The position numbers were made by a program, and so were the translations under genes. From an uncultured Cytophagales bacterium (GTDB taxonomy: Bacteria > Bacteroidota > Bacteroidia > Cytophagales > Thermoflexibacteraceae), in contig CALHUI010000014.1 of assembly GCA_938039675.1 (NCBI GenBank), forward strand, positions 186,001 to 250,000: a stretch of DNA of 64,000 nt. The letters are read 5' to 3'. Shown here piece after piece: positions 1-64,000 of the stretch; the stretch's first letter is position 1; each line of letters opens with the position of its first letter. The notes beneath the pieces are model-generated. The model saw only the letters and a program-made list of their open reading frames with translations, made no database searches and was not told the origin of the DNA.

Positions 1-800
1 TTTTTGTAGTTTCACTTGAACGCAACTCTCCTGCCTCGCAGCGAATAAAATCATTCTTTCCGCCCGAGGGGTTGCAGCAAATTGCACAAGACAGCAGCCT
101 GTTCTATCAGGTAGTACCCAATCAGTTTGCAGTTGGCCAAATGGTGGTGTTTTTATTTGGTCAAACTGATAAACAATTAGCCAACCATTTGCGTGTCAAT
201 CGGCGCAAATTGCAGGATATTTTTGCAGAAACTGAACGCAAACGCATTACGCAAGGACTTTCTAAAGTACGCGCCAAAAACAATTTGGAAGAAAAAATTG
301 CTAAAACCCACAACATACAACTCCTATTGCCTCGCGGCTTTGAGTTTGTCAAAGAAGAAATCAGCCCCGACAAGAAAAGCGGCTTTCTCTGGGTACGAAT
401 GCCCGATGCAGAAGTGGACAAAAGCCTGATATTAGCATACAAGCCGTATGAATCGGAAAAGCAGTTCTCTAACGACAGCCTGATTGCATGGCGCAACAGC
501 TTAGGAAAAGCTCATCTGTACGGCGACCCCGAAAAGCCCGAGACTTACATGATTACGGAACCGCTGGAGCCTCCTACCCTGCGGGAAAGTACCGTAAACA
601 ACAACTACGCTAAGGAAATGCGTGGCCTGTGGCGCACCAATAATGCCATTATGGGCGGCTCTTTTCTGAGCTATAGTTTTGTTGATGCCAAAACAGGCAG
701 GATGTACTACTACGAGGGTTTCGCCTATGCTCCATCGCGCAACAGCAAACGCGAAATCATCCGCGAACTGGAAGCTATTTTGCGAGCAGCCAAGTATTAA
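1..800 (+). CDS. DUF4837 family protein, 5'-partial
   Basis: The reading frame is open to the left edge: the codons from base 3 read FVVSLERNSPASQRIKSFF and lead without a stop into the rest, so the gene is cut by the window and its true start lies outside. About 265 residues are visible. The mix of charged and aromatic residues and the C-terminal YYYEGFAYAPSRNSKREIIRELE segment resemble the DUF4837 family, which in Bacteroidota is usually a predicted lipoprotein of unknown function. The lipobox, if present, would lie upstream of the window. Family assignment is from recognition, not a search. Confidence 0.75.
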   Translation, partial: FVVSLERNSPASQRIKSFFPPEGLQQIAQDSSLFYQVVPNQFAVGQMVVFLFGQTDKQLANHLRVNRRKLQDIFAETERKRITQGLSKVRAKNNLEEKIAKTHNIQLLLPRGFEFVKEEISPDKKSGFLWVRMPDAEVDKSLILAYKPYESEKQFSNDSLIAWRNSLGKAHLYGDPEKPETYMITEPLEPPTLRESTVNNNYAKEMRGLWRTNNAIMGGSFLSYSFVDAKTGRMYYYEGFAYAPSRNSKREIIRELEAILRAAKY

Positions 801-897
801 AACGCGGATTTGAGATTTAGGATTGTGGATTTTTTTAAAAAACACATCATCCGCAGATGTTGCCTGATAGTATGGCGGTTTATCACGGCAAAAAATA

Positions 898-928
898 GAG
901 AGTTATTCCAGAAGCCGGAATAACTCTC
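898..928 (-). terminator. Hairpin terminator after the TonB receptor gene
   Basis: GAGAGTTATTCC (898-909) and GGAATAACTCTC (917-928) form a perfect 12-bp stem with a 7-nt loop. On the minus strand it is followed by a T-rich run (rev. comp. of 891-896), so it fits an intrinsic terminator for the gene ending at 954. It could also stop transcripts of the rightward DUF4837 gene. Confidence 0.8.
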
Positions 929-953
929 TTAACCATTAATAACCAATTGATAA

Positions 954-3869
954 TCAAAAGCTGTATGTAACCGATAAGGTAATTTGACGACCCAAAATCG
1001 GACGTGCCCACACAGGGAAATCAGCAGCGTTTAAAGCCGTAATGTCGGAGTTGGAAAGTATTGTTCCGGCGGGAGTGCGGATACCGCCAACAGCAAGGTC
1101 TTCGGCAGTAGAACCGAACGCACCGTAGCTGCTGAAATTCAAAATACCTGTACTGTTGAGCAGGTTGCTGCCCTGCAAGGCAAAGTTGAAGCGGTTGATA
1201 TCTGCCATAATGCCCCCACTCAATACACCATAAGCAGGCAACTCAATCGTATTGCGGCGGTTGCCATAGCGCTTGCCGAAATAACGGTAGTTTACGTAAG
1301 GGGTAAATTTACCGACTTTGTATGAAGGCGTAATGTCAAACATGACAACAGGCAAGAAATCCACGCGATTGCCCGAAAAATCTTCATCGAAAAAGTTGGC
1401 GGGGTTGGTGCTGCGCGCTGTGTTCTGATAGGTCAGACGGGCAAAGCGCGGGTCTTGCAGGGTAGAAGACAGGCGCACGTTAAAATTCTGTACGGGCTGC
1501 CAAATGGTTTCTATTTCTACGCCCATCGTGCAGGTAGCGTTGAAGGTCGGGTCGGTAAAGAAACTGTTCGCACCCTGAGTAATGAACAATTGCAGCAGTA
1601 CATTGTCCTGATAGCTGTAAAAACCTGTAATAGTAGCCGAAACTTTCTGTGAGGTGATTTTGTAACCGACTTCTGCCTGCGTAATGGTTTCAACCACGCC
1701 GCGTTTGATGGGTACGTTTACGAAATTATTGGCGTAGTAGTCCAATTCTGGAGCTTTGTTGCCGCGTGAGAAGCGTACATAGGTAGCCGATTTATCACTG
1801 ATTTTGTAATTGATACCCAGTGAGCCTGAGAAATAATTGTAGGTTTCGTTCCAATCGTAAGTAATGCCGTTGTAGAGGCGCGTGCCCAAATCGTAAGAAG
1901 TGAACGGGTTGCGGTCTAATCCACCCAGTGCCGCCAAGCCGGGCAGACCTGCCGTTACTGTGCTGCCGCCGCGCCAGCCTTCCTTCGTACCGCTGTGATT
2001 CACTGACTCAAAACGGATGCCCAAATCAATGTTCAACTTGTCATTCACTTTCCACAAATCGTTGGCAAAGAAGGCGTTAATATTAGACTTCATATCGGTA
2101 ACAGTGTATGCCAAACCGCTCCAGAGCAGGAAGCCGTTGGGGTCGGTTGCTTGTACGGTCTGTCCTGCAAACGGGAAGGTGATGCGCACGGGGCGCCCGT
2201 CAAACGAAGCGGCGATACCGTCCACAAACCAGCGGGTTTGCATAGAAGTGCGCCCTGTGTACCAACCTAATGTCAGATTGTGTTTGCCTGCCTGCTTGTT
2301 GAGGCGTACGATGCCCTGCACGTCGCTGATTTGGTTGTTCATGTTCAGCGGCGCGGTGGCAAACAGGTAGCGACCCAGCCTGTTAGGCGTATTGGGGTCT
2401 AACTGACCATTGATAACGCGGGCGAGTACTTCGCCGGTGCGGGCATCAAAGTAGGTAGGCGACAAGAAGCCCGGAATCGGCGAACCGATGGCAGGATAAG
2501 CACCTGCACCAAACTGTGCATAACCCGGGTCGGCAGCGCTTGGTACAACCGACATGGTTACGTTGCCTTGGTATTGCAGATAGTTTTGGCCAAAGTCGCT
2601 GACTTTGGCGGCAAGGCTAAGTCCCCAATTGTTGCCCAAATCGTAGTCAAAGTTAGCACCAAAGGCAAACGATTTATTGCTGATGCCTTTGGAGGCATCA
2701 AAAGTACGGGTAGGCAGTTGGTCAAACGGAATTTCGGGGCGGAAACGCGAAGCGTCCGGAATAGTAGCTCTTACGTTAAGAAACGTAGTAGAGTTGATAA
2801 TATCAAAGCCGCCGTAGCCACTCTTCATGTCGGCGGTGAGCGGAATTTCTTTGAAGAAAGTGTTGCGGTCGTTCAAGTACTTGCCATAGAGGCGGAACTG
2901 CCCGCGTGCAAAGTTCTTACTGATGTTGGCTTTGAACTGGCCGCCTTGATTGGCGTTGAAATCCATCGTGCGAGCACCTTCGTCGATGCGGTAGAAACCG
3001 CCTGCGTGGTATGACCAGCCGTCGGCAATCGGGCCGCCCACTTCCAAATCGGCGCGATAGAGCATCTTGCCGTTGTTGTGGATGCCTGTTTGCAACCGTA
3101 CCGAGCCTGCGGTTTTCAGCCCGCCCGTTTTGGAAATAAAGTTGAAAATACCGCCGGGGGAATTGGCTACGGCAATAGACGCACTGCCGCCGCGAATGCC
3201 TTCCATGCGCGCAACAGTCAAATCGTTGCGGTGAAACATGTCAATCACGGCAAAACCAAGTTGCGAAGCCATTACGGGTAAGCCTTCTTCCTGCAAGGAA
3301 ACATACTGAAAACCAATGTTTTGGTTGCCTACAGGAGTAACGCCGCGGGTAATGACCCGGTTGCCGACTTCGCCCGCCGAGTTATCTACCCATACGCCCG
3401 GAACGGCTTGCAACAGGTCGCCCGTACCGCGCGGGGCGCGCATGTCCATCAGTTTGGGGCTAAGGGTTGTAATGGCAACGCTGGATTCCAATTTGGTGCG
3501 TTCGTCGAAAGCGCCTGTTACCACTACCTCATCCAACGAAAGCAGGTCTTCTTCGGTGCTGATACTGACTGTTACGGGCTCTGTTCCTACTTCTACCTCT
3601 TGGCGAACGGTTTTGTAACCGATAAACGACATAACAAGAGTGTATTTACCCGGTGCAACGCCTGTAATTGTAAATTTACCAGAGGCATCGGTAAGTGCGC
3701 CTTTTACAGTGCCTTGTAATAACACGTTAGCACCAATCACTGCATTACCCGATTTGTCTTTGACTTCGCCCGAAATATTCTGCTGAGCGTAGGCCATAGT
3801 TGCCATTACCAAAAGCAGTATGAGCAACAGTAAAATTCTGCGTAGTGTGTAGTTGTTTTTCATTTTCAT
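954..3869 (-). CDS. TonB-dependent outer-membrane receptor
   Basis: Energy-dependent outer-membrane transporter, 971 residues. A signal peptide (about 1-28, ending MAYAQ) is followed by a carboxypeptidase-regulatory-like beta-sandwich (about 31-112), a plug domain starting near LDEVVVTG (about 115-240, with the PGGIFNFISKTGG segment) and a long beta-barrel ending in an aromatic residue (TLSVTYSF), as usual for barrel proteins. It has no SusD partner beside it and is shorter than SusC proteins, so a siderophore, vitamin or metal ligand is more likely than glycans; the ligand cannot be read from the sequence. A TetR-type regulator lies 65 nt upstream on the same strand and may control it. Start is ATG (MKMKNNYTLRR). 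Confidence 0.93.
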   Translation of the reverse strand: MKMKNNYTLRRILLLLILLLVMATMAYAQQNISGEVKDKSGNAVIGANVLLQGTVKGALTDASGKFTITGVAPGKYTLVMSFIGYKTVRQEVEVGTEPVTVSISTEEDLLSLDEVVVTGAFDERTKLESSVAITTLSPKLMDMRAPRGTGDLLQAVPGVWVDNSAGEVGNRVITRGVTPVGNQNIGFQYVSLQEEGLPVMASQLGFAVIDMFHRNDLTVARMEGIRGGSASIAVANSPGGIFNFISKTGGLKTAGSVRLQTGIHNNGKMLYRADLEVGGPIADGWSYHAGGFYRIDEGARTMDFNANQGGQFKANISKNFARGQFRLYGKYLNDRNTFFKEIPLTADMKSGYGGFDIINSTTFLNVRATIPDASRFRPEIPFDQLPTRTFDASKGISNKSFAFGANFDYDLGNNWGLSLAAKVSDFGQNYLQYQGNVTMSVVPSAADPGYAQFGAGAYPAIGSPIPGFLSPTYFDARTGEVLARVINGQLDPNTPNRLGRYLFATAPLNMNNQISDVQGIVRLNKQAGKHNLTLGWYTGRTSMQTRWFVDGIAASFDGRPVRITFPFAGQTVQATDPNGFLLWSGLAYTVTDMKSNINAFFANDLWKVNDKLNIDLGIRFESVNHSGTKEGWRGGSTVTAGLPGLAALGGLDRNPFTSYDLGTRLYNGITYDWNETYNYFSGSLGINYKISDKSATYVRFSRGNKAPELDYYANNFVNVPIKRGVVETITQAEVGYKITSQKVSATITGFYSYQDNVLLQLFITQGANSFFTDPTFNATCTMGVEIETIWQPVQNFNVRLSSTLQDPRFARLTYQNTARSTNPANFFDEDFSGNRVDFLPVVMFDITPSYKVGKFTPYVNYRYFGKRYGNRRNTIELPAYGVLSGGIMADINRFNFALQGSNLLNSTGILNFSSYGAFGSTAEDLAVGGIRTPAGTILSNSDITALNAADFPVWARPILGRQITLSVTYSF

Positions 3870-3934
3870 CTTTAAAGCGTTTGATTAAGTGATTGTTGAA
3901 TAAGTTATATTGCTTGCAGAAAGCAGGGTACTGC

Positions 3935-4612
3935 TTACGGCGTAGAGAGAATGTGGTCAGCTATTTGGAACAGGTATGCCTGCCATTTGTCAGGGTTCAC
4001 ATGGTAAATGGTCGTATCTTGGCCGCCCATGCTGATGTTGAGTTTAACATAGCCGATGATGATTGCCCAAAGCGTTACGTAAATCATTTGAGGCTTTTGC
4101 CTATTTCGGATGCTGCCATCTTGTACGCCTTCTTTGATAGCACCAATGACTAAGGAAACAGGCTTGTTGTGAATGGATTTTATTTTTTGATAATAGGGGC
4201 TTTGTTTGGTTGTTTCCATGTTGAGAATACCCGTAGCACCTTTTTTTTCTTGTTCCAACGAAAGCCTAACAATAGACATATAGTTGAGAATTGCTTCGTG
4301 ATAATAAAAATATTTTTGGCTAAATTCGGTATAAGCCTGCATAATAGCCAGTACTTTTTCCTTACCGGTTTTGTATTGTATAGAAGAGAGTACTTTCTGA
4401 TAGGTGCTGATAATCCGTTCAAAAGCCTTGTAAGTAATTGCCATCAGCAAATCGTCTTTACTGTTAAAGTAGAAATACAGCAGCCCTTTGCTAAGTCCAG
4501 CTTTAGCAGCCACTTCCTCCATCTTGGCATTATAGAAACCTTTACTGAAAAATACTTCCTCCGCCGCACGGATGATAGCTTGCTCTTTTTCTTGTCGTTC
4601 CAATACGCCCAT
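3935..4612 (-). CDS. TetR/AcrR-type transcriptional regulator
   Basis: 225 residues. The N-terminal DNA-binding domain (about 8-56) has the classic TetR form: an AAEEVFFSKGFYNAKMEEVA helix, then KAGLSKGLLYFYFNSKDDLL as the recognition region. The C-terminal 165 residues are the helical ligand-binding and dimerisation part; the ligand is unknown. It is followed after 65 nt by the TonB receptor gene on the same strand, so the two may form one unit controlling uptake of a compound. A 17-bp perfect palindrome 22 nt upstream of its start (4635-4651) is a good operator candidate for autoregulation and for the divergent gene at 4768. Confidence 0.9.
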   Translation of the reverse strand: MGVLERQEKEQAIIRAAEEVFFSKGFYNAKMEEVAAKAGLSKGLLYFYFNSKDDLLMAITYKAFERIISTYQKVLSSIQYKTGKEKVLAIMQAYTEFSQKYFYYHEAILNYMSIVRLSLEQEKKGATGILNMETTKQSPYYQKIKSIHNKPVSLVIGAIKEGVQDGSIRNRQKPQMIYVTLWAIIIGYVKLNISMGGQDTTIYHVNPDKWQAYLFQIADHILSTP

Positions 4613-4634
4613 GTCTGTATATAACTTAGTTAAG

Positions 4635-4651
4635 AGTTAAATTATTTAACT
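4635..4651. promoter_or_regulatory. Palindrome, candidate TetR operator
   Basis: AGTTAAAT-T-ATTTAACT is a perfect inverted repeat with 8-bp arms and a 1-nt centre, 22 nt upstream of the TetR gene and 116 nt upstream of the divergent gene at 4768. TetR-family proteins usually bind palindromes of about 15-20 bp beside their own gene. AT-rich palindromes also arise by chance, so this is an inference. Confidence 0.45.
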
Positions 4652-4767
4652 TTCGGTCAAAATAAATCTTTTTCCAATAAACACCAAATCATTCGGGAAA
4701 TTTCATTTTGCAGTTTTGCCTGTAAGCAAACGGCTTTTTTTATATTACAGAATTACCAACCTGTTCA

Positions 4768-5655
4768 ATGACTATGATAGCATATGTGCGTTGTTTACTC
4801 TTTACTGTTTTTTGTTTGGGTTTGTACTGTTCCAACCTTGCAAATGCGCAGGTAAAAAAGGGGGCATCCGCCAAATCCAACACCCAAAAACCGACCAATG
4901 ACGATACCGAAGCATGTATTCGGGTACTGAAAGATTTTGCCCAAGCCTATTCCGGCATTTCGGAGCATCGCAACCGCGATAAAGTACTTGCTTTTTTCAC
5001 CCCCAATCTTGCCACAGAAATAACAACTATCAGTATTAAAGGCAATGTGCAAAATCGTTCCAGCGACTATCGGCAGTTTGCACAATATCTCGACGGGTTG
5101 ATTAACACCCGTACATTAAAAATTCTTTATTCGGTTGATAAAATATTGCACACTGTCGTCAAAGGTAATTTCGGTGTAGTGGTTTATGAAACCTCTTATG
5201 AAATCCTGCGAGACGGCGAATCGCTCATTAAAGGCACGGAAGTGAACACCGCTAACCTGATTAAGACCAATAACCGCTGGTTGATTAGCTACTACACCAT
5301 CTACGATATTGCCACCAATATGCAGCGGGGCAGTTGCCAATGCGAAATATTCAAAGGAGAAAACAACAAGTATGTGACCCGCACCAGCTATCCGAGCGGC
5401 ACGCGCTACGAAGTAAACATGGATAACTTCACCATTGAATTTAACAATAAAATTGGCGGTCGGCTAATTCGTGTCAGGGACTTGTTTTTTGTTTGGAAGC
5501 GCACCGGTAATATTGTCCCACTCTCCATGGAAGGCAACCAATTCAAAGAAACAGGCGAGGAGTTGGGCGTTACTGACGACGACCAAGAGATGTTACTCAT
5601 CATACTTCGCACCGTATTATTTGCCGATAGTTGTTTGTCTGTAAGAAAACGCTAA
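4768..5655 (+). CDS. Secreted protein of unknown function, paralogue 1
   Basis: 295 residues with an N-terminal signal peptide (about 1-28, ending NLANAQ). I do not recognise a named family. The middle part (DFAQAYSGISEHRNRDKVLAFF to LIKTNNRWLISYYTIYDI) looks like an NTF2-like/SnoaL-type alpha-beta fold: a helical start with a "number of events" segment, then strands ending in a W-rich strand. The C-terminal half shares an order of motifs with the next gene: a C-x-C-E motif, a YP-x-G turn, a W strand and a hydrophobic end (LLIILRTVLFADSCLSVRKR). It starts the cluster that leads into the two-component system. Start at ATG 4768. Confidence 0.7.
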   Translation: MTMIAYVRCLLFTVFCLGLYCSNLANAQVKKGASAKSNTQKPTNDDTEACIRVLKDFAQAYSGISEHRNRDKVLAFFTPNLATEITTISIKGNVQNRSSDYRQFAQYLDGLINTRTLKILYSVDKILHTVVKGNFGVVVYETSYEILRDGESLIKGTEVNTANLIKTNNRWLISYYTIYDIATNMQRGSCQCEIFKGENNKYVTRTSYPSGTRYEVNMDNFTIEFNNKIGGRLIRVRDLFFVWKRTGNIVPLSMEGNQFKETGEELGVTDDDQEMLLIILRTVLFADSCLSVRKR

Positions 5656-5663
5656 GCACAACC

Positions 5664-6461
5664 ATGAAAAATATCTGTACCTACATCCATTGGCTGGCAG
5701 GCATAGTCATATTGCTGACAGGCCGCTCGGGATATGCTCAGGAAGCCCCCCCGAGCCTGAAAGACTTCTTTATGCGCTATGCACAGGTGCGAAGCCAAAT
5801 GCACCAAATTGGTGCCGAGGCAATGCTTGCCAAGTTCTTTGACCTGCGCATGACAGGCGCACGGGCTGATTACGACATCAACAACCAGTTGACAATCAAA
5901 AAATTGGACTATAAAAGCACAAAGGAACGCTATTTAAGTGAGTTGGAAAGCGGTATTATCACGCAGATAAAGCCCATTAAAATTCTCCATGAATCCGTAA
6001 AGGACAATAAAGGACTGCTGACAGCCATTAACGAACAAAGTAAGATTAAAGACGGGCAGGTATTGGAAAAACACACCGTTATTTATACCATGCTGCTGCT
6101 GCTGGATGAACAACGCCAATGGAAAATTTACAACTATACAGCCAATTACCTGATTGATGAAAAAAACAAGGGCCTTTGTAGCTGTGAGCTGTACAACAGT
6201 TCCAACGGCAACGTTGTCAGCCGCCTGATATACCCCGAAGGCGAGTCTATGACAACAGCATTGGACTATTTCAGTTTTAACAGCGCTGCCAAAACCATTA
6301 CCACCGGCAACGGACAAAGCTATTATTGGGACGGAAACACGGTAAGCACACCCGACAGAAAGCACCAGTTAGGGGCTGCCAAAACAGCCAAAGACGCTAT
6401 CATGCTTATTATCTTAAAAGGCCTTTACGGCAATTTCTGCACCGAAATCAGGCTGAGGTAG
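5664..6461 (+). CDS. Secreted protein of unknown function, paralogue 2
   Basis: 265 residues from ATG 5664, 8 nt after the stop of the preceding gene; the upstream in-frame TTG at 5631 lies inside that gene and is less likely. A signal peptide ends near GRSGYAQ. It aligns by eye with paralogue 1: CSCELYN against CQCEIFK, YPEGES against YPSGTR, and the C-terminal MLIILKGLYGNFCTEIRLR against LLIILRTVLFADSCLSVRKR. The pair therefore arose by tandem duplication. A histidine kinase gene begins 71 nt downstream on the same strand. Function unknown; a periplasmic partner of that kinase is possible but only inferred. Confidence 0.7.
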   Translation: MKNICTYIHWLAGIVILLTGRSGYAQEAPPSLKDFFMRYAQVRSQMHQIGAEAMLAKFFDLRMTGARADYDINNQLTIKKLDYKSTKERYLSELESGIITQIKPIKILHESVKDNKGLLTAINEQSKIKDGQVLEKHTVIYTMLLLLDEQRQWKIYNYTANYLIDEKNKGLCSCELYNSSNGNVVSRLIYPEGESMTTALDYFSFNSAAKTITTGNGQSYYWDGNTVSTPDRKHQLGAAKTAKDAIMLIILKGLYGNFCTEIRLR

Positions 6462-6532
6462 TCGGCTTGTTAAACTATGTTAAGCAGTGAAGCCGCAACA
6501 GTAGTTTCACGTTAATATTGTATTGGCAAGCC

Positions 6533-8158
6533 ATGAGTAAAAAACAAATTCGCTATATCATCGCCTTTATGTCCGGGGCAACGCTTGGGCTTATCATGCT
6601 CCAATTTTACTGGATGAAGGAAGATTTTAAATTGAATGCCGTTCAGTTCAAAAGCAAAGTCATAACCGCGATGGAAAACGTAGTGCGTACGTTAGAACGC
6701 CGCGAGATATTGGCAGCAATGGCCAAGCATAAAGAACTAATGGCGCAGCGAGATGCACTGGTGGCGCAGATTCTTGACCAAGTTAATACACAAACGCCCA
6801 AAAACAACCAGTCCTCTTCGTGGGAACATTCAAACATACAGTTGTATGGCTCCCATTCGCATACATGGTTAAATTATTCACAGGAACAATATTCCATCGG
6901 CAATCATTTGCGAAACGGAGGTACCATAGGGCATGAATGGAACAGAACTTCCATGCGCATTGGCGATTCGGCCGTTTACCTGCGGCAGTTGCAACAACAG
7001 CGCGTGTTGGAAAACTTGGAAGCGCTTGAAGTGGTGTGGAGCATTATCAATAACCGCCAAAACTTCAACCGCCCCCTTTCCGAGCGCCTCAGTGTTAAAT
7101 TGCTCGACTCGCTGCTGTCGCACGAAATACGCGACAAAAACATTGATTTACCCTATCAGTTTGGTGTGTTGGTAAAAGATACGGCCAATGCCTATCAGTT
7201 TGTGTACACCAACGTTAAAGACGAAAAGACAAAATTGGAATTGTTACACAACGGACTGGTTATCAGACTTTTTCCCAATGATGACATCTCCCCTGCCAGT
7301 TTTCTGTACGTTTATTTCCCCGATAAATACAAGGCTATTTTCATGGAAATGATTGCCGTGCTGTTGTCTTCTGTCGTTTTTAATACCATTATCATTACCT
7401 GTTTTGCGTTTGCTATTTATACTATCATCCGACAGAAAAAACTTTCGGAGGTAACTCGTGATTTCATTAACAATATGACGCACGAGTTCAAAACCCCTAT
7501 TTCTACCATTTCTTTAGCCTGTCAGGCTTTGCAAGAACCTGCCATGCGCGCCAATACCCGCATTTTAGACCGCTATCTGGGGATTATCAAAGATGAAAAC
7601 AATCGGTTGGGGCATCAGGTAGAAAAAGTGCTGCAAATTGCCTCCTTGGAAAAAGGCGATTTTAAGTTAAAAATAGAGCCAGTGGATGTACATCAGTTGC
7701 TCCAAAAAGCAGGCGAAAACATGAAGTTGAGCATAGAGTCCCAAGGCGGGCAACTTTCTCAACAATTGGAAGCCACCAAAACCATTGTGCAGGCAGACAA
7801 AGTACATCTAACTAATATTTTTTACAATCTGTTAGACAATGCCATCAAATATTCACCCGAACGTCCGGAAATTGCCATTACTACCGAAGACGGACGCAGC
7901 GGAATCATTATTTCCATTGCCGACAAAGGCGTAGGGATTTCCAAAGATGTTATCAATCGGATTTTTGACAAGTTCTACCGCGTGCCTACCGGCAACATAC
8001 ACAACGTGAAAGGCTTCGGGCTTGGCCTGAGCTACGTAAAAACGATGATAGATGCTCATCACGGGCAAATTACTGTACAAAGCGAACCCGGAAAAGGCAG
8101 CATATTTACCATATTCTTACCATATCAGCATGAACCTCAACAAAATCTTACTGGTTGA
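6533..8158 (+). CDS. Membrane-bound sensor histidine kinase
   Basis: 541 residues from ATG 6533 (an in-frame TTG at 6518 is less likely). Transmembrane helix 1 (about 8-26) and helix 2 (about 270-298) flank a periplasmic sensor region of some 240 residues without a recognised domain. The kinase core follows: H-box FINNMTHEFKTPIS with phospho-acceptor His317, N-box NLLDNAIKYSPE, G1 ADKGVGIS, F-box IFDKFYRVP and G2 GFGLGLSYV, all intact. The response-regulator gene overlaps its 3' end by 29 nt, so the two are translationally coupled. The signal is unknown. Confidence 0.93.
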   Translation: MSKKQIRYIIAFMSGATLGLIMLQFYWMKEDFKLNAVQFKSKVITAMENVVRTLERREILAAMAKHKELMAQRDALVAQILDQVNTQTPKNNQSSSWEHSNIQLYGSHSHTWLNYSQEQYSIGNHLRNGGTIGHEWNRTSMRIGDSAVYLRQLQQQRVLENLEALEVVWSIINNRQNFNRPLSERLSVKLLDSLLSHEIRDKNIDLPYQFGVLVKDTANAYQFVYTNVKDEKTKLELLHNGLVIRLFPNDDISPASFLYVYFPDKYKAIFMEMIAVLLSSVVFNTIIITCFAFAIYTIIRQKKLSEVTRDFINNMTHEFKTPISTISLACQALQEPAMRANTRILDRYLGIIKDENNRLGHQVEKVLQIASLEKGDFKLKIEPVDVHQLLQKAGENMKLSIESQGGQLSQQLEATKTIVQADKVHLTNIFYNLLDNAIKYSPERPEIAITTEDGRSGIIISIADKGVGISKDVINRIFDKFYRVPTGNIHNVKGFGLGLSYVKTMIDAHHGQITVQSEPGKGSIFTIFLPYQHEPQQNLTG

Positions 8159-8819
8159 AGATGACCCCAATCTCGGCCAGATTCTAAAAGACTATTTGGA
8201 AGTAAAGGGATTTGAACCGACGCTATACCGCGACGGCAGAAGTGCTCTGCGTGCATTCAAAAGCGAAGTGTTTCAGCTTTGCATTTTTGATGTGATGATG
8301 CCGATTATGGATGGCTTCACGCTGGCCGAAGAGGTGCGTAAAATAGAGAAAGATGTACCTATCATATTCCTGACAGCCAAATCAATGAAGGAAGATACCA
8401 TCAGAGGCTTTCAGATAGGTGCTGACGACTACATCACCAAGCCATTCAGCATGGAAGAACTGTTGTTGCGCATCAATGCCGTCATGCGTCGTTCCATTAA
8501 AGCAGCACCGCCCGCGGCAGGAACTTACCAAATCGGAAATTTTACCTACGACACCAAATTGCACACTCTCACGGGCATGGGCGAAGAGATAAAACTGACT
8601 TCCAAAGAAGCGGAATTACTGGAAATGCTCTGCCAGTATAAAAATCAGGTATTAGAACGGTCTAAAGCCCTGCGCCAAATTTGGGGCGACGATAATTATT
8701 TCAACTCCCGCAGTATGGACGTTTACATTACCAAACTGCGCAAATACCTAAAAGCCGACGAGCGTATCCAGATTATGAACATCCACGGCACAGGCTACAA
8801 GCTGTTAGTACCGGAGTAG
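8130..8819 (+). CDS. OmpR/PhoB-type response regulator
   Basis: 229 residues. The start at ATG 8130 gives MNLNKILLVEDDPNLGQILK, a canonical receiver start; longer in-frame starts only add residues encoded inside the kinase gene. The receiver domain has the acidic pair ED near residue 11, phospho-acceptor Asp54 in FDVMMPIMDGF, the T-A-K motif (FLTAKS) and the GADDYITKPF loop. The C-terminal winged helix (about 125-229) carries SMDVYITKLRKYLK and the GTGYKL hairpin end. It should be phosphorylated by the kinase encoded just upstream. Targets are unknown; the two secreted-protein genes upstream are the first candidates. Confidence 0.94.
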   Translation: MNLNKILLVEDDPNLGQILKDYLEVKGFEPTLYRDGRSALRAFKSEVFQLCIFDVMMPIMDGFTLAEEVRKIEKDVPIIFLTAKSMKEDTIRGFQIGADDYITKPFSMEELLLRINAVMRRSIKAAPPAAGTYQIGNFTYDTKLHTLTGMGEEIKLTSKEAELLEMLCQYKNQVLERSKALRQIWGDDNYFNSRSMDVYITKLRKYLKADERIQIMNIHGTGYKLLVPE

Positions 8820-8822
8820 GCG

Positions 8823-9785
8823 CTACAACGCCACCAATTCAATAATTTCGCCGAGAGGCGCTCTGAACACTACCGCTTTGGGGGCTTCTTCGTTGCGGAT
8901 AGGCAAGCCCACGCGGCTGATGATTTCATAGCCCGCTGCCGCGATTTTTTGTGCGGCTTGTTCCAAATCGGGTGATTGCCAGCAGGCGGAAGCTACACCC
9001 GTTTTTTCAAACGAGCAGGGGAAAGTTTGGTAGTCATAGGTAGGATTATGAGGCGCGTAAACGTGTTGTTCCATGCCTACGCGATGCGTGCCGTGCCCCA
9101 TCAGGAGCATATCAAAGCCCATATCGGGAGGCCCTGCCATAATTTTGGCTGCAAGCGGTTGTTTCAGCAGCAGGTCGTTCACGGGCAAAATGCCCAGTAC
9201 AGGCCGCCAAAACTCCTCTATCGGGCTGCGGTCTTTCATAGAAATCACCACGTTGGCAGGTGAATTAATACCCTCCACAGCAGACTCTTTCAACAGCGAC
9301 ACACCTCCTTTGCGGCGGACAATCTGTGTAACAAAGATTTGTTCGCCCGAAGGGCCGATAAACGCCGCACTCTTCATAACCACCATACCCAGTGGTTCGG
9401 GGCCTTCGGCATCAAACTCCGCCGGTTCGGAAACTGCACCAAATCGGTGGCGCAATACGCGGTAGTAGGCGCTGTCTATATCGGGTGTGCCTGCCTCAAT
9501 TACAGCCATGCCTAAGTCCCATGGGCGGGCACCCAAGCGATTAGGCGGCGCTTCGGTAAGTGAGGTCTCCAACAAGCGCACAAGCGAGCCTTCCGCGTGC
9601 CCCAATAGCGCATAGCGTCCCAAGTGTTTGCCAAAATTTTGCCGTTGCACGGCATTGAGCACGCCTTCCTGCCGAATTTGATAGCCAAGTGCCTGCACAT
9701 AAAATCGCATACTTTGCACCCAGCAATTGGTAACAACACTGACAGCCTGCAATGAACCCGTTAAAAGAGCCTGTTCCATAACCAC
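8823..9785 (-). CDS. VOC (glyoxalase/dioxygenase superfamily) protein
   Basis: 320 residues made of two vicinal-oxygen-chelate-like halves. The N-terminal half has the typical VTNCWVQSMRFYVQALGYQI beta-alpha start, and the C-terminal half has SPIEEFWRPVLGILPV and ends in AVVFRAPLGEIIELVAL, where the final Glu is the position of the usual metal ligand. No specific activity can be assigned: the superfamily includes glyoxalases, dioxygenases and resistance proteins. The gene is convergent with the response regulator (3-nt gap). ATG at 9785 or 9779; a Bacteroidota-type promoter lies just upstream. Confidence 0.7.
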   Translation of the reverse strand: MVMEQALLTGSLQAVSVVTNCWVQSMRFYVQALGYQIRQEGVLNAVQRQNFGKHLGRYALLGHAEGSLVRLLETSLTEAPPNRLGARPWDLGMAVIEAGTPDIDSAYYRVLRHRFGAVSEPAEFDAEGPEPLGMVVMKSAAFIGPSGEQIFVTQIVRRKGGVSLLKESAVEGINSPANVVISMKDRSPIEEFWRPVLGILPVNDLLLKQPLAAKIMAGPPDMGFDMLLMGHGTHRVGMEQHVYAPHNPTYDYQTFPCSFEKTGVASACWQSPDLEQAAQKIAAAGYEIISRVGLPIRNEEAPKAVVFRAPLGEIIELVAL

Positions 9786-9801
9786 ATTTTTTTGATGTGC
9801 C

Positions 9802-9831
9802 CAAATGTAGATAGTTTTTAGCTTGCGGCAA
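9802..9831 (-). promoter_or_regulatory. Bacteroidota-type promoter of the VOC gene
   Basis: On the minus strand TACATTTG (9802-9809) matches the -7 consensus TAnnTTTG. A TTG (9829-9831) lies exactly 19 nt further upstream at the -33 position. The start codon is 16 nt downstream of the -7 box. Confidence 0.6.
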
Positions 9832-9900
9832 GGGGTAACTTTTAACAGTTTTGTGCGTAAAATACTTGCAATAATCCGAATGCAGTCGCTTTACTCTCTA

Positions 9901-9932
9901 TTGCTTCTTTCGGAAAGATTCATTTAATTTTG
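9901..9932 (+). promoter_or_regulatory. Promoter of the DksA-like gene
   Basis: TAATTTTG (9925-9932) matches TAnnTTTG; TTG at 9901-9903 is a possible -33 element with a 21-nt spacer, slightly longer than usual. The start codon is 27 nt downstream. Confidence 0.5.
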
Positions 9933-9959
9933 CGTCCATAAAATATCGGGCTAAACCAT

Positions 9960-10343
9960 ATGAAATCGGAAGAAAAACTTCGTTACTCTGAGTCAGAACT
10001 AAAAGAGTTTGAAGAGTTGATATTGAGCAAGTTGCAAAAATCGCGTGAGGAGTTACAACACTTAAAAGACTCTATCACACGCAAAAACACAGGAAGCGAT
10101 GATAATATAAGCAGCCTGAAATCTTTGGAAGACGGAGCCGATGCCCTTGAAAAAGAACAATTGAACCAATTAGCTGCCCGTACACAAAAATACATCACCC
10201 AGCTTGAAAATGCGTTGATTCGCATCAAAAACGGCACTTATGGCATTTGTATCGACACGGGCAAGTTAATCCCCAAAGAACGTCTTAGAGCCGTACCGCA
10301 CACGCAACAAACCATTGAGGCAAAACTGAATAAACTGCGATAA
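9960..10343 (+). CDS. DksA/TraR-type protein with degenerate zinc finger
   Basis: 127 residues. A long N-terminal helical hairpin (about 8-85, rich in Glu, Lys and Leu) precedes GTYGICIDTGKLIPKERLRA, the position of the DksA zinc finger. Only one Cys (97) is left: the second Cys of the first CxxC is Thr, and the second CxxC is absent. This Cys-poor form is common in Bacteroidota homologues. DksA-type proteins reach into the secondary channel of RNA polymerase and adjust transcription, often with ppGpp; whether this variant does so is inferred. A strong hairpin terminator follows. Confidence 0.85.
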   Translation: MKSEEKLRYSESELKEFEELILSKLQKSREELQHLKDSITRKNTGSDDNISSLKSLEDGADALEKEQLNQLAARTQKYITQLENALIRIKNGTYGICIDTGKLIPKERLRAVPHTQQTIEAKLNKLR

Positions 10344-10372
10344 TTATATTTTTCACTTGATACTATCCACAG

Positions 10373-10403
10373 CCCTAAAGGTAAGCACTGCCTTTAGGGT
10401 TTT
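10373..10403 (+). terminator. Intrinsic terminator after the DksA-like gene
   Basis: CCCTAAAGG (10373-10381) and CCTTTAGGG (10391-10399) form a perfect 9-bp stem with a 9-nt loop, followed by TTTT (10400-10403). It lies between the DksA-like gene and scpB, only 11 nt before the ATG of scpB at 10415. Confidence 0.8.
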
Positions 10404-10414
10404 CCGTTACAGCC

Positions 10415-10993
10415 ATGTCCGCACCCTCCATCTTTTTAATGAACCACATTGAGGCCATGATTTTCTGTGCGACTACCCCTGTACGTGCCGATGAATTACG
10501 GCAGTGCCTCACCGAAATGCTGGCAACCGAAATACCCGCAGAAGACGTACAGGCAGCATTAGATGCGCTCCAAAACCGATATAATCGCGATGATACCGCC
10601 CTCCAACTGATACGCGTGGCAGGCGGTTATCAATTGCTCACCAAACCCGCCTACAAGCAAAGCGTAGGGCTTTTGCTGAAAAATACGTCTAAAAAACGAT
10701 TGTCGCAGCCTGTTCTGGAAACGCTTGCCATTATTGCCTACAAACAGCCCATTACCAAAGCACAGGTTGAACAAATTAGAGGCGTGGCATGCGATTATGC
10801 CCTGCAAAAATTATTAGAAAAAGAATTGATAGAAATCAGAGGAAAATCTGACAGCCCCGGACGGCCTTTGCTGTATGGCACGAGCCCTGCCTTCATGCAA
10901 TATTTTAACTTGAACGATTTAAAAGACCTGCCGCAACCCAAAGACTTACCGCAGGAGGAGAATCAAAATTTATTATCTCACGAAACCGAATAA
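10415..10993 (+). CDS. scpB: Segregation and condensation protein B
   Basis: 192 residues. ScpB is the winged-helix (kite) partner of ScpA and SMC in the condensin complex that compacts and separates chromosomes. The core LSQPVLETLAIIAYKQPITK and the GRPLLYGTSPAFMQYFNL segment are characteristic. ATG 10439 (MNHIEAMIFCATTP) is an equally good start, because conserved sequence begins there and the 10415 start almost touches the terminator. No scpA is found next to it. A pseudouridine synthase gene follows, a common neighbour. Confidence 0.93.
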   Translation: MSAPSIFLMNHIEAMIFCATTPVRADELRQCLTEMLATEIPAEDVQAALDALQNRYNRDDTALQLIRVAGGYQLLTKPAYKQSVGLLLKNTSKKRLSQPVLETLAIIAYKQPITKAQVEQIRGVACDYALQKLLEKELIEIRGKSDSPGRPLLYGTSPAFMQYFNLNDLKDLPQPKDLPQEENQNLLSHETE

Positions 10994-11017
10994 AAAAGAA
11001 ATCCGATAAAACAACTG

Positions 11018-11025
11018 TATCTTTG
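11018..11025 (+). promoter_or_regulatory. -7 promoter element upstream of the pseudouridine synthase gene
   Basis: TATCTTTG matches TAnnTTTG exactly and lies in the 116-nt gap after scpB. The predicted transcript would have a leader of about 80 nt before ATG 11110. No convincing -33 TTG is seen at 19 nt. Confidence 0.45.
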
Positions 11026-11109
11026 CAACCAAAGCAATTTATTTTTTCGGCCTGTCGTGAGATAGACCGTAAATTTGCCAATTACATTTATTTGCAATCA
11101 GTCATTTTT

Positions 11110-12294
11110 ATGAACAAGAAACCAGCGAAGCCCGCAAAGTCAGGCTTCAAGCAGGACAAAGGTCGTGCACAAAGCGGTAAGAAGCCTTTCCGAAATGCAT
11201 CATCGAGCGATGGCAACAAAGGCACTTTCCATGCGAAACCCTCTCTTCGCAAACAATTTGAAAGCAACAACAGCGGCGGCAACTTCCGCAGGGAAGGCGG
11301 CAAGAGCGAACGCCCTTCATTCCGCAAACGCTTTGATAACGACAGCAACAACAGCGGCGGCAACTTCCGCAGGGAAGGCGGCAGCCAAAACAAGGGCAGT
11401 TACTACTGGTGGAAAGATATTCCCGAGGGCTACGAGCGCAACTCAAAAAGCACCTCACCGCGCCGTAAAACCCAAAAAACTTTGCATACACCCGACTACG
11501 ACATGTCCAAAATCAAGGGCATAGGAGAATCTAAAGGCATCAAGTTAAATCCGAGTGAAGGTATTCGCCTGAACCGATTTATTGCCAATGCCGGCATTTC
11601 CTCACGCAGAGAGGCTGATAAGATTATTGAAAGTGGGCGAGTGTCGGTCAATGGCAAGGTTATTACCCAAATGGGTTATCGTGTAAAGCCTTCCGACCGT
11701 GTAGAATTGGACGGCGAAATACTGAAACGCGAGCGCTTGGTCTATGTACTGTTAAACAAACCCAAAGATTACATTACAACAACAGATGACCCTCAGGAGC
11801 GCAAAACCGTTATGGAATTGGTAGAAGATGCCTGTGAGGAGCGCATCTATCCGGTAGGGCGTTTAGACCGCAATACAACCGGCTTACTATTGCTGACTAA
11901 CGATGGCGCATTGGCTGAGAAGTTGTCGCATCCATCTAATCAGGTAAAGAAAAACTACCAGTTGGAGCTAAATAAGCCATTGGAAGAAAGCCATTTTGAC
12001 CAAATCATGAATGGGATTGAGTTAGAAGATGGCTTTATCAAACCAGATAAACTTTCCTACATGACCGACGACCGCATGATTCTTTCCATTGACATTCACA
12101 GCGGCAGAAACCGCATCGTAAGACGGATTTTTGAACATTTCGGGTATGAAGTTGTGCGTTTGGACAGAGCAACCTACGCAGGACTTACCAAAAAAGGACT
12201 GCCGCGTGGTCACTGGCGTTATTTGACTCAACAGGAAGTCATTCGCCTGAAATTCTTTACGGGCAAGAGCAAGAAAACAACCTCGAAAGACTAA
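11110..12294 (+). CDS. RluB/RsuA-type 23S rRNA pseudouridine synthase
   Basis: 394 residues from ATG 11110; an in-frame TTG at 11023 is unlikely since it overlaps the promoter. The N-terminal 150 residues are basic, rich in Lys, Arg, Gly, Asn and Ser and probably disordered, with two perfect 39-nt direct repeats (see the repeat entry). The S4 RNA-binding domain follows (IRLNRFIANAGISSRREADK), then the catalytic domain with VGRLDRNTTGLLLLTN, which carries the catalytic Asp, and GRNRIVRRIFEHFGYEV. RsuA/RluB-type enzymes convert specific uridines of rRNA to pseudouridine. Basic extensions are common in Bacteroidota members and may help to bind rRNA. Confidence 0.9.
   Translation: MNKKPAKPAKSGFKQDKGRAQSGKKPFRNASSSDGNKGTFHAKPSLRKQFESNNSGGNFRREGGKSERPSFRKRFDNDSNNSGGNFRREGGSQNKGSYYWWKDIPEGYERNSKSTSPRRKTQKTLHTPDYDMSKIKGIGESKGIKLNPSEGIRLNRFIANAGISSRREADKIIESGRVSVNGKVITQMGYRVKPSDRVELDGEILKRERLVYVLLNKPKDYITTTDDPQERKTVMELVEDACEERIYPVGRLDRNTTGLLLLTNDGALAEKLSHPSNQVKKNYQLELNKPLEESHFDQIMNGIELEDGFIKPDKLSYMTDDRMILSIDIHSGRNRIVRRIFEHFGYEVVRLDRATYAGLTKKGLPRGHWRYLTQQEVIRLKFFTGKSKKTTSKD
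11263..11382 (+). repeat. Two in-frame 39-nt direct repeats in the disordered region
   Basis: Identical 39-nt units at 11263-11301 and 11344-11382 are 81 nt apart (27 codons), coding for SNNSGGNFRREGG twice. They lie within the pseudouridine synthase coding region and preserve the frame. This is a recent internal duplication and a likely site of length variation. Confidence 0.9.
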
Positions 12295-12339
12295 AACCAA
12301 GCATCAAAAAAACTGCTTCTCACAGGAGCGGTTTTTTTT
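11311..12339 (+). other. Placeholder note: catalytic part of the pseudouridine synthase gene
   Basis: Within this gene the low-complexity part ends near 11540, and the recognisable S4 plus catalytic domains run from about 11560 to 12250; the last 15 residues are basic. Confidence 0.5.
12306..12339. terminator. Bidirectional terminator between convergent genes
   Basis: AACTGCTTCT (12311-12320) pairs with AGGAGCGGTT (12324-12333) in a 10-bp stem with two G-U pairs. It is preceded by an A-run and followed by eight T, so it can end both the pseudouridine synthase and the leftward phosphatase transcripts. Confidence 0.75.
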
Positions 12340-12343
12340 GATT

Positions 12344-13822
12344 TTAAAGTTTAACACCGACTACGAGCATATCGTCCAATTGCTTTTCATGGCTTTGCTT
12401 TTGCCACTCTTCAATGAAGGTATGGAGTTGTTGTTTCTGCCTATCAACAGGCAACTGATGAATAACACCAAGCAATTTGATAAAGTTTTTAGAACCGAGT
12501 TTGCGCTTATGTTCACCGCCAATCTGGTCGCGGTAGCCATCGGTAAAAGCATAGGCAAACACTTTGTCGGCCAAGGGTTCTATATATTCATGGAATGTTT
12601 CACGCGATTTGTTATCGCCGATGCTCATTTTATCGCCTTTTAGGATTTTGCTGTTTCCCTTGTTATCGAACAGTACAATATTACTTTTAGCCCCTGCAAA
12701 TAAGAGTGTCTGAGCAGTCGGGTCAATCACCATTATGCTGATATCCATGCCATCCTGATTGCCTGTGGTTTCCTGCTTCAGTGCATTATAAATTTTGACT
12801 CTCAAACTGTTCAAAATTTGGGCAGGCGAAAGCACATGTTCCGTCTTTACTATCTCATGAACAAAGTTGATGCCTATCAGGCTCATAAATGCGCCCGGCA
12901 CACCGTGCCCTGTACAGTCGCCGACTATCAGGATTTTCTTTCCGCCTATTTGCTTTGCCCAGAAAAAATCGCCGCTGACAACATCGCGAGGTTTGTAGAA
13001 AACAAAATATTCATGAAAAATCTCCTGCATTTGCTCCTCATTGGGCAAAAGGGCTTCTTGTATGCGCTGAGCATACTGTATGCTTGATTTAATATCAAAA
13101 TTTTGTTTTTGCAACAATTGATTAACTTTGAAAAGTTGTTCGTTGCTAGCGTGCAACTCTTCGGCTGTTTGTTTAATCTCCTCCATGTAGGCATCGCTGC
13201 GTTCAATAGTAACCATAAGTTCCTGTTGCTGCTCATTCAGAATTTTGGCATAGAGCGTATCTTTAAGGGTTTGCTTGTACAGCATGTATGCCCATGTTCC
13301 TGAAATGCCCGATACGGCTACCGCTAAAATACCGTGAAAGATGAAAGCCGTTAAGCTCATATAGTCAAGTTGTGTAAAGTAGATTTGTTTGTAGCCTATA
13401 TATTGTAAATAAGCAAAGGTGGCGTGATGAATCAACACTATAATAATTAATGGAATCTGTAAGCGCCAGTTCCGGTAAATAATTAGCACGGTAGAGCTAA
13501 TGAAAACCCAGAAGTGCATTTCAAACAAGCCGTGCATCTGGTAAATAAACTGGGCTGCAAAAATGGCAGATATGGCACTCAGCACGTACTGATATAACGA
13601 AGACTGCGGCAGTAGCCACTTTGTCGTATAATATAAGCCCAAACAACTCCCCCCTACTACTAAGGCAATCAGCCATGTGTCGTAAAAAGGTGCTATGGCA
13701 AGTCCAAACAGAAATTTGACTGCTAACAGGTAATTGACAATCGTGTCCGATTTTTTATTGAGATTGCTAAGAGCAGCCTTTATTTCCTGCTTGGAAAGTT
13801 GATTAGGGTCATTGGTATTCAT
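12344..13822 (-). CDS. Membrane-anchored PP2C/SpoIIE-type protein phosphatase
   Basis: 492 residues. Residues about 25-190 hold about six transmembrane helices with no recognised domain name. A coiled coil follows (about 200-255, rich in Glu, Gln and Leu). The C-terminal 240 residues are a SpoIIE/PP2C domain with SGDFFWAKQIGGKKILIVGD, the metal-binding DCTGHGVPGAFMS motif and FAYAFTDGYRDQIGG near the end. These enzymes remove phosphate from Ser/Thr, often on anti-sigma-factor antagonists. The DCTGHG motif is intact, so activity is likely; the substrate is unknown. The upstream gene on the same strand ends 26 nt before its start. Confidence 0.88.
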   Translation of the reverse strand: MNTNDPNQLSKQEIKAALSNLNKKSDTIVNYLLAVKFLFGLAIAPFYDTWLIALVVGGSCLGLYYTTKWLLPQSSLYQYVLSAISAIFAAQFIYQMHGLFEMHFWVFISSTVLIIYRNWRLQIPLIIIVLIHHATFAYLQYIGYKQIYFTQLDYMSLTAFIFHGILAVAVSGISGTWAYMLYKQTLKDTLYAKILNEQQQELMVTIERSDAYMEEIKQTAEELHASNEQLFKVNQLLQKQNFDIKSSIQYAQRIQEALLPNEEQMQEIFHEYFVFYKPRDVVSGDFFWAKQIGGKKILIVGDCTGHGVPGAFMSLIGINFVHEIVKTEHVLSPAQILNSLRVKIYNALKQETTGNQDGMDISIMVIDPTAQTLLFAGAKSNIVLFDNKGNSKILKGDKMSIGDNKSRETFHEYIEPLADKVFAYAFTDGYRDQIGGEHKRKLGSKNFIKLLGVIHQLPVDRQKQQLHTFIEEWQKQSHEKQLDDMLVVGVKL

Positions 13823-13848
13823 TTAAAGACAATGTAATAGAACCGTAT

Positions 13849-14469
13849 TTATTGTGTTGCCTCATCCCATTCAATAGCACAACCATAGGCAATGGTTGCC
13901 AACGAATCAAACGCAGGAAGTGGTTTTCTGGTTATGAGGCTGTACAAAGCCTGTTCTACATAATTGGTTGCCGGGTCTGTACAATAACGGGAACGGTTGT
14001 AGTTCCCCCTGAAATAGAGTGTATTATCTGCCTGAATAATGGCGGCCTGAGGCGTAGAATAGACCCCGCAGGCACGGGCTAAGGATTCATCTTTGTCATG
14101 GATAACGGTGATGCCTTCGGGCAAATAGCCTTTGGCCTTTTCAAGGTCTTGTACGTCGGGTATTACAGCAAAGAAATCTATCTGCTGCCTATATGCACGA
14201 TACAGGGTATTAAAATGCTGCAAATTGAACCTTGAACAAGGGCAAGAAGGGCTGAAAAAGTGCAACAGCATGGGCCTACGGTGTTTTTGCGGTTGCAAAA
14301 TGCTATCGCTAAATGCTATTACCTGACCGGGAGGCACGACCTTATAATTACTTGGAACAGGTGTAGGGAGCAGATACTGTATTTCTTGCTGCCAGAAAGT
14401 CCAAGCTATCAGCAACAATAGAGAAGTACTAACAACTAACCATGTTAAAAATCGCAAAAATTGTTTCAT
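13849..14469 (-). CDS. Membrane-anchored thioredoxin-like protein
   Basis: 206 residues from ATG 14469 (an upstream in-frame TTG at 14487 is less likely). One N-terminal transmembrane helix (about 8-28), then a thioredoxin fold: LLHFFSPSCPCSRFNLQHF has a C-x-C pair (CPC) plus a preceding strand, where classic thioredoxins have C-x-x-C, and GVYSTPQAAIIQADNTLYFRG has the cis-Pro loop. It resembles DUF6436-type proteins. It is probably anchored in the inner membrane with the domain facing the periplasm. The redox role is inferred. It lies 26 nt upstream of the phosphatase gene on the same strand and may be co-transcribed. Confidence 0.7.
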   Translation of the reverse strand: MKQFLRFLTWLVVSTSLLLLIAWTFWQQEIQYLLPTPVPSNYKVVPPGQVIAFSDSILQPQKHRRPMLLHFFSPSCPCSRFNLQHFNTLYRAYRQQIDFFAVIPDVQDLEKAKGYLPEGITVIHDKDESLARACGVYSTPQAAIIQADNTLYFRGNYNRSRYCTDPATNYVEQALYSLITRKPLPAFDSLATIAYGCAIEWDEATQ

Positions 14470-14726
14470 CGTAGATTGTATATTCAAATCCTGTTGTATC
14501 AGTACTCTCTGAGGAAAATACTTGCAATAGTTTTTGACTGTTTGATATGTATAGTTTAGAGGAAAGGAAACAAGCCAACTGTTGAAGTTGTCATGCTTTT
14601 TAAAACTTATTCAGCCTTCTAAGTGTTTTGCCATAAGTACATCAATTAGGGAACAAAATAAAACCAAAGTAAATTATTTAGCAATTGGCTTTTTTATCAA
14701 ATCTTTTCAGCGATTATCTAACCACT
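14470..14726. other. Intergenic stretch with no gene seen
   Basis: AT-rich divergent region between the thioredoxin-like gene and the small membrane protein gene. The open frames here are weak (no family resemblance, unlikely composition). It should hold promoters for both neighbours, but I see no clean TAnnTTTG box. Confidence 0.4.
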
Positions 14727-14942
14727 ATGCAACAGCCCCCCCGCTGGAAAATGGCGGTGCTCATTTGGATAGCCATTTATCCTACGCTTACTTTTTTATT
14801 GTTTCTGATAGGCGATTACATCAATCAAATTTCTTTTTTACCCTTTCGCACGCTGCTGCTAACACTGATTATTGTGCCGCTGATGGTTTTTGTGTTGTTA
14901 CCTATGCTAAGCAAACTGCTGCGCCGATGGCTGCACGGTTAA
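14727..14942 (+). CDS. Small two-helix membrane protein
   Basis: 71 residues from ATG 14727 (MQQPPRWKMAVLIWIAIYP). It has two transmembrane helices (about 8-28 and 36-58) and a basic end (SKLLRRWLHG). The PPRWKM start, the LIWIAIYPTL helix and the PLMVFVLLPMLSKLLRRWL end closely resemble the membrane tail found at the C-terminus of some antibiotic-biosynthesis-monooxygenase (ABM) domain proteins. Here the ABM domain is absent and no remnant of it is visible upstream. Stand-alone versions may exist, so decay is not proven. Function unknown. Confidence 0.6.
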   Translation: MQQPPRWKMAVLIWIAIYPTLTFLLFLIGDYINQISFLPFRTLLLTLIIVPLMVFVLLPMLSKLLRRWLHG

Positions 14943-15029
14943 TTTGACTACTACATCATTTTTTATATTTTCACCAAAAAACTGATAGGGTTCTTATCTA
15001 TTTTTTCTGCTGCTGTCCATACAAGATAC

Positions 15030-15327
15030 ATGGGTGAATACTCATGGGTCTGCCTGCACACCGGTTCGCCCAAAAATTGGTATGACGACTACGTGCACCT
15101 TGTCAAGCCGATTGCAGTAAAAAACGCGAAAAGAGGAAGAAGCACCGGGCAAATACAGGCAGTCTGATAGCAACTGCTGCATTTATCGGAGTTGCTGTCT
15201 TGGCATTGTTGGCGTAATGATTTCCGGTCGTAAAAAGGATAAATCGGGACGAGTGTGGGGCTCCGCTGGTATCATCCTTGGCGCAATGGTTGTTCTTATT
15301 AAACTTGCCGAACGCATTTTTGACTGA
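15030..15327 (+). pseudogene. Possible decayed small membrane protein gene
   Basis: Three frames carry pieces of protein-like sequence. Frame 1 (15030-15167) reads MGEYSWVCLHTGSPKNWYDD and ends at TGA. A second frame, without an in-frame start, reads a hydrophobic helix SLIATAAFIGVAVLALLA and stops at TAA 15215-15217. A third frame starts at ATG 15217 (the stop and start overlap as TAATG) and gives 36 residues with a second hydrophobic helix, ending TGA 15325-15327. This may be one gene broken by two indels, or two tiny overlapping ORFs. No family recognised. The rest of 14943-15434 holds nothing else I can support. Confidence 0.25.
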
Positions 15328-15434
15328 ATTTTGGGCAGTCAAGCAAACTGCAACACAATGTGCAGAACAAATGTATGTCGGATTTCGGATGTAAAACGAA
15401 AGGTATAAATCTGTGCCCTCTACCGGTTTCCGTT

Positions 15435-16724
15435 TCAATTAGCATTTCCGTAATAAATCCCAACATTGAGGCCTATCCATTGCAGCGATGTATTATTTAC
15501 CTCTTGCAATAAATTGCCTAACGGCAGGTTCAAATGAGGCTCTACCTGCAAAGTAGCCCCTTTCAGCGGCATGCGCACACCTCCGCCTAAGTAGATGGTT
15601 CGGAAAGGCTGCACAGTATTTTCTACCGATTGTTTGGGGGTTTGTACCCTGCCTAAGAAAGTATTTTGGGCTATTGTTTCAACATGCGTTCCATTAACAG
15701 CCAAATAGCTGACGCCGCCGGCATTGAAAAATATTTTTTTACCTATGAAATATTTGATTGTCAGAGGTATTTGCACAAGATTGAGCCTGATGCGCGAATA
15801 CCGGGTTTCATCGACATAAACGGGTACTAATTGCTGCGTAGCAATAGGGTCGCGTTGCAAACTGTTAAATACGCGAAAGCGCTTTTCGGGCGTTTGGTAG
15901 GTGGTTTGCGCAAACTGAATGCTTGTTGAAACGGCGACCTTCTTTTGGATAAACAACTCCACACCCGCACCTACACCATAAAATGCCGCATGATTGTTCA
16001 CGGTTTTACCGTCGGTAATGCCCGAAAGAATCTGAATACCCGGCTGAACTTTTATTACTGTTCCCGTTTGTGAGGGTGTCAAATTATTTACGGGCAGATG
16101 AACAACTGCAAGCATAGGAAATTGCCAAGAGAAACTATCGGCAAGGGGCAGTGGCAGCAAATCAACTTGGGCAAGCATCACAGGTTCAGCCGTTGAAGGC
16201 GGCAGTTGCCGTTTTTCCGAGTGCGAATTTTGCTGCGGGCTTGATTTTGAGGCAGTTATGATTAGTGTTGATTCCGTAGGGAGCGTTCTAACCGATGCTC
16301 CGTTTTTTTGCCGAGTTACGGATGGTGTATGTTTGGCCGAAGGCATTGTTTTTTGAGCCACCTCAGCATTCGGTTGCAAAGTGTTATCGGGAACGGCAGC
16401 AAGGGTGGTATTTTGCTCTGCATTTTGCGGCTGGTTATCTTGCGGAACTGTTTGTATAGAAACCATTTTGGTGGAAGCCGTTGGCGGCAACACACGCCAG
16501 TAGTACACAGCAGACAGCCCCACGGCTGCAATCAGTATGGTTGCCGCAATGCGCAAGGCAGGGTGCTGCCGCAGAACTGCCATGCGTGCAGGCGATTTGT
16601 GCAGGTGATTCCCGTTAAACTGTTCCCACGCCCCTTGCTCGTAGGCAACAGGATAATTTTCCAGACTTTCGCGGAATTTTTGGGCTAATTTATCGTCAAA
16701 ATTATCGTCAAAATTATTTTCCAT
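15435..16724 (-). CDS. Membrane-anchored protein with beta-barrel-like C-terminus, candidate anti-sigma partner
   Basis: 429 residues. The N-terminus is acidic and soluble (MENNFDDNFDDKLAQKFRES, about 1-50), then one transmembrane helix (about 56-76), a Pro/Thr/Gln-rich linker (about 80-190) and a C-terminal part (about 220-429) with alternating hydrophobic/aromatic strands ending PLGNLLQEVNNTSLQWIGLNVGIYYG, like an outer-membrane beta-barrel (PorT/OmpW-like) domain. The start overlaps the ECF sigma gene by 11 nt, so the two are co-translated. By position it may be the sigma factor's anti-sigma partner, with the cytoplasmic N-terminus binding the sigma. No ZAS motif is seen. How a barrel joins an inner-membrane helix is unclear. 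Confidence 0.65.
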   Translation of the reverse strand: MENNFDDNFDDKLAQKFRESLENYPVAYEQGAWEQFNGNHLHKSPARMAVLRQHPALRIAATILIAAVGLSAVYYWRVLPPTASTKMVSIQTVPQDNQPQNAEQNTTLAAVPDNTLQPNAEVAQKTMPSAKHTPSVTRQKNGASVRTLPTESTLIITASKSSPQQNSHSEKRQLPPSTAEPVMLAQVDLLPLPLADSFSWQFPMLAVVHLPVNNLTPSQTGTVIKVQPGIQILSGITDGKTVNNHAAFYGVGAGVELFIQKKVAVSTSIQFAQTTYQTPEKRFRVFNSLQRDPIATQQLVPVYVDETRYSRIRLNLVQIPLTIKYFIGKKIFFNAGGVSYLAVNGTHVETIAQNTFLGRVQTPKQSVENTVQPFRTIYLGGGVRMPLKGATLQVEPHLNLPLGNLLQEVNNTSLQWIGLNVGIYYGNAN

Positions 16725-17298
16725 GCTGCTTGTCGGAAATCATTTGCCTTAACTTCATTTTTGCACGTGCCAAATGCGATTTGGAAGTTCCTATGGGAAT
16801 TTCCAGCATTGCTCCAATTTCTTCGTGTGAGAACCCTTCAATTTCAAAAAGGTTGAAAACTGCCCGTTGTGCAGCGGAAAGGCTTTGTACCATTCGCATA
16901 ATATCTTCTGCCGAAAGTTGCTGTAATACCCCTTCGTCAGGCGCTTCTATGTTGGTTTGCTGAATATCGGTCTGTCGCAGCTCGCGCTTGTTCTTGCGCA
17001 GCCTGTCCAATGCCGTATTAACTACGATGCGACGCATCCATGCCTTCAACGAACGTTGCTGGTCGTAGCAATTCAGGTGTTGAAATACTTTAACAAAACT
17101 GTCGTTAGTGATTTCTTTGGCTTCTTCCGAATGGTTGGAATAGCGCAGAGCAATACTCATTACATACCCGTAAAACCGTTTGTAGAACAACTCATGCGCG
17201 CCTCGCTTACCGGCTAAACAGTTGCGTATGAGTTGTATCTCGGCATTATCGAGTTGGTTAGTGTCTTTTATTTCCGCCGTTTGAACCGGATAAGTCAT
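16714..17298 (-). CDS. ECF-type RNA polymerase sigma factor (sigma-70 family)
   Basis: 194 residues. Region 2 (about 25-95) has LFYKRFYGYVMSIALRYSNH and KAWMRRIVVNTALDRLRKNK. Region 4 (about 130-185) has the helix-turn-helix FEIEGFSHEEIGAMLEIPIG and SKSHLARAKMKLRQM. There is no region 1.1 or 3, typical of extracytoplasmic-function sigma factors. Its stop lies inside the next gene, whose ATG overlaps by 11 nt, as for sigma/anti-sigma pairs. The regulon is unknown; ECF genes often include themselves among targets. Confidence 0.92.
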   Translation of the reverse strand: MTYPVQTAEIKDTNQLDNAEIQLIRNCLAGKRGAHELFYKRFYGYVMSIALRYSNHSEEAKEITNDSFVKVFQHLNCYDQQRSLKAWMRRIVVNTALDRLRKNKRELRQTDIQQTNIEAPDEGVLQQLSAEDIMRMVQSLSAAQRAVFNLFEIEGFSHEEIGAMLEIPIGTSKSHLARAKMKLRQMISDKQHGK

Positions 17299-17510
17299 GT
17301 TAAGTTTGTATGCTGAAAACTAAACTTGTTTTTCATACGGTTTTGCTGCAATTAAGTTTGACTGTAAAGATGATAAAATAATTTGAAACTGCGCCTGCGC
17401 TCCAATGACACAAAATCAGAGTCGGTTTGCAAAGAAAATTCCAAGTAAGTCATTGATAATCAAAAGACTCAAATTAACAGTTTGTAAAAAAACATCAAGT
17501 TGTCATATCA

Positions 17511-18161
17511 TTAGTCAGCTGATGCTTTTTCAATGCATATAATTTTGGCAACCTTGCCAATTGTCGGAATGCGTGTGCCACAAGGAATAATACCGTCTTT
17601 TATGGTATAAGCAAATCGTATGCGCTCGCCATCCTCTAACGTAACATTAAGGTGCGAAATATCAGCAAGCAGCCGTTCGCCGTTGTTCAAAACAAATTCT
17701 AAGCAGCCATCTACCGGGCGCTTGTCGCTAACGGTAGCTTCTGTGTTGGCACATGCCGTCTCTGTCAGGCAAGTCAGTTTGACAGGGGTTGCTTTTTCTA
17801 CTCTTTCATCGTAAATCATACAGCGAATCAGGTCGTTGTAGCGGTTGTCGCGTCTAACTTTTTTGTAACCGATTACATAGCGTTTGCCGGGCGTTACCTG
17901 TACAGAGGCAAAAGTAGGGAACATCTCCCATGGTTGCAGGTATTCTCCTTCGTCGGTGAGGAAATAGACATTGCCGAAAGCGCCATAGCCCGCACAGGAC
18001 ATCCGCACGGCCGTAACAGTAATGCTGCAAGGAACTTCTTTGTCCTTCTGATTGTCGCAATCTTGCAGTACATCTTCTTGGAGCGGATAGTTACACCCTG
18101 CCATAGTAAGGCTCAGCATTGCTACAATGGCAAGGCTAAAAAGTTTAAGTGTTTGATACAT
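17511..18161 (-). CDS. Predicted lipoprotein of unknown function
   Basis: 216 residues from ATG 18161 (MYQTLKLFSL). The signal peptide ends in the lipobox LTMAGC with Cys at about 23, so the protein should be lipid-anchored, facing the periplasm or the cell surface. The mature part has many Cys (about 10) and no family I recognise. The upstream in-frame start at 18221 would put 20 residues before a clear lipoprotein signal and was rejected. A terminator separates it from the gene fragments to its right. The 212-nt gap to the sigma gene at its left shows no other gene. Confidence 0.7.
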   Translation of the reverse strand: MYQTLKLFSLAIVAMLSLTMAGCNYPLQEDVLQDCDNQKDKEVPCSITVTAVRMSCAGYGAFGNVYFLTDEGEYLQPWEMFPTFASVQVTPGKRYVIGYKKVRRDNRYNDLIRCMIYDERVEKATPVKLTCLTETACANTEATVSDKRPVDGCLEFVLNNGERLLADISHLNVTLEDGERIRFAYTIKDGIIPCGTRIPTIGKVAKIICIEKASAD

Positions 18162-18230
18162 GACGATTAAAAATTTGTTGGTTTTGCTGCCAGTACGCAG
18201 CCTGTTTGGCAGGCGTTGCAATTGCCAATA

Positions 18231-18263
18231 AAAAAATCCGAGCAGAAACTGTCCGGATTTTTT
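18231..18263 (-). terminator. Hairpin terminator after the T9SS gene fragments
   Basis: AAAAAATCCG (18231-18240) and CGGATTTTTT (18254-18263) make a 10-bp stem with a 13-nt loop and a T-run on both strands. It lies between the T9SS pseudogene (ending 18300) and the lipoprotein gene. Confidence 0.75.
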
Positions 18264-18299
18264 GCTTAGAATTGATGAGGCTCAATTATTATCTTGCGG

Positions 18300-20794
18300 C
18301 TATTGAATAACTACCTTTTCGAGGTATTCATCAGTGCCTACTTTTATCTTGAACAGATACATGCCCTGAGGCAGTTGCTGGCCGAATTGGATGTGGTATT
18401 CGTTGGTATTGCTTTTTTCTATAGCAGTATCCATCGGGCAACCTGCCAAGTCGAAACACACAACAGACATGGTCGCATCGGCTCTTTCTATGCGCAGATA
18501 CAGGTGGTTTTGCGAAGTAGGACTCGGGAACAGGGTTGCACCGTTGGCTATGTTGATGTCTTTGAAGTAAACCACGACTATTTTAGAGAAGGTAACCGTA
18601 CCGTCTTTGTCAATTTGTTTCAAGCGGTAATAGTTAGCGCCATAGTGAGGTTCTTGGTCAAATACTTCATAGTTGCGGGTGGAGAAACTGTCGCCGCTTT
18701 TGCCAAAAATAGCTGAAAATGTGGTAAAGTTGATACTATCGCGGCTTTTCTGTACTTCAAAACCGGCATTGTTTCTTTCAGACAATGTAGTCCAGAAGAT
18801 ACGGGTTTCTTTTTTGCCGCTGCGTTCTGCACCAAATCGGCTGATTTCTACGGGAAGCAGGTTGAGGTTGTCAAAAATAGCACCACCCAAACCTAATGCT
18901 TCGGCACAGAAGTAGGCGTTGCCTTGCAAAGCAAAGTCGGAGTTACTGCTGTTGCGGCTGCTGATACCGCCGTCGTTGTAAATGGTCATTGCGGGTGGCA
19001 ATGGCATTGTCAGGCGTACCAGACCGCCGCCGCCATTGGCTAATTTAGAGCGCGCACGGTTATTGGTATTCTCTGCAATACCTTCGCCTTTACCGTCCCA
19101 CTGTAAGTTGTTGGTAGCCCATGTAGCACTACTGCAGCTGGTATTAAGAGTGCTGACTTGCCCGCCACGGAAGCCCATGCCGGAAACATCTATATCCGAG
19201 TTCAGAGTTAGCGTACCTGTTACCCATAGTGCCAACACTCCACCCGTAGTACCGTTCCACGCCTGTGCGGTAAGCGGAGCAACAATAGTTACATCGGTAT
19301 AATTAGGTACTCGTACAATCTGTATCCTGCCTGCGGGGTCAAAAATGTTAGTGGTGGCTGCCAATATATATATAATAGTAGTAGCATCAGGCACGGTGCT
19401 AATCGCAGCAAATTCGTACCTGCCTGCACTATTATAAGCCGTAATTGTTCCAAAGTTAGGATTGGTAGCCGGTGCAGTGGCATCTATGGTCGCACCCTTC
19501 ATCTGAATAAAGTATTCGGTCGCCGGAGTTAAATCCTGCACTGCTGTTAACCGTGAAACTTGTGTGGGCTGTATTAATAGCTGTTACCTAAGCATAGCGG
19601 TTTACTACCCACGTCAAGGTTTGCGTACCGGACTGGTTAGTACTGGTAGTAGATGTGCCATCAGGATGAGTAATAGAAAACCGGTTGCCGTTTGCCAAGT
19701 TGATGCGTAGTCGGGCAATAGGCGCATGACGGGTCAGATTAGCCGCAAAGCCGTCATCTATCATCAACTCAGCTGCATTTGTTATATCACCAACAGTACG
19801 CGTGCTAATTTCTGCCTGAATAATTACAAATGTGGGAGCAGTAGTAAAGTTGGTCGTTTTAACGGCAAAAACTCCCTCCGGGCCGGGACCGCGCATAAAA
19901 GTAAACTCGCGGGATGAACTGCTGAAAGTAAATGTGTTGTTATCAATAATAGGCGTGGGGTTACCTGCGGCTTGTATTGCATCAAACTGGCCGGTGTAAT
20001 AGTCCGTCGTATTAAACCCTGCTACTGCATTGTTTCTGGCCGTAGAAGTATAATCACATTTTGCATTGCGCCCGATGGATGAACGGGTTACTTTGAGCGT
20101 ACCCGTTCCCGCTACTTCAAATCGTGCATTATAAATAGTTAGGATGCCATCTACTCTTAGTTCTCCTGCCGGTGTTGTCATTGTCTTGATATTAGAAAGA
20201 CCTCTATTGAACAGACCTGAATTATAATAACTTACTGCCCTTACAGCCTGCGTACCATTGCGTGTATAATTTACAGCGCTCAAAAAATAATTCACATCAA
20301 ATACACCCCCATATTCATAGGCCGGGTCGCATTGCCATGTTCTAATATACCGCCTGTCTCTTTGGTATCGGGTGTTCCAAATGGGTCAAAAGCGAGGTGA
20401 TGCTTGCACCATCGGTTTTGTCGCTAAGTAGAAGCCGCATCAACACATCCAACGTACCTGTAATGCGCACCAATGCTTGACTGTTTATAACAGCACCTAC
20501 CCCAACGACTACATTGTTGGCAAAATTCATGAATGTACGGCTGAATAAGTTCTGGCTGGCAGCAAAGGTGGCTGCACCTGCATTAAAGAAAGTTGCTGTC
20601 GGGCCTGCTACCGAAATAATGCCACCTTCGAATATCAACCTTGCAGGGTCGTTTACCGCAGTAGTCGTCCATGAGGCCAAAGAGTCCACCCGAACCATAC
20701 CTTTAAAGTTGGTAATACCGCCGTTGTTATTGTCCACAAAACTTGCAGAGCTTGAAATGCGCATGTTGCCATTAACAGTAAATAATAGGAAGGT
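18300..20794 (-). pseudogene. T9SS cargo protein gene broken by frameshifts
   Basis: Three in-line fragments read as one surface-protein gene: 20342-20794 (begins after a stop, no signal peptide), 19588-20295 and 18300-19541. The middle and first frames can be joined with small indels. One extra T in TTTT near 20385 gives ITSLFDPFGTPDTKETGG, and one extra A near 20341 gives GGILETWQCDPAYEYGG running into the middle fragment. A further shift near 19560-19590 joins to IQPTQVSRLTAVQDLTPATE. The last fragment ends in a type A sorting domain (FPSPTSQNHLYLRIE to LFKIKVGTDEYLEKVVIQ), which directs proteins through T9SS. Missing start and several shifts make it a likely pseudogene, though assembly error is possible. 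Confidence 0.75.
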
Positions 20795-20964
20795 TTATAA
20801 AATATGCACTTATAAATTGCTTGAGTAATTTTTACAGGTGTATTTTAATAAAAACATGCAAGCAATTGTCCATCTGACACATGCCAATTATGAGCAACGA
20901 TTGAGCGCAGCGCACTTTTTACTGATATTTAACAGAGTAAAAATTGTACTTTATTAAGACAACT
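20795..20964. other. Intergenic, nothing clear seen
   Basis: AT-rich stretch upstream of the T9SS fragments and downstream of the DUF4199 gene. If the T9SS gene once had a signal peptide and promoter here, neither is readable now. Confidence 0.4.
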
Positions 20965-21504
20965 TCATTGGGTCGGTGGCTGTTTTACCGGTGGCGTTTT
21001 CTTAAAAAATATCCCTAAAGCCATACCGATGACCAAGCCGATAGCAGCCATTTTAATCCACTCGTCTAAGGCAATATCGGAGGCTGTGATACTATTTACC
21101 GCTTGCAGATTGCTTTCATATACTGCTTTGCCGAACTGCTCTACCATAACAGCCTGATTGCTTGTCATCCATTTAGTCAGATTGGCCTTGTGCGCGGTCA
21201 GCATATCAGGCATGATGTAGGCCAATAATACATATATAAGCACGGCATAAAAAGCAGCGGCAAATACGGCGGTTAATGCCCCCAGAAACACCCCTTGCCA
21301 ACCGTGTAACCAGCCTTCCATGTGTTTCATGCGGAAATACCACAGACCGCCCATCAGTACCATAGCATACAGCGGCATAAACATGAGTTTGTACTGCCCG
21401 AAAGGATTTAACCCAAAAGCATATAACAATATCAAAAACAGGCAGATAACCAAGGCAGCAACAATGCCCGTTAGCAATGCCGTTTGAAGAAGTTTTTGTC
21501 TCAT
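20965..21504 (-). CDS. DUF4199 family membrane protein
   Basis: 179 residues from ATG 21504. The longer frame to 21693 adds low-quality residues that overlap the divergent lgt gene. Three to four transmembrane helices: two near the N-terminus (about 10-28, with YAFGLNPFGQYKLMFM after it, and 40-55), one at about 70-95, and one near the end (IKMAAIGLVIGMALGIFF), then a Lys/Pro tail. The NPFGQYK, ITASDIALDEWIK and C-terminal helix pattern is that of DUF4199, a Bacteroidota family of unknown function. It is divergent from lgt (49-nt gap), and its start codon follows a -7 box directly. Confidence 0.75.
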   Translation of the reverse strand: MRQKLLQTALLTGIVAALVICLFLILLYAFGLNPFGQYKLMFMPLYAMVLMGGLWYFRMKHMEGWLHGWQGVFLGALTAVFAAAFYAVLIYVLLAYIMPDMLTAHKANLTKWMTSNQAVMVEQFGKAVYESNLQAVNSITASDIALDEWIKMAAIGLVIGMALGIFFKKTPPVKQPPTQ

Positions 21505-21507
21505 ACG

Positions 21508-21515
21508 CAAAACTA
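21508..21515 (-). promoter_or_regulatory. -7 promoter element right at the DUF4199 start
   Basis: Minus-strand TAGTTTTG matches TAnnTTTG. Its last base is 4 nt from the A of ATG 21504, so transcription would begin at or near the start codon. No clear -33 element is seen. Confidence 0.4.
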
Positions 21516-21540
21516 CATATTCTTTTGGGTTTGGTTTTTC

Positions 21541-21548
21541 TATCTTTG
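21541..21548 (+). promoter_or_regulatory. -7 promoter element right at the lgt start
   Basis: TATCTTTG matches TAnnTTTG. The ATG at 21554 is 6 nt after its last base, so the mRNA would be leaderless or nearly so. Confidence 0.5.
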
Positions 21549-21553
21549 CCCGT

Positions 21554-22363
21554 ATGGAATTACTTGCATCGCTTGCATTTATTGACTGGAATGCAGACCC
21601 TGAGATTGTTTCACTGGGGCCATTTACTATCCGTTGGTACGGACTTTTGTTTGCGCTGGGCTTTTTTGTAGGCCAATTTATCATGGCGCGCATCTATAAA
21701 CTGGAAGGCAAACCCGAAGCCGACCTTGAAAAGCTCATGCTCTACATGATTGTTTCTACGGTAGCAGGCGCACGGCTGGGGCACTGTCTGTTTTATCAGC
21801 CCGACTACTACCTTGCCCACCCGATAGATATCCTCAAAGTATGGGAAGGCGGGCTTGCCAGCCACGGGGCAACCATCGGCATATTGCTTGGCTTGTGGCT
21901 TTATACCCGCAAGCACCCCGACCAACCGTACATGTGGCTGCTCGACCGCATCGTGATTGTAGTGGCTCTCGGCGGCGGTTTCATTCGCTTAGGCAACCTG
22001 ATGAACTCGGAAATTATCGGCAGCCCAACCAATGTGCCTTGGGCATTTATCTTCCATAAAGTAGATGAAGTACCTCGTCATCCGGCACAACTTTATGAGG
22101 CCATTTCCTGCTTCCTGTTGTTTGCCGCGCTCTATTTGAGTTATAATCAAACCAAAGAAAAAACACCAACGGGCAGACTGTTTGGGCTGTTCGTATGGGT
22201 ACTTTTCAGCCTGCGTATTGCGTACGAATTTTTCAAAGAGAACCAAGTACCGTTTGAAGATGCGCTGCCGCTGAATATGGGGCAAATACTCAGCATCCCG
22301 CTTGTACTGATTGGACTGTGGATTTACATCCGTTCTTTTCAGTCCAAACCTACTACTGCCTGA
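21554..22363 (+). CDS. lgt: Prolipoprotein diacylglyceryl transferase
   Basis: 269 residues. Lgt moves a diacylglyceryl group from phosphatidylglycerol onto the lipobox Cys of prolipoproteins, the first step of lipoprotein maturation, at the inner membrane. It has seven or so hydrophobic segments and the key motif near GGGFIRLGNLMNSEIIG (residues about 140-156), plus HPAQLYEAISCF around 178. Length is normal (about 260-290). It is divergent from the DUF4199 gene and followed on the same strand by two secreted-protein genes (53-nt gap). Confidence 0.95.
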   Translation: MELLASLAFIDWNADPEIVSLGPFTIRWYGLLFALGFFVGQFIMARIYKLEGKPEADLEKLMLYMIVSTVAGARLGHCLFYQPDYYLAHPIDILKVWEGGLASHGATIGILLGLWLYTRKHPDQPYMWLLDRIVIVVALGGGFIRLGNLMNSEIIGSPTNVPWAFIFHKVDEVPRHPAQLYEAISCFLLFAALYLSYNQTKEKTPTGRLFGLFVWVLFSLRIAYEFFKENQVPFEDALPLNMGQILSIPLVLIGLWIYIRSFQSKPTTA

Positions 22364-22415
22364 AATTGGCAAAACATTTGAACCTTAGTTTTCACTCAAC
22401 TTACCTATCGTGAAC

Positions 22416-23003
22416 ATGAATCGTCTGATTAAAACCTTTTCAATCCTGACTTTCCTATTGGTCGCTGCCTTCTTGCATGCACAGGCTCAATCCGTCAATA
22501 TTACGCCGGAACGCAAACGTGCCATAGACTCGCTGGCATTAGAAAAAGTACGCGACCTGAGCAAATATATCAGCATCATTGGCGATAAAGCCACATCAAT
22601 GACAGAATCGCAGCGCGTAATTGAGCGCACGATGGAACTGTTTATGGAAGGTGCGCAAATGGGCGTATCTTCGTTGAACCGCAAAGGGGTACGGTATTAT
22701 CCCGTTCAAAAATACTTGGAACGCCTGCGTGCATTGAACTATCAGCGCATAAATATTGAGTGGTATAACATTCAGTATATCAGCGACTTGGTACAACAAC
22801 CCGATGGCAAATTCGTAGGCGTTATCACCATCTATCAACGATTTGAAGGCTTAATGGAAGACGGTATGCGCTATGTGGACGTAACCAAAAAAGATATTAC
22901 CGTTTATGTAGAGCGTAAGCAGCAGCAAATTGGTGGCCGCCTAATAGGCTTCTGGGATGTTCTTTTGGGCGACATTAAGGTTACTGAAACTAAGCGCGGT
23001 TAA
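22416..23003 (+). CDS. Secreted protein of unknown function
   Basis: 195 residues from ATG 22416 (the GTG at 22410 is less likely). A signal peptide ends near HAQAQ (about 25). The mature part has a helical stretch (RKRAIDSLALEKVRDLSKYI), then alternating charged strands (FVGVITIYQRFEGL, VTKKDITVYVERKQ) and ends LIGFWDVLLGDIKVTE. I do not recognise a named family. Its stop overlaps the next start as TAATG, so the two are translationally coupled. Confidence 0.6.
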   Translation: MNRLIKTFSILTFLLVAAFLHAQAQSVNITPERKRAIDSLALEKVRDLSKYISIIGDKATSMTESQRVIERTMELFMEGAQMGVSSLNRKGVRYYPVQKYLERLRALNYQRINIEWYNIQYISDLVQQPDGKFVGVITIYQRFEGLMEDGMRYVDVTKKDITVYVERKQQQIGGRLIGFWDVLLGDIKVTETKRG

Positions 23004-23845
23004 TGATTACCCGTTGTTTTGTATTTATTTGCCTTGCAGGGCTGACAGTAGCCGGCAGCAATAAGCTCTGTGCACAAAAAATTGCTGCTGGCGATATGAT
23101 AGACCTGTACGCTGCCACCAAGCAGTTGTCGCAGTTTATCAAACGTTTTAACAACGAAGAAGACCGCCAAGGCATTGCCTACGACCCCACAAGCAAATTG
23201 TACCGCGAGCCTGAACAGCGCAAACAATACCTGAAATTACTGTTTGACGAACAAAGTATAACCATTCCGCAAAGCCTTCGCACAAGTTTTATTGCCGATG
23301 TTACCCGAAAAGAGCGCCCTGTATTCCTCGATTTTTTTGCAGGCGAATGGTTTGCAGAAGTGAAAATATCGGTTAGCTATAACGGGAAAGAAGAAGAAGC
23401 CATTTTATTTATGGCATTGGAAAAAGCTGGACAGGGCTACAAATGGGTGATAAACCGCATGTACTTTCGTCCCTATGCGCCGTACATCAGGCAAACAACC
23501 AAAAACCCCAACAACTTTCTGCATCCACAAAGCCATGAGCTGGGTTTTATGAACCTGAACAGGGTTTTTGAGTCGCCCGCAACAGCCGAGGATTACACGT
23601 CTAAAGACTACCGTTCGCCCGACTATCTGGATATTTTCATGTACGATTTGCGGCGCGGAGTCATTAAGTTCATTACTGTTAATGACACTCGTTTCCATTT
23701 TTTTCAAATCAAAGGCTGGTATTTCGAGGTAGCCAATTTCAACCGTCCGGGACTAAACAGTGGCTGGCTGATTAACAATCTGGTACAATTGCCGCCCGAA
23801 CAAAAAAATGTGATGCTGAGTTACATTTACCGCGAAAACCGATAG
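23003..23845 (+). CDS. Secreted protein of unknown function, coupled to the preceding one
   Basis: 280 residues. A signal peptide ends near NKLCAQ (about 24). It is rich in aromatics (Tyr, Phe), with blocks such as DFFAGEWFAEVKISVSYNGK and the ending LVQLPPEQKNVMLSYIYREN. The ATG sits inside the stop of the previous gene (TAATG), a strong sign of translational coupling and a joint role. No family recognised. menA begins 9 nt after its stop, in the same direction, so all four genes from lgt may be one operon. Confidence 0.6.
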   Translation: MITRCFVFICLAGLTVAGSNKLCAQKIAAGDMIDLYAATKQLSQFIKRFNNEEDRQGIAYDPTSKLYREPEQRKQYLKLLFDEQSITIPQSLRTSFIADVTRKERPVFLDFFAGEWFAEVKISVSYNGKEEEAILFMALEKAGQGYKWVINRMYFRPYAPYIRQTTKNPNNFLHPQSHELGFMNLNRVFESPATAEDYTSKDYRSPDYLDIFMYDLRRGVIKFITVNDTRFHFFQIKGWYFEVANFNRPGLNSGWLINNLVQLPPEQKNVMLSYIYRENR

Positions 23846-23854
23846 TTTCGCATT

Positions 23855-24766
23855 ATGAGTACATCGGTTAAGGCATGGATTAGCGCATTTCGCCTGCGCA
23901 CGTTGCCGCTGGCACTGGCAAGCATCTTTTTGGGCAGTTGGCTTGCGGCAGCAGACAATGGCTTCCGTCAGGAAGTATTAGTTTTATGCGCACTCACGAC
24001 TGTTCTGTTGCAAATCCTTTCCAATTTAGCCAATGACTACGGCGATTCCGTTCATGGTGCAGATTTGGTAAAAGAGCGCCAAGGCCCTTCGCGCGCCGTG
24101 CAGTCGGGCAAAATCAGCCTTGCCGACATGAAACGCGGTGTGATAATTTGCGGTGTACTGGCTTTTATTTCGGGTTTAACGTTGCTTTACGCAGCGTTTG
24201 GCGGCTTGCAACAGGCTTTCTGGATTTTTCTGCTGTTGGGACTTGCTGCCATTGCAGCGGCCGTAACCTATACTGCCGGAGCAAGACCCTACGGATATGC
24301 CGGCTTGGGCGATATTTCCGTGCTGATATTTTTTGGATGGGTGGGCGTAATAGGTACTTACTACCTCCACACGCTGCAATTCAATGCAATTTTGTTGCTG
24401 CCGGCTACGGCCTGCGGTTTGCTAGCAACAGCTGTGCTGAATATCAATAACATCCGCGACATAGCATCTGATGCCAAAGCGGGCAAGCGCTCTATTCCCG
24501 TGCGGTTAGGGGCAGACCACGCCGTACTCTATCACTGGTTACTGCTCTTTGGCGCAGTAGGCTGTGCGCTCATCTATGCCATCCTGCTTGGCAAAGGTTT
24601 CTATCCGTTGCTGTTTCTTGGGGCTGTGCCTGCGCTTATACGCAATGGATTGGCTATCAGCCGATTGCGCAAAAAACCCTCTATTGATGCCTACCTGAAG
24701 CAGATGGCACTTAGCACGCTGCTTTTTGTAACGATGCTGGGCATTGGTGTTTATCTGGCAAAATAA
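23855..24766 (+). CDS. menA: 1,4-dihydroxy-2-naphthoate polyprenyltransferase
   Basis: 303 residues, about eight or nine transmembrane helices. MenA attaches a polyprenyl chain to DHNA in menaquinone synthesis, at the inner membrane. It has the first Asp-rich motif ND-Y-GDSVHGAD (about 60-72) and the second one NNIRDIASDAKAGKRSIPV (about 198-216), the UbiA-family substrate and Mg sites. Length is normal. No other men gene is next to it. It is convergent with the secernin-type gene. Confidence 0.92.
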   Translation: MSTSVKAWISAFRLRTLPLALASIFLGSWLAAADNGFRQEVLVLCALTTVLLQILSNLANDYGDSVHGADLVKERQGPSRAVQSGKISLADMKRGVIICGVLAFISGLTLLYAAFGGLQQAFWIFLLLGLAAIAAAVTYTAGARPYGYAGLGDISVLIFFGWVGVIGTYYLHTLQFNAILLLPATACGLLATAVLNINNIRDIASDAKAGKRSIPVRLGADHAVLYHWLLLFGAVGCALIYAILLGKGFYPLLFLGAVPALIRNGLAISRLRKKPSIDAYLKQMALSTLLFVTMLGIGVYLAK

Positions 24767-24849
24767 CACGGCATTTCGGAATAAAATAAACCAACAGTGC
24801 CTCAACAGTACAACATTACAAAACAGAGAAGGCAACCAGTGCGACAGCT

Positions 24850-26082
24850 TTAAATCTTTTTCAAGCAATCCTGTATCCATTGCTGCACTATTTGCAGTGC
24901 TTCGCCGGTAAGCTCAGGCAGTTTTTCAGGCGGATATTGTAGGTATTTTTCCAGAATGACCGATTGGACATGCTGTCTTTCTGGCTCAATCAGCGCACGC
25001 CGTTTGCAGTAATCAACGTTAATGCGTCTTTGCAACTCTTCTGCCTGCCACCACAGCGACCCATCGGGTGCGGCAGCGGGTGTCAGCAAATGTTTGGGCA
25101 CTTGTGCGCCAAAGAAAAAAGGAATAAAAACAGATACACAAGGATTAGAAGTACCTGTCAGCCAGACAGTTGGCGGCTTATCTGCACTGACTTCCGCAAC
25201 CATGCTGCCCGTAGTGCGGCTGGGATTGAGCAAACCTGTGGGGTGCATACAAATATCTGCCGTTGTTGCTTGGGGAGGTTTAAACTGCGGATGCGGCAGA
25301 TGATGCGTGGCCATAAAATCAAAGCAGTGTGCCGCCGTAATACGCCCTTGATGCGTTGCAAGCAGTCCTTTGGTACATGCCTGACGCACCTTACCCCTGC
25401 CAACCGTTGTATAAAGCCAATCACTGAAAGCGCGGCTGAAATCAAACGGCTGTTTGCCGTTCCACCACCCTTTGGCACGCGCAAAAGAGGCAGCGTGTTC
25501 ACTTATCACATCAGCATCAGCCCCTATGCTCAGGCGGTTGGAAATGGTATGATACGTGTGAACTTGGCAATACGCCCAGTGCCTATCGGCCGTTTCCAGC
25601 ACATAGGCTTGGCAGGCATCGGCAATCAGGAAACTGTTGTGGTAATAAAACGACCGGTTGCGATAGCCTCCGCAGGCATCCTGCCCGTATGTTTCCAGCA
25701 GGTTAATGATACAATGCAGGGCTTCCCGCGCGGTTTTCGTACGTTCCAATGCCAACCGCAACATATCCATACCCGTTAATCCCGTATTTTGTTTTTTAAT
25801 TTTGACCCGTGTAAATACCGCCTCATTGCCAATGGCTACTCCCCATTCATTCACGCCCATTTCTGCGCCCCACATCTGAAACGGTCGGGAAAGAATGCCG
25901 GCATAGGTTTCCGCTGCCTGCGGAATACTGATAAAGGTTGTTTGGCAGGTTTTACTCTGCCATGTTTGGCGTGGCAACAGCGTAATTGCCTGTGCCTCAT
26001 CGGGTTCACGGTCAGAGTTTTTGGCCAAAACAGTGCTGCCGTTGGCAGTAACCGCAGGCAGCGCAACAAGGGTATCGCACAT
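24850..26082 (-). CDS. C69 (secernin/dipeptidase-type) family protein
   Basis: 410 residues. It starts MCDTLVALP: after Met removal Cys2 would be the N-terminal nucleophile, as in Ntn-type C69 peptidases. The next conserved parts are GSTVLAKNSDREPDEAQ and WGAEMGVNEWGVAIGNEAVF, both typical of secernins, and SNRLSIGADADVIS. No signal peptide, so it is cytosolic. Peptidase activity is inferred from the family; in secernins the substrate is often unknown. It is convergent with menA (83-nt gap). Confidence 0.85.
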   Translation of the reverse strand: MCDTLVALPAVTANGSTVLAKNSDREPDEAQAITLLPRQTWQSKTCQTTFISIPQAAETYAGILSRPFQMWGAEMGVNEWGVAIGNEAVFTRVKIKKQNTGLTGMDMLRLALERTKTAREALHCIINLLETYGQDACGGYRNRSFYYHNSFLIADACQAYVLETADRHWAYCQVHTYHTISNRLSIGADADVISEHAASFARAKGWWNGKQPFDFSRAFSDWLYTTVGRGKVRQACTKGLLATHQGRITAAHCFDFMATHHLPHPQFKPPQATTADICMHPTGLLNPSRTTGSMVAEVSADKPPTVWLTGTSNPCVSVFIPFFFGAQVPKHLLTPAAAPDGSLWWQAEELQRRINVDYCKRRALIEPERQHVQSVILEKYLQYPPEKLPELTGEALQIVQQWIQDCLKKI

Positions 26083-26353
26083 AATGAGGCCATAATAAGA
26101 AAAATCAGCGAATTATCCGATGATATCTATAATCATCAGCGTTCTCAAACATTCAGATATAAATCCCCATTGTCGGGAATGCAGCACAAAAACTTGACAT
26201 AAGCAGTTAAGCAGATTAGAGCGCATACTTTCCAATCATTACCACAAGAACAAAGAACGTAACAATCTTGTGTATGGGTGTTCTTGTGGTGAAATAAAGA
26301 GCATAAAATTACACCACTACATAACTAAACTTAAAACGATATAAATTCGCTGT
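26083..26353. other. Divergent intergenic region with a long inverted repeat
   Basis: 271 nt between the secernin-type gene (leftward) and yggS (rightward). It has no supportable ORF. It contains the 12-bp-arm inverted repeat listed separately at 26241-26290 and, right before yggS, a TAAATTCG (26342-26349) that is one base off the TAnnTTTG promoter box. Confidence 0.6.
26241..26290. repeat. Inverted repeat upstream of yggS
   Basis: ACCACAAGAACA (26241-26252) and TGTTCTTGTGGT (26279-26290) are perfect 12-bp arms around a 26-nt loop. There is no T-run on either side, so an ordinary terminator is unlikely. It may be a protein-binding site, a structured RNA or a mobile-element relic. Confidence 0.6.
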
Positions 26354-27001
26354 ATGATTCGCACAGAAGTTATTCATCAGGTTTTAGAAGATTTAAAACC
26401 TTATCATGCCACGCTGGTAGCCGTTACCAAAACGCGTCCACAGGAAGATTTGCAAGCTCTATACGATTTTGGGTTGCGTATTTTTGGCGAAAACCGAGTG
26501 CAAGAAATGGTGCCTAAACACGAAGTGCTGCCTGCCGATATTCAGTGGCATCTCATCGGGCATTTGCAAACCAACAAGGTGAAATACATTGCGCCGTTTG
26601 TGGAATTGATTCATTCGGTGGACAGTTTCAAACTGTTGCAGGAAATTAACAAACAAGCAGCAAAGCACAACCGCACAATCGCCTGCCTGTTGCAAATGCA
26701 CATTGCACAGGAAGAAACCAAATTCGGGTTAGACGAGCGCGAACTTTTTGCCATGCTGGAATCGCCCGAACTACCGGAACTGGAAAATATCCGCATTGCA
26801 GGGCTGATGGGTATGGCTTCCAACACCGACGATATGGCACAAGTACGCTGCGAGTTTGCAGGCCTGCGCGAAACTTTTGAAAAATTGCGTTTTTGGCTGC
26901 CCGATATACAGGTGCTTTCTATGGGCATGAGCAATGACTACCGCATCGCATTGGAAGAAGGCAGCAATATGGTGCGCATCGGCAGCAAATTGTTTGCATA
27001 A
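26354..27001 (+). CDS. YggS/PLPHP family pyridoxal-phosphate homeostasis protein
   Basis: 215 residues. A TIM-barrel PLP carrier thought to balance cellular vitamin B6 and amino-acid pools. The N-terminal strand LVAVTKTRP holds the PLP-binding Lys (about 26), followed by FGENRVQE, WHLIGHLQTNKVKY, SVDS and the phosphate-binding end SMGMSNDYRIALEEGSNMVR with GSKLFA. Length is slightly below the usual 225-235. Start ATG 26354 is 4 nt after a near-consensus -7 box. Confidence 0.95.
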   Translation: MIRTEVIHQVLEDLKPYHATLVAVTKTRPQEDLQALYDFGLRIFGENRVQEMVPKHEVLPADIQWHLIGHLQTNKVKYIAPFVELIHSVDSFKLLQEINKQAAKHNRTIACLLQMHIAQEETKFGLDERELFAMLESPELPELENIRIAGLMGMASNTDDMAQVRCEFAGLRETFEKLRFWLPDIQVLSMGMSNDYRIALEEGSNMVRIGSKLFA

Positions 27002-27092
27002 AGCAGTCGGCTTAGTAATTAAGCCATTCAACACAACATTTCAAAATTGGATAAAAAATCAGCAAAACTGCCTTATCCAAAAAGTTACTTGA

Positions 27093-29216
27093 TTAATATT
27101 TCCACAAAAAGGCACCATCCAGCGAAACCGCATGGCAAGAAATACCCAATTCTGCTGCCTCCTGTTTGAGTTGGCGTGCCGTGCGGATGCTGTTGCTGCT
27201 GTCTAACACCATGTGCCGAATCTTGTGCAATTGCTCCTTGGGAATCGTTTGCAGGCTACGCAAGGCATTGTTGGCTATCAGCAGCACATCACACGGAGGC
27301 AGTAATAAGTTACGCATGCGCTGCCGTACGTAAAATACCGTAAGGCCATTTTTTCTATAAAGAAATCCGCCCGACAAACTGCGCATAGAAACGCGTGTAT
27401 CCGCATTACCCAGCGTTGTAACAGGCATATTTTCCCAATTGATACCTCTTCTGAGCAAAAAATCGGCAAAAGCATAGCGGATTTGCTGCGGCTGTGCCAA
27501 CAAACCGCTGTCTGCTTGTAGCAGACTTTGTCCCTGCCCTATCCATAAAATAGACGAGTGTCGGGCTGTATGAAAAACTGCCAGCAAGCGTTCATTCTCC
27601 TGTCGCTGCATCAGCGTAGCAATGCTTACAACAAGTGCACATGTAAAAGCCGATGTGAGCCAAAATTGCCTTCTGACAACAAAAAATACGGCAATGGAAA
27701 TAATTGCACCATAAATAGCTATCAACTCCGCCTGATTGATATACAATGCTTTGATTGTCGAAAAAGGCAGCGATTCTACCATGAAAGCCAAATAATTATT
27801 CAACCAAACCAACCATTTGAGCATCCATCCCAACAGTTCTGTCAAAAAACTATTCCAAGAAAAAAACAATACTGCCAGCCCGCTACTCAAAATAAGAAAG
27901 GCTAACGGAATGGCAAACAGATTGGACAGCAGGAAGTAATTGGGGAACTGATGGAAATAATACATCCCCAGAGCGAAAGTAGCCAATTGCGCCGCCACCG
28001 ATACACACATGATTTGCCAGATTCTGTCTGTCAGCCAATAACGGGACTCCCAAAGGCAATAAAAGCGCGGGTAAAAGTACATGATACCGGCCACAGCGGC
28101 ATAGGACAACTGAAAACCTACCTGAAACAACATCAGCGGGTCATATGCCAGTAAAATAACCGCCGAGAGTGCCAGCGTATTGAACGAGGAATTGCGCCGC
28201 CCGAACAGCAACTGCCCCACGTTGAGTAGCGAAAACATCAACGCCGCCCGCATAACCGAAGGAGAAAGCCCTGTAATAAGTGCATAACCCCACAGTACAA
28301 CCAATACAACACCCACAAAAACATATTTGCCTTGCGGATGATTTTGCAAAGGCTTCAACACAAAGCCCAGAATGGTGAACAGAATACCCACATGCAGTCC
28401 GGAAACTGCCAGCACGTGCATAATGCCCGCAGCCGAATAAGCGCGCAGCAAGGTCTCATCCAACTCATCCTTCAGGCCGATAATGAGTGCCGATGCCAGC
28501 CCTGCTTCCATAGGGCTGTTCATGGCCTGTTCCAGCGTGTGGTCTGCCCATTTTTGTATGCGCAGCGCCAAACCGCGCAAACCGAATGAGGGCTCATGGG
28601 GCAACAACTGCCATTGCCCTACTTTTATAAAGTGCTGATAGGCAATGCCTTTGTTGCGCATCAGTTGCCTGTAATCAAAACCGTCAGGATTTTTAGGCGG
28701 CTCAATCGGTTGCGGTGCACCTGCGATGAGCAATCGGTTGCCATAGCTTAAAAGTCCCAAGTTAGCACTGTCGGCTTGTACAGAAAGTTGCACTTTGGCA
28801 TTGGCAGGCAACCACCCCCTGTCGGTTTTTATACGCACCAATTGCACGGTTAAGTTGCGGTTGCCTTTGGCATTTGGCTTCACAGGAGAAATAACATCTG
28901 CCTCATATGCCTTCACAAGGCTGTCCGGCACATGCAGGCTTATGCACTCGTGAGGCTCAACTTGCCACATACGCAGTGCACCAAAGCTAAAAAAGGCTAT
29001 GTAAACACTTACCGTCGCCCCTATGTAAAACAGGTTAGCTGCACGCGCACGACGCATAACCAACCTGTAAAACCATAAATATGCAATAACGGCTGTGGCA
29101 AAAGTGCCAGCATACCATATACCCGCAGGCATATATCGGGCACATATGATGCCTGCAATCACAAGCAATGCCACCCGTAGAAAAGGCAAGCTCTCCCAGT
29201 TGCTCTTAAATACCAT
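27093..29216 (-). CDS. ComEC/Rec2-type membrane protein
   Basis: 707 residues. ComEC forms the inner-membrane channel through which single-stranded DNA enters during transformation. N-terminal helices and a DUF4131-like segment (about 1-190) precede the Competence domain (about 220-490) with MHVLAVSGLHVGILFTILGF and GLSPSVMRAALMF. The C-terminal 190 residues should be the metallo-beta-lactamase-like domain, but the H-x-H-x-D-H motif is not visible, so that nuclease-like part appears degenerate, as in many Bacteroidota homologues. Alone it does not show competence. Confidence 0.88.
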   Translation of the reverse strand: MVFKSNWESLPFLRVALLVIAGIICARYMPAGIWYAGTFATAVIAYLWFYRLVMRRARAANLFYIGATVSVYIAFFSFGALRMWQVEPHECISLHVPDSLVKAYEADVISPVKPNAKGNRNLTVQLVRIKTDRGWLPANAKVQLSVQADSANLGLLSYGNRLLIAGAPQPIEPPKNPDGFDYRQLMRNKGIAYQHFIKVGQWQLLPHEPSFGLRGLALRIQKWADHTLEQAMNSPMEAGLASALIIGLKDELDETLLRAYSAAGIMHVLAVSGLHVGILFTILGFVLKPLQNHPQGKYVFVGVVLVVLWGYALITGLSPSVMRAALMFSLLNVGQLLFGRRNSSFNTLALSAVILLAYDPLMLFQVGFQLSYAAVAGIMYFYPRFYCLWESRYWLTDRIWQIMCVSVAAQLATFALGMYYFHQFPNYFLLSNLFAIPLAFLILSSGLAVLFFSWNSFLTELLGWMLKWLVWLNNYLAFMVESLPFSTIKALYINQAELIAIYGAIISIAVFFVVRRQFWLTSAFTCALVVSIATLMQRQENERLLAVFHTARHSSILWIGQGQSLLQADSGLLAQPQQIRYAFADFLLRRGINWENMPVTTLGNADTRVSMRSLSGGFLYRKNGLTVFYVRQRMRNLLLPPCDVLLIANNALRSLQTIPKEQLHKIRHMVLDSSNSIRTARQLKQEAAELGISCHAVSLDGAFLWKY

Positions 29217-29264
29217 TCGCCGTAGAGAGTGAATGGCTAAAGTTAAGCAACGGTAAAAATATTT

Positions 29265-29954
29265 TTATGCTGTGGCTTCTAAATTTATCATTCGGCCGTT
29301 TTCGTCAAATTTGGCAACAATGCTCACATCGTTTTTAAGCGCTGTAACCGTATCGCCGTCTTCGCTGTATTTCAGTCCTTTGGCTGCCAAATATTGCAGG
29401 AATGCACTGCGCTGATTCATCGGGAATAGGTTGCAGATAGCAGGAAAGATATCCGGTATAGCGCCAAGGTCTTCTTTGATTCTATTGGGTACTCTGGCGT
29501 TGTAAACGGTCAGCAACAGTGCGGTATCTCCCCGGTTGGCAATGAAATAGCCCATTGCTTTAAACATTCCCGAAGCTATCAAACCTAATTTATGTACATC
29601 GTTTTCGGTAGCTTGGAAGCCGTGATAACGCAAAAAATCGTTGTTATGGCGCTCGCCGTATTCTTTCAACTGTCGGGCATGAGACAGCACTGCTTTGGGA
29701 AAATTGCTGGCAGGATTTGCCCATGCATACAGCCACGCCTGAGAATCAGGAATGTAGGTGCCTATTACTTGGATAGGACATACCAGATTACTGCCGAAAA
29801 TAACATGCGCCCCCTCTGCATTCATATGCCACGGCTGATTGCCAATGATTTGATAAAAAGCGATTTGTTTTTCAAGGGCAATTGCGCCGTAGCGCTCTAT
29901 CAGTTCCTGCTCGGTTTGGCAGGGTGCTGTATGCAACGGTGTGTTTACTGTCAT
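29265..29954 (-). CDS. DUF6882-like cytosolic protein
   Basis: 229 residues without signal peptide or transmembrane segment. The central WLYAWANPASNFPKAVLSHA and NDFLRYHGF parts and the Ala-rich helix with GMFKAMGYFIANRG look like the DUF6882 family, whose function is unknown. The start codon is 7 nt downstream of a consensus -7 box (29962-29969), again a near-leaderless arrangement. It lies between ComEC (48-nt gap) and the dcw-cluster terminator, so it is likely a single-gene unit or co-transcribed with comEC. Confidence 0.65.
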   Translation of the reverse strand: MTVNTPLHTAPCQTEQELIERYGAIALEKQIAFYQIIGNQPWHMNAEGAHVIFGSNLVCPIQVIGTYIPDSQAWLYAWANPASNFPKAVLSHARQLKEYGERHNNDFLRYHGFQATENDVHKLGLIASGMFKAMGYFIANRGDTALLLTVYNARVPNRIKEDLGAIPDIFPAICNLFPMNQRSAFLQYLAAKGLKYSEDGDTVTALKNDVSIVAKFDENGRMINLEATA

Positions 29955-29961
29955 TTTTGTA

Positions 29962-29969
29962 CAAAGTTA
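29962..29969 (-). promoter_or_regulatory. -7 promoter element for the DUF6882-like gene
   Basis: Minus-strand TAACTTTG matches TAnnTTTG, 7 nt before the ATG at 29954. No clear TTG at the -33 position. Confidence 0.45.
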
Positions 29970-30183
29970 ATCGCTGCTTTTGGGCAGCATCAGAGCGCAA
30001 AGCTATTGGTTTCTTGCCGATTTCCGTGTTGTTGGCGCTGCTACAAAAGAAAATAGCTTTAATGCTCAAATTGAAGGTTAGAGAAATTAAGTAAAGAAAT
30101 ACAACGTAAGCACTCAGATTATTAGAATTGTGTGTGCTATTTTTTTCAAAATCCCAACCTAATCAATCCTAAAATATTTTACA

Positions 30184-30215
30184 CAAAAAAAGCCTGCACT
30201 CGGCAGAGGCAGGCT
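30184..30215 (-). terminator. Terminator at the end of the dcw cluster
   Basis: AGCCTGC (30191-30197) and GCAGGCT (30209-30215) form a stem with an 11-nt loop; on the minus strand it is followed by a run of seven T (30184-30190). It lies 40 nt downstream of the ftsZ stop. The rest of 29955-30254 holds the promoter of the DUF6882-like gene and nothing else clear. Confidence 0.85.
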
Positions 30216-30254
30216 CCCGTAAATAAGGGTAAATACAACGCAAAAAACAGTCGC

Positions 30255-31727
30255 TTAGTCCACGTTATCGTGCAAAAATCGGTTGTTGCCGAGCATGTGG
30301 TCGCCATCGGTAATGTTCATTCGTGAAACCGGATTGACCGAAGAATGGTCTACATCGTTGAGTTTAACATTGCGGCGCAGGTAAGCCGGTATATCTTTCT
30401 TTTCGTTTAATTCCTGATTGCTCAGTTCGTGAATGGATTTGGCACTTTCTACACGCTGTAAGCGCGATTTATATTGCTCTTCCAGCAGACGGCGACGCAG
30501 CTCTTCGTCCGATTCCAACGCCATTGGCGGCGGCAACTCCTCCCCGTCTAAGCGATAAACTACTTTTTCAGGGGCTTTGGGCTGCACCGTCTTCATGGGT
30601 TTAGGCTGGGGTGCAATCACATCATCGTCTTTATCAAAAAAATCGGCTTCGTTGTCAAAAATAAGCGGTACTTTTTTGTTCAATTCCTTGACAGGATTCT
30701 GGATGCGCTTGCTTGTTGCCAAGTCATAAACGGCGCGCTGCTCGGGTTGGTAATGTTCTTGGAAACCGGTAGCAATAACCGTAACGCTGATGGCTTTGCC
30801 TAATGCCTCATCTACTGCTTGCCCGAAGATAATTTCGGCATTTTCGCCGGCCTGTTCCTGCACATACTGGGTGATTTCTTCCAACTCCTCGAATTGGAAA
30901 GTATCCTCATCGCCCACCATAATGCTGAGCAGAATATATTTTGCCCCAAAAATATCCGTATCGTTCAGCAGCGGCGAGGTGATGGCTGCCTCTACGGCAC
31001 GGCGGGCGCGGTTGTCGCCTTCGGCACTTGCAGAACCCATCACGGCAACGCCCGAGTCTTTCATTACCGTGCGCACGTCTTCAAAGTCCACGTTGATAAT
31101 CCCCGGCACGGTGATGATTTCTGCAATAGACTTAGCCGCTTTAGTCAGTACGTTATCGGCCTGATTAAACGCATCGCGCATGGTGGTATTGCCGTAAATC
31201 TCGCGCAGTTTGTTGTTCAAAATCACAATAACCGTATCGCAATGTTTGCGCAGTTCGGCAATGCCTTGCTCGGCTCGGGCTTGCTTGGGCTTTCCTTCAA
31301 ACTGGAAAGGTGCAGTAACAATGCCAACCGTAAGAATGCCCATTTCCTTGGCAATTTCGGCAATGACGGGAGCAGCGCCCGTGCCTGTTCCGCCGCCCAT
31401 GCCGGCGGTGATAAATACCATTTTGGTGTTGCCCGTCAGCATCTTGCGGATTTCGTCTTTGCTTTCAATGGCAGAATTGCGCCCTTTTTCGGGGTTTGCA
31501 CCTGCGCCCAGCCCTGCGGTCAAGTTAGCACCCAACTGTACCTTGTTGGGTACGGGGCTGAGTTGCAACGCCTGAACATCTGTATTGCAAACGTAGAAAT
31601 CTACGCCGCGAATACCCTGACGATACATGTGGTTTACCGCATTGCTGCCGCCACCGCCCACACCGATTACCTTAATAATGGAATCGTTATTGGTGAGCAT
31701 ATCAAATTCATATCTGAGTTCTTTCAT
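30255..31727 (-). CDS. ftsZ: Cell division protein FtsZ
   Basis: 490 residues, longer than E. coli FtsZ (383), with the extra length in the C-terminal linker. The tubulin-like GTPase that forms the Z-ring. The nucleotide-binding G-box is at about 111-117 (GGGTGTG), with VGGGGSNAVNHM near residue 23 and the T7 loop N-V-D-F-E-D-V around 215. The linker (about 340-460) is rich in Pro, Glu and Lys, and the very C-terminal segment is the likely FtsA-binding tail. It is last in the leftward dcw operon, 32 nt after ftsA. Confidence 0.97.
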   Translation of the reverse strand: MKELRYEFDMLTNNDSIIKVIGVGGGGSNAVNHMYRQGIRGVDFYVCNTDVQALQLSPVPNKVQLGANLTAGLGAGANPEKGRNSAIESKDEIRKMLTGNTKMVFITAGMGGGTGTGAAPVIAEIAKEMGILTVGIVTAPFQFEGKPKQARAEQGIAELRKHCDTVIVILNNKLREIYGNTTMRDAFNQADNVLTKAAKSIAEIITVPGIINVDFEDVRTVMKDSGVAVMGSASAEGDNRARRAVEAAITSPLLNDTDIFGAKYILLSIMVGDEDTFQFEELEEITQYVQEQAGENAEIIFGQAVDEALGKAISVTVIATGFQEHYQPEQRAVYDLATSKRIQNPVKELNKKVPLIFDNEADFFDKDDDVIAPQPKPMKTVQPKAPEKVVYRLDGEELPPPMALESDEELRRRLLEEQYKSRLQRVESAKSIHELSNQELNEKKDIPAYLRRNVKLNDVDHSSVNPVSRMNITDGDHMLGNNRFLHDNVD

Positions 31728-31759
31728 AGTTGTATGTTGTTTGGTGTGAAAGGCTGGGA

Positions 31760-33073
31760 TTAATATTTACCGTCATCAAAGTCATCAATCAGCAAGTCTT
31801 TGGTTTTCTGAAGGATGTCTCTAAAGAAACTGGAAGCGGAAGGGCGGCTGCTGCCGCTGCGATAAGAGTAGCCTTCCACACCGCTGATTTTCGGGCTCTT
31901 CAGATAGTTGTCTTCGCGCTCGTCTATGGTCATAAAGCCTGCCAGCACCAAACCGACGGAGGTAGCAAACATCGGGCTTTTCACGTTTTCGTGTTTGCTT
32001 TTGCCGAGGTGTTCGTTCGGATAGCCGATGCGCGTATCTAAGCCCGTTTTCAGCGAAAACAGTTCGCGGATGCCTTGCAACATAGCTCCGCCGCCTGTTA
32101 GCACGATACCTCCTGCCAACTTGTTGGCATAGCCCGAACGGACAATTTCCAGATAAACCATTTCCACAATTTCCTCTACGCGGGCTTCAATAATCCGCGC
32201 CAGATTCTTCACCGAAATTTCTTTTGCCGGACGGTCGCGCAGCCCCGGAATAGACACCATCACATTTTCGGGCGTAGCAGCAGGCAGCGAAGAACCAAAG
32301 AACACTTTGAGTTGCTCTGCCTGACTTTCCAAGACCGAACAGCCCTGCTTAATGTCGCTGGTGATAATTTCGCCGCCAAACGGAATTACGGCAGTGTGGC
32401 GGATGATGCCGTCGTGAAAAATGGCAATGTCGGTAGTGCCGCCGCCCATGTCCACAATGGCAATGCCCGCTTCTTTTTCCTCTTCGCTCAAAACGGCAAG
32501 GCTGGATGCCAACGGCTCTAAGATGATGTTTTCAATCTGCAAGCCTGCACGCTCTACGGCGCGTTTGATGTTTTTCACTGCATTGGTTTGCGCCGTGATG
32601 ATGTGGAAATCGGCTTCCAACTTCACGCCTGCCATGCCTACGGGGTCTTTGATGTTTTCCTCGTAATCAACCGTATAGTGTTGCGGCATCACGTGGATAA
32701 TTTCGCTGCCCGGCGTGGTTACGGTGCGGTACATATCGTTGGTGAGCCTGTTCACGTCTTCAATGGTAATTTCATCGTCGTTGCGGCTGCGGGTAATGCT
32801 GCCTTTGTGCAAGTAGCTGCGGATGTGCTTGCCTGCAATGCCCACGTTTACCACACGTATTTCAATCCCCGAATTTTTTTCTGCCTCTGCAATGGCTTCT
32901 GTAATGCTGACGGTCGTTTTGCTGATGTTGGATACCACGCCGTCTTTCACGCCTTGCGATTCGGCTTTGCCCATGCCGATAATTTCCAATTTGCCGAAGT
33001 TATCTAAGCGACCGACGATGGCACATATCTTGGTTGTTCCGATGTCCAATCCGACGATGATTTTGTCATTCAT
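31760..33073 (-). CDS. ftsA: Cell division protein FtsA
   Basis: 437 residues. Actin-like protein that anchors FtsZ to the membrane. Phosphate-1 loop VGLDIGTTKICAIVG at the start (about 6-20), phosphate-2 VDMGGGTTDIAIF (about 207-219), and adenosine-binding LTGGGAMLQGI (about 330). The SHS2-type insert lies between about 85 and 165. The C-terminus FFRDILQKTKDLLIDDF could be the amphipathic membrane helix. It sits between ftsQ (42-nt gap) and ftsZ. Confidence 0.97.
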   Translation of the reverse strand: MNDKIIVGLDIGTTKICAIVGRLDNFGKLEIIGMGKAESQGVKDGVVSNISKTTVSITEAIAEAEKNSGIEIRVVNVGIAGKHIRSYLHKGSITRSRNDDEITIEDVNRLTNDMYRTVTTPGSEIIHVMPQHYTVDYEENIKDPVGMAGVKLEADFHIITAQTNAVKNIKRAVERAGLQIENIILEPLASSLAVLSEEEKEAGIAIVDMGGGTTDIAIFHDGIIRHTAVIPFGGEIITSDIKQGCSVLESQAEQLKVFFGSSLPAATPENVMVSIPGLRDRPAKEISVKNLARIIEARVEEIVEMVYLEIVRSGYANKLAGGIVLTGGGAMLQGIRELFSLKTGLDTRIGYPNEHLGKSKHENVKSPMFATSVGLVLAGFMTIDEREDNYLKSPKISGVEGYSYRSGSSRPSASSFFRDILQKTKDLLIDDFDDGKY

Positions 33074-33115
33074 AATGGTAGATGTTTATTAATTTTTCAT
33101 GCGTTTAATTTTGGG

Positions 33116-33877
33116 TTACTCGCAGACGATTTGGTTGTTGAAGCCTACCTTCACTTTTCGGTATGCCGTCCAGCCTTTGGCAGGGACAATCTTTTCGTAG
33201 AAAAGAGCCAGCCGTCGGAATTTCTTCTCCACATCGGCAGGTTCGCCGAACTCAATCAACTGTTCGCCTACAGTCGGATAAAGGGTCAAGTGTAAATCTT
33301 TGTCAATATCAATTTGCGCAATTTGTGCTTTCCAGAAAGGGTCTTTGTCAATAAAATTCAGCACTTCTACCAGCGCTTTGGCATAGGGCTGAACCAGCGT
33401 ATCCAAATTGGACAGAGAGTCTGTACCTTCGCCGGTTACGATGGGCACGCGGGCGGTAAACTTATCCGAAGTGGGAATCATTTTGCCTTCGTCGGAAATG
33501 TAGTAGCTGCCGCCTTTGTTGCGCATTACACGGGCAACGGGCCTGCGCTGCGTAACGTTGATAACTAATGTACCTTTTAGGTCGCGGGAAACCTGACAAT
33601 CTTCCACGAAGTTGTATTGCCTGATGCGGTTTTCTAATGCTACCAAGTTGATAGCCCCCGGCTCGGTTGCCAGCGAATCGCCGCGGCGGAAGTCGTTCAC
33701 AATCGCTTCTATGTCGCTTTCGGTGAGCAGTTGCCCTTCTTCGGCATAGTTTAGCCGAATGAGTACCTGCCCGTTGGATACGCGGGCGTAATGCCTGCCC
33801 GCAAAGCCGACAGCCGCAAAAATGGCAATGGCTGTCAGTAAAATTTTTGCCCGTTTTTTGAGTCTGAATCTGCGCAT
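33116..33877 (-). CDS. ftsQ: Cell division protein FtsQ (DivIB-type)
   Basis: 253 residues, one N-terminal transmembrane helix (about 11-27), then a POTRA-like domain (about 33-105, with VALENRIRQYNFVEDCQV) and a beta domain to the end. FtsQ bridges the early and late divisome parts by binding FtsB/FtsL. Sequence similarity in this family is low, so the call relies on size, topology, the POTRA pattern and its place between murC and ftsA. Its start is 3 nt after the murC stop. Confidence 0.88.
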   Translation of the reverse strand: MRRFRLKKRAKILLTAIAIFAAVGFAGRHYARVSNGQVLIRLNYAEEGQLLTESDIEAIVNDFRRGDSLATEPGAINLVALENRIRQYNFVEDCQVSRDLKGTLVINVTQRRPVARVMRNKGGSYYISDEGKMIPTSDKFTARVPIVTGEGTDSLSNLDTLVQPYAKALVEVLNFIDKDPFWKAQIAQIDIDKDLHLTLYPTVGEQLIEFGEPADVEKKFRRLALFYEKIVPAKGWTAYRKVKVGFNNQIVCE

Positions 33878-33880
33878 CGG

Positions 33881-35278
33881 TCAAACGGTTTTTAGGGTGA
33901 ATGTCTCTGTTATTTGCGGCACGAATCGGTCAATATCGCCTGCCCCGACTGTTGCCAGCAAGTTAATATCTAATTGCCGAAGCATCGGCAGCAGTTCCTG
34001 TTCGGTTATCAGGTGTTTGTCTTGCACGGTGGCACGGCGAAAAATCAGTTCCGATGTTACGCCTTCCATCGGCAGCTCGCGCGCCGGATAAATCGGCAGC
34101 AAGATGAGGCGGTCTGCACGGCTCAAACTTTCCGAAAAACCCGCCGCAAAGTCGCGGGTACGCGAAAACAAATGCGGCTGAAACACGACCGTCAAGTGGC
34201 GGTTCGGGTAGCGCATCCGCATGGCAGCAATGAAGGCATCTATTTCGGTCGGATGGTGGGCGTAGTCGTCCACATACACCAACTCATCGGTTTCTATGCA
34301 AATTTCAAAGCGACGCTTCACGCCTTTGTAAGTTGCCAAAGCCTCGCGTAGGCTTTCGGGCGCAATTTGTGCCACTTTCCAAGCCAGCGTAAGAGCCGCC
34401 AGCGCGTTATTGAGGCTGTGCATTCCCGGAACGGCAAGCACGGCATCTTTCAGCATCGTTTCGCCGCGAACCACCCAATTAAAAACGGTACGCCCGTTCA
34501 CAAGGCGGATATTTTCCGCCCATACGTCCAAACCTGCGGCGGCTTGTGCGTCGTATCGCCAAACTTCCGTATTTGCAAAGTCGGCTTCGCGCACTTGTGC
34601 CAAGCGGTGCAGCAACAGGAACGATTTTACCTGTTTGCCAAAGTCGGTAAAACTTTCCAGCAATTGGTCGGCTTTGCCGTAGATGTCCAAATGGTCGGCA
34701 TCGGTAGAGGTGATGACAGCCGCCAAAGGTTGCAGGTGCAGAAACGAGCGGTCGTATTCGTCGGCTTCCACCACTGCCCAAGCCTGTGCCGCCTCCCCGC
34801 GATTGAGCAGGAAATTGGTTTGATAATTTTGCGTAATGCCGCCCAAAAACGCCGCGCAGTCCGTGCCGCTGTGGTGTATCAGGTGCGCCAAAGTGCTGCT
34901 TGTGCTGGTTTTTCCGTGCGTTCCCGCTATGGCAAGGCAGCGCATTGCATTGGCAATCAGCCCCAACACGGCAGCGCGTTTGCGGCAGTCAAAACCGTTG
35001 GCAATCAAGTAGTTCAACTCCCGATGGTCTTTCGGAACGGCGGGCGTGTAAACCACCAAAGTCGCCTTCGGATTTTCAAGGAACGGCGCAGGAATCAGCG
35101 CAATATCGTCCGTAAAGTGTATGTCCATGCCTTCGGCTTGCAAGGCAGCCGTCAGTGGGGTAGCGGTGCGGTCATAGCCGGCAACCTCGTAGCCGTTGGC
35201 TTTACACCAACGCGCCAAGTTGCTCATCCCGATGCCGCCGATACCGACGAAATACACAAAACGAATGTTCGCTAACAC
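33881..35278 (-). CDS. murC: UDP-N-acetylmuramate--L-alanine ligase
   Basis: 465 residues. MurC adds L-Ala to UDP-MurNAc, the first amino-acid step of peptidoglycan synthesis, in the cytosol. Start is GTG. Rossmann-type VGIGGIGMSNLARW at 11-24, ATP-binding GTHGKTS at 119-125, then DEYDRSFLHLQP and YAHHPTEIDA. Length is normal. It lies between murG (6-nt gap) and ftsQ. Confidence 0.96.
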   Translation of the reverse strand: MLANIRFVYFVGIGGIGMSNLARWCKANGYEVAGYDRTATPLTAALQAEGMDIHFTDDIALIPAPFLENPKATLVVYTPAVPKDHRELNYLIANGFDCRKRAAVLGLIANAMRCLAIAGTHGKTSTSSTLAHLIHHSGTDCAAFLGGITQNYQTNFLLNRGEAAQAWAVVEADEYDRSFLHLQPLAAVITSTDADHLDIYGKADQLLESFTDFGKQVKSFLLLHRLAQVREADFANTEVWRYDAQAAAGLDVWAENIRLVNGRTVFNWVVRGETMLKDAVLAVPGMHSLNNALAALTLAWKVAQIAPESLREALATYKGVKRRFEICIETDELVYVDDYAHHPTEIDAFIAAMRMRYPNRHLTVVFQPHLFSRTRDFAAGFSESLSRADRLILLPIYPARELPMEGVTSELIFRRATVQDKHLITEQELLPMLRQLDINLLATVGAGDIDRFVPQITETFTLKTV

Positions 35279-35284
35279 CTTTTT

Positions 35285-36385
35285 TTACGCTTTATCAATT
35301 TCACTTACAATTACTTCGGCGATTTGCGCCGCCGCATCAGGTCGGGCAAATGCGCGAATGGCATTTTTTAATGCCGCCTGTTTGGCTTCGTCTGCCAGCA
35401 GTTGCATGAGCATATCGCCCAGCAGTGCCTCCGCCTCGCTGTCTTTTACCATCAGCACCGCACCTTTTTCTGCCAAGGCAAGGGCATTTTTGGTCTGATG
35501 GTCTTCCGCCACGTTGGGCGAAGGAATCAGAATGCAGGGCTTTTGCGCCACGCAAACTTCCGATACCGAAAGCGCGCCCGCACGCGAAACAACCACGTCG
35601 GCAAGGGAATAGGCGTAGTGCATTTCATACACAAAGTCGCTGATATACAGCCCCTTTTGCGGTGGAAACAATGCCCGCAGCGCATCGTAGTAACCTTTGC
35701 CCGTTTGCCAAATGAGCTGATAGCCGCCGGCAAGCAGCCGAAGAGCTTCTTTCTGTATGCAGCGGTTCACGGTGCGTGCGCCAAGGCTTCCGCCAAGCAC
35801 CAGCACGGTTTTTCTGTCGGCAGCCAGCCCGAAGTGCGCCGCTGCTTTTTCGCGCAAGCCCTCCAAGTGTTGAATGTCTTGCCGCACGGGGTTGCCCGTC
35901 AGCACGATGCGCTCTTTGGGGAAAAATTTCTCCATACCCGAATAGGCTACGCAAATTTTCCGCGCATATTTTGCCAACAACTTGTTGGTCAGCCCTGCAA
36001 AGGCGTTTTGCTCTTGCAGGAAAATCGGCACGTTGTTCCAAACCGCTACTTGCCCAATAGCCCCGCTGGCATAGCCTCCTACGCCGATAACGGCATCGGG
36101 GCGAAACTCACGCAAGATTCGGCGGGCTTTCCAAAGGCTTGCCGCCAAGCGGAAAGGGAAAATCAAATTGGCTTTCCACTGCCCGCGCTGCAAGCCGCGA
36201 ATCGGCAGCCCGACGATGGTATAACCTGCCTTCGGCACTTTTTCCATTTCCATTTTGCCCTCTGCACCCACGAAAAGCAGTTGCAGGTTGGGTATGCGTT
36301 GCTGCAAAGCCTGCGCAATGGCAATCGCCGGATAAATATGTCCGCCGGTGCCTCCTCCGCTGATGATGACTTTTCGCAAACGCAT
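35285..36385 (-). CDS. murG: UDP-N-acetylglucosamine--N-acetylmuramyl lipid transferase (MurG)
   Basis: 366 residues from ATG 36385. A TTG at 36424 in frame would add 13 residues of poor quality that lie in a low-complexity leader. MurG adds GlcNAc to lipid I to form lipid II on the inner face of the membrane. Glycine-rich loop ISGGGTGGHIYPAIAIA at 7-23; the second loop VLGGSLGARTVN; and the donor-site end CILIPSPNVAEDHQTKNALAL. The order ftsW-murG-murC is usual. Confidence 0.96.
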   Translation of the reverse strand: MRLRKVIISGGGTGGHIYPAIAIAQALQQRIPNLQLLFVGAEGKMEMEKVPKAGYTIVGLPIRGLQRGQWKANLIFPFRLAASLWKARRILREFRPDAVIGVGGYASGAIGQVAVWNNVPIFLQEQNAFAGLTNKLLAKYARKICVAYSGMEKFFPKERIVLTGNPVRQDIQHLEGLREKAAAHFGLAADRKTVLVLGGSLGARTVNRCIQKEALRLLAGGYQLIWQTGKGYYDALRALFPPQKGLYISDFVYEMHYAYSLADVVVSRAGALSVSEVCVAQKPCILIPSPNVAEDHQTKNALALAEKGAVLMVKDSEAEALLGDMLMQLLADEAKQAALKNAIRAFARPDAAAQIAEVIVSEIDKA

Positions 36386-36447
36386 ATGCTCTATATTTCG
36401 GATTTGGGATTTCGGAAGGTGCAATCACCTGCCGAAATCGGGATTAA

Positions 36448-37653
36448 TTAGTGAAACCTTAACCTTGCTTGCCGCGCCTCCAAAGGTCGGATGGTGCGCA
36501 CGCCTCGACTTACGCTAATAATTACTCCTATGGAAATTCCGGTGAATAACATGGACGTTCCGCCCATGCTAATCAGCGGTAAAGGCAAGCCTGTAATGGG
36601 TAGGATGCCTACGGCAACGCCCATATTGACAAATGCCTGCACGACCAAACTAAAACTCAAACCTGCTGAAAGCAGTCCGCCGAATGCCAATTCACTGTTA
36701 GCAGCTGCCAACATTCCTCGATAGAGCAAGGTCAGGTAAAGCCCTACGACCACTACTGCGCCAATGAATCCGTATTCTTCCACCAAAATGGCAAAAATGA
36801 AGTCCGAATAAGGGTGCGGAATGTAGTTGCGCTGGGTACTTTGCCCGGGTCCCTTGCCAATGAATCCGCCCGTAGCAATGGCAATATGCGATTGCTCGGC
36901 TTGGAAAGGCATATCATCCAAGTTAAAGAATGCCTGAATCCGATTTTTGGCAGTTTCGCCGCGCTGACCTACGGCTACGGCAAACATACCCGCCAGCAAA
37001 CCAACGATGAACAAAGAGAATAGGTAGCGAGAAGGCACGCGCCCGATGAACATAAGCAGCATACAGGTTGCGAAGAGCAACACTGCCCCCGAAAGGTCGG
37101 AAAGACCAATGAGCCCGCAAATCACGCCGCACCATATTAATATAGGTGTAAAAGCCCGTTGCGTATCGGTGCGCAAGGTGTTTTGACGCTTCGCCAGCAT
37201 ACTTGCCACATTAACAATGAGCGCAAATTTTGCCAAGTCGGAAGGCTGAAATGTTTGGTTGAAATACGGAATCGTAATCCAGCGGGTCGCATCGTTGAGC
37301 GTAACGCCGTAGCGCCACGTAACCAACAGCAGCGGCACGGAAAGCAGCAGCGCAAACCGCGACAGGCGCGAATAGACGCGGTAGTCTATGCGGCTGCAAA
37401 ACCACATGGCAATAAAGCCGACCAACACTAACAGCGAATGGCGCACCAAATAGACTTCCGTATCGCCCTCCATGCGGCGGAATGCCAGCGTACCCGTCGC
37501 GCTGTACACCAGCAGAATACCGATAACAGAAAGGGCAAAAACAACCCCCCAAAGCACCGGGTCGCCCTGAAAGATGTCTTTCAGCTCTACCCTGCGCTGC
37601 AAGGCAACGGTTTGCCCGCTGTCGTCTGCCGTTTGTTTTGCTGTGTTTTCCAT
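36448..37653 (-). CDS. ftsW: Peptidoglycan polymerase FtsW (SEDS family)
   Basis: 401 residues with about ten transmembrane helices. SEDS glycosyltransferase that polymerises lipid II at the septum with FtsI. The characteristic loop with QRNYIPHPYSDFIFAILVEEYGFIG (about 275-300) and the late LPITGLPLPLISMGGTSMLF are intact. The N-terminal 35 residues are cytosolic. It lies 62 nt upstream of murG; the gap to murD (37654-37717) carries a 33-nt palindrome. Confidence 0.95.
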   Translation of the reverse strand: MENTAKQTADDSGQTVALQRRVELKDIFQGDPVLWGVVFALSVIGILLVYSATGTLAFRRMEGDTEVYLVRHSLLVLVGFIAMWFCSRIDYRVYSRLSRFALLLSVPLLLVTWRYGVTLNDATRWITIPYFNQTFQPSDLAKFALIVNVASMLAKRQNTLRTDTQRAFTPILIWCGVICGLIGLSDLSGAVLLFATCMLLMFIGRVPSRYLFSLFIVGLLAGMFAVAVGQRGETAKNRIQAFFNLDDMPFQAEQSHIAIATGGFIGKGPGQSTQRNYIPHPYSDFIFAILVEEYGFIGAVVVVGLYLTLLYRGMLAAANSELAFGGLLSAGLSFSLVVQAFVNMGVAVGILPITGLPLPLISMGGTSMLFTGISIGVIISVSRGVRTIRPLEARQARLRFH

Positions 37654-37674
37654 GTCTTTTGTTCGTTTATGTCC

Positions 37675-37707
37675 AAACCGGACGGGTTTTAAAAACCCGT
37701 CCGGTTT
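37675..37707. repeat. Palindromic repeat, copy 1
   Basis: A perfect inverted repeat with 16-nt arms and a 1-nt centre: left arm AAACCGGACGGGTTTT, right arm its exact complement. It fills most of the 64-nt gap between murD and ftsW. A related copy lies at 41785-41819. Palindromes of this sequence type are a known kind of dispersed intergenic repeat in bacteria; the copy number here cannot be judged from one window. Confidence 0.85.
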
Positions 37708-37717
37708 ACAAAGCGTA

Positions 37718-39043
37718 CTAAATCGTTATGGTTTCCCCTAACTTTCGACAGGCAGCGGCGAATTGCAGCCCTCTGTCTTCGTAATTTTTGAACAAGTCAA
37801 AACTTGCGCAGGCAGGCGACAGCAGCACTACATCGCCGGGGGCGGCAAGGCGGTAAGCGGCAGCCACTGCCTCTTCCATGCTGTGCGTATCGGCTATTTG
37901 CGGCACAATCGGCGCAAAATAGCGGTACAACTTGCTGTTATCTGCGCCCATGCACACAAGGGCTTTTACCTTGCGTCGGACAAGGTCGCGCATCAGGTCG
38001 TAATCATTACCTTTGTCTTTGCCGCCTGCAATCCACACGATAGGTTCGCAGTAGGCATCCAGTGCGTACATGGCAGCGTCCACGTTTGTGGCTTTGGAAT
38101 CGTTGATAAACGTAACCCCTTGATATATATGCACTTTCTGTAAGCGATGCGGGGCATTGACAAAGCCGGGCAGTGCTTCCTGAATGGCTTTTGCGCTCAC
38201 TCCTGCCAGCAGAACCGCCTGAATGGCAACCGCCATGTTAATCATGTTGTGGCGACCGACTAAGGGCAGCCGCTCAAAGGTATAGCCGCCTATGGTCAGT
38301 GTACCGTTGCCGAATTGAGCATCGGTAATGGGGTATTGGCGGGCTGAGATGCTGCGCTTTGCCAACTCCGATGCAAGAATCGGGTCTTGGGCAAAATAGA
38401 CGAAGGCATCTTCCGCCTCCATTTTTTGCAACAGTCGGAATTTAGCCGCCGCGTAGAGTTCCATGCTGTTGTCGTAGCGGTCTAAATGGTCGGGCGTGAT
38501 GTTGAGCAGCACGGCAATGCTGGGGCGGAAAGTATAGCAGTTGTCCAATTGGAAACTGCTGATTTCCAGCACGTACCAATCAATTTTTCTGCCTTCGGAA
38601 CGCTCTAATGCCACCTGCCGCGCAAAACTTTCGCCTACGTTGCCCGCCAATGCGGCGTTTTGCCCCGTGGCTTTCATCAGGTAATGCGTGAGCAGCGTGG
38701 TAGTGGTTTTGCCGTTTGTTCCCGTAATGGCAATGAATCGGGCGGTGGTATAACGCGCCGCAAATTCAATTTCGGACAGCACGGGGATGCCCTTGGCAAG
38801 GGCTGCGGCAACTACGGGCACTGCATCGGGGATGCCGGGGCTTTTTACAATTTGGTCGGCTGCCAAGATGCGCTCCAACGTATGAGTGCCTTCCTCAGAG
38901 GCAATGTCGTGTTGTTGCAACTCACGGCGGTAGCGTTCGGCAACAGTGCCGCCGTCGGATACGAATACCTCGTACCCTAACTGTCGGGCTAATACTGCCG
39001 CTCCTACGCCGCTTTCGGCTGCACCTAACACTGCAATTTTCAT
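37718..39043 (-). CDS. murD: UDP-N-acetylmuramoyl-L-alanine--D-glutamate ligase
   Basis: 441 residues. MurD adds D-Glu to UDP-MurNAc-L-Ala in the cytosol. ATP-binding GTNGKTTTT at about 108-116, NITPDHLDRYD (about 180-190), NDSKATNVDA (about 315) and the C-terminal LLSPACASFDLFKNYEDRG are typical. Its start is 4 nt after the mraY stop, so the two are coupled. Confidence 0.96.
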   Translation of the reverse strand: MKIAVLGAAESGVGAAVLARQLGYEVFVSDGGTVAERYRRELQQHDIASEEGTHTLERILAADQIVKSPGIPDAVPVVAAALAKGIPVLSEIEFAARYTTARFIAITGTNGKTTTTLLTHYLMKATGQNAALAGNVGESFARQVALERSEGRKIDWYVLEISSFQLDNCYTFRPSIAVLLNITPDHLDRYDNSMELYAAAKFRLLQKMEAEDAFVYFAQDPILASELAKRSISARQYPITDAQFGNGTLTIGGYTFERLPLVGRHNMINMAVAIQAVLLAGVSAKAIQEALPGFVNAPHRLQKVHIYQGVTFINDSKATNVDAAMYALDAYCEPIVWIAGGKDKGNDYDLMRDLVRRKVKALVCMGADNSKLYRYFAPIVPQIADTHSMEEAVAAAYRLAAPGDVVLLSPACASFDLFKNYEDRGLQFAAACRKLGETITI

Positions 39044-39047
39044 ATCG

Positions 39048-40265
39048 CTATCTGATTTTCAGACTAATAACCGTGAACAATGCAAGTAACACTTGAACAA
39101 TCAGGAAGCGGTTCACGATTTTTACCTCGTGAATGCCCTTCTTTTGGAAATGGTGATGCAACGGCGACATAAGGAAAATGCGCCGCCCTTCGCCGTATTT
39201 CTTTTTGGTGTATTTGAAATAGGACACCTGAATCATTACCGACAGATTTTCCACCAGAAAAACGCCGCACAGAACGGGAATCAACAACTCTTTGCGAATG
39301 GCTACGGAGATAACGGAAATCAACGCGCCCAGCATGAGGCTGCCCGTATCGCCCATGAACACCTGCGCGGGGTAGGAATTGTACCAAAGAAAACCTATGC
39401 ACGCCCCCACGAAGGCAAGACAGAAAATACTCAACTCGCCCGTATGCGGTATGTACATGATGTTCAGGTACTTAGCAGTCATCACATTACCCGAAACGTA
39501 TGCCAGCACAGCCAGCGTAACGCCTATAACGGCGGAGGTTCCCGCTGCCAGCCCGTCCAAGCCGTCGGTAATGTTTGCCCCGTTGGAAACGGCCGTGATA
39601 ATGAAAGTTACCACTCCTACGTACAACACCCACAGGTAGGCATCATCGGCAAAAGGCCAGATGTCGGCATAGTCAAACTCGTTGTTTTTGACAAAAGGAA
39701 TGGTGGTTTTGGTGGACTTTACATCTTCAAATTTGCCTTGTCGGGTTGCCAAAATAACGTTTTCAGTAGTTACCTGCTTGTCATAATCGCGCACAACTAC
39801 GTAGCGGTTGAAGTAGAGCGTTGTGCCTACGATGATGCCCAGCGTAACCTGCCCCACAATTTTGAACCGTCCTTTGAGTCCTTCTTTATTTCTGAGGAAC
39901 ACCTTGATGTAATCATCGGCAAAGCCAATCAGCCCTGCAAAAACAGTAGTAATCAGCAGCAGTACGATGTACACGTTGGTCAGGCGCGTAAAGAGCAGCA
40001 CGGGAATCAGGATGGCAGCCAGAATAATCAAACCACCCATGGTTGGCGTGCCTTTTTTCTCGGTTTGCCCCTCCAAGCCCAACTCGCGGATGGTTTCGCC
40101 GATTTGCTGACGACGCAGGTAGTTGATGATGCGTTCGCCGAAAGTCATCCCAATCAGCAGCGAAACAACCGCAGCCATACCTGCCCGGAAAGAAATATAC
40201 TGGAACAAACCCGCCCCCGGCAGGTTGAATTGTTCGTCCAGATATTGAAACAGATAGTAGAGCAC
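39048..40265 (-). CDS. mraY: Phospho-N-acetylmuramoyl-pentapeptide-transferase (MraY)
   Basis: 405 residues with about ten transmembrane helices, somewhat longer than E. coli MraY (360). MraY moves phospho-MurNAc-pentapeptide to undecaprenyl phosphate to form lipid I. Key parts: [10 protein letters not shown] (about 71-80), the Asp pair in [10 protein letters not shown], the [12 protein letters not shown] site and [11 protein letters not shown]. An insert of about 45 residues around 165-215 is typical of Bacteroidota. Start is GTG. It lies 8 nt after the murE stop. Confidence 0.96.
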
Positions 40266-40273
40266 TTGTTCGC

Positions 40274-41746
40274 TTAGTTTAGGTTTTGTAGATATTCGGC
40301 TGCAATTTTTTTATCGTCGAAAGGGTATTTCACGCCTTCGATTTCCTGATAGTCTTCGTGTCCTTTGCCTGCAATGAGGATGATGTCACCTGCTTTTGCT
40401 TCGGCAACGGCTGTTGCGATTGCCTGCTTGCGGTCGGTGATGACCTGCACGCGGTCGGCGGCATGGGCAGGTACACCCTTTTCCATATCCGCCAGAATTG
40501 CCTCGGGCTTTTCAAAGCGCGGATTGTCGGAAGTGAGAACCACGCGGTCGCTAAATTGGCAGGCGATTGCCGCCATGACAGGTCGCTTGGCTGCATCGCG
40601 GTTGCCGCCGCAGCCTACCACGGTGATAATCGCTTCTTTGCCTTGTCCTCGCAGCGACTGAAGGGTTTGTAAAACGTTTTTCAGCGCGTCGGGCGTATGT
40701 GCGTAGTCAATAATCGCAGTAGTGCCATTGGCAGCCACCATGCGGTCGAAGCGCCCTTGCGCACTGTCTAAATCGCTGAGGATGGTCAGAACGGGTTCGG
40801 GTTTTTCTCCGAGCAAAATGGCAGTGCCGTAAATAGCCAGCAGGTTGTAGGCGTTGAAATCACCTATGAGGCGGAACCATGCCTGCCTGCCGTTAATTTC
40901 CATTTGCAACCCGCGAACGGTATTTGCCAGCACCTTGCCTTTGAAGTCGGCAGGTGAATGCAGAGCAAAGGTGTTCACTTTGCCTGCGGTATTTTGCACC
41001 ATCACCGCGCCGCGTTTATCATCCTTATTAATCAGTGCAAAAGCATTCTTGTCCAAGCCATCAAAAAACATTTTTTTGGCGCGGATATAGGCATCAAACG
41101 TACCGTGGTAATCCAAATGGTCGTGGGTGATGTTGGAAAAAATCGCTCCCGTGAAGGTCAGCCCGGCAGTGCGGTATTGCACCAGCGCATGGGAACTCAC
41201 CTCCATAAATGCATGTGTACAACCCTCTGCCGCCATCTGCGCCAGCAGCGCATTGAGCGACACGGCATCGGGTGTGGTATGTGTAGCGGGGATTTCCGTT
41301 TCGCCAATCAGGTTGCGAATGGTGGAAATCAGCCCGACTTTACAGCCTAATTTGGTGAAAAGCCGATGCAAGAGCGTTACGGTAGTGGTTTTGCCGTTTG
41401 TGCCCGTAATACCTGTCAGTTTCAGCTTTTTGGAAGGGAAATCGTAGTAAGCCGCTGCCAATTTGCCAAGTGCCTCGGCACTGTTGGCTACTTGCACAAG
41501 GCAGCAATTGTCAGCTTCCGTTTCGGGAAGGGTTTCGCATACAATAGCCGCTGCACCGCGCTCCATTGCCGTTGGAATAAAGGCGTGCCCGTCGGATTGT
41601 GTGCCTTTTATCGCCACAAAAACATCGCCCGCTGCCACTTTTCGGGAATCAAAAACAATTTGCCCGATAGGAACGGCAGTGTTGCCCTGTACTTGCAGGG
41701 GCGTAACGGCGGTCAGTATATCAACTAAAGTTTTAATAGTCGTCAA
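40274..41746 (-). CDS. murE: UDP-MurNAc-L-Ala-D-Glu--meso-diaminopimelate ligase
   Basis: 490 residues. MurE adds the third peptide residue. P-loop GTNGKTTT at about 115-122 and the amino-acid-selecting DNPR motif at about 407-410 ([10 protein letters not shown]), the signature for meso-diaminopimelate rather than lysine. The start as drawn is TTG at 41746; no ATG exists nearby in frame, and the conserved N-terminus would be lost with a later start. It lies downstream of a small membrane protein gene, and mraY follows after 8 nt. The gap on its 5' side (41747-41843) carries the second palindrome copy. Confidence 0.95.
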
Positions 41747-41784
41747 AAGTTTGTGTATATGTCAATCACCTTAGTTTTTGTAGC

Positions 41785-41819
41785 TAAACCTGACGAGTTT
41801 TGAAAACCCATCAGGTTTA
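41785..41819. repeat. Palindromic repeat, copy 2
   Basis: An inverted repeat of 17-nt arms around one G; 15 of 17 pairs match, the two mismatches being C-A and A-C. It shares the design AAACC-n-GACG-n-GTTTT with copy 1 at 37675 and the same 1-nt centre. It lies in the gap between the small membrane protein gene and murE. Confidence 0.75.
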
Positions 41820-41843
41820 GTCAGTAAGTTCAAAATATCCTCT

Positions 41844-42263
41844 TTACAGCGCGTACTTGCCAATCAGGTACAGCACCAAGCCTAAGAACAATGCACCACC
41901 GCCGGCAGGATAACCGCCGCCAATGACCAGCACGCTCAGAATAATACCCACTAAACCGACAATAATCAGGATGATGCCGATGGTAGTCAGCAGGCCACTG
42001 AGGTCATCTGCGGGACGCTTTACTTTGCGCATTTTTTCCACCAACTTATCCATTTGTTGTTGTGCTTTCTCAATCAGGCGGAACTTGCGCTTATCAGACT
42101 TAGCCTCTGTCAGGGCCTGCGGCTGCATCAATTGTTCAATTTGTGTCTTAGCTGCATTGGCTTTCTCCACTTGTACGTTCATTGCCTTTGGCGCTGTTGC
42201 GGCAAAAGCATGCCCGAGCGATAAGCCCAACCATACGAGTGTAAAAATGAGTTTCTTTTTCAT
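41844..42263 (-). CDS. Small secreted/membrane protein of unknown function within the dcw cluster
   Basis: 139 residues from ATG 42263 (an upstream start at 42296 adds 11 residues before a clear signal peptide). A signal peptide ends near GHAFAA (about 22). A Lys/Gln-rich helical part (about 25-88, likely coiled coil) precedes two closely spaced hydrophobic helices (about 90-113 and 120-137) separated by a GGGYPAGGG loop. No family recognised. It lies between ftsI and murE, where most dcw clusters have no gene, and is flanked by a palindromic repeat on its 3' side. A late insertion is possible. Confidence 0.6.
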   Translation of the reverse strand: MKKKLIFTLVWLGLSLGHAFAATAPKAMNVQVEKANAAKTQIEQLMQPQALTEAKSDKRKFRLIEKAQQQMDKLVEKMRKVKRPADDLSGLLTTIGIILIIVGLVGIILSVLVIGGGYPAGGGALFLGLVLYLIGKYAL

Positions 42264-42309
42264 TGTTAAATAGTTTTTGAGTGAAAAATTGACCAATATA
42301 CCGCAAAAA

Positions 42310-44406
42310 TTAGCCCAGCCGCAAGAGTATTCTGTCTCCCTTATTAAATTTAGTTCCTGCCAATACGGACTGCTGTTTTACTTTGCCTTTGCCGGTGAAA
42401 AGCACTTTGAAGCCCTTATTCTCTAATATATAGACAGCATCACGCATGGTCATTCCTACAACATTAGGCACTACATGGGCTCCCATTTTATGTCCTAACA
42501 TTTTCAATGTATCGCCGGCAGTGCGTACATATACCCACGGTTCTTTTGTTTGTACTGTTTTTTTAATGCCGAATTTCTCTGTTAGCAAGTTGAGGTCGGC
42601 CTGATACGCCGATTTAGGAACAGACGGCAATGCGTCTGCTATTTTTGCATCGGTAGTCAGCTCACGGGTCAGGCGCTGCGAATATGCAAAGTCGGCAATA
42701 TCCCGAAATACGGGTGCGGCAGCTGTTCCGCCATAGCCTCCGTCAGGATTATCCACAATGACTATACAGCTGTATATGGGGTTTTCGGCAGGGAAATAGC
42801 CTACAAAAGAGGTGTAGTGTTGTTCGGTGTAAGAGCCGCCCACTACTTTTTCGGAAGTACCTGTTTTACCTGCCATTTTAAAATATTCGCTGCGAATACT
42901 TCTGGCCGTACCGTTTTCCACTACGCCTATCATCAACTCGCGCATCTTGGCCACCGTATTAGCAGATACGAGTCTGCTACCTCTGACACCCGTTTCAAAT
43001 TCTTTCACTACGTTGTTGCCGTTCAGCACGCGCTTGACGATGTACGGCTTTACCATATAGCCGTCGTTGGCAAGGGCATTGCAAAAAGTCAGCGTATGCA
43101 GTGGCGTTAATTTCAACTCATAACCAATAGACATCCAAGGCAATGTAGCTCCGCTCCATGTAGGGTCGCTCGGGCGTTTTACAAATGGTGCAGGCTCGCC
43201 CAGCATCTGAAAATCCAACTTTTGCGTAAGCCCAAACTTATCTAAATACGCCACAAACTTTTCAGGATTCTTGCGGAAGTACTTAAAAACCAACTTAGAC
43301 GTACCAATGTTGGAGGACAGCTCAAATACCTGCCTAACGGTCAGCCGACCGTGGCCTCCTTTTTTGGTATCCGTCATAACGGCATCCTCGTAGAATCGAT
43401 AGATGCCATTACCCGTTTGAACAGTGTCATCAAGGTTGATATTGGCTTCTTCCAATAAGGCTGCCATGGTAGCAATTTTAAAAGTTGAACCCGGCTCGGC
43501 AAGGCCTGCAATTGCATAGTTATTATCTTCTACAAACTGTCCTTTTTTATCTTTGCTCAAATTGACGATAGCCTTAATGGCGCCCGTTTTAACTTCCATG
43601 ACTATGACTGAACCAAAGTCAGCATTTTTGGCAGCCAACACTTTTTGCAATGCCTGCTCGGCATGTGCCTGCAAGTCCACATTGATGGTGGTTTGAATAT
43701 CTAATCCGTCTTCGGGGCGGATGTAGGAGCCGTCGTTGATAGGTTTCCACTGTTCAGCACCCACTTTTTGGAAAATCGCCTGCCCATCGCGTCCGGCCAG
43801 CACATGCTGAAAACTGAACTCTAAACCGCGCCCGAAAACGTTTCTGCCGCTGTCTTGCTGTACAAAACCGATGGTACGGCGTGCCAAATTATCAAAAGGA
43901 CGGAAACGGTGCTCTGTTTTTTCAAAGAAAATGCCGGCCTTTTTACCCATGCTAACCATTGGCCAAACACTGATTTCATCTTTCAGTAAATGGTCAAAAG
44001 GTTCTTTGGTCAAAATTTTATAACGTTTTTTGTCTGCACGTGCTATTTTGAGTTCCTTTACCCATTGCTCTTTTGACTTTTCTCCGAATCGCTGTGCCAA
44101 CAGCGCAGCCAGTGTATCTACATACTGGTTGAAAACGGTATCTTTGGAAAAATAGGGGTCAATGGCAAGGCGGTAGTAGGGCAAACTGGTTGCCAGCAGG
44201 CTGCCGTCATCTGCCAGAATATTGCCTCTGTTGGCTTTAATGGTCTGGAAGGATACGCCGTTTTCATGAGCCTTTTTCTCCCAAAGTTCGCCCTGCCAAA
44301 CCTGAATCACCAGAATTTTAAACAGGACGAGGGCCGCAATACCCACCATACCGTAAAAGGCAAGGCGTACACGCGACAAAATAGAATTGCGAATGCTTTT
44401 GCTCAC
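42310..44406 (-). CDS. ftsI: Septal transpeptidase FtsI (class B penicillin-binding protein) with PASTA domain
   Basis: 698 residues, GTG start (MSKSIRNSIL). Cytoplasmic N-terminus, one transmembrane helix (about 15-32), a pedestal domain, and a transpeptidase domain with Ser307 in the S-x-x-K motif (EPGSTFKIA), the S-x-N motif (SSNIGTSKL) and K-T-G at about 514-516 (AGKTGTSEK). A C-terminal PASTA-type domain (about 640-698) has VPNVVGMTMRDAVYILENKG. PASTA on FtsI is common in Bacteroidota and Firmicutes. It cross-links septal peptidoglycan with FtsW. Confidence 0.96.
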   Translation of the reverse strand: MSKSIRNSILSRVRLAFYGMVGIAALVLFKILVIQVWQGELWEKKAHENGVSFQTIKANRGNILADDGSLLATSLPYYRLAIDPYFSKDTVFNQYVDTLAALLAQRFGEKSKEQWVKELKIARADKKRYKILTKEPFDHLLKDEISVWPMVSMGKKAGIFFEKTEHRFRPFDNLARRTIGFVQQDSGRNVFGRGLEFSFQHVLAGRDGQAIFQKVGAEQWKPINDGSYIRPEDGLDIQTTINVDLQAHAEQALQKVLAAKNADFGSVIVMEVKTGAIKAIVNLSKDKKGQFVEDNNYAIAGLAEPGSTFKIATMAALLEEANINLDDTVQTGNGIYRFYEDAVMTDTKKGGHGRLTVRQVFELSSNIGTSKLVFKYFRKNPEKFVAYLDKFGLTQKLDFQMLGEPAPFVKRPSDPTWSGATLPWMSIGYELKLTPLHTLTFCNALANDGYMVKPYIVKRVLNGNNVVKEFETGVRGSRLVSANTVAKMRELMIGVVENGTARSIRSEYFKMAGKTGTSEKVVGGSYTEQHYTSFVGYFPAENPIYSCIVIVDNPDGGYGGTAAAPVFRDIADFAYSQRLTRELTTDAKIADALPSVPKSAYQADLNLLTEKFGIKKTVQTKEPWVYVRTAGDTLKMLGHKMGAHVVPNVVGMTMRDAVYILENKGFKVLFTGKGKVKQQSVLAGTKFNKGDRILLRLG

Positions 44407-44528
44407 TTTTTCCTGTTTTTAAAAGTACGAAAATTCGTCAGGCCTTTGTCAGGTCTTGGTCGGTTTTGAAACATATTTATTTGGTTAATTGGGTTGAAGC
44501 AGTACAACAATAAGGGGTAGATTTATCG

Positions 44529-44879
44529 CTACTTATCGGCCGCCAGTTCATAGGCGGGCTTTTCGTTTTCGGTCAATCCCAATTGATTAACCTTTGTCTT
44601 AATAATGCTTCGTTTACTGCCCAAAATGAATTGTGCACGAAGCATGGTATATTCGGTACGTAACTCGGCCACCTCCTTGCGTAAACGATTCAGTGTCCGT
44701 ACACTTCGGTCGGCATAGTGCATGTTGGCGATGTAAAGAAGCCCGCACAAGGCGATGAGTAAAAAATAGCCCATCCACCCTCTGAAAAGTTTCCCTAATT
44801 TCACCGCCTGCATTTGCGCAAATAGGCTACCCTGAGTGCCTTGCCGTTGCCTTTTTGGCCTGTTTACTGCTACTGCCAT
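44529..44879 (-). CDS. FtsL-like division protein
   Basis: 116 residues from ATG 44879. An upstream in-frame TTG at 44909 is less likely. Basic N-terminus (about 1-30), one transmembrane helix (about 37-57, GYFLLIALCGLLYIANMHYA) and a periplasmic coiled coil (about 62-100, RTLNRLRKEVAELRTEYTML). Size, topology and place between rsmH and ftsI match the FtsL-like proteins of Bacteroidota, which vary strongly in sequence. It should bind FtsQ/FtsB in the divisome. The gap to ftsI is 122 nt. Confidence 0.8.
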   Translation of the reverse strand: MAVAVNRPKRQRQGTQGSLFAQMQAVKLGKLFRGWMGYFLLIALCGLLYIANMHYADRSVRTLNRLRKEVAELRTEYTMLRAQFILGSKRSIIKTKVNQLGLTENEKPAYELAADK

Positions 44880-44932
44880 ATGCTCTAATTTTCTTATTTG
44901 TTCATACAAATGCTATAAGCACCATCCGCAAA

Positions 44933-45838
44933 TTATATCTTAACTGCGACACGCATTTTTGCACTACGGGCGCGATTATTCATTTTTATTTCCTCTTCCG
45001 AAGGTTGTATTATCTGCCGGTTAAGTGCTTTGAATGGTTTAATATCATTTCCGTAAACATCTTTTTCTACTTCTCCTTCAAATTTTCCTTTGTTAATAAA
45101 ATTTTTTACCAATCTATCTTCCAGCGAATGATAGGAAAGCACTACAAGCCTGCCACCCGGTTTGAGCAACTCTGCTGCCTGATGGAGCATGTCGCGCAAT
45201 GCCCCCATTTCATCGTTCACCTCAATGCGTAACGCTTGAAAAACTTGTGCGTAATACTTGTACTTCCTAAATCGGGGGGCAAATTTTTCCAATACTGCCA
45301 GCAAATCGTTAATGGTCTGAATGGGCTTGCGCGCCCTTGCCGAAACGATGCCTTCTGCCAGTGTTTTGGCGTTGGTTACTTCGCCATAGCGCCCTAACAT
45401 TTTATGCAGTGCCGTTGCATCATAATTAGCAATTATATCGGCTGCCGAAACGGGTTGTTCTCTGTCCATTCGCATGTCCAGCGGCGCATCAAATCGGATG
45501 GAAAAGCCCCGTTCTGATTCGTCGAGCTGGTGCGAAGAGACACCCAAGTCAGCCAAAATGCCGTCTAATGCTGTTACGCCATAGACCTTTAAGTAACGTT
45601 TGGCAAAACGAAAATTAGATTTAATGAAGGTAAAACCTTCAAAGTTGATTTTCGCTGCCTGTTCTGCTGCGTCTTGGTCTTGGTCAAAAGCGAAAAGCCG
45701 CCCCTTATCAAGTTTTTCAATAATCGCTCGGCTGTGGCCGCCGCCGCCAAAAGTAAAGTCTGCATAAGTGCCGTTCGGGTCAGTAACCAATGCCTCCACG
45801 CTTGGTTGCACAAGCACCGGAATATGATATTCACTCAT
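44933..45838 (-). CDS. rsmH: 16S rRNA (cytosine-1402-N4)-methyltransferase
   Basis: 301 residues. RsmH methylates C1402 of 16S rRNA near the P site. N-terminal YHIPVLVQPSVEAL, then the SAM loop FTFGGGGHSRAII (about 27-39), DLGVSSHQLDESERGFS (about 100-116) and the C-terminal SYHSLEDRLVKNFI. Length is normal. Its ATG overlaps the mraZ stop as ATGA, so the two are translationally coupled. Confidence 0.97.
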   Translation of the reverse strand: MSEYHIPVLVQPSVEALVTDPNGTYADFTFGGGGHSRAIIEKLDKGRLFAFDQDQDAAEQAAKINFEGFTFIKSNFRFAKRYLKVYGVTALDGILADLGVSSHQLDESERGFSIRFDAPLDMRMDREQPVSAADIIANYDATALHKMLGRYGEVTNAKTLAEGIVSARARKPIQTINDLLAVLEKFAPRFRKYKYYAQVFQALRIEVNDEMGALRDMLHQAAELLKPGGRLVVLSYHSLEDRLVKNFINKGKFEGEVEKDVYGNDIKPFKALNRQIIQPSEEEIKMNNRARSAKMRVAVKI

Positions 45839-46290
45839 AAATTACCCTCCCTACCAAAAACTCGCTCTGCCATTTGCGAAAACTGCTTGGAGTCCTGCAC
45901 CAGCGCGGCCTCGTATGCATCGGGTTGCCAAATTTCTACGCGATTGCCCGCACCGACTACAATAGCGTCTTTCTCAATATTGGCATACTTCAACATGGTA
46001 CGCGGTACCAAAAAACGCCCTGCCGAATCCAACTCCACTTCGGTATTGCCCCGAAAGAAATTCCGCTGGAACGTGCGGTATTCTTCCACAAATTCGTTGA
46101 GGGCAATGACCCGCTCGGAAAGTTCTTTCCAGTAAACCAATGAATACAAGATGATGCAAGGCTCAAAACCACGCGTCAGCACGATGGTTTCTGCCGATTC
46201 GGGAGGCAATGCCGCCTTGATTTTCGCTGGCAAAACCAATCGCCCTTTGGCATCTAACTTACATTCGTATTCGCCACTAAATGCAGGCAT
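45835..46290 (-). CDS. mraZ: MraZ transcriptional regulator
   Basis: 151 residues. MraZ is a double SpoVT-AbrB-fold DNA-binding protein that forms a ring and controls the dcw cluster. N-terminal CKLDAKGRLVLPAKIKA (about 10-26) and C-terminal VELDSAGRFLVPRTMLKYA (about 80-98) are the two AbrB signatures with their DNA-contacting Arg. It is first in the leftward cluster. A Bacteroidota promoter and a row of GTGG repeats lie directly upstream. Confidence 0.96.
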   Translation of the reverse strand: MPAFSGEYECKLDAKGRLVLPAKIKAALPPESAETIVLTRGFEPCIILYSLVYWKELSERVIALNEFVEEYRTFQRNFFRGNTEVELDSAGRFLVPRTMLKYANIEKDAIVVGAGNRVEIWQPDAYEAALVQDSKQFSQMAERVFGREGNL

Positions 46291-46327
46291 TTTTTTGCAC
46301 TTAAAGCATTACTTGAACTTTTTAAGA

Positions 46328-46357
46328 CAAAGCTAAGAATTCGTTCTTAAAAATCAA
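46328..46357 (-). promoter_or_regulatory. Promoter of the dcw cluster
   Basis: Minus-strand TAGCTTTG (46328-46335) matches TAnnTTTG. TTG at 46355-46357 lies 19 nt upstream, the exact -33 spacing. The ATG of mraZ is 37 nt from the -7 box. This is the only clean promoter seen for the whole cluster. Confidence 0.7.
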
Positions 46358-46422
46358 CCACAATTTACCACTTTTTACCACTTTTTGCTCTTTTGATGCC
46401 ACAATTGCAGTTTTAACGCCAC
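46357..46422 (-). promoter_or_regulatory. Array of GTGG boxes, candidate MraZ-binding site
   Basis: On the minus strand GTGGT occurs at 46357-46361, 46367-46371 and 46377-46381, exactly 10 nt apart, and GTGGC follows at 46399-46402 and 46419-46422 with offsets of 21 and 20 nt, so all lie on about one face of the helix. Two units read AAAAAGTGGT, like the AAAGTG-type boxes described for MraZ in Mollicutes; E. coli boxes are TGGGN with 5-nt gaps. The array abuts the -33 element. The MraZ target is an inference. Confidence 0.65.
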
Positions 46423-46665
46423 TTTTATACTAAAAATAACCTTTTTATTGCCTCTGTATTAGCTTTTTTAATTTGCGAAAAATTAAAACTTTTAATATTA
46501 AACTATTGATTTACAGATATTTAAAAACTCAATTTTAAACTTAAAATTTAACCTTTGTATTCGTGGCAATGTATTTTTAATTTGTGGGGGTATTTCCCAA
46601 AAAATACACCCTCGCACAAGTTTTAGAATTGCTACTTGCAGTATGAAGCAGTTTATTTTACAGCT
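46423..46665. other. AT-rich divergent intergenic region
   Basis: About 240 nt, strongly AT-rich. It has no supportable ORF. AACCTTTG (46551-46558) is close to a -7 box for the rightward gene; GGGGGTATTT (46586-46595) and AAATACACCC (46602-46611) form a 9-of-10-bp hairpin in the presumed leader of that gene. Confidence 0.45.
46586..46611 (+). promoter_or_regulatory. Hairpin in the leader of the AsmA-like gene
   Basis: GGGGGTATTT pairs with AAATACACCC, 9 of 10 pairs, with a 6-nt loop. It lies about 55-80 nt before the start codon. There is no T-run after it, so it is not an obvious terminator. A leader structure or binding site is possible. Confidence 0.35.
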
Positions 46666-49600
46666 ATGATTCGCTACTCGGGCTTTATGTACTTATTCAG
46701 GAAACGCAAGCGCTTTCGGATGATAGCAGCTCTGGTGGTCTTTTCGCTTGCTTTTCTTGTTGCAAAATGGATACAATCTTACACCGACCGACTGCTGGGA
46801 CAGGCAATCGTAGCGCTGATTGTACAAGAAACACGGGGTAATTATGGCGTAAGCTATGAGGATTTGCAGTTTGAGGTATTAAAAAACAGGTTACAGCTCA
46901 GCGGGCTGGCTATTTTCCCTCATAAGCAGGACTCGAGCACCACCATTAACCGTTACGGGCTTCGTGTCAAATCGGTTTCATTAGAAACAGAAAGCCTGTG
47001 GCAAATCTATTTCACCAAAGAGTTGAAAATTATAGGCTTAACGCTTATCAAACCTGAAATAAAAGTAGAAAACTTCGCCGACCGCGAACAAAAGGGGTTT
47101 ACTTTCTCTCGCCAAACAGGCAATCTGTACCTGCTCATCAGAAACTATTTAGACAAGTTTCAAATTCGCCACTTTGCCTTGTATCAGGCTTCGCTTGCTT
47201 TTGTGCACCATGGCGCAAACCGCACGTCCGACTACCAACTGCGGCACGTCAATTTCGTATTGCAAAATCTGGTTATTGACTCTGCCTCCGCACACAACAA
47301 AAAGAAAATTTTCTATGCCGATGGTTTTGACCTAAGCATTGACGGTCAGGAAATTATGTTACCGGACAGCCTTCATGCGTTTACTTTTGACAAGTTGGAA
47401 ATCAGTACGCAAAAGGCGGCTATTACCTTCCGCAATTTTCGTTTATTGCCCCGCAACGGTTTGTCCGATTCCGAAAATGCTTACCGAATGAGTGTACCCG
47501 AATTAAGTTTTCAGGGGGTAGACTTCGCCATTGCTTACAATGATAACAAATTGCTTATCAAAAATTTAAATATTCAACAGCCAGATATTGCCATTGCACG
47601 GGCGACTCGCAAAAGCAAAAAGTCTGCGGGTAAGTCTTGGCAGGCAGACCGCACTTTTCTGAAAATCATGGCGGCAATTTTTGACAGCGTCGCCATAGAA
47701 AAATGCAGGCTTGCTAAGGGGGCATTTGTATTAAACGAAGGCAAGCAACCCAAGTTACTGTTGCCACAAGTAGATTTCGCGCTGGATTCATTCGCTTTTG
47801 CCGTGCCCGATACTTCTGAAACTGCCGGTTTTCCTGCTCTGCGCAATGCAGAATTAACACTGCACAACCAGCGCTTTTTTTTCGGAGACAGCCTCTACAT
47901 GGTGCAGATGCGTTATTTTAAACTCACATCGCATCCGGCAGAGGTGCACGCTTCAGGCATCGCTTTCAAACAATGGTACGGCGACCGATTCTACAAGCAG
48001 TTCAGTACTGACTCGCTGGCAGCCCGATTGTATCGCTGGGAGCAACTTGCCACCGAAGAAGTACCTGATTTTCAGTATGTACATTTGATAAGACCTGCCG
48101 TTCGTCGACAGATAACCCTTGCAGGCCGACAAGAACCCAAACCAAAAAGCAACAAACTACGCAAAATCAAAAGCATCCTGATAGATGATTTCCGAATAAC
48201 CGAAGGGGATGTATTGCTAACCGGCACAGGGCAGAGTCTGCACCTGAAAGGTTGTCGCTTGCATATGCGGAGGCTTTCTTTGTCCGACAGTCCGTCTTTG
48301 TGGGCAGAACAACTGCCACAGGCAACCGCCGACCTTTTCGTTCGTGAAACCATTTGGCAAAACGAACACCAAAATCTGCAATCGGCAGACATGCACATAC
48401 GCACCCACAAAGGGCTGTTGCAGGCTGATGGCAAGGGCGTAGTCATTGCTCCGCGAACCGCGGAAACTGCGCCGATAGCAGGTTCTATTCGCCAATTTTT
48501 GCTGAAAAACCTGCTCATTAAAGACCTGACGAGCAAAGAGCTGCAGCCTGTATTTGATACATTGCGACTGACGGATGCGCATTTGCAATTGCTCATAGGG
48601 CGCGGACAATCGGCCTATCAGTCATTTGCTCGCAACTTACGGGGAACAATTGTTACCGCGCAATCCTCATTGACCCTTAAAGGGCAAGCAGGAGATATGG
48701 CAGAATTGTGGGGCATAAATGGTACGTTGTTTTTTCAACCCGATTCGCTGCCGGTGATACGTCAGGAGGCGACCGCGCTGCAAGGCACTTGGGCAGGCTA
48801 CCGTTTTGCCGCTCACCTTCCGCTGATAGATACTGAAGACGGCAGTATTTTACTGCATCGATTTACACTCAATACCACCCGCAGCGATTCGGCTTTGGTT
48901 GCTTTGCAAAAGCTGTCCGTGTGCGGTTGGGATGCTGCCGCATGGAGCAATAAACACCTGAAAATTAACACCTTAGAGGTTCAACAACTCAACGGTTATT
49001 TCATCGGCAGGGCATTGCAGACAGCCCCCTCTTTTTTTGACAGCCTCCGTATAGATACGCTGACGGTAACAAGCGATAGTTTTGGTTTGGATTTACCCGC
49101 TAGTCGTTTGCAAGTACAACAGTTACACGGCCAACTGGCAGGGTTGTGCATAAGTCCTTCGGCTGTGGCCATTCATCAAATCAATGCTTTTCGAGCAGGG
49201 TTGGCAACAATTCGGCTGCAACCTGTTGAACTTCACTTTTCGGAAGCGCATCTGGCAGATACTGCCGCGCAACTGCTTACATTCAGCGATTTGCAACTGA
49301 TACACAAGGACTTTGACGGCACTTTTCAACAGGCATCACTGGCATTACCCAATAAAGAATGGCTGCCAAACAGCCTGCCCGTAGTTGGCAACCTTGTGCT
49401 TGCCGACGGGGCAATCCGCCTGCATCCCGATTCAGTACGGCAATCACTCCCGCCCATTGCACATCCGCGCATTGGCAGCGTAGATATTCGGCGCACCCGC
49501 CTGAGCGGCGAGCAACTGAGTGCCGACATCCATCTGCTGCGCTTAGAACAACCTTTTACCGATAATCAGCAGCCATTTTTTCGTGTGCATGTGGGCAATC

Positions 49601-50640
49601 TGCGATGGTTGTTGCCCAACGGACGCGACCTGCTACAAGTCGGCACATTATTTTATGAGCCCGTTACACAACAACTGCACGCAGACTCCGTCAGTTTTCG
49701 CCCCGCTATGTCTGTGGAAGAGTTTTACCGACGCTATCCGTTTCAGCGGAGTTACAATACCTATCAGGCGCATCGGGCAATTGTCTATGCGCCGCAATGG
49801 CAAAAACTGCTTGCCGGTCAAGGTTTTGCTGCTACATCTGCCGTGTTAAACGGCGTAAGCAGCCATGTGTTTCTGGACAAAAACATGCAGCATTTGAAAG
49901 AAGACCGCCTCTTTCCGTTAGAAAAATTCAAACAAATGGCACTGCCTGTGCGCATAGATACAATAAAGTTGCTCAACGGCAACCTGTATTACCGAGAGAA
50001 AACGCGCCGCCACGAAATCGCCTCGTTCAGTTTGCAAAACATCAGCGGCTACCTCTATGGGCTGAACAACCGCCCTGCCCCCGCCGAAAGCGTCTATTTG
50101 CGCCTGAATGCAGCCCCAGAAGGCCGAGGCGAAATGGATTTGGACATCTATTTTGCCGCAGGTAACGACCGAGGAATGCATCGCATTGAGGCAACCTTTG
50201 ACACCATTCCTTTATCTGTATTCAACGGCATGGCAGAACCGCTGGTAGGCATTCGGATTAATCGCGGGCAAATCAATAACGGCAGCATGATGGTAACGGC
50301 AGACCGCGACCAAGCCTCCGGCAAAATGTGGCTTTACTACAAAAACCTGAAATTCAGAGTATTAAGCCGAAAAACTACCGGTCAGGACAAGATTATTACC
50401 AAAAATAGCCCGCTGCTGACCATGCTTGCCAACACACTGATTCGCAACAAAAACCGACGGATTAAACTCTACAAAGGCAAAAGCGGCTACATAGCCCAAG
50501 CACGCGAGCCCGAAAAATCGCTGTTTTCTTATTGGGGACGCATTGTGGTCAATGGGGTACTCAGCAGCATCGGCATCAGCCAGCGCACACAGGCCAAATG
50601 GCGGCAACAAATGCGCGAACGCGCCGAAAAACAAGACTAA
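46666..50640 (+). CDS. Very large AsmA-like membrane-anchored protein
   Basis: 1324 residues from ATG 46666; ATG 46687 is a second option and a TTG at 46636 is less likely. A basic N-terminus and one transmembrane helix (about 20-40, MIAALVVFSLAFLVAKWI) are followed by some 1270 residues of repeated beta strands with helices rare, ending LFSYWGRIVVNGVLSSIGIS. This is the form of AsmA/TamB/DUF748-like proteins, which probably span the periplasm as beta-rich bridges and move lipid to the outer membrane. Assignment by pattern only. It is divergent from mraZ. Confidence 0.65.
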   Translation: MIRYSGFMYLFRKRKRFRMIAALVVFSLAFLVAKWIQSYTDRLLGQAIVALIVQETRGNYGVSYEDLQFEVLKNRLQLSGLAIFPHKQDSSTTINRYGLRVKSVSLETESLWQIYFTKELKIIGLTLIKPEIKVENFADREQKGFTFSRQTGNLYLLIRNYLDKFQIRHFALYQASLAFVHHGANRTSDYQLRHVNFVLQNLVIDSASAHNKKKIFYADGFDLSIDGQEIMLPDSLHAFTFDKLEISTQKAAITFRNFRLLPRNGLSDSENAYRMSVPELSFQGVDFAIAYNDNKLLIKNLNIQQPDIAIARATRKSKKSAGKSWQADRTFLKIMAAIFDSVAIEKCRLAKGAFVLNEGKQPKLLLPQVDFALDSFAFAVPDTSETAGFPALRNAELTLHNQRFFFGDSLYMVQMRYFKLTSHPAEVHASGIAFKQWYGDRFYKQFSTDSLAARLYRWEQLATEEVPDFQYVHLIRPAVRRQITLAGRQEPKPKSNKLRKIKSILIDDFRITEGDVLLTGTGQSLHLKGCRLHMRRLSLSDSPSLWAEQLPQATADLFVRETIWQNEHQNLQSADMHIRTHKGLLQADGKGVVIAPRTAETAPIAGSIRQFLLKNLLIKDLTSKELQPVFDTLRLTDAHLQLLIGRGQSAYQSFARNLRGTIVTAQSSLTLKGQAGDMAELWGINGTLFFQPDSLPVIRQEATALQGTWAGYRFAAHLPLIDTEDGSILLHRFTLNTTRSDSALVALQKLSVCGWDAAAWSNKHLKINTLEVQQLNGYFIGRALQTAPSFFDSLRIDTLTVTSDSFGLDLPASRLQVQQLHGQLAGLCISPSAVAIHQINAFRAGLATIRLQPVELHFSEAHLADTAAQLLTFSDLQLIHKDFDGTFQQASLALPNKEWLPNSLPVVGNLVLADGAIRLHPDSVRQSLPPIAHPRIGSVDIRRTRLSGEQLSADIHLLRLEQPFTDNQQPFFRVHVGNLRWLLPNGRDLLQVGTLFYEPVTQQLHADSVSFRPAMSVEEFYRRYPFQRSYNTYQAHRAIVYAPQWQKLLAGQGFAATSAVLNGVSSHVFLDKNMQHLKEDRLFPLEKFKQMALPVRIDTIKLLNGNLYYREKTRRHEIASFSLQNISGYLYGLNNRPAPAESVYLRLNAAPEGRGEMDLDIYFAAGNDRGMHRIEATFDTIPLSVFNGMAEPLVGIRINRGQINNGSMMVTADRDQASGKMWLYYKNLKFRVLSRKTTGQDKIITKNSPLLTMLANTLIRNKNRRIKLYKGKSGYIAQAREPEKSLFSYWGRIVVNGVLSSIGISQRTQAKWRQQMRERAEKQD

Positions 50641-50731
50641 GTAACCGCAATCTGTCGGTTTTTCGGTGAAATATGCGTTATTTGCATCGGTAATTAATTC
50701 AGTAGTAATCTAAACTATTCCTGCAAACACT

Positions 50732-52129
50732 GTGGTGCGACCAAAGGTATTGATGCTCGGCTGGGAATTTGCGCCGGCTATTTCAGGAGGGCTGGGGCTA
50801 GCTACCTATCAGTTGGCAAAAGCTATCAGCAAATATGCAGACCTGACTGTGATAGTGCCTTATTTGCACGAACAGGCAGCAATGCCCGAGGGCTTTGAAA
50901 CACTTGCCATTAATCGCATGGCAACAGATCAAGCCATTGCAACAGACTTGCCCGGCAAGGCGACTGCCTACGGTGCTTTTGCAGAAGTTATGCTCATTAC
51001 CACCGAACTCAGCCCCTACCCCGTGCCCGTGAGGCGGACGGTGATGGTGGAAACCGATGACTCCCCCGAACTGCTCGCGCCCCAAGAAACGACTCAACTT
51101 GCCGAAAATGAGGCGGCAAACAATAAAATGAGCGCTCGACAAATCCGCACCCTGTTTGCTTCGGGCAAAGCCTACGGCGACAATACGATGGAAAAAGTCA
51201 TCACCTTCACACAAACCGTGTTGCAATTAGTGGAAGGCAGAACTTTTGACATTATCCATGCACACGACTGGCTGACCATACAAGCCGGCGTAGCATTGAA
51301 ACGCAAGTTGGGCATCCCGCTGGTTGCCCATATCCATTCGCTGGAAACCGACCGCTACGGCCCGGCAGCCTGCCACACGGAAAATGCCATCTACAAGATT
51401 GAATACATTGGTATGACAGAGGCCGATATGGTCATTCCTGTCAGCCACTATACCAAAAACCGCATCGCCGAGTACTACCCGAATATAGACGGCAGCAAGG
51501 TGCATGTGGTTTACAATGCGATTAATCCCGATGAGGGCTTATTAGGGACTACCATTGCTCCCCCCAAAATATCGCCCGAAGCTCCCAAGCGCAAAATGGT
51601 GCTGTTCGTAGGCAGAGTAACTTATCAGAAAGGGCCTGATTTTCTGCTGGAAACTGCCGAAAAAATCATCGCACAAGACCCCGAAGTAGTTTTTGTGGTA
51701 GTAGGCACGGGCGATTTGTCAAATTGGCTGGCCTCAGAAGTGGTCAATCGGGGTATAGGTGCCAATTTCATTTTGGCGGGCTTTCTAAGCCCCGACCGAG
51801 TGGCGGCGCTGATGCGCACGGCAAGCGTTTACTTCATGCCTTCCGCCTCTGAACCTTTCGGGCTTTCTGCGCTGGAAGCAGGTCTGGCCGGAGTGCCTAC
51901 GGTTATTTCCGTACAGTCGGGAGTTGCCGAAGTGCTGGATTTTGTGCTCAAAGCCAACTACTGGGATACCGACCGTTTCGCACATTACATCCTTGCCTTA
52001 CTCAACAATCCAGCACTGGCACAGGTACTTTCCGAGGAAAACCGCCGTACTATCGGTAAAATGAGCTGGGACGATGCGGCCATGCAAGTAATGGCACTGT
52101 ATCGCTATTTGCTCAAGAAAAAAGGCTGA
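50732..52129 (+). CDS. GT4-type glycosyltransferase, glycogen-synthase-like
   Basis: 465 residues, GTG start (a second GTG follows at once). It begins KVLMLGWEFAPAISGGLGLA, like starch/glycogen synthases, with the K-x-G-G-type site changed to I-S-G-G-L. The donor half has the switch VLFVGRVTYQKGPDFLLETA and the end motif SEPFGLSALEAGLAGVPTVI with its E-x7-E pattern. A 55-residue insert around 105-160 is acidic and probably a loop. GT4 enzymes of this type are found beside GH57 amylases; none is adjacent here. Substrate unknown. It ends immediately beside the next, convergent gene. Confidence 0.88.
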   Translation: MVRPKVLMLGWEFAPAISGGLGLATYQLAKAISKYADLTVIVPYLHEQAAMPEGFETLAINRMATDQAIATDLPGKATAYGAFAEVMLITTELSPYPVPVRRTVMVETDDSPELLAPQETTQLAENEAANNKMSARQIRTLFASGKAYGDNTMEKVITFTQTVLQLVEGRTFDIIHAHDWLTIQAGVALKRKLGIPLVAHIHSLETDRYGPAACHTENAIYKIEYIGMTEADMVIPVSHYTKNRIAEYYPNIDGSKVHVVYNAINPDEGLLGTTIAPPKISPEAPKRKMVLFVGRVTYQKGPDFLLETAEKIIAQDPEVVFVVVGTGDLSNWLASEVVNRGIGANFILAGFLSPDRVAALMRTASVYFMPSASEPFGLSALEAGLAGVPTVISVQSGVAEVLDFVLKANYWDTDRFAHYILALLNNPALAQVLSEENRRTIGKMSWDDAAMQVMALYRYLLKKKG

Positions 52130-52768
52130 TTAATTTTTCCCAAAAATATACATACTGCGCTTCAATCCGCTATCGGTTTGGTAATGAATGGTTTGCAGGT
52201 GGTTAAAACCTGCATTTTTGCTATAGGCAAGCAGTTCCTCCTCCGAAGGCAAATAAGCATCTATTCTCCCCCATTCGGTATCAACCACAATTTTGCGCTC
52301 ATCTACGGGTTTGCCTATGTAGCGTATCTCGCGCGGAATTTCAATTACCAATATGCCGCCCGGGTTCAGGTGATGAAAAAGTTGATTGATAACTGCCTGC
52401 TGTTCCTGAGGCGTAAACTCTAAAATACCCGACCACATCCACAACAACGCATCTGGACTTTGCGGATATTGCCTGCATTTAATGTCGGCTTCAAATATTT
52501 CGGCATCGTCGCCGCAGTCTTCCCGCAGCACGCGACACAGCTCGGGGCAACGTTCCTGCGCAACAATCCGCCCCTTAAAACCATTGGCTCTCAAGGCTTT
52601 CACTATCCTTCCGTAGCCTGCACCGATTTCAATCAGCAGGTCTGTATTTTGTATGTACGGCATTAACAGCGGTATTTCAGGTCCTTGTGAAAGCCCTTGC
52701 AAAGCGGCCATTTCACGTAACTTGTTTGCGCCTATCCGCCGATAAAAATCTATATTTGCATCATTCAT
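52130..52768 (-). CDS. Class I SAM-dependent methyltransferase
   Basis: 212 residues. Rossmann-type SAM site LLIEIGAGYGRIVKALRANG (about 47-66), then the acidic loop IVAQERCPEL and the post-motif segment PDALLWMWSGILEFTPQEQQ. The substrate cannot be told. No signal peptide, so it is cytosolic. It is convergent with the GT4 gene with no gap, and divergent from the phosphatase gene (117 nt). Confidence 0.78.
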   Translation of the reverse strand: MNDANIDFYRRIGANKLREMAALQGLSQGPEIPLLMPYIQNTDLLIEIGAGYGRIVKALRANGFKGRIVAQERCPELCRVLREDCGDDAEIFEADIKCRQYPQSPDALLWMWSGILEFTPQEQQAVINQLFHHLNPGGILVIEIPREIRYIGKPVDERKIVVDTEWGRIDAYLPSEEELLAYSKNAGFNHLQTIHYQTDSGLKRSMYIFGKN

Positions 52769-52885
52769 ATGGTTGCTAATTTAACTGTTTCTGTTGATTT
52801 GGCAGCATAGCTGCAACAAATTACCATATCTGCCGGCAAATACCTCATTACATTTAGACGATTAATTTTTCACATCCCAATTGCA

Positions 52886-54229
52886 ATGAAGCATTTATTT
52901 TCCGCACTGTTTACCTACTTGCTACTGAACGCTGTTGCCTTTGCACAGAATGTTACTTTGCTAAAGTCAGGCCCTATGGTGGGCTACTCGGCCATGAACG
53001 AAACGGCTTTGTGGGTACAAACTACCGCACCTGCTACCGTTTATTTTGAGTACTGGGACAAAGCTGCCCCTCAGAAACGCTACCGCACCGAAAGCTACAA
53101 CACCAAAAAATCGGAAGCCTATACGGCCAAACTCATTGCCGATGAGTTGCAACCGGGCAAAAAATACGCCTACGAACTGTTCATCAACGGCAAAAAAGTA
53201 CCACGCGACTATCCGCTGGAGTTTCAGAGTCAGGTTTTGTGGCAATACCGCACTGACCCTCCTGCTTTCAAGTTTGCGCTGGGCAGTTGCAATCATATCA
53301 ATGACTCCATCAACGACCGCCCGGGCAGAGCCTATGGCAATCATTATGGTATATTCACTAAAATTTATGAACAAAAGCCCGACTTTATGATGTGGGGTGG
53401 CGATAACGTGTACCTGCGCGAACCCGATTTTGATTCAAGAACAGGTATATTGTACCGCAATACGCACACGCGTTCCAACAAAGAAATGCAACCGCTGTTA
53501 GGTTCGGTACACCACTATGCCATTTGGGATGACCACGAATTTGGCCCGAATGATTCTGATGGCAGTTATGCGCTGAAACACTATACCGAAGAGGCATTCA
53601 AACTGTTTTGGGCAAACCCTAACTATGGCCCCGGCACGGGCGGCAAAGGTATCAGCGGCTCATTCCGTTGGTCTGATGCAGAGTTTTTCCTTTTAGACAA
53701 CCGCTATTTCCGCACTGCAAACAACAATTACATTATGCCGCGCCAAATGCTGGGCAATGAACAAATCAACTGGCTGATTAATGCGCTAATTGCTAGCAAT
53801 GCTACCTTTAAATTTGTAGTTATCGGGTGTCAGGTGCTGAATCCGGCACAAGTGTTTGAAAATTACGCCACCTATCCCGAAGAGCGCGCCCGCTTGCTGC
53901 AAGCCATTCGCGATGCCCATATCAATGGCGTATTCTTCATCAGCGGCGACCGGCACCACACCGAGCTGACCATGCTCAAAGAAAACGACCGCATGGCCGC
54001 ACTCTATGACCTGACCGTTTCGCCGCTGACCGCCGGCCCTTCAACTAATGTGGCCGACATTAACCCGTTGCGTGTGCCCGGTACGATGGTGAATGACCGC
54101 AATTTTGCCACCATAGAAATTACGGGGCCACGCACCGACCGCAAAATGACTATCCGTGTGTTTGACTACAACGGTAAAGAGCAGTGGACAAAAGACATCA
54201 CAGCAAAAGAAATCAGCTATACCCGATGA
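52886..54229 (+). CDS. PhoD-like alkaline phosphatase/phosphodiesterase
   Basis: 447 residues with a signal peptide (about 1-20, ending AVAFAQ), so it acts outside the cytosol. An N-terminal Fn3-like beta domain (about 28-110) precedes the metallophosphatase: FALGSCNH, MMWGGDNVYL, the metal site YAIWDDHEFGPNDSDGSY and FISGDRHHTE with the final His. These metal ligands are intact. PhoD-type enzymes use Ca/Fe and split phosphodiesters and monoesters. Its stop overlaps the start of yicC as ATGA, an odd pairing for function but a clear translational coupling. Confidence 0.9.
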   Translation: MKHLFSALFTYLLLNAVAFAQNVTLLKSGPMVGYSAMNETALWVQTTAPATVYFEYWDKAAPQKRYRTESYNTKKSEAYTAKLIADELQPGKKYAYELFINGKKVPRDYPLEFQSQVLWQYRTDPPAFKFALGSCNHINDSINDRPGRAYGNHYGIFTKIYEQKPDFMMWGGDNVYLREPDFDSRTGILYRNTHTRSNKEMQPLLGSVHHYAIWDDHEFGPNDSDGSYALKHYTEEAFKLFWANPNYGPGTGGKGISGSFRWSDAEFFLLDNRYFRTANNNYIMPRQMLGNEQINWLINALIASNATFKFVVIGCQVLNPAQVFENYATYPEERARLLQAIRDAHINGVFFISGDRHHTELTMLKENDRMAALYDLTVSPLTAGPSTNVADINPLRVPGTMVNDRNFATIEITGPRTDRKMTIRVFDYNGKEQWTKDITAKEISYTR

Positions 54230-55104
54230 TTAAATCCATGACCGGCTACGGTGCCATACAAACCGACAACGACCAACACAGCCTGACAGTAGAAGTTAAA
54301 TCGCTGAATTCCAAAAGTTTAGACCTTTTTACAAAAATCGGCCACATTTTTTCCGATAAAGAAATTGAGATTCGCAACTACATCGCTCAACAGTTGGAGC
54401 GCGGGAAAATCAGTGTGGTGGTTAATTACATACGCAAAACCGAGGCTGAAGGGCGTGTCAAAATCAACCGTTTGCTGGTAGCACAATACTATCACGACCT
54501 GAAAGAAACGGCCAAGCTGCTGGAAGCAGACAGTTCCGATTTACTGCGGTTGGCGCTCGCCATGCCCGATGCCTACGAACAGGCCAACCCCGCACCTGCT
54601 TCCGAAAGCGAATGGCAAGCGGTTTGGGAAGGTATCAGCCAAGCAACCGCCCTGTGCGATGCCTTCCGCACAAAGGAAGGAAAGGTGCTAGAAGAGATGC
54701 TGAAAGGCAGTATAGCGGCCATTCGCAGCCAGTTGGCAGCCATTGATGCGAAAGACCCGAAGCGAATGGCACACATCCGCGAAAAAATCAGGCAACAGGT
54801 CAGCGAACTGATTGAGAAAAAGGCGTTTGATGAAAACCGCTTTGAGCAGGAATTGCTTTTTTATGCCGAAAAATTGGACATCGCCGAGGAAAAAGTGCGC
54901 TTAAAAAGCCATCTGGATTATTTCTTGGAGGTGATGGAGGAGCCCATTTCCAACGGCAAAAAACTCAATTTTATCGCACAAGAAATGGGACGGGAAATCA
55001 ACACTATTGGTTCTAAGGCAAACGACGCAGCTTTACAACGGTTAGTGGTTGCGATGAAAGAAGAACTCGAGAAAATTAAAGAGCAACTCAACAATGTGCT
55101 TTAA
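54226..55104 (+). CDS. YicC family endoribonuclease-like protein
   Basis: 292 residues from ATG 54226 (MIKSMTGYGAIQTDN, the typical YicC start; the longer frame from 54184 only adds residues coded in the phosphatase gene). C-terminal half has EQELLFYAEKLDIAEEKVRL and ends ISNGKKLNFIAQEMGREINT with ANDAALQRLVV, both hallmarks. YicC proteins act as RNases in RNA turnover. It is coupled to the upstream gene by a 4-nt overlap and to the next by an 11-nt overlap. Confidence 0.95.
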   Translation: MIKSMTGYGAIQTDNDQHSLTVEVKSLNSKSLDLFTKIGHIFSDKEIEIRNYIAQQLERGKISVVVNYIRKTEAEGRVKINRLLVAQYYHDLKETAKLLEADSSDLLRLALAMPDAYEQANPAPASESEWQAVWEGISQATALCDAFRTKEGKVLEEMLKGSIAAIRSQLAAIDAKDPKRMAHIREKIRQQVSELIEKKAFDENRFEQELLFYAEKLDIAEEKVRLKSHLDYFLEVMEEPISNGKKLNFIAQEMGREINTIGSKANDAALQRLVVAMKEELEKIKEQLNNVL

Positions 55105-55885
55105 GCCGTTTGCTGCCTTTGCGGCAGTTGTTTTACTGCCCATCGTAGTGATACAGGCACAGCCCAATCTGCCTTTGGTACGCAGTTGGGCTGAAATGCC
55201 CATATTTTTTGCCACCGCCAACGCCGAACATTACCAAAAAAGCGGTAGTTTTTTATACGCACAGATGCAACAGGCTCTTAACCAAAAGGGGTTTTCGGCG
55301 GTGTTGGGTTATGAACAACGTCTGACACGCCACTGGTTTGCCGGCATCAGTGTCATTCCTTCGTTGCCGGGCAACGACTTGAACCAATTTTCATACAGCC
55401 TGAACGGCAGCCACACGGGTCAAATCGGTAAATGGCAGTTGCTGAAACAGGCCTCTTATACTTTGCAAAGCGACCTTGTCCGCCTGATAGGTGCTCCCTC
55501 CCGAAGGGATTACTACCATGTTTTCGGGCTGACGGCAGGTATTGCACGCAATTTTTCGATAGGTACGCAATCCATCCTTCGCCCTGTTCTCAGCTATCAG
55601 GCCAACATTTTCCTACGCAGCGACATCTATCTGCGTACTATTGACCGAACGCGGGCACAAGCCGAATTGGCGTGGTTTCCGAAAGAAAATTACAGCATAG
55701 GAGTATTTTTTGCACAAAGCACGGAGTATTTCATTGCGCTCGGGCGCTTTGATGCCAACGGCAACGTGATAGAACCCGAACGGCGGCTCAACCTGAATAC
55801 AGCCCTTATAGGTTTGCGGCTGCATTTGCTGCTCAACCTGCAACAAGTGGAAAACCGCAAACAGATGCGTATGCTACTCTATTGA
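55094..55885 (+). CDS. Secreted outer-membrane beta-barrel-like protein
   Basis: 263 residues; signal peptide about 1-22 (ending VIQAQ). The rest shows alternating hydrophobic/polar strands with many Tyr and aromatic girdle residues (HVFGLTAGIARNFSIGTQSI, FLRSDIYLRT), a likely small outer-membrane barrel. No family recognised. The ATG overlaps yicC by 11 nt, and the 3' end overlaps the convergent dinB gene by 12 nt. Confidence 0.6.
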   Translation: MCFKPFAAFAAVVLLPIVVIQAQPNLPLVRSWAEMPIFFATANAEHYQKSGSFLYAQMQQALNQKGFSAVLGYEQRLTRHWFAGISVIPSLPGNDLNQFSYSLNGSHTGQIGKWQLLKQASYTLQSDLVRLIGAPSRRDYYHVFGLTAGIARNFSIGTQSILRPVLSYQANIFLRSDIYLRTIDRTRAQAELAWFPKENYSIGVFFAQSTEYFIALGRFDANGNVIEPERRLNLNTALIGLRLHLLLNLQQVENRKQMRMLLY

Positions 55886-57084
55886 TGAATCTTCATCCGA
55901 AACCTGAAAGAAGTTGGGCATGCTGCTTTCGGGAGTTTGGCGCATCCAGCCCGAAGCACGATTAACCGCCGCCTGCCCGTGCTTCTCTTTGATGCGGTCA
56001 AGCGCCGCATACAGTTTGCTGTTCTTGATATTGTCCTCAAACCAATTGGTTTGCAGGTTGCTTTCCATCAAGTTGCTAAACCGCAAGCCAATCAGCCGAA
56101 GGGGTTTACCGTTGTACAACTGCCGGAACAGTTGTGTGGCAACCGTCATCAGGCGAAAATCATCGGTTGTGTAGGGAATAGTTAACTGCTTGGTGTGCAT
56201 ATCAAAGCCCATGTAACGAATTTTGACCGCTACACAGCCTGTCATCAGTTTTGCCCACCGCAGTTCGAAGGCCAGTTTTTCTGCCATGCCCTTCAACATC
56301 GTATCTATCAGCCGCAGGTCAGTATGGTCTTTCTCAAAAGTGTGTTCTTTGGAAATGGATTTGTGCTCGTCGTAGGCGGCCACTTGGCTGTGGCAAATGC
56401 CGTTGGCACGCTCCCAAACAGATTGCCCATGTTTACCCAAGAATTGCTGCGAGTGTTCGGGGGCTGCCTGCTGGATGTCGTGCAGGTAGTAATACCCCAT
56501 CTTGCGCAGTTGCTCGCCTATTTTTCCACCCAAAAAAGGCAGTTTGTCTATCGGCAGCCGAGCAAGGAAACTCTTTTCATCGCCCGCAGGAATAAATTTT
56601 TCGCCGTTAGGTTTTGCCTGTCCGGTGGCAACTTTTGCCACAGTTTTGCTTTTTGCCATGCCGCAGGAAATTGGCAGACCCATTCGCGGATAATGCGCTG
56701 CGTCCATTCCACGGGGTGGAAAAATCGCTCCATGCCGCTCAAATCGAGGTAAAACTCGTCAATGGAAGCCTGTTCAAAAGCGGGGGCTTCGGCAGCAATA
56801 ATATCTCGCACCATGCGCGAGTAATGGCTGTAATCGCTCATACTGCCGCAGACAAAGATACCTTGCGGGCAAAGGCGGTAAGCCTGCACTCCGGGCATTG
56901 CCGAGTGTACGCCGTATTGCTGGGCTTCGTAGCTGCACGAAGAAACTACACCGCGCTCCTCCTTGCTGCCAATGATAACGGGCTTCCCTATAAGTGCAGG
57001 ATTTTTCAGCCGCTCAACCGACACGAAAAAGGATTCCAAATCAAAATGGGCAATGCAGCGGGAGGTATGATGCGTGTCTGTCAT
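55874..57084 (-). pseudogene. dinB: DNA polymerase IV gene broken by a frameshift
   Basis: Y-family polymerase of about 400 residues split into two frames. The N-terminal part (from ATG 57084) has the catalytic IAHFDLESFFVSVERL, SSCSYEAQQYGV and SIDEFYLDLSG motifs. The C-terminal part has GLPISCGMAKSKTVAKVATG and the little-finger domain to SDEDSSIE. The frames meet near 56680-56690 (CGCGAATGGGTCTG on the minus strand); one extra G in the GGG run would restore REWGLPISCG. Without it, the first frame runs to a stop at 56548. Both parts are otherwise intact, so this may be a very recent mutation or an assembly error. Confidence 0.85.
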
Positions 57085-57947
57085 TTTTTCCAGATGAGTG
57101 CATAGTATTCTTTGCCAAACAGTCGGAAGTACCATCGCGGACTGATGCGGTCGTGAAAAGGAAAAACATCATCAAAGATGTGTTTCTGGGTGCGGTGTGC
57201 CCGAATAGCCTGTAATTTCTGCTCGCCCTGTTGGCTGACATGGATGCCAAAATCGGGGGGCGGAAGTCTTTTGGCAGGGTCTTGCGGATAATTTCGTTTG
57301 AAAGTTTGCGAAATAGTCATCGCAAGTTCAATCATGCCGTCGGTCAGCGTAGGGCAGTACAGTTGCTGTACGGGAAAGTTTGCAGAGTCGGCTTGCTGTC
57401 GGCACAACTCCAGCACCCATTGGCCTGTATGCAGGTGGTCGGGGTGGCCATACAGCCCCACTTTGTCATCAAAAGAAATAATGACCTCCGGCCGATAGCG
57501 TTTAATTGCAGCCAGCAGGGCAGCTTTTACCGTATCGGGCGAAGTGTTTTTCAAACCGCTATCGGGGAATCCCAGCATTTCGAGCTGCCGAAAGCCAAGA
57601 ATTCCCCCTGCCTGTTGCAGTTCTTTGGTGCGGGTTTCTGCCAATTTTTCTTTGGGAACAAGTCCGCCCGTTTTGCCTGCCTCACCGGCGGTGAGGTAAA
57701 CGCCTACTATCTGCAAATTGCGTTGTTGCTTCATTTGGGCAAGCGTTCCGGCAATGGCTATTTCATCATCGGGATGCGCAAATATAATCATAACCGTGCG
57801 TGTCGCATCGGGTAAGGGAAATGCCTGATAAATGGGTACGGGCTGCCGATGCTTTTGCAACTGATAGCGAAAATACAGCACAAAAAAACTCAGCAATGCC
57901 GCCACCGACAGCAGGAGTATAACAATGACTTTCAGAAACATCCGCAT
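57081..57947 (-). CDS. PIG-L family N-acetylglucosamine-type deacetylase
   Basis: 288 residues from ATG 57947 (a TTG at 57974 is less likely). One N-terminal transmembrane helix (about 3-24) anchors it, then the zinc-dependent fold: IIFAHPDDEIAIAG with the A-H-P-D-D site at about 63-67 and GHPDHLHTGQW with the further His. PIG-L enzymes remove N-acetyl groups from GlcNAc-containing glycolipids or antibiotics; the substrate here is unknown. Its stop overlaps the dinB start as ATGA, a translational coupling. Confidence 0.85.
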   Translation of the reverse strand: MRMFLKVIVILLLSVAALLSFFVLYFRYQLQKHRQPVPIYQAFPLPDATRTVMIIFAHPDDEIAIAGTLAQMKQQRNLQIVGVYLTAGEAGKTGGLVPKEKLAETRTKELQQAGGILGFRQLEMLGFPDSGLKNTSPDTVKAALLAAIKRYRPEVIISFDDKVGLYGHPDHLHTGQWVLELCRQQADSANFPVQQLYCPTLTDGMIELAMTISQTFKRNYPQDPAKRLPPPDFGIHVSQQGEQKLQAIRAHRTQKHIFDDVFPFHDRISPRWYFRLFGKEYYALIWKK

Positions 57948-57961
57948 ATGGCCATAAAAAG

Positions 57962-57998
57962 AAAACTCTGCCAAAATTCGGGACTTTGACAGAGTTTT
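57962..57998 (-). terminator. Hairpin terminator after pdhB
   Basis: AAAACTCTG (57962-57970) and CAGAGTTTT (57990-57998) make a 9-bp stem with a 19-nt loop and T-rich ends on both strands. It lies 27 nt downstream of the pdhB stop and 15 nt upstream of the deacetylase gene. Confidence 0.65.
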
Positions 57999-58025
57999 TA
58001 TGAGCAGGCTACATGCTTTTATGCC

Positions 58026-59006
58026 TTAGTTACGGTATAAAACCGATTTGATGGCTTGCATAGTGCGCTTCACGTTGGGCAATACGGCTTCTATCAATGT
58101 TGGAGCATAGTTCAGAGGCACGTCCATAGAGTTTACGCGCAGCACGGGGGCATCCAAATAGTCAAACGCCATGCGCTGCACCTGAAAACCTACGTCAGTA
58201 GAAATAGATGCCAGCGGCCATGCTTCTTCTATAATCACCAATCGGTTGGTTTTTTTTACCGAGTTCACTACGGCGGCATAGTCAATCGGGCGAACGGTGC
58301 GCAGGTCAATCACTTCTGCACTGATACCTTCTTTGGCCGCTTCGTCGGCGGCATTGAGGGCTACTTTCATCATTTTACCGAATGAAACAAGGGTAACATC
58401 GGTGCCTTCACGCACTGTTTTGGCTTGCCCAATCGGAATCAGATACTCACTTTCAGGCACTTCACCTTTATCGCTGTACATAAGTTCCGACTCCATGAAT
58501 ATTACGGGGTCATCATCGCGAATGGCTGATTTGAGCAACCCTTTGGCATCATAAGGGTTAGACGGAACAACTACTTTCAGTCCCGGTGTGTTGGCATACC
58601 AGTTTTCAAAGTTTTGGGAGTGCTGTGCGCCCAGTTGCCCTGCATTACCCGTAGGCCCCCTGAAAACGATGGGACAGCCGTATTGCCCAGCCGACATGGG
58701 CAAAATTTTAGCTGCAGAGTTCACTACTTGGTCAATTGCTACCAGCGAAAAGTTGAAAGTCATAAACTCTATGATGGGTCGCAAGCCGTTGATAGCTGCA
58801 CCTACGCCAATACCTGCAAATCCAAGCTCGGAGATAGGGGTATCTATCACTCGTTCAGGTCCGAACTCATCGAGCATGCCTTGACTTACTTTATATGCGC
58901 CATTGTATTCGGCCACTTCTTCACCCATAAGAAATACGCGCGGGTCGCGGCGCATCTCTTCCGACATCGCTTCCCTGAGCGCTTCTCTGAACTGAATTAC
59001 TCTCAT
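58026..59006 (-). CDS. pdhB: Pyruvate dehydrogenase E1 component, beta subunit
   Basis: 326 residues. The TPP-dependent E1 of the pyruvate dehydrogenase complex, which converts pyruvate to acetyl-CoA with E2 and E3. It starts MRVIQFREALREAMSEEMRR, has FLMGEEVAEYNGAYKVSQGM (TPP-binding Glu), FRGPTGNAGQLGAQHSQ and the C-terminal DAPVLRVNSMDVPLNYAPTL. Similar enzymes for branched-chain 2-oxo acids exist, but this pattern is typical of pyruvate. The alpha-subunit gene is not next to it. A terminator follows. The 166-nt gap upstream shows no gene. Confidence 0.92.
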   Translation of the reverse strand: MRVIQFREALREAMSEEMRRDPRVFLMGEEVAEYNGAYKVSQGMLDEFGPERVIDTPISELGFAGIGVGAAINGLRPIIEFMTFNFSLVAIDQVVNSAAKILPMSAGQYGCPIVFRGPTGNAGQLGAQHSQNFENWYANTPGLKVVVPSNPYDAKGLLKSAIRDDDPVIFMESELMYSDKGEVPESEYLIPIGQAKTVREGTDVTLVSFGKMMKVALNAADEAAKEGISAEVIDLRTVRPIDYAAVVNSVKKTNRLVIIEEAWPLASISTDVGFQVQRMAFDYLDAPVLRVNSMDVPLNYAPTLIEAVLPNVKRTMQAIKSVLYRN

Positions 59007-59172
59007 TGGTGTTTATGATTTGTGATTAAACAAATAAATTTTTATACTTACGGCTAAAACAAACAACAAACTTCGACAGCTAATCTTTACCTGTATCATT
59101 ATTGAATCTAACCGCAATTTAACAGGTATTTTGATTTGGTGTTTCTCGGATTTACGCTAATATTGAATAAGT

Positions 59173-59391
59173 ATGAAAAGCCTGAGATTTTTCTGGGAGC
59201 AGCAGTTGTTCGGCGTTTGTTCGTATATAGGTGAGCGATTCGGTATTTCCATCAGCTGCATCCGCCTGTATTTCATCTACTTGTCTTTTCTAACGTTTGG
59301 CTCGCCCATATTTGTTTATCTGGTGATGGCATTTTGGTTGAATGTACGTCGGTATGTGCGCCAATATGTCAATCCGCTGAGGGGCGTTTAG
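59173..59391 (+). CDS. Small PspC-domain membrane protein
   Basis: 72 residues. GVCSYIGERFGISISCIRLY and LTFGSPIFVYLVMAFWLNVR fit the PspC domain: a conserved start, then one or two hydrophobic helices (about 13-30 and 38-58). PspC proteins sense envelope stress with PspA or toxin-antitoxin-like roles in others. Here there is only the core domain. It overlaps the convergent GT2 gene by 4 nt. Role inferred only from the domain. Confidence 0.85.
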   Translation: MKSLRFFWEQQLFGVCSYIGERFGISISCIRLYFIYLSFLTFGSPIFVYLVMAFWLNVRRYVRQYVNPLRGV

Positions 59392-60425
59392 CCAGCCTGC
59401 AAATCGCTGAACCGCCGAATGCCTTTGACAAAATAAGCCCACACAATGCTGCCCTTCCATCGTTCGGGATGTTGGAAGGCTATAGCATTGTGTTGTGCAT
59501 ATGCCCGTTTTTCTTTTAACCGAACGATGTTGGCATACAGATAAAAATGGGAGCGTAGCACCGCCCACAAATGTTTCCATTCACCTTGCAGAAAGAATCG
59601 GACACCTGCAATGCCATCTAAACACATCCGCACAAACAGATTCACCCATAAATGTTTAGGATTCTCATTCTTAATCAGTGCTACTAAACTGTTGCGAAAG
59701 TTCAGGTACGTTTTACGGGGATTTTGGTAAGCAAGCGTGCCACCACCCAAATGGTAAACTGTACTTTCGGAGCAAAAGAGCACACTGTATCCTGCATTTT
59801 TGGCGCGCCAGCACAGGTCTATCTCTTCCATATGGGCAAATAAGTCGCCGTCAAATCCGCCGAGGCTGTGGAAAAGGTCGGCACGAACAAGCATACATGC
59901 ACCGCTTGCCCAGAAAACGGACTTTGTACCATTGTATTGCCCCTCATCTTTTTCAGTGGTATGGAACAGCCTTCCCCGACAAAAAGGATAGCCAAGTATA
60001 TCTATCATGCCGCCCGCTGCACCGGCATATTCAAAGTACTGCGGTTCGCGTTTGGAAAGGATTTTAGGCTGACAAGCAAAAACCTGCGGGTTGCCGGCGA
60101 TAGTAGCAAGCAATGGCTCTAACCAATGCGGAGTTACTTCTACATCGGAGTTTAGTAAAAGATAGTAATCTGCCTTTACTTGCCGCAAAGCCAAGTTATA
60201 ACCTTGTGCAAAGCCACTATTATGCTGCAAATCAATAAGCTCCACAGAGGGAAAATTGCTGCGGAGCAATTGCAGCGAACAGTCGGTAGAACCATTATCT
60301 GCTACAATAATCCGTACCTGCGGCGGGGTGTTTTGCAATACAGAGGGTAAATATTGGGGCAAAAGGGTAGCACCATTATAATTGAGAATGACAATGGCGA
60401 CCGAGGGTATTTTTGGTTGTTCCAT
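59388..60425 (-). CDS. GT2 family glycosyltransferase
   Basis: 345 residues. GT-A fold: IVILNYNGATLLPQYLPSVL, IVADNGSTDCSLQLL (nucleotide-binding) and YYLLLNSDVEVTPHWLEPLL with the D-x-D-type metal site SDVEV. Then CMLVRADLFHSLGGFDGDLF and the E-E-I-D-L-C-W-R catalytic-type motif, then about 120 residues of C-terminal helices with FRNSLVALIKNENPKHLWV. This pattern is like rhamnosyl- or similar transferases. It shares a direction with ybaB (21-nt gap). Confidence 0.88.
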   Translation of the reverse strand: MEQPKIPSVAIVILNYNGATLLPQYLPSVLQNTPPQVRIIVADNGSTDCSLQLLRSNFPSVELIDLQHNSGFAQGYNLALRQVKADYYLLLNSDVEVTPHWLEPLLATIAGNPQVFACQPKILSKREPQYFEYAGAAGGMIDILGYPFCRGRLFHTTEKDEGQYNGTKSVFWASGACMLVRADLFHSLGGFDGDLFAHMEEIDLCWRAKNAGYSVLFCSESTVYHLGGGTLAYQNPRKTYLNFRNSLVALIKNENPKHLWVNLFVRMCLDGIAGVRFFLQGEWKHLWAVLRSHFYLYANIVRLKEKRAYAQHNAIAFQHPERWKGSIVWAYFVKGIRRFSDLQAG

Positions 60426-60446
60426 TTCTGACAGTTGTACCTGAGA

Positions 60447-60782
60447 CTATCGCATCAGGCTGCCTAAGTCTAAGCCCGGAATATTAGGAATGAATCCCTC
60501 AGTTTGTTTTCTCAAATACTCTTTTGCCTGTTCTTCGGCATTTTCCAGTGCCTTGTTAGCTGCCGCCACAATTAGGTCTTGTAGAATATCGGCATCTTCG
60601 GGCTTCAAAAGGTCTTTTTCAATCCGCACAGAAAGCAATTGCTTTTTGCCGTTGGCCTTAGCAGTTACCATGCCACCGCCTGATTCGCCTTCGGCTACAA
60701 TATTTCCTAATTCTTCCTGAGCTTCTGCCATTTTGCTCTGCATTTCTTTTACCTTGCCGAGCATTTTCATCATATCAAACAT
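60447..60782 (-). CDS. YbaB/EbfC family DNA-binding protein
   Basis: 111 residues. Nucleoid-associated dimer that binds DNA. FDMMKMLGKVKEMQSKMAEA at the start, GMVTAKANGKKQLLSVRIE and the DLIVAAANKALENAEEQAK helix are the family signature. Length is normal. Its usual neighbours (dnaX, recR) are absent. A -7 box is 24 nt upstream. Confidence 0.95.
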   Translation of the reverse strand: MFDMMKMLGKVKEMQSKMAEAQEELGNIVAEGESGGGMVTAKANGKKQLLSVRIEKDLLKPEDADILQDLIVAAANKALENAEEQAKEYLRKQTEGFIPNIPGLDLGSLMR

Positions 60783-60805
60783 TGCAAACTTTGTGTTAAT
60801 TTTAG

Positions 60806-60813
60806 CAAAGTTA
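60806..60813 (-). promoter_or_regulatory. -7 promoter element for the ybaB gene
   Basis: Minus-strand TAACTTTG matches TAnnTTTG, 23 nt from the start codon at 60782. No clear -33 TTG at 19 nt. Confidence 0.5.
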
Positions 60814-60844
60814 CGCCAATCAGGCGGAATTGTCAGCAGCGGCT

Positions 60845-61954
60845 ATGCTTACATCAGACGAGCGTTTATACTATTTGCGGCAGTTACTGCTCCCCCAAAT
60901 TGGTGAGGCAGGACAACAGCGACTGCGCAATGCACAGGTATTGGTTATTGGCGCAGGTGGTTTGGGATGCCCCGTGCTGCTCTACCTTGCAGCGGCAGGT
61001 ATCGGGCACTTGGGCATTGTCGATGGCGACACCGTAGCGGCTCACAACCTCCATCGGCAGATACTCTATTGCTACACCGACGTAGGGCAGCACAAGGCAA
61101 CTGTTGCTGCTGCTTTGCTGCGCAAACGGAATCCGTTTATCCAAATCAGTGTTTTTGCAGAGTTTCTCACTCCCGAAAATGCGGCAAGCATTGTATCGGG
61201 CTATGACCTCGTCGTGGATTGCACCGACCGATTCGAAGCCCGTTATCTGATTAATGATGTGTGTACGGAACTGGGCAAACCTTTTGTTTACGGGGCTATC
61301 CACCGATTCGAGGGGCAGGTGAGCGTTTTCAACTTGTACGAAAACTCGCCGACATACAGATGCCTGTTTCCTACGCCTCCTGCCGAAGGGGATATTCAAA
61401 ACTGCGCAGAGGCAGGCGTAATGGGTACTACTGCAGGGCTGCTTGGTCTTTATCAAGCAAATGAAGCTATCAAAATTATCGCACAAACAGGCAATCCGTT
61501 AGACGGGCGCTTGCTCGTTGTTGATTTACTGAACAACCGTGAGCATGTTTTTTTGATAAAGTTGCAAACTAACAAGCAAAAAATACGTATGGAAAAGTAT
61601 ACTACTGATTGTCAAACTATTGCAAAATCTGCCATGCGAACTATCAGCCCGCAAGAATTGTATCAGCAATTAAGCAAAGGTGCTGCTTATTTTCTGCTTG
61701 ACGTACGCGAGCCAGAGGAATTTGCCATTTGCCACATTGCAAATTCGGTATTGATACCTATGCACGAGATTCCGGTGCGCAGCCACGAACTGCCGCAAAA
61801 TATAGATACGGTGGTCATCTGTCATCACGGTGTGCGCAGCGCACATGTCATTAACTATCTGGAAGCTACAGGACATCAGGGCAAGCTCTATAATCTGGAA
61901 GGAGGAGTACATGCTTGGGCATTAGAAGTGGACAATACCATGCCGACGTATTGA
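60845..61954 (+). CDS. ThiF/MoeB-type adenylyltransferase fused to a rhodanese domain
   Basis: 369 residues from ATG 60845 (a TTG at 60830 is less likely). E1-like domain: GAGGLGCPVLLYLAAAGIGH (ATP site), NLHRQILY, CTDRFEARYLINDVC and YRCLFPTPP. The usual pair of C-x-x-C zinc motifs is not seen. A C-terminal rhodanese domain (about 270-369) has LLDVREPEEFAICHIANSVL and the catalytic Cys in VICHHGVRS. Such fusions adenylate and sulphurate a small ubiquitin-like carrier (MoaD, ThiS) for cofactor or tRNA thiolation. No such carrier gene is next to it, so the pathway is open. Confidence 0.9.
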   Translation: MLTSDERLYYLRQLLLPQIGEAGQQRLRNAQVLVIGAGGLGCPVLLYLAAAGIGHLGIVDGDTVAAHNLHRQILYCYTDVGQHKATVAAALLRKRNPFIQISVFAEFLTPENAASIVSGYDLVVDCTDRFEARYLINDVCTELGKPFVYGAIHRFEGQVSVFNLYENSPTYRCLFPTPPAEGDIQNCAEAGVMGTTAGLLGLYQANEAIKIIAQTGNPLDGRLLVVDLLNNREHVFLIKLQTNKQKIRMEKYTTDCQTIAKSAMRTISPQELYQQLSKGAAYFLLDVREPEEFAICHIANSVLIPMHEIPVRSHELPQNIDTVVICHHGVRSAHVINYLEATGHQGKLYNLEGGVHAWALEVDNTMPTY

Positions 61955-61964
61955 GTAGGCCAAT

Positions 61965-62002
61965 AAAAATCCTGTCGGACTTTTGCACGCGACAGGATTT
62001 TT
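61965..62002. terminator. Bidirectional terminator between convergent genes
   Basis: AAAAATCCTGTCG (61965-61977) and CGACAGGATTTTT (61990-62002) form a perfect 13-bp stem with a 12-nt loop; A- and T-runs on both sides let it serve the ThiF-type gene and the leftward FKBP gene. Confidence 0.9.
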
Positions 62003-62022
62003 TATTGCTACTTAACCTTATC

Positions 62023-62910
62023 TTACTTAGCAGGTGCAGGTTTTACTGAAACCAATTCTACCTCAAATCGCAAAATGCTGTTGGCAGGAATATCAGGAGA
62101 AGGAGAATGCGAGCCGTAAGCCAATGCCGAAGGCAGATAGAAAGTTGCTTTGCCGCCTTGCTTCATCAGCATAACGCCCTCATCAAATCCGGGAATCATC
62201 TGTCCTAAACCGCAATTAAACTTTAGCGGCTCACCGCGTCCGGGGTCTAATGAAGAGTCAAACTTTTTCTCCGTAGGCACAATTGAGCCTGTGTAGTGTG
62301 TTTGCACCTCATCCCCTTTTTTAGGTTGTGCGCCTGTACCTTCTTTGTCGATGGTGTAGTACAGACCCGATTCGGTGCGCCGTGCGTTGTTGATACCTTT
62401 GTCGGCAAGGAATTTTTTAATGGCTTCATCGTCTTTGCGCACCTGCTCTTCCTGACGCTTCTTCATCATAGCTTCCAGTGCCTGCTGGTTCATGATGTCC
62501 AAAATTTTCATATCAAAGCGAATATCGCTGCCTTTTTTCAAGAACGGAGGCACCATTTGGCCGTAGAGTGAGTCAATAGACTCATAAAACGACACGCTGT
62601 CGCCTTTCACCATTTCCTGTAAACCTTTGCCGATACGTCCCAGAGCAGGGTTGTTAGGCATAATAATCATAGGTTCGCCAATAGTGCGAGTGTTTTGAAG
62701 CAGGGTGTCTTTCCCTTCGGAAGTAGTGCCCCACATTTGGAAGTGCAGCGACATATATTCGCCGTCTTTGGCTTTTTCGCCTTTGTTATCAGTGTGCTTG
62801 GCGTAGCGCAAGCCGTTAGGCAAAGTTTGAATTTTACCGCCTTGGCCGCAACCTGTAAAAACAGCCAATGCAGCAATGACGAATGAAATGGAAACAAAAG
62901 ATTTGAACAT
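62023..62910 (-). CDS. Lipoprotein with two FKBP-type peptidyl-prolyl isomerase domains
   Basis: 295 residues from ATG 62910; the frame to 62991 only adds a poor N-terminus overlapping nrnA. Lipobox FTGC with Cys at about 21, so it is membrane-anchored and periplasmic. A first, divergent FKBP domain (about 25-140) lacks most active-site residues. A Lys/Glu-rich linker (about 145-180) precedes a canonical domain (about 185-290) with GDEVQTHYTG, DSSLDPGR and PGFDEGVMLMKQGGKATFYL. It speeds up proline isomerisation in secreted proteins. Similar lipoproteins (e.g. GldI-like) support gliding/T9SS in Bacteroidota, but a link here is not shown. Confidence 0.85.
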   Translation of the reverse strand: MFKSFVSISFVIAALAVFTGCGQGGKIQTLPNGLRYAKHTDNKGEKAKDGEYMSLHFQMWGTTSEGKDTLLQNTRTIGEPMIIMPNNPALGRIGKGLQEMVKGDSVSFYESIDSLYGQMVPPFLKKGSDIRFDMKILDIMNQQALEAMMKKRQEEQVRKDDEAIKKFLADKGINNARRTESGLYYTIDKEGTGAQPKKGDEVQTHYTGSIVPTEKKFDSSLDPGRGEPLKFNCGLGQMIPGFDEGVMLMKQGGKATFYLPSALAYGSHSPSPDIPANSILRFEVELVSVKPAPAK

Positions 62911-62952
62911 GAATAAAATAAATTGGTATTTAAAATGAATTTTTCTTGCGTG

Positions 62953-62960
62953 CAAAATTA
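62953..62960 (-). promoter_or_regulatory. -7 promoter element for the FKBP lipoprotein gene
   Basis: Minus-strand TAATTTTG matches TAnnTTTG, in the short gap after the nrnA stop, 42 nt before ATG 62910. A TTG at 62977-62979 is too close (16 nt) to be an ideal -33. Confidence 0.45.
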
Positions 62961-62962
62961 GC

Positions 62963-63982
62963 TTATGAGGTAGTTGCAAGTATGTTCGCATAATTTTTTA
63001 ATGCCTCCAAAAAGGCCACTTCTGCCTCCTGAATGGACATGTTAAGTCTTCCTCCGGCGGCATTGATGTGTCCCCCACCGTTGAAATGCATGCGTGCCAC
63101 CTCATTAACGGAAAAGTTTCCTACCGAGCGCAAAGACATTTTGACAAATCCTTCGTCTTCTTTCAAAATAACAGATAGTTTGATACCTTTAATAGAAAGA
63201 CCGTAGTTTACCAATCCTTCTGTATCGCCGGTCTGGTGGCGGAATCTGCCCAAATCGGTTTTGGAAAGCACAAAATACGCCGTATTCAATTCGGGAATTA
63301 CTTTTAGCCGCTCGCTCAGAGCAAAGCCTTGGAGTTTGAGTCGGTCTAAGGTACTGGTATCGTAAATATTCCGATGGATAGCGGTATGGTCAATGCCTTT
63401 TTCCAATAAATTGGCAACTATGCGGTGGATGGTTGCCGTCGTAGCCGGATATTTGAAACTGCCCGTATCTGTCATAATGCCAGCATAGATGCAGGATGCT
63501 ATATCGGTAGTAATGTCTGCCTCGTTACCTAACAAACTAATAAATTCGTAAATCAGTTCGGCAGTAGCGGCAGCCGTTACGCGGCAATATTCAAAGTCGG
63601 CAAAATCTTTCTTATCCTGATGATGGTCTATCATCACTTTTATAGCCGATGTATTGGCATTGATAAAAATATCCAGTGGCTCGCAGCGCTTTAAATCGTT
63701 GAAATCCAAGCAAAAAATAATGGCTGCCTCACCGATGATTTTTGCACAGGCTTCTTTTGTTTTATCCGAATAGACTAGTACTTCGCTGTTGCCGGGCATC
63801 CAGAACAAAAAGTCGGGATAATCCGTAGGAGAAACTACCGTTGGCTGATGACCCTTATTTTTGAAGAAACCCCATAATGCCAAACCGGAACCCAAGGCAT
63901 CGGCATCAGGCTTTTGGTGCGGAATAATGGCTATTTTGCGGGGTACTGACAGTTCCTGCCTGAGCGATTCGATACTTAACAT
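62963..63982 (-). CDS. DHH/DHHA1 family phosphoesterase (NrnA-type oligoribonuclease/pAp phosphatase)
   Basis: 339 residues. NrnA degrades very short RNA and pAp, in the cytosol. DHH domain: the first metal motif IPHQKPDADALGSG (about 20-33), FCLDFNDLKR, the D-H-H motif in MIDHHQDKKDFAD (about 137) and IYAGIMTDTGSFKYP. DHHA1 domain at the end has FNGGGHINAAGGRLNM, the substrate-binding G-G-G-H. All are intact. The FKBP gene follows 52 nt downstream in the same direction. 18 nt remain to the right edge. Confidence 0.93.
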   Translation of the reverse strand: MLSIESLRQELSVPRKIAIIPHQKPDADALGSGLALWGFFKNKGHQPTVVSPTDYPDFLFWMPGNSEVLVYSDKTKEACAKIIGEAAIIFCLDFNDLKRCEPLDIFINANTSAIKVMIDHHQDKKDFADFEYCRVTAAATAELIYEFISLLGNEADITTDIASCIYAGIMTDTGSFKYPATTATIHRIVANLLEKGIDHTAIHRNIYDTSTLDRLKLQGFALSERLKVIPELNTAYFVLSKTDLGRFRHQTGDTEGLVNYGLSIKGIKLSVILKEDEGFVKMSLRSVGNFSVNEVARMHFNGGGHINAAGGRLNMSIQEAEVAFLEALKNYANILATTS

Positions 63983-64000
63983 GTACAGTAATTATTAACC

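Follow-up and report, generated by a model that had tools for sequence, protein, structure and literature searches.

Phased GTGG repeats as probable MraZ boxes at the dcw promoter of a Cytophagales bacterium and their placement relative to the promoter across its class

Upstream of mraZ in an uncultured Cytophagales bacterium (GenBank assembly GCA_938039675.1, contig CALHUI010000014.1, positions 186,001 to 250,000; this whole stretch of 64,000 nt is called the window below), an array of GTGG repeats adjoins the -33 position of the promoter of the dcw cluster. Its reading as a set of MraZ boxes is well supported by sequence comparison, and we consider it probable that the array is the MraZ operator of this promoter, with negative autoregulation by occlusion as its output. 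Arrays of a GTG core with a 10-nt step are already a known kind of MraZ array, from Escherichia coli and Burkholderia cenocepacia, and what is new is the promoter-side variant: as far as can be judged from consensus matches, the new result is the operator/promoter architecture, with a switch of side in the class to which the window belongs. Among the matches listed in the open-licence literature, none dealt with MraZ sites of Bacteroidota. We infer MraZ binding, repression, the transcription start site and the history of the arrangement.

Array, promoter and genes at the window locus

Five GTGG units start on the minus strand at 46422, 46402, 46381, 46371 and 46361, in steps of 20, 21, 10 and 10 nt, exactly the positions and spacing given by the first-pass annotation, and they lie 68 to 132 nt 5′ of the mraZ start codon (46290). 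Three read GTGGT and two GTGGC, and only the last three keep the exact 10-nt step. The promoter-proximal core (AATTGTGGT, 46358-46361) has its first G at about -38 and abuts the -33-position TTG; cores 2 and 3, both recognized by sequence as AAAAGTGGT, occupy 46368-46371 and 46378-46381. Of the two distal GTGGC units, CAATTGTGGC (46399-46402) is 21 nt from core 3 and has a counterpart in three of four genus members, and AAAAGTGGC (46419-46422) lies 20 nt beyond it and has a counterpart in two of the four, so that in this four-member comparison the distal pair is less conserved than the proximal three.

Of these units, Tandem Repeats Finder returned only those of the 10-nt array (2.3 copies, 100%). 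When the 375-nt intergenic region was shuffled 200,000 times, three GTGG units in 10-nt phase never appeared and at least five GTGG appeared 16 times. The strict pattern GTGGN6GTGGN6GTGG has a single match in the 3,283,007-base genome, which is this array, and its backwards control has none. An MraZ operator would be expected to consist of direct repeats (at least three) of a GTG core at a 10-nt step, located at the mraZ/dcw promoter, conserved with mraZ and missing without it; the window has such repeats at 46381, 46371 and 46361, next to TTG-N19-TAGCTTTG, and conservation follows mraZ as described below. A 1334-aa open frame (46636-50640, plus strand) runs divergently from mraZ and shares the same intergenic region.

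Directly after the last GTGG comes the TTG (46357-46355, minus strand), which bears out the earlier remark that the array touches the -33 element, and after a further 19 nt the -7 box TAGCTTTG (46335-46328, minus strand), a match to the Bacteroidota primary-sigma box TANNTTTG. The last GTGG therefore starts 26 nt before this box, a distance (+26) shared by 25 of 30 same-order loci; at the same offset TANNTTTG itself is present in 23 of the 30 and TANNTTT(G/A) in 25. Both the consensus and its placement at -12 to -5, given for F. psychrophilum, come from the accessible part of PMC9723704. Because the -7 box is taken as -12 to -5, transcription is predicted to start near 46323, which would leave a 33-nt mraZ leader (46291-46323, minus strand) and put the beginning of the proximal unit at about -38; the same rule gives a median leader of 33 nt in the order. 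The -33 region reads GTTGA, that is, TTG only, as against the TTTG of the Bacteroidota consensus, and in F. johnsoniae a -33 motif was reported as not found, according to the available text of PMC7366714. A sigma-70 scan of the region gave one site where 2.3 were expected, as would be the case for a TANNTTTG promoter. An inverted repeat, TAAGAA-CGAA-TTCTTA (46334-46349), occupies the space between -33 and -7, and is probably due to chance since it is absent from a near relative (locus L004).

MraZ proteins are defined by one DXXXR motif per half. The 151-aa product of the gene at 45835-46290 (minus strand) carries D13-R17 and D88-R92, both conserved with E. coli MraZ, with which it shares D13, K15, G16, R17, D88 and R92. 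Two stretches of it match the Pfam MraZ domain (PF02381) at 107.8 bits, above the curated cut-off of 23, and TIGR00242 is matched at 117.4 bits (cut-off 98.35), five other MraZ models staying under their cut-offs. Its relatives of solved structure are MraZ proteins in many-chain entries (9qlg, 9r4j, 9qlr, 9sx6 and 9sz7). There follow, all on the minus strand, rsmH (mraW; 44933-45838; Pfam Methyltransf_5, 318.4 bits), an ftsL-like gene (44529-44909; Pfam FtsL_2, 61.8 bits) and an ftsI-like gene for a penicillin-binding protein with a PASTA domain (42310-44406; Pfam Transpeptidase, PBP_dimer and PASTA), an order that confirms the dcw cluster.

Conservation of the array and likeness to known MraZ sites

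Scanning for chains of GTGG at 10 nt with a score of at least 2 within 400 nt 5′ of mraZ returned the array in 30 of 31 same-order, 87 of 90 other same-class and 58 of 64 other same-phylum loci (shuffles, 0.4-0.6%), where order, class and phylum are labels of kinship, many loci are related and the counts are not independent. At a score of 2.5 it was retained in 30, 73 and 33 of these loci, and at a score of 3 in 25, 61 and 17. The opposite-strand control gave 4/31, 21/90 and 15/64 at a score of 2, and 0, 1 and 1 at 2.5. Loci from the rest of the class represent 86 of 173 out-of-order class genomes with a match, plus four from the phylum scan, and those outside the class represent 64 of 245 genomes with a match, chosen by family among the matches listed. 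In a separate scan of 80 named loci, which have several genomes in common with the other sets (among them a Bernardetiaceae MAG of the window's genus), all 79 with enough upstream DNA showed the array at a score of at least 2.5. GTGG units are conserved upstream of mraZ in order, class and phylum alike, the outcome by which the first-pass annotation had proposed to check its MraZ boxes; since GTGG was the search criterion, its conservation is not independent evidence.

Presence of the array also follows presence of the gene. MraZ is widely conserved, with 327 of 345 sampled genomes of the phylum. In the relatives set (59 genomes, own genome included) mraZ was found in 29, once as a fragment. 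Of the rsmH loci of the 30 genomes without an mraZ match, 28 had at least 400 nt of upstream sequence and just one (L196) showed a two-unit array. In that locus (genome G007, a family member with no mraZ found and none next to rsmH) GTGGGAAAAAGTGGGGAGAAGGGG is located about 246 nt 5′ of rsmH with an TAGTTTTG box downstream of it, and in sequence it looks like a promoter left behind after mraZ loss. All 30 genomes in which mraZ was not found have kept rsmH, which suggests that loss of mraZ is frequent in this order.

Across the same 59 genomes the strict array has 42 matches, 23 of them within 360 nt 5′ of mraZ (two of these at 245 and 358 nt). The 19 matches elsewhere compare with 18 for the backwards control, and a wider MraZ regulon, sought with the strict three-unit array, is accordingly not supported; judged by this pattern, no target other than the dcw promoter rises above the control level. 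Conservation at these frequencies, a single two-unit remnant among the loci without mraZ and one strict site in the whole genome leave the MraZ-box reading of the first-pass annotation well supported.

The consensus of the E. coli-type MraZ box is TGGGN, and none of the five window units contains its TGGG core. Before mraZ of E. coli K-12, however, the units are GTGGGAAATT, GTGGGGCAAA and GTGGGAATAA: as in the window, three GTGG cores stand at a 10-nt step directly 5′ of mraZ at the E. coli promoter Pmra (Eraso et al. 2014, as cited in PMC7761207 and PMC8475190), and the regulator belongs to the same family with its conserved DXXXR motifs. The differences are that the E. coli units read GTGGG and start 7 nt after a -10-like TAAACT, whereas the window has GTGGT and GTGGC units 5′ of -33, a TANNTTTG promoter and two looser distal units. 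The base after GTGG is T or C in the window and G in E. coli; it is T at a frequency of 0.61 and G at 0.27 in the order; for the other loci of the class the values are T 0.52 and G 0.36, and outside the class G reaches 0.80.

The MraZ site of Mollicutes is reported to be made up of AAAGTG[T/G] direct repeats (Fisunov et al. 2016, as cited in PMC8475190 and PMC5138195). Units 46422, 46381 and 46371 fit this word as AAAGTGG, whereas units 46402 and 46361 read ATTGTGG and the promoter type differs. As is reported for Mycoplasma genitalium, the genome has one strict site only, and it lies at the promoter of mraZ. The earlier claim that the box is nearer to the Mollicutes form than to that of E. 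coli is weakened: three of the five units fit the Mollicutes word and two do not, and the contrast with E. coli is weak because the K-12 units share the core and the 10-nt step and the following base varies.

For B. cenocepacia, PMC7761207 describes four 7-nt GTG repeats with 3-nt spacers before mraZ (hence a 10-nt step), on a fragment shifted by MraZ; these repeats are downstream of the -10 and overlap the start site. In the mraZ leader of Staphylococcus aureus a guanine-rich stretch 3′ of the promoter has been studied as a G-quadruplex (PMC11796246, available part), and it may be worth checking as an MraZ-box candidate.

These comparisons bear on two other readings of the array. A regulator other than MraZ might bind it, and a TTWTYAACA element common in the rest of the class could mean that a second factor acts nearby there; we regard this as very improbable, given that loci in which no mraZ was found almost never have the array, that its core and step are those of the E. 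coli array and that MraZ of other phyla is reported on such GTG repeats in the excerpts cited above. The relevant signal might otherwise be 10-nt-phased A-tracts instead of GTGG, with intrinsically bent DNA helping the promoter without any bound regulator. Most units are indeed preceded by AAA in helical phase, the three places before GTGG having A at 0.85-0.91 in the order, but this falls to 0.51-0.62 outside the class while the GTGG step persists, in E. coli the bases before the units are TTCA, AATT and CAAA, and arrays hardly ever occur where no mraZ was found. Such an account is likewise very improbable, and MraZ boxes are the reading retained here.

Side of the promoter and mode of action

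The distance between the last GTGG and the -7 box takes two values. TANNTTT(G/A) is found at +15/16 or +25/26 from the last GTGG in 28 of 30 loci of the order, 56 of 87 of the rest of the class and 73 of 79 named loci, compared to none of 58 outside the class and 0.6-1.9% of shuffles; the two registers differ by one unit, about one helical turn. The shorter one, with the last unit 15-16 nt before the -7 box, accounts for 50/87, 35/79 and 2/30 loci of the rest of the class, the named set and the order, respectively. This puts the last unit of the +16-type loci into the spacer between -33 and -7, where MraZ on the DNA would be expected to stand in the way of polymerase; the window, a +26 locus, has no such extra unit. 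Outside the class a different arrangement prevails: 44 of 58 loci have a TTGAY-N16-18-TANNNT match with its end 0-20 nt 5′ of the first unit (0 of 117 within the class), so that the array would cover the start site there, and E. coli, its promoter likewise upstream, resembles these loci. Promoters in this comparison are consensus matches, and neither rule fits 2/30 array-bearing loci in the order, 31/87 in the class and 14/58 outside.

A TTG at the -33 position is present in 15 of 26 +25/26-type loci of the order (spacer 18-20) and in both of its +16-type loci, and in the named set in 14/38 (+26) and 26/35 (+16). Elsewhere in the class none of the 56 loci in register has it, so that the idea of a box fused to -33 holds only within the order.

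Mapped onto an MraZ tree (n = 127), the side of the array changes once, at a node with support 99/94 and in 98% of 200 bootstrap trees, as opposed to 36 changes on average for shuffled labels. The tree has 84 sequences labelled as array upstream, 42 of 44 labelled as array downstream (two were too short) and E. coli, labelled by hand; its bootstrap is not fully settled, the branch to E. coli is long and rooting is at the midpoint only. Since the arrays of E. coli and B. cenocepacia lie downstream, the downstream arrangement would appear to have come first. Between the last unit and the start codon there are, in the median, 71 nt in the order, 45 in the class and 58 outside, which indicates that the array remains close to mraZ and that it is the promoter which moves from one side to the other.

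The model that we favour is the following. MraZ, described as a ring with one subunit to each box (PMC7761207), has many two-domain subunits, and neighbouring ones would sit on successive 10-bp units, all on the same side of the helix. The proximal unit lies directly against the -33 TTG; MraZ on it would hide the site used by sigma region 4, and rising MraZ would shut its own promoter and hence rsmH, ftsL and ftsI. In the class of the window, occlusion would come from upstream or from within the -33/-7 spacer; in E. coli, as in most of the loci that lie outside the class, it would come from downstream, over the start site. On the simplest history, the operator would have kept a roughly fixed distance from the mraZ start and the promoter would have been replaced on its other side, once, at about the time when TANNTTTG-type promoters were adopted in the class. 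Occlusion with negative autoregulation explains both sides of the switch by one rule.

The first-pass annotation had read the place of the array upstream of -33 as also fitting activation. In that case MraZ bound to the same operator would touch sigma or the alpha subunit and activate the dcw promoter in a class II-like manner. Class II activators bind at about -38, which is where the last unit of the window is, adjoining the TTG; array and -7 box keep a fixed register, E. coli and most outside-class loci have their promoter on the opposite side, and the +26 layout, without a spacer unit, would suit an activator touching sigma. That positional hint is nevertheless weakened by the relatives, since a unit between -33 and -7, as found in the +16-type loci of the rest of the class and the named set, is a poor place for an activator, and a fixed register is equally explained by common descent together with an array touching -33. 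MraZ is also annotated as a repressor in the E. coli K-12 record, and for M. genitalium the accessible part of PMC8475190 states that it represses the cluster, deletion raising cluster expression. We take activation to be unlikely, and repression by occlusion is the likelier mode because so many relatives have the extra unit inside the spacer. The same source, as far as available, reports that overexpression of MraZ in Mycoplasma gallisepticum went with more FtsZ, a result which on our analysis does not fit simple repression.

Inverted pairs and other elements upstream of the array

The opposite-strand control signal proved not to be noise: it stems from inverted pairs of MraZ-type GTGG boxes. 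Pairs on the opposite strand spaced by exactly 10 nt, within 400 nt upstream, are found in 21/90 loci of the class, 15/64 outside it, 4/31 of the order and 23/80 named loci, and each of the remaining spacings between 4 and 35 nt is seen in at most five loci of any set. The pair lies upstream of the main array, 41-217 nt from it in 35 of 38 loci (within 600 nt), and 28 of the 41 listed are outside open frames of at least 80 codons. Further out (400-1150 nt upstream in the named set) the 10-nt pair still occurs in five loci and is the commonest spacing there. Examples are L090, L095, L128, L045, L258 and L302, 137-285 nt 5′ of mraZ, with a consensus near GTGGGAGAAAGTGG. E. coli has no such pair within 434 nt, nor does the window, whose two plus-strand GTGG (46563 and 46584) have a spacing of 21 nt, the former seen in one of three genus relatives and the latter in none.

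Inverted pairs are a hint of DNA looping by the MraZ ring. One could imagine that in the class ancestor the promoter changed sides at a standing operator and that MraZ control was rewired along with it: the array, in fixed helical register with the new promoter, would combine, in about one fifth of sampled loci, with the inverted pair some 40-220 bp further out to make up a looped or wrapped complex of the MraZ ring, by which dcw transcription is activated or tuned and not simply blocked. We hold this extension to be unlikely. A common helical phase of the main array and the inverted pair was considered and is not claimed: the Rayleigh statistic was strongest at 12.0 and 11.0 and weaker at 10.5, among loci that are related.

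Within 100 nt before the array, TTWTYAACA is present in 48 of 87 rest-of-class loci (1.5 expected), mostly 11-12 nt before the first unit (for instance L138, L103 and L071), and the DnaA-box-like TTWTCCACA in 9 of 87 (0.2 expected; for instance L137); the 30 same-order loci have one and three, respectively. Clusters of the TTWTYAACA/TTWTCCACA word were found in 6 of 198 genomes (seven places) compared to two control matches, and 18 dnaA upstream regions held TTWTCAACA once, TTWTTAACA three times and TTWTCCACA not at all (expected 0.4, 1.2 and 0.1). A DnaA box and an inverted, decayed MraZ box are equally possible identities for these words.

The effect of MraZ is disputed, the protein being described, in the partial texts cited here, as a repressor in E. 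coli and M. genitalium and associated with more FtsZ in M. gallisepticum. A motif can now be given for the dcw promoter in this class, namely GTGG units at 10 nt, the last of them +15/16 or +25/26 before TANNTTTR, and the inverted pair of the relatives makes one ask whether the MraZ ring loops DNA. A clade whose promoter stands, after one clean switch, on the opposite side of the same operator amounts to a natural experiment on how the position of the array relates to the sign of regulation.
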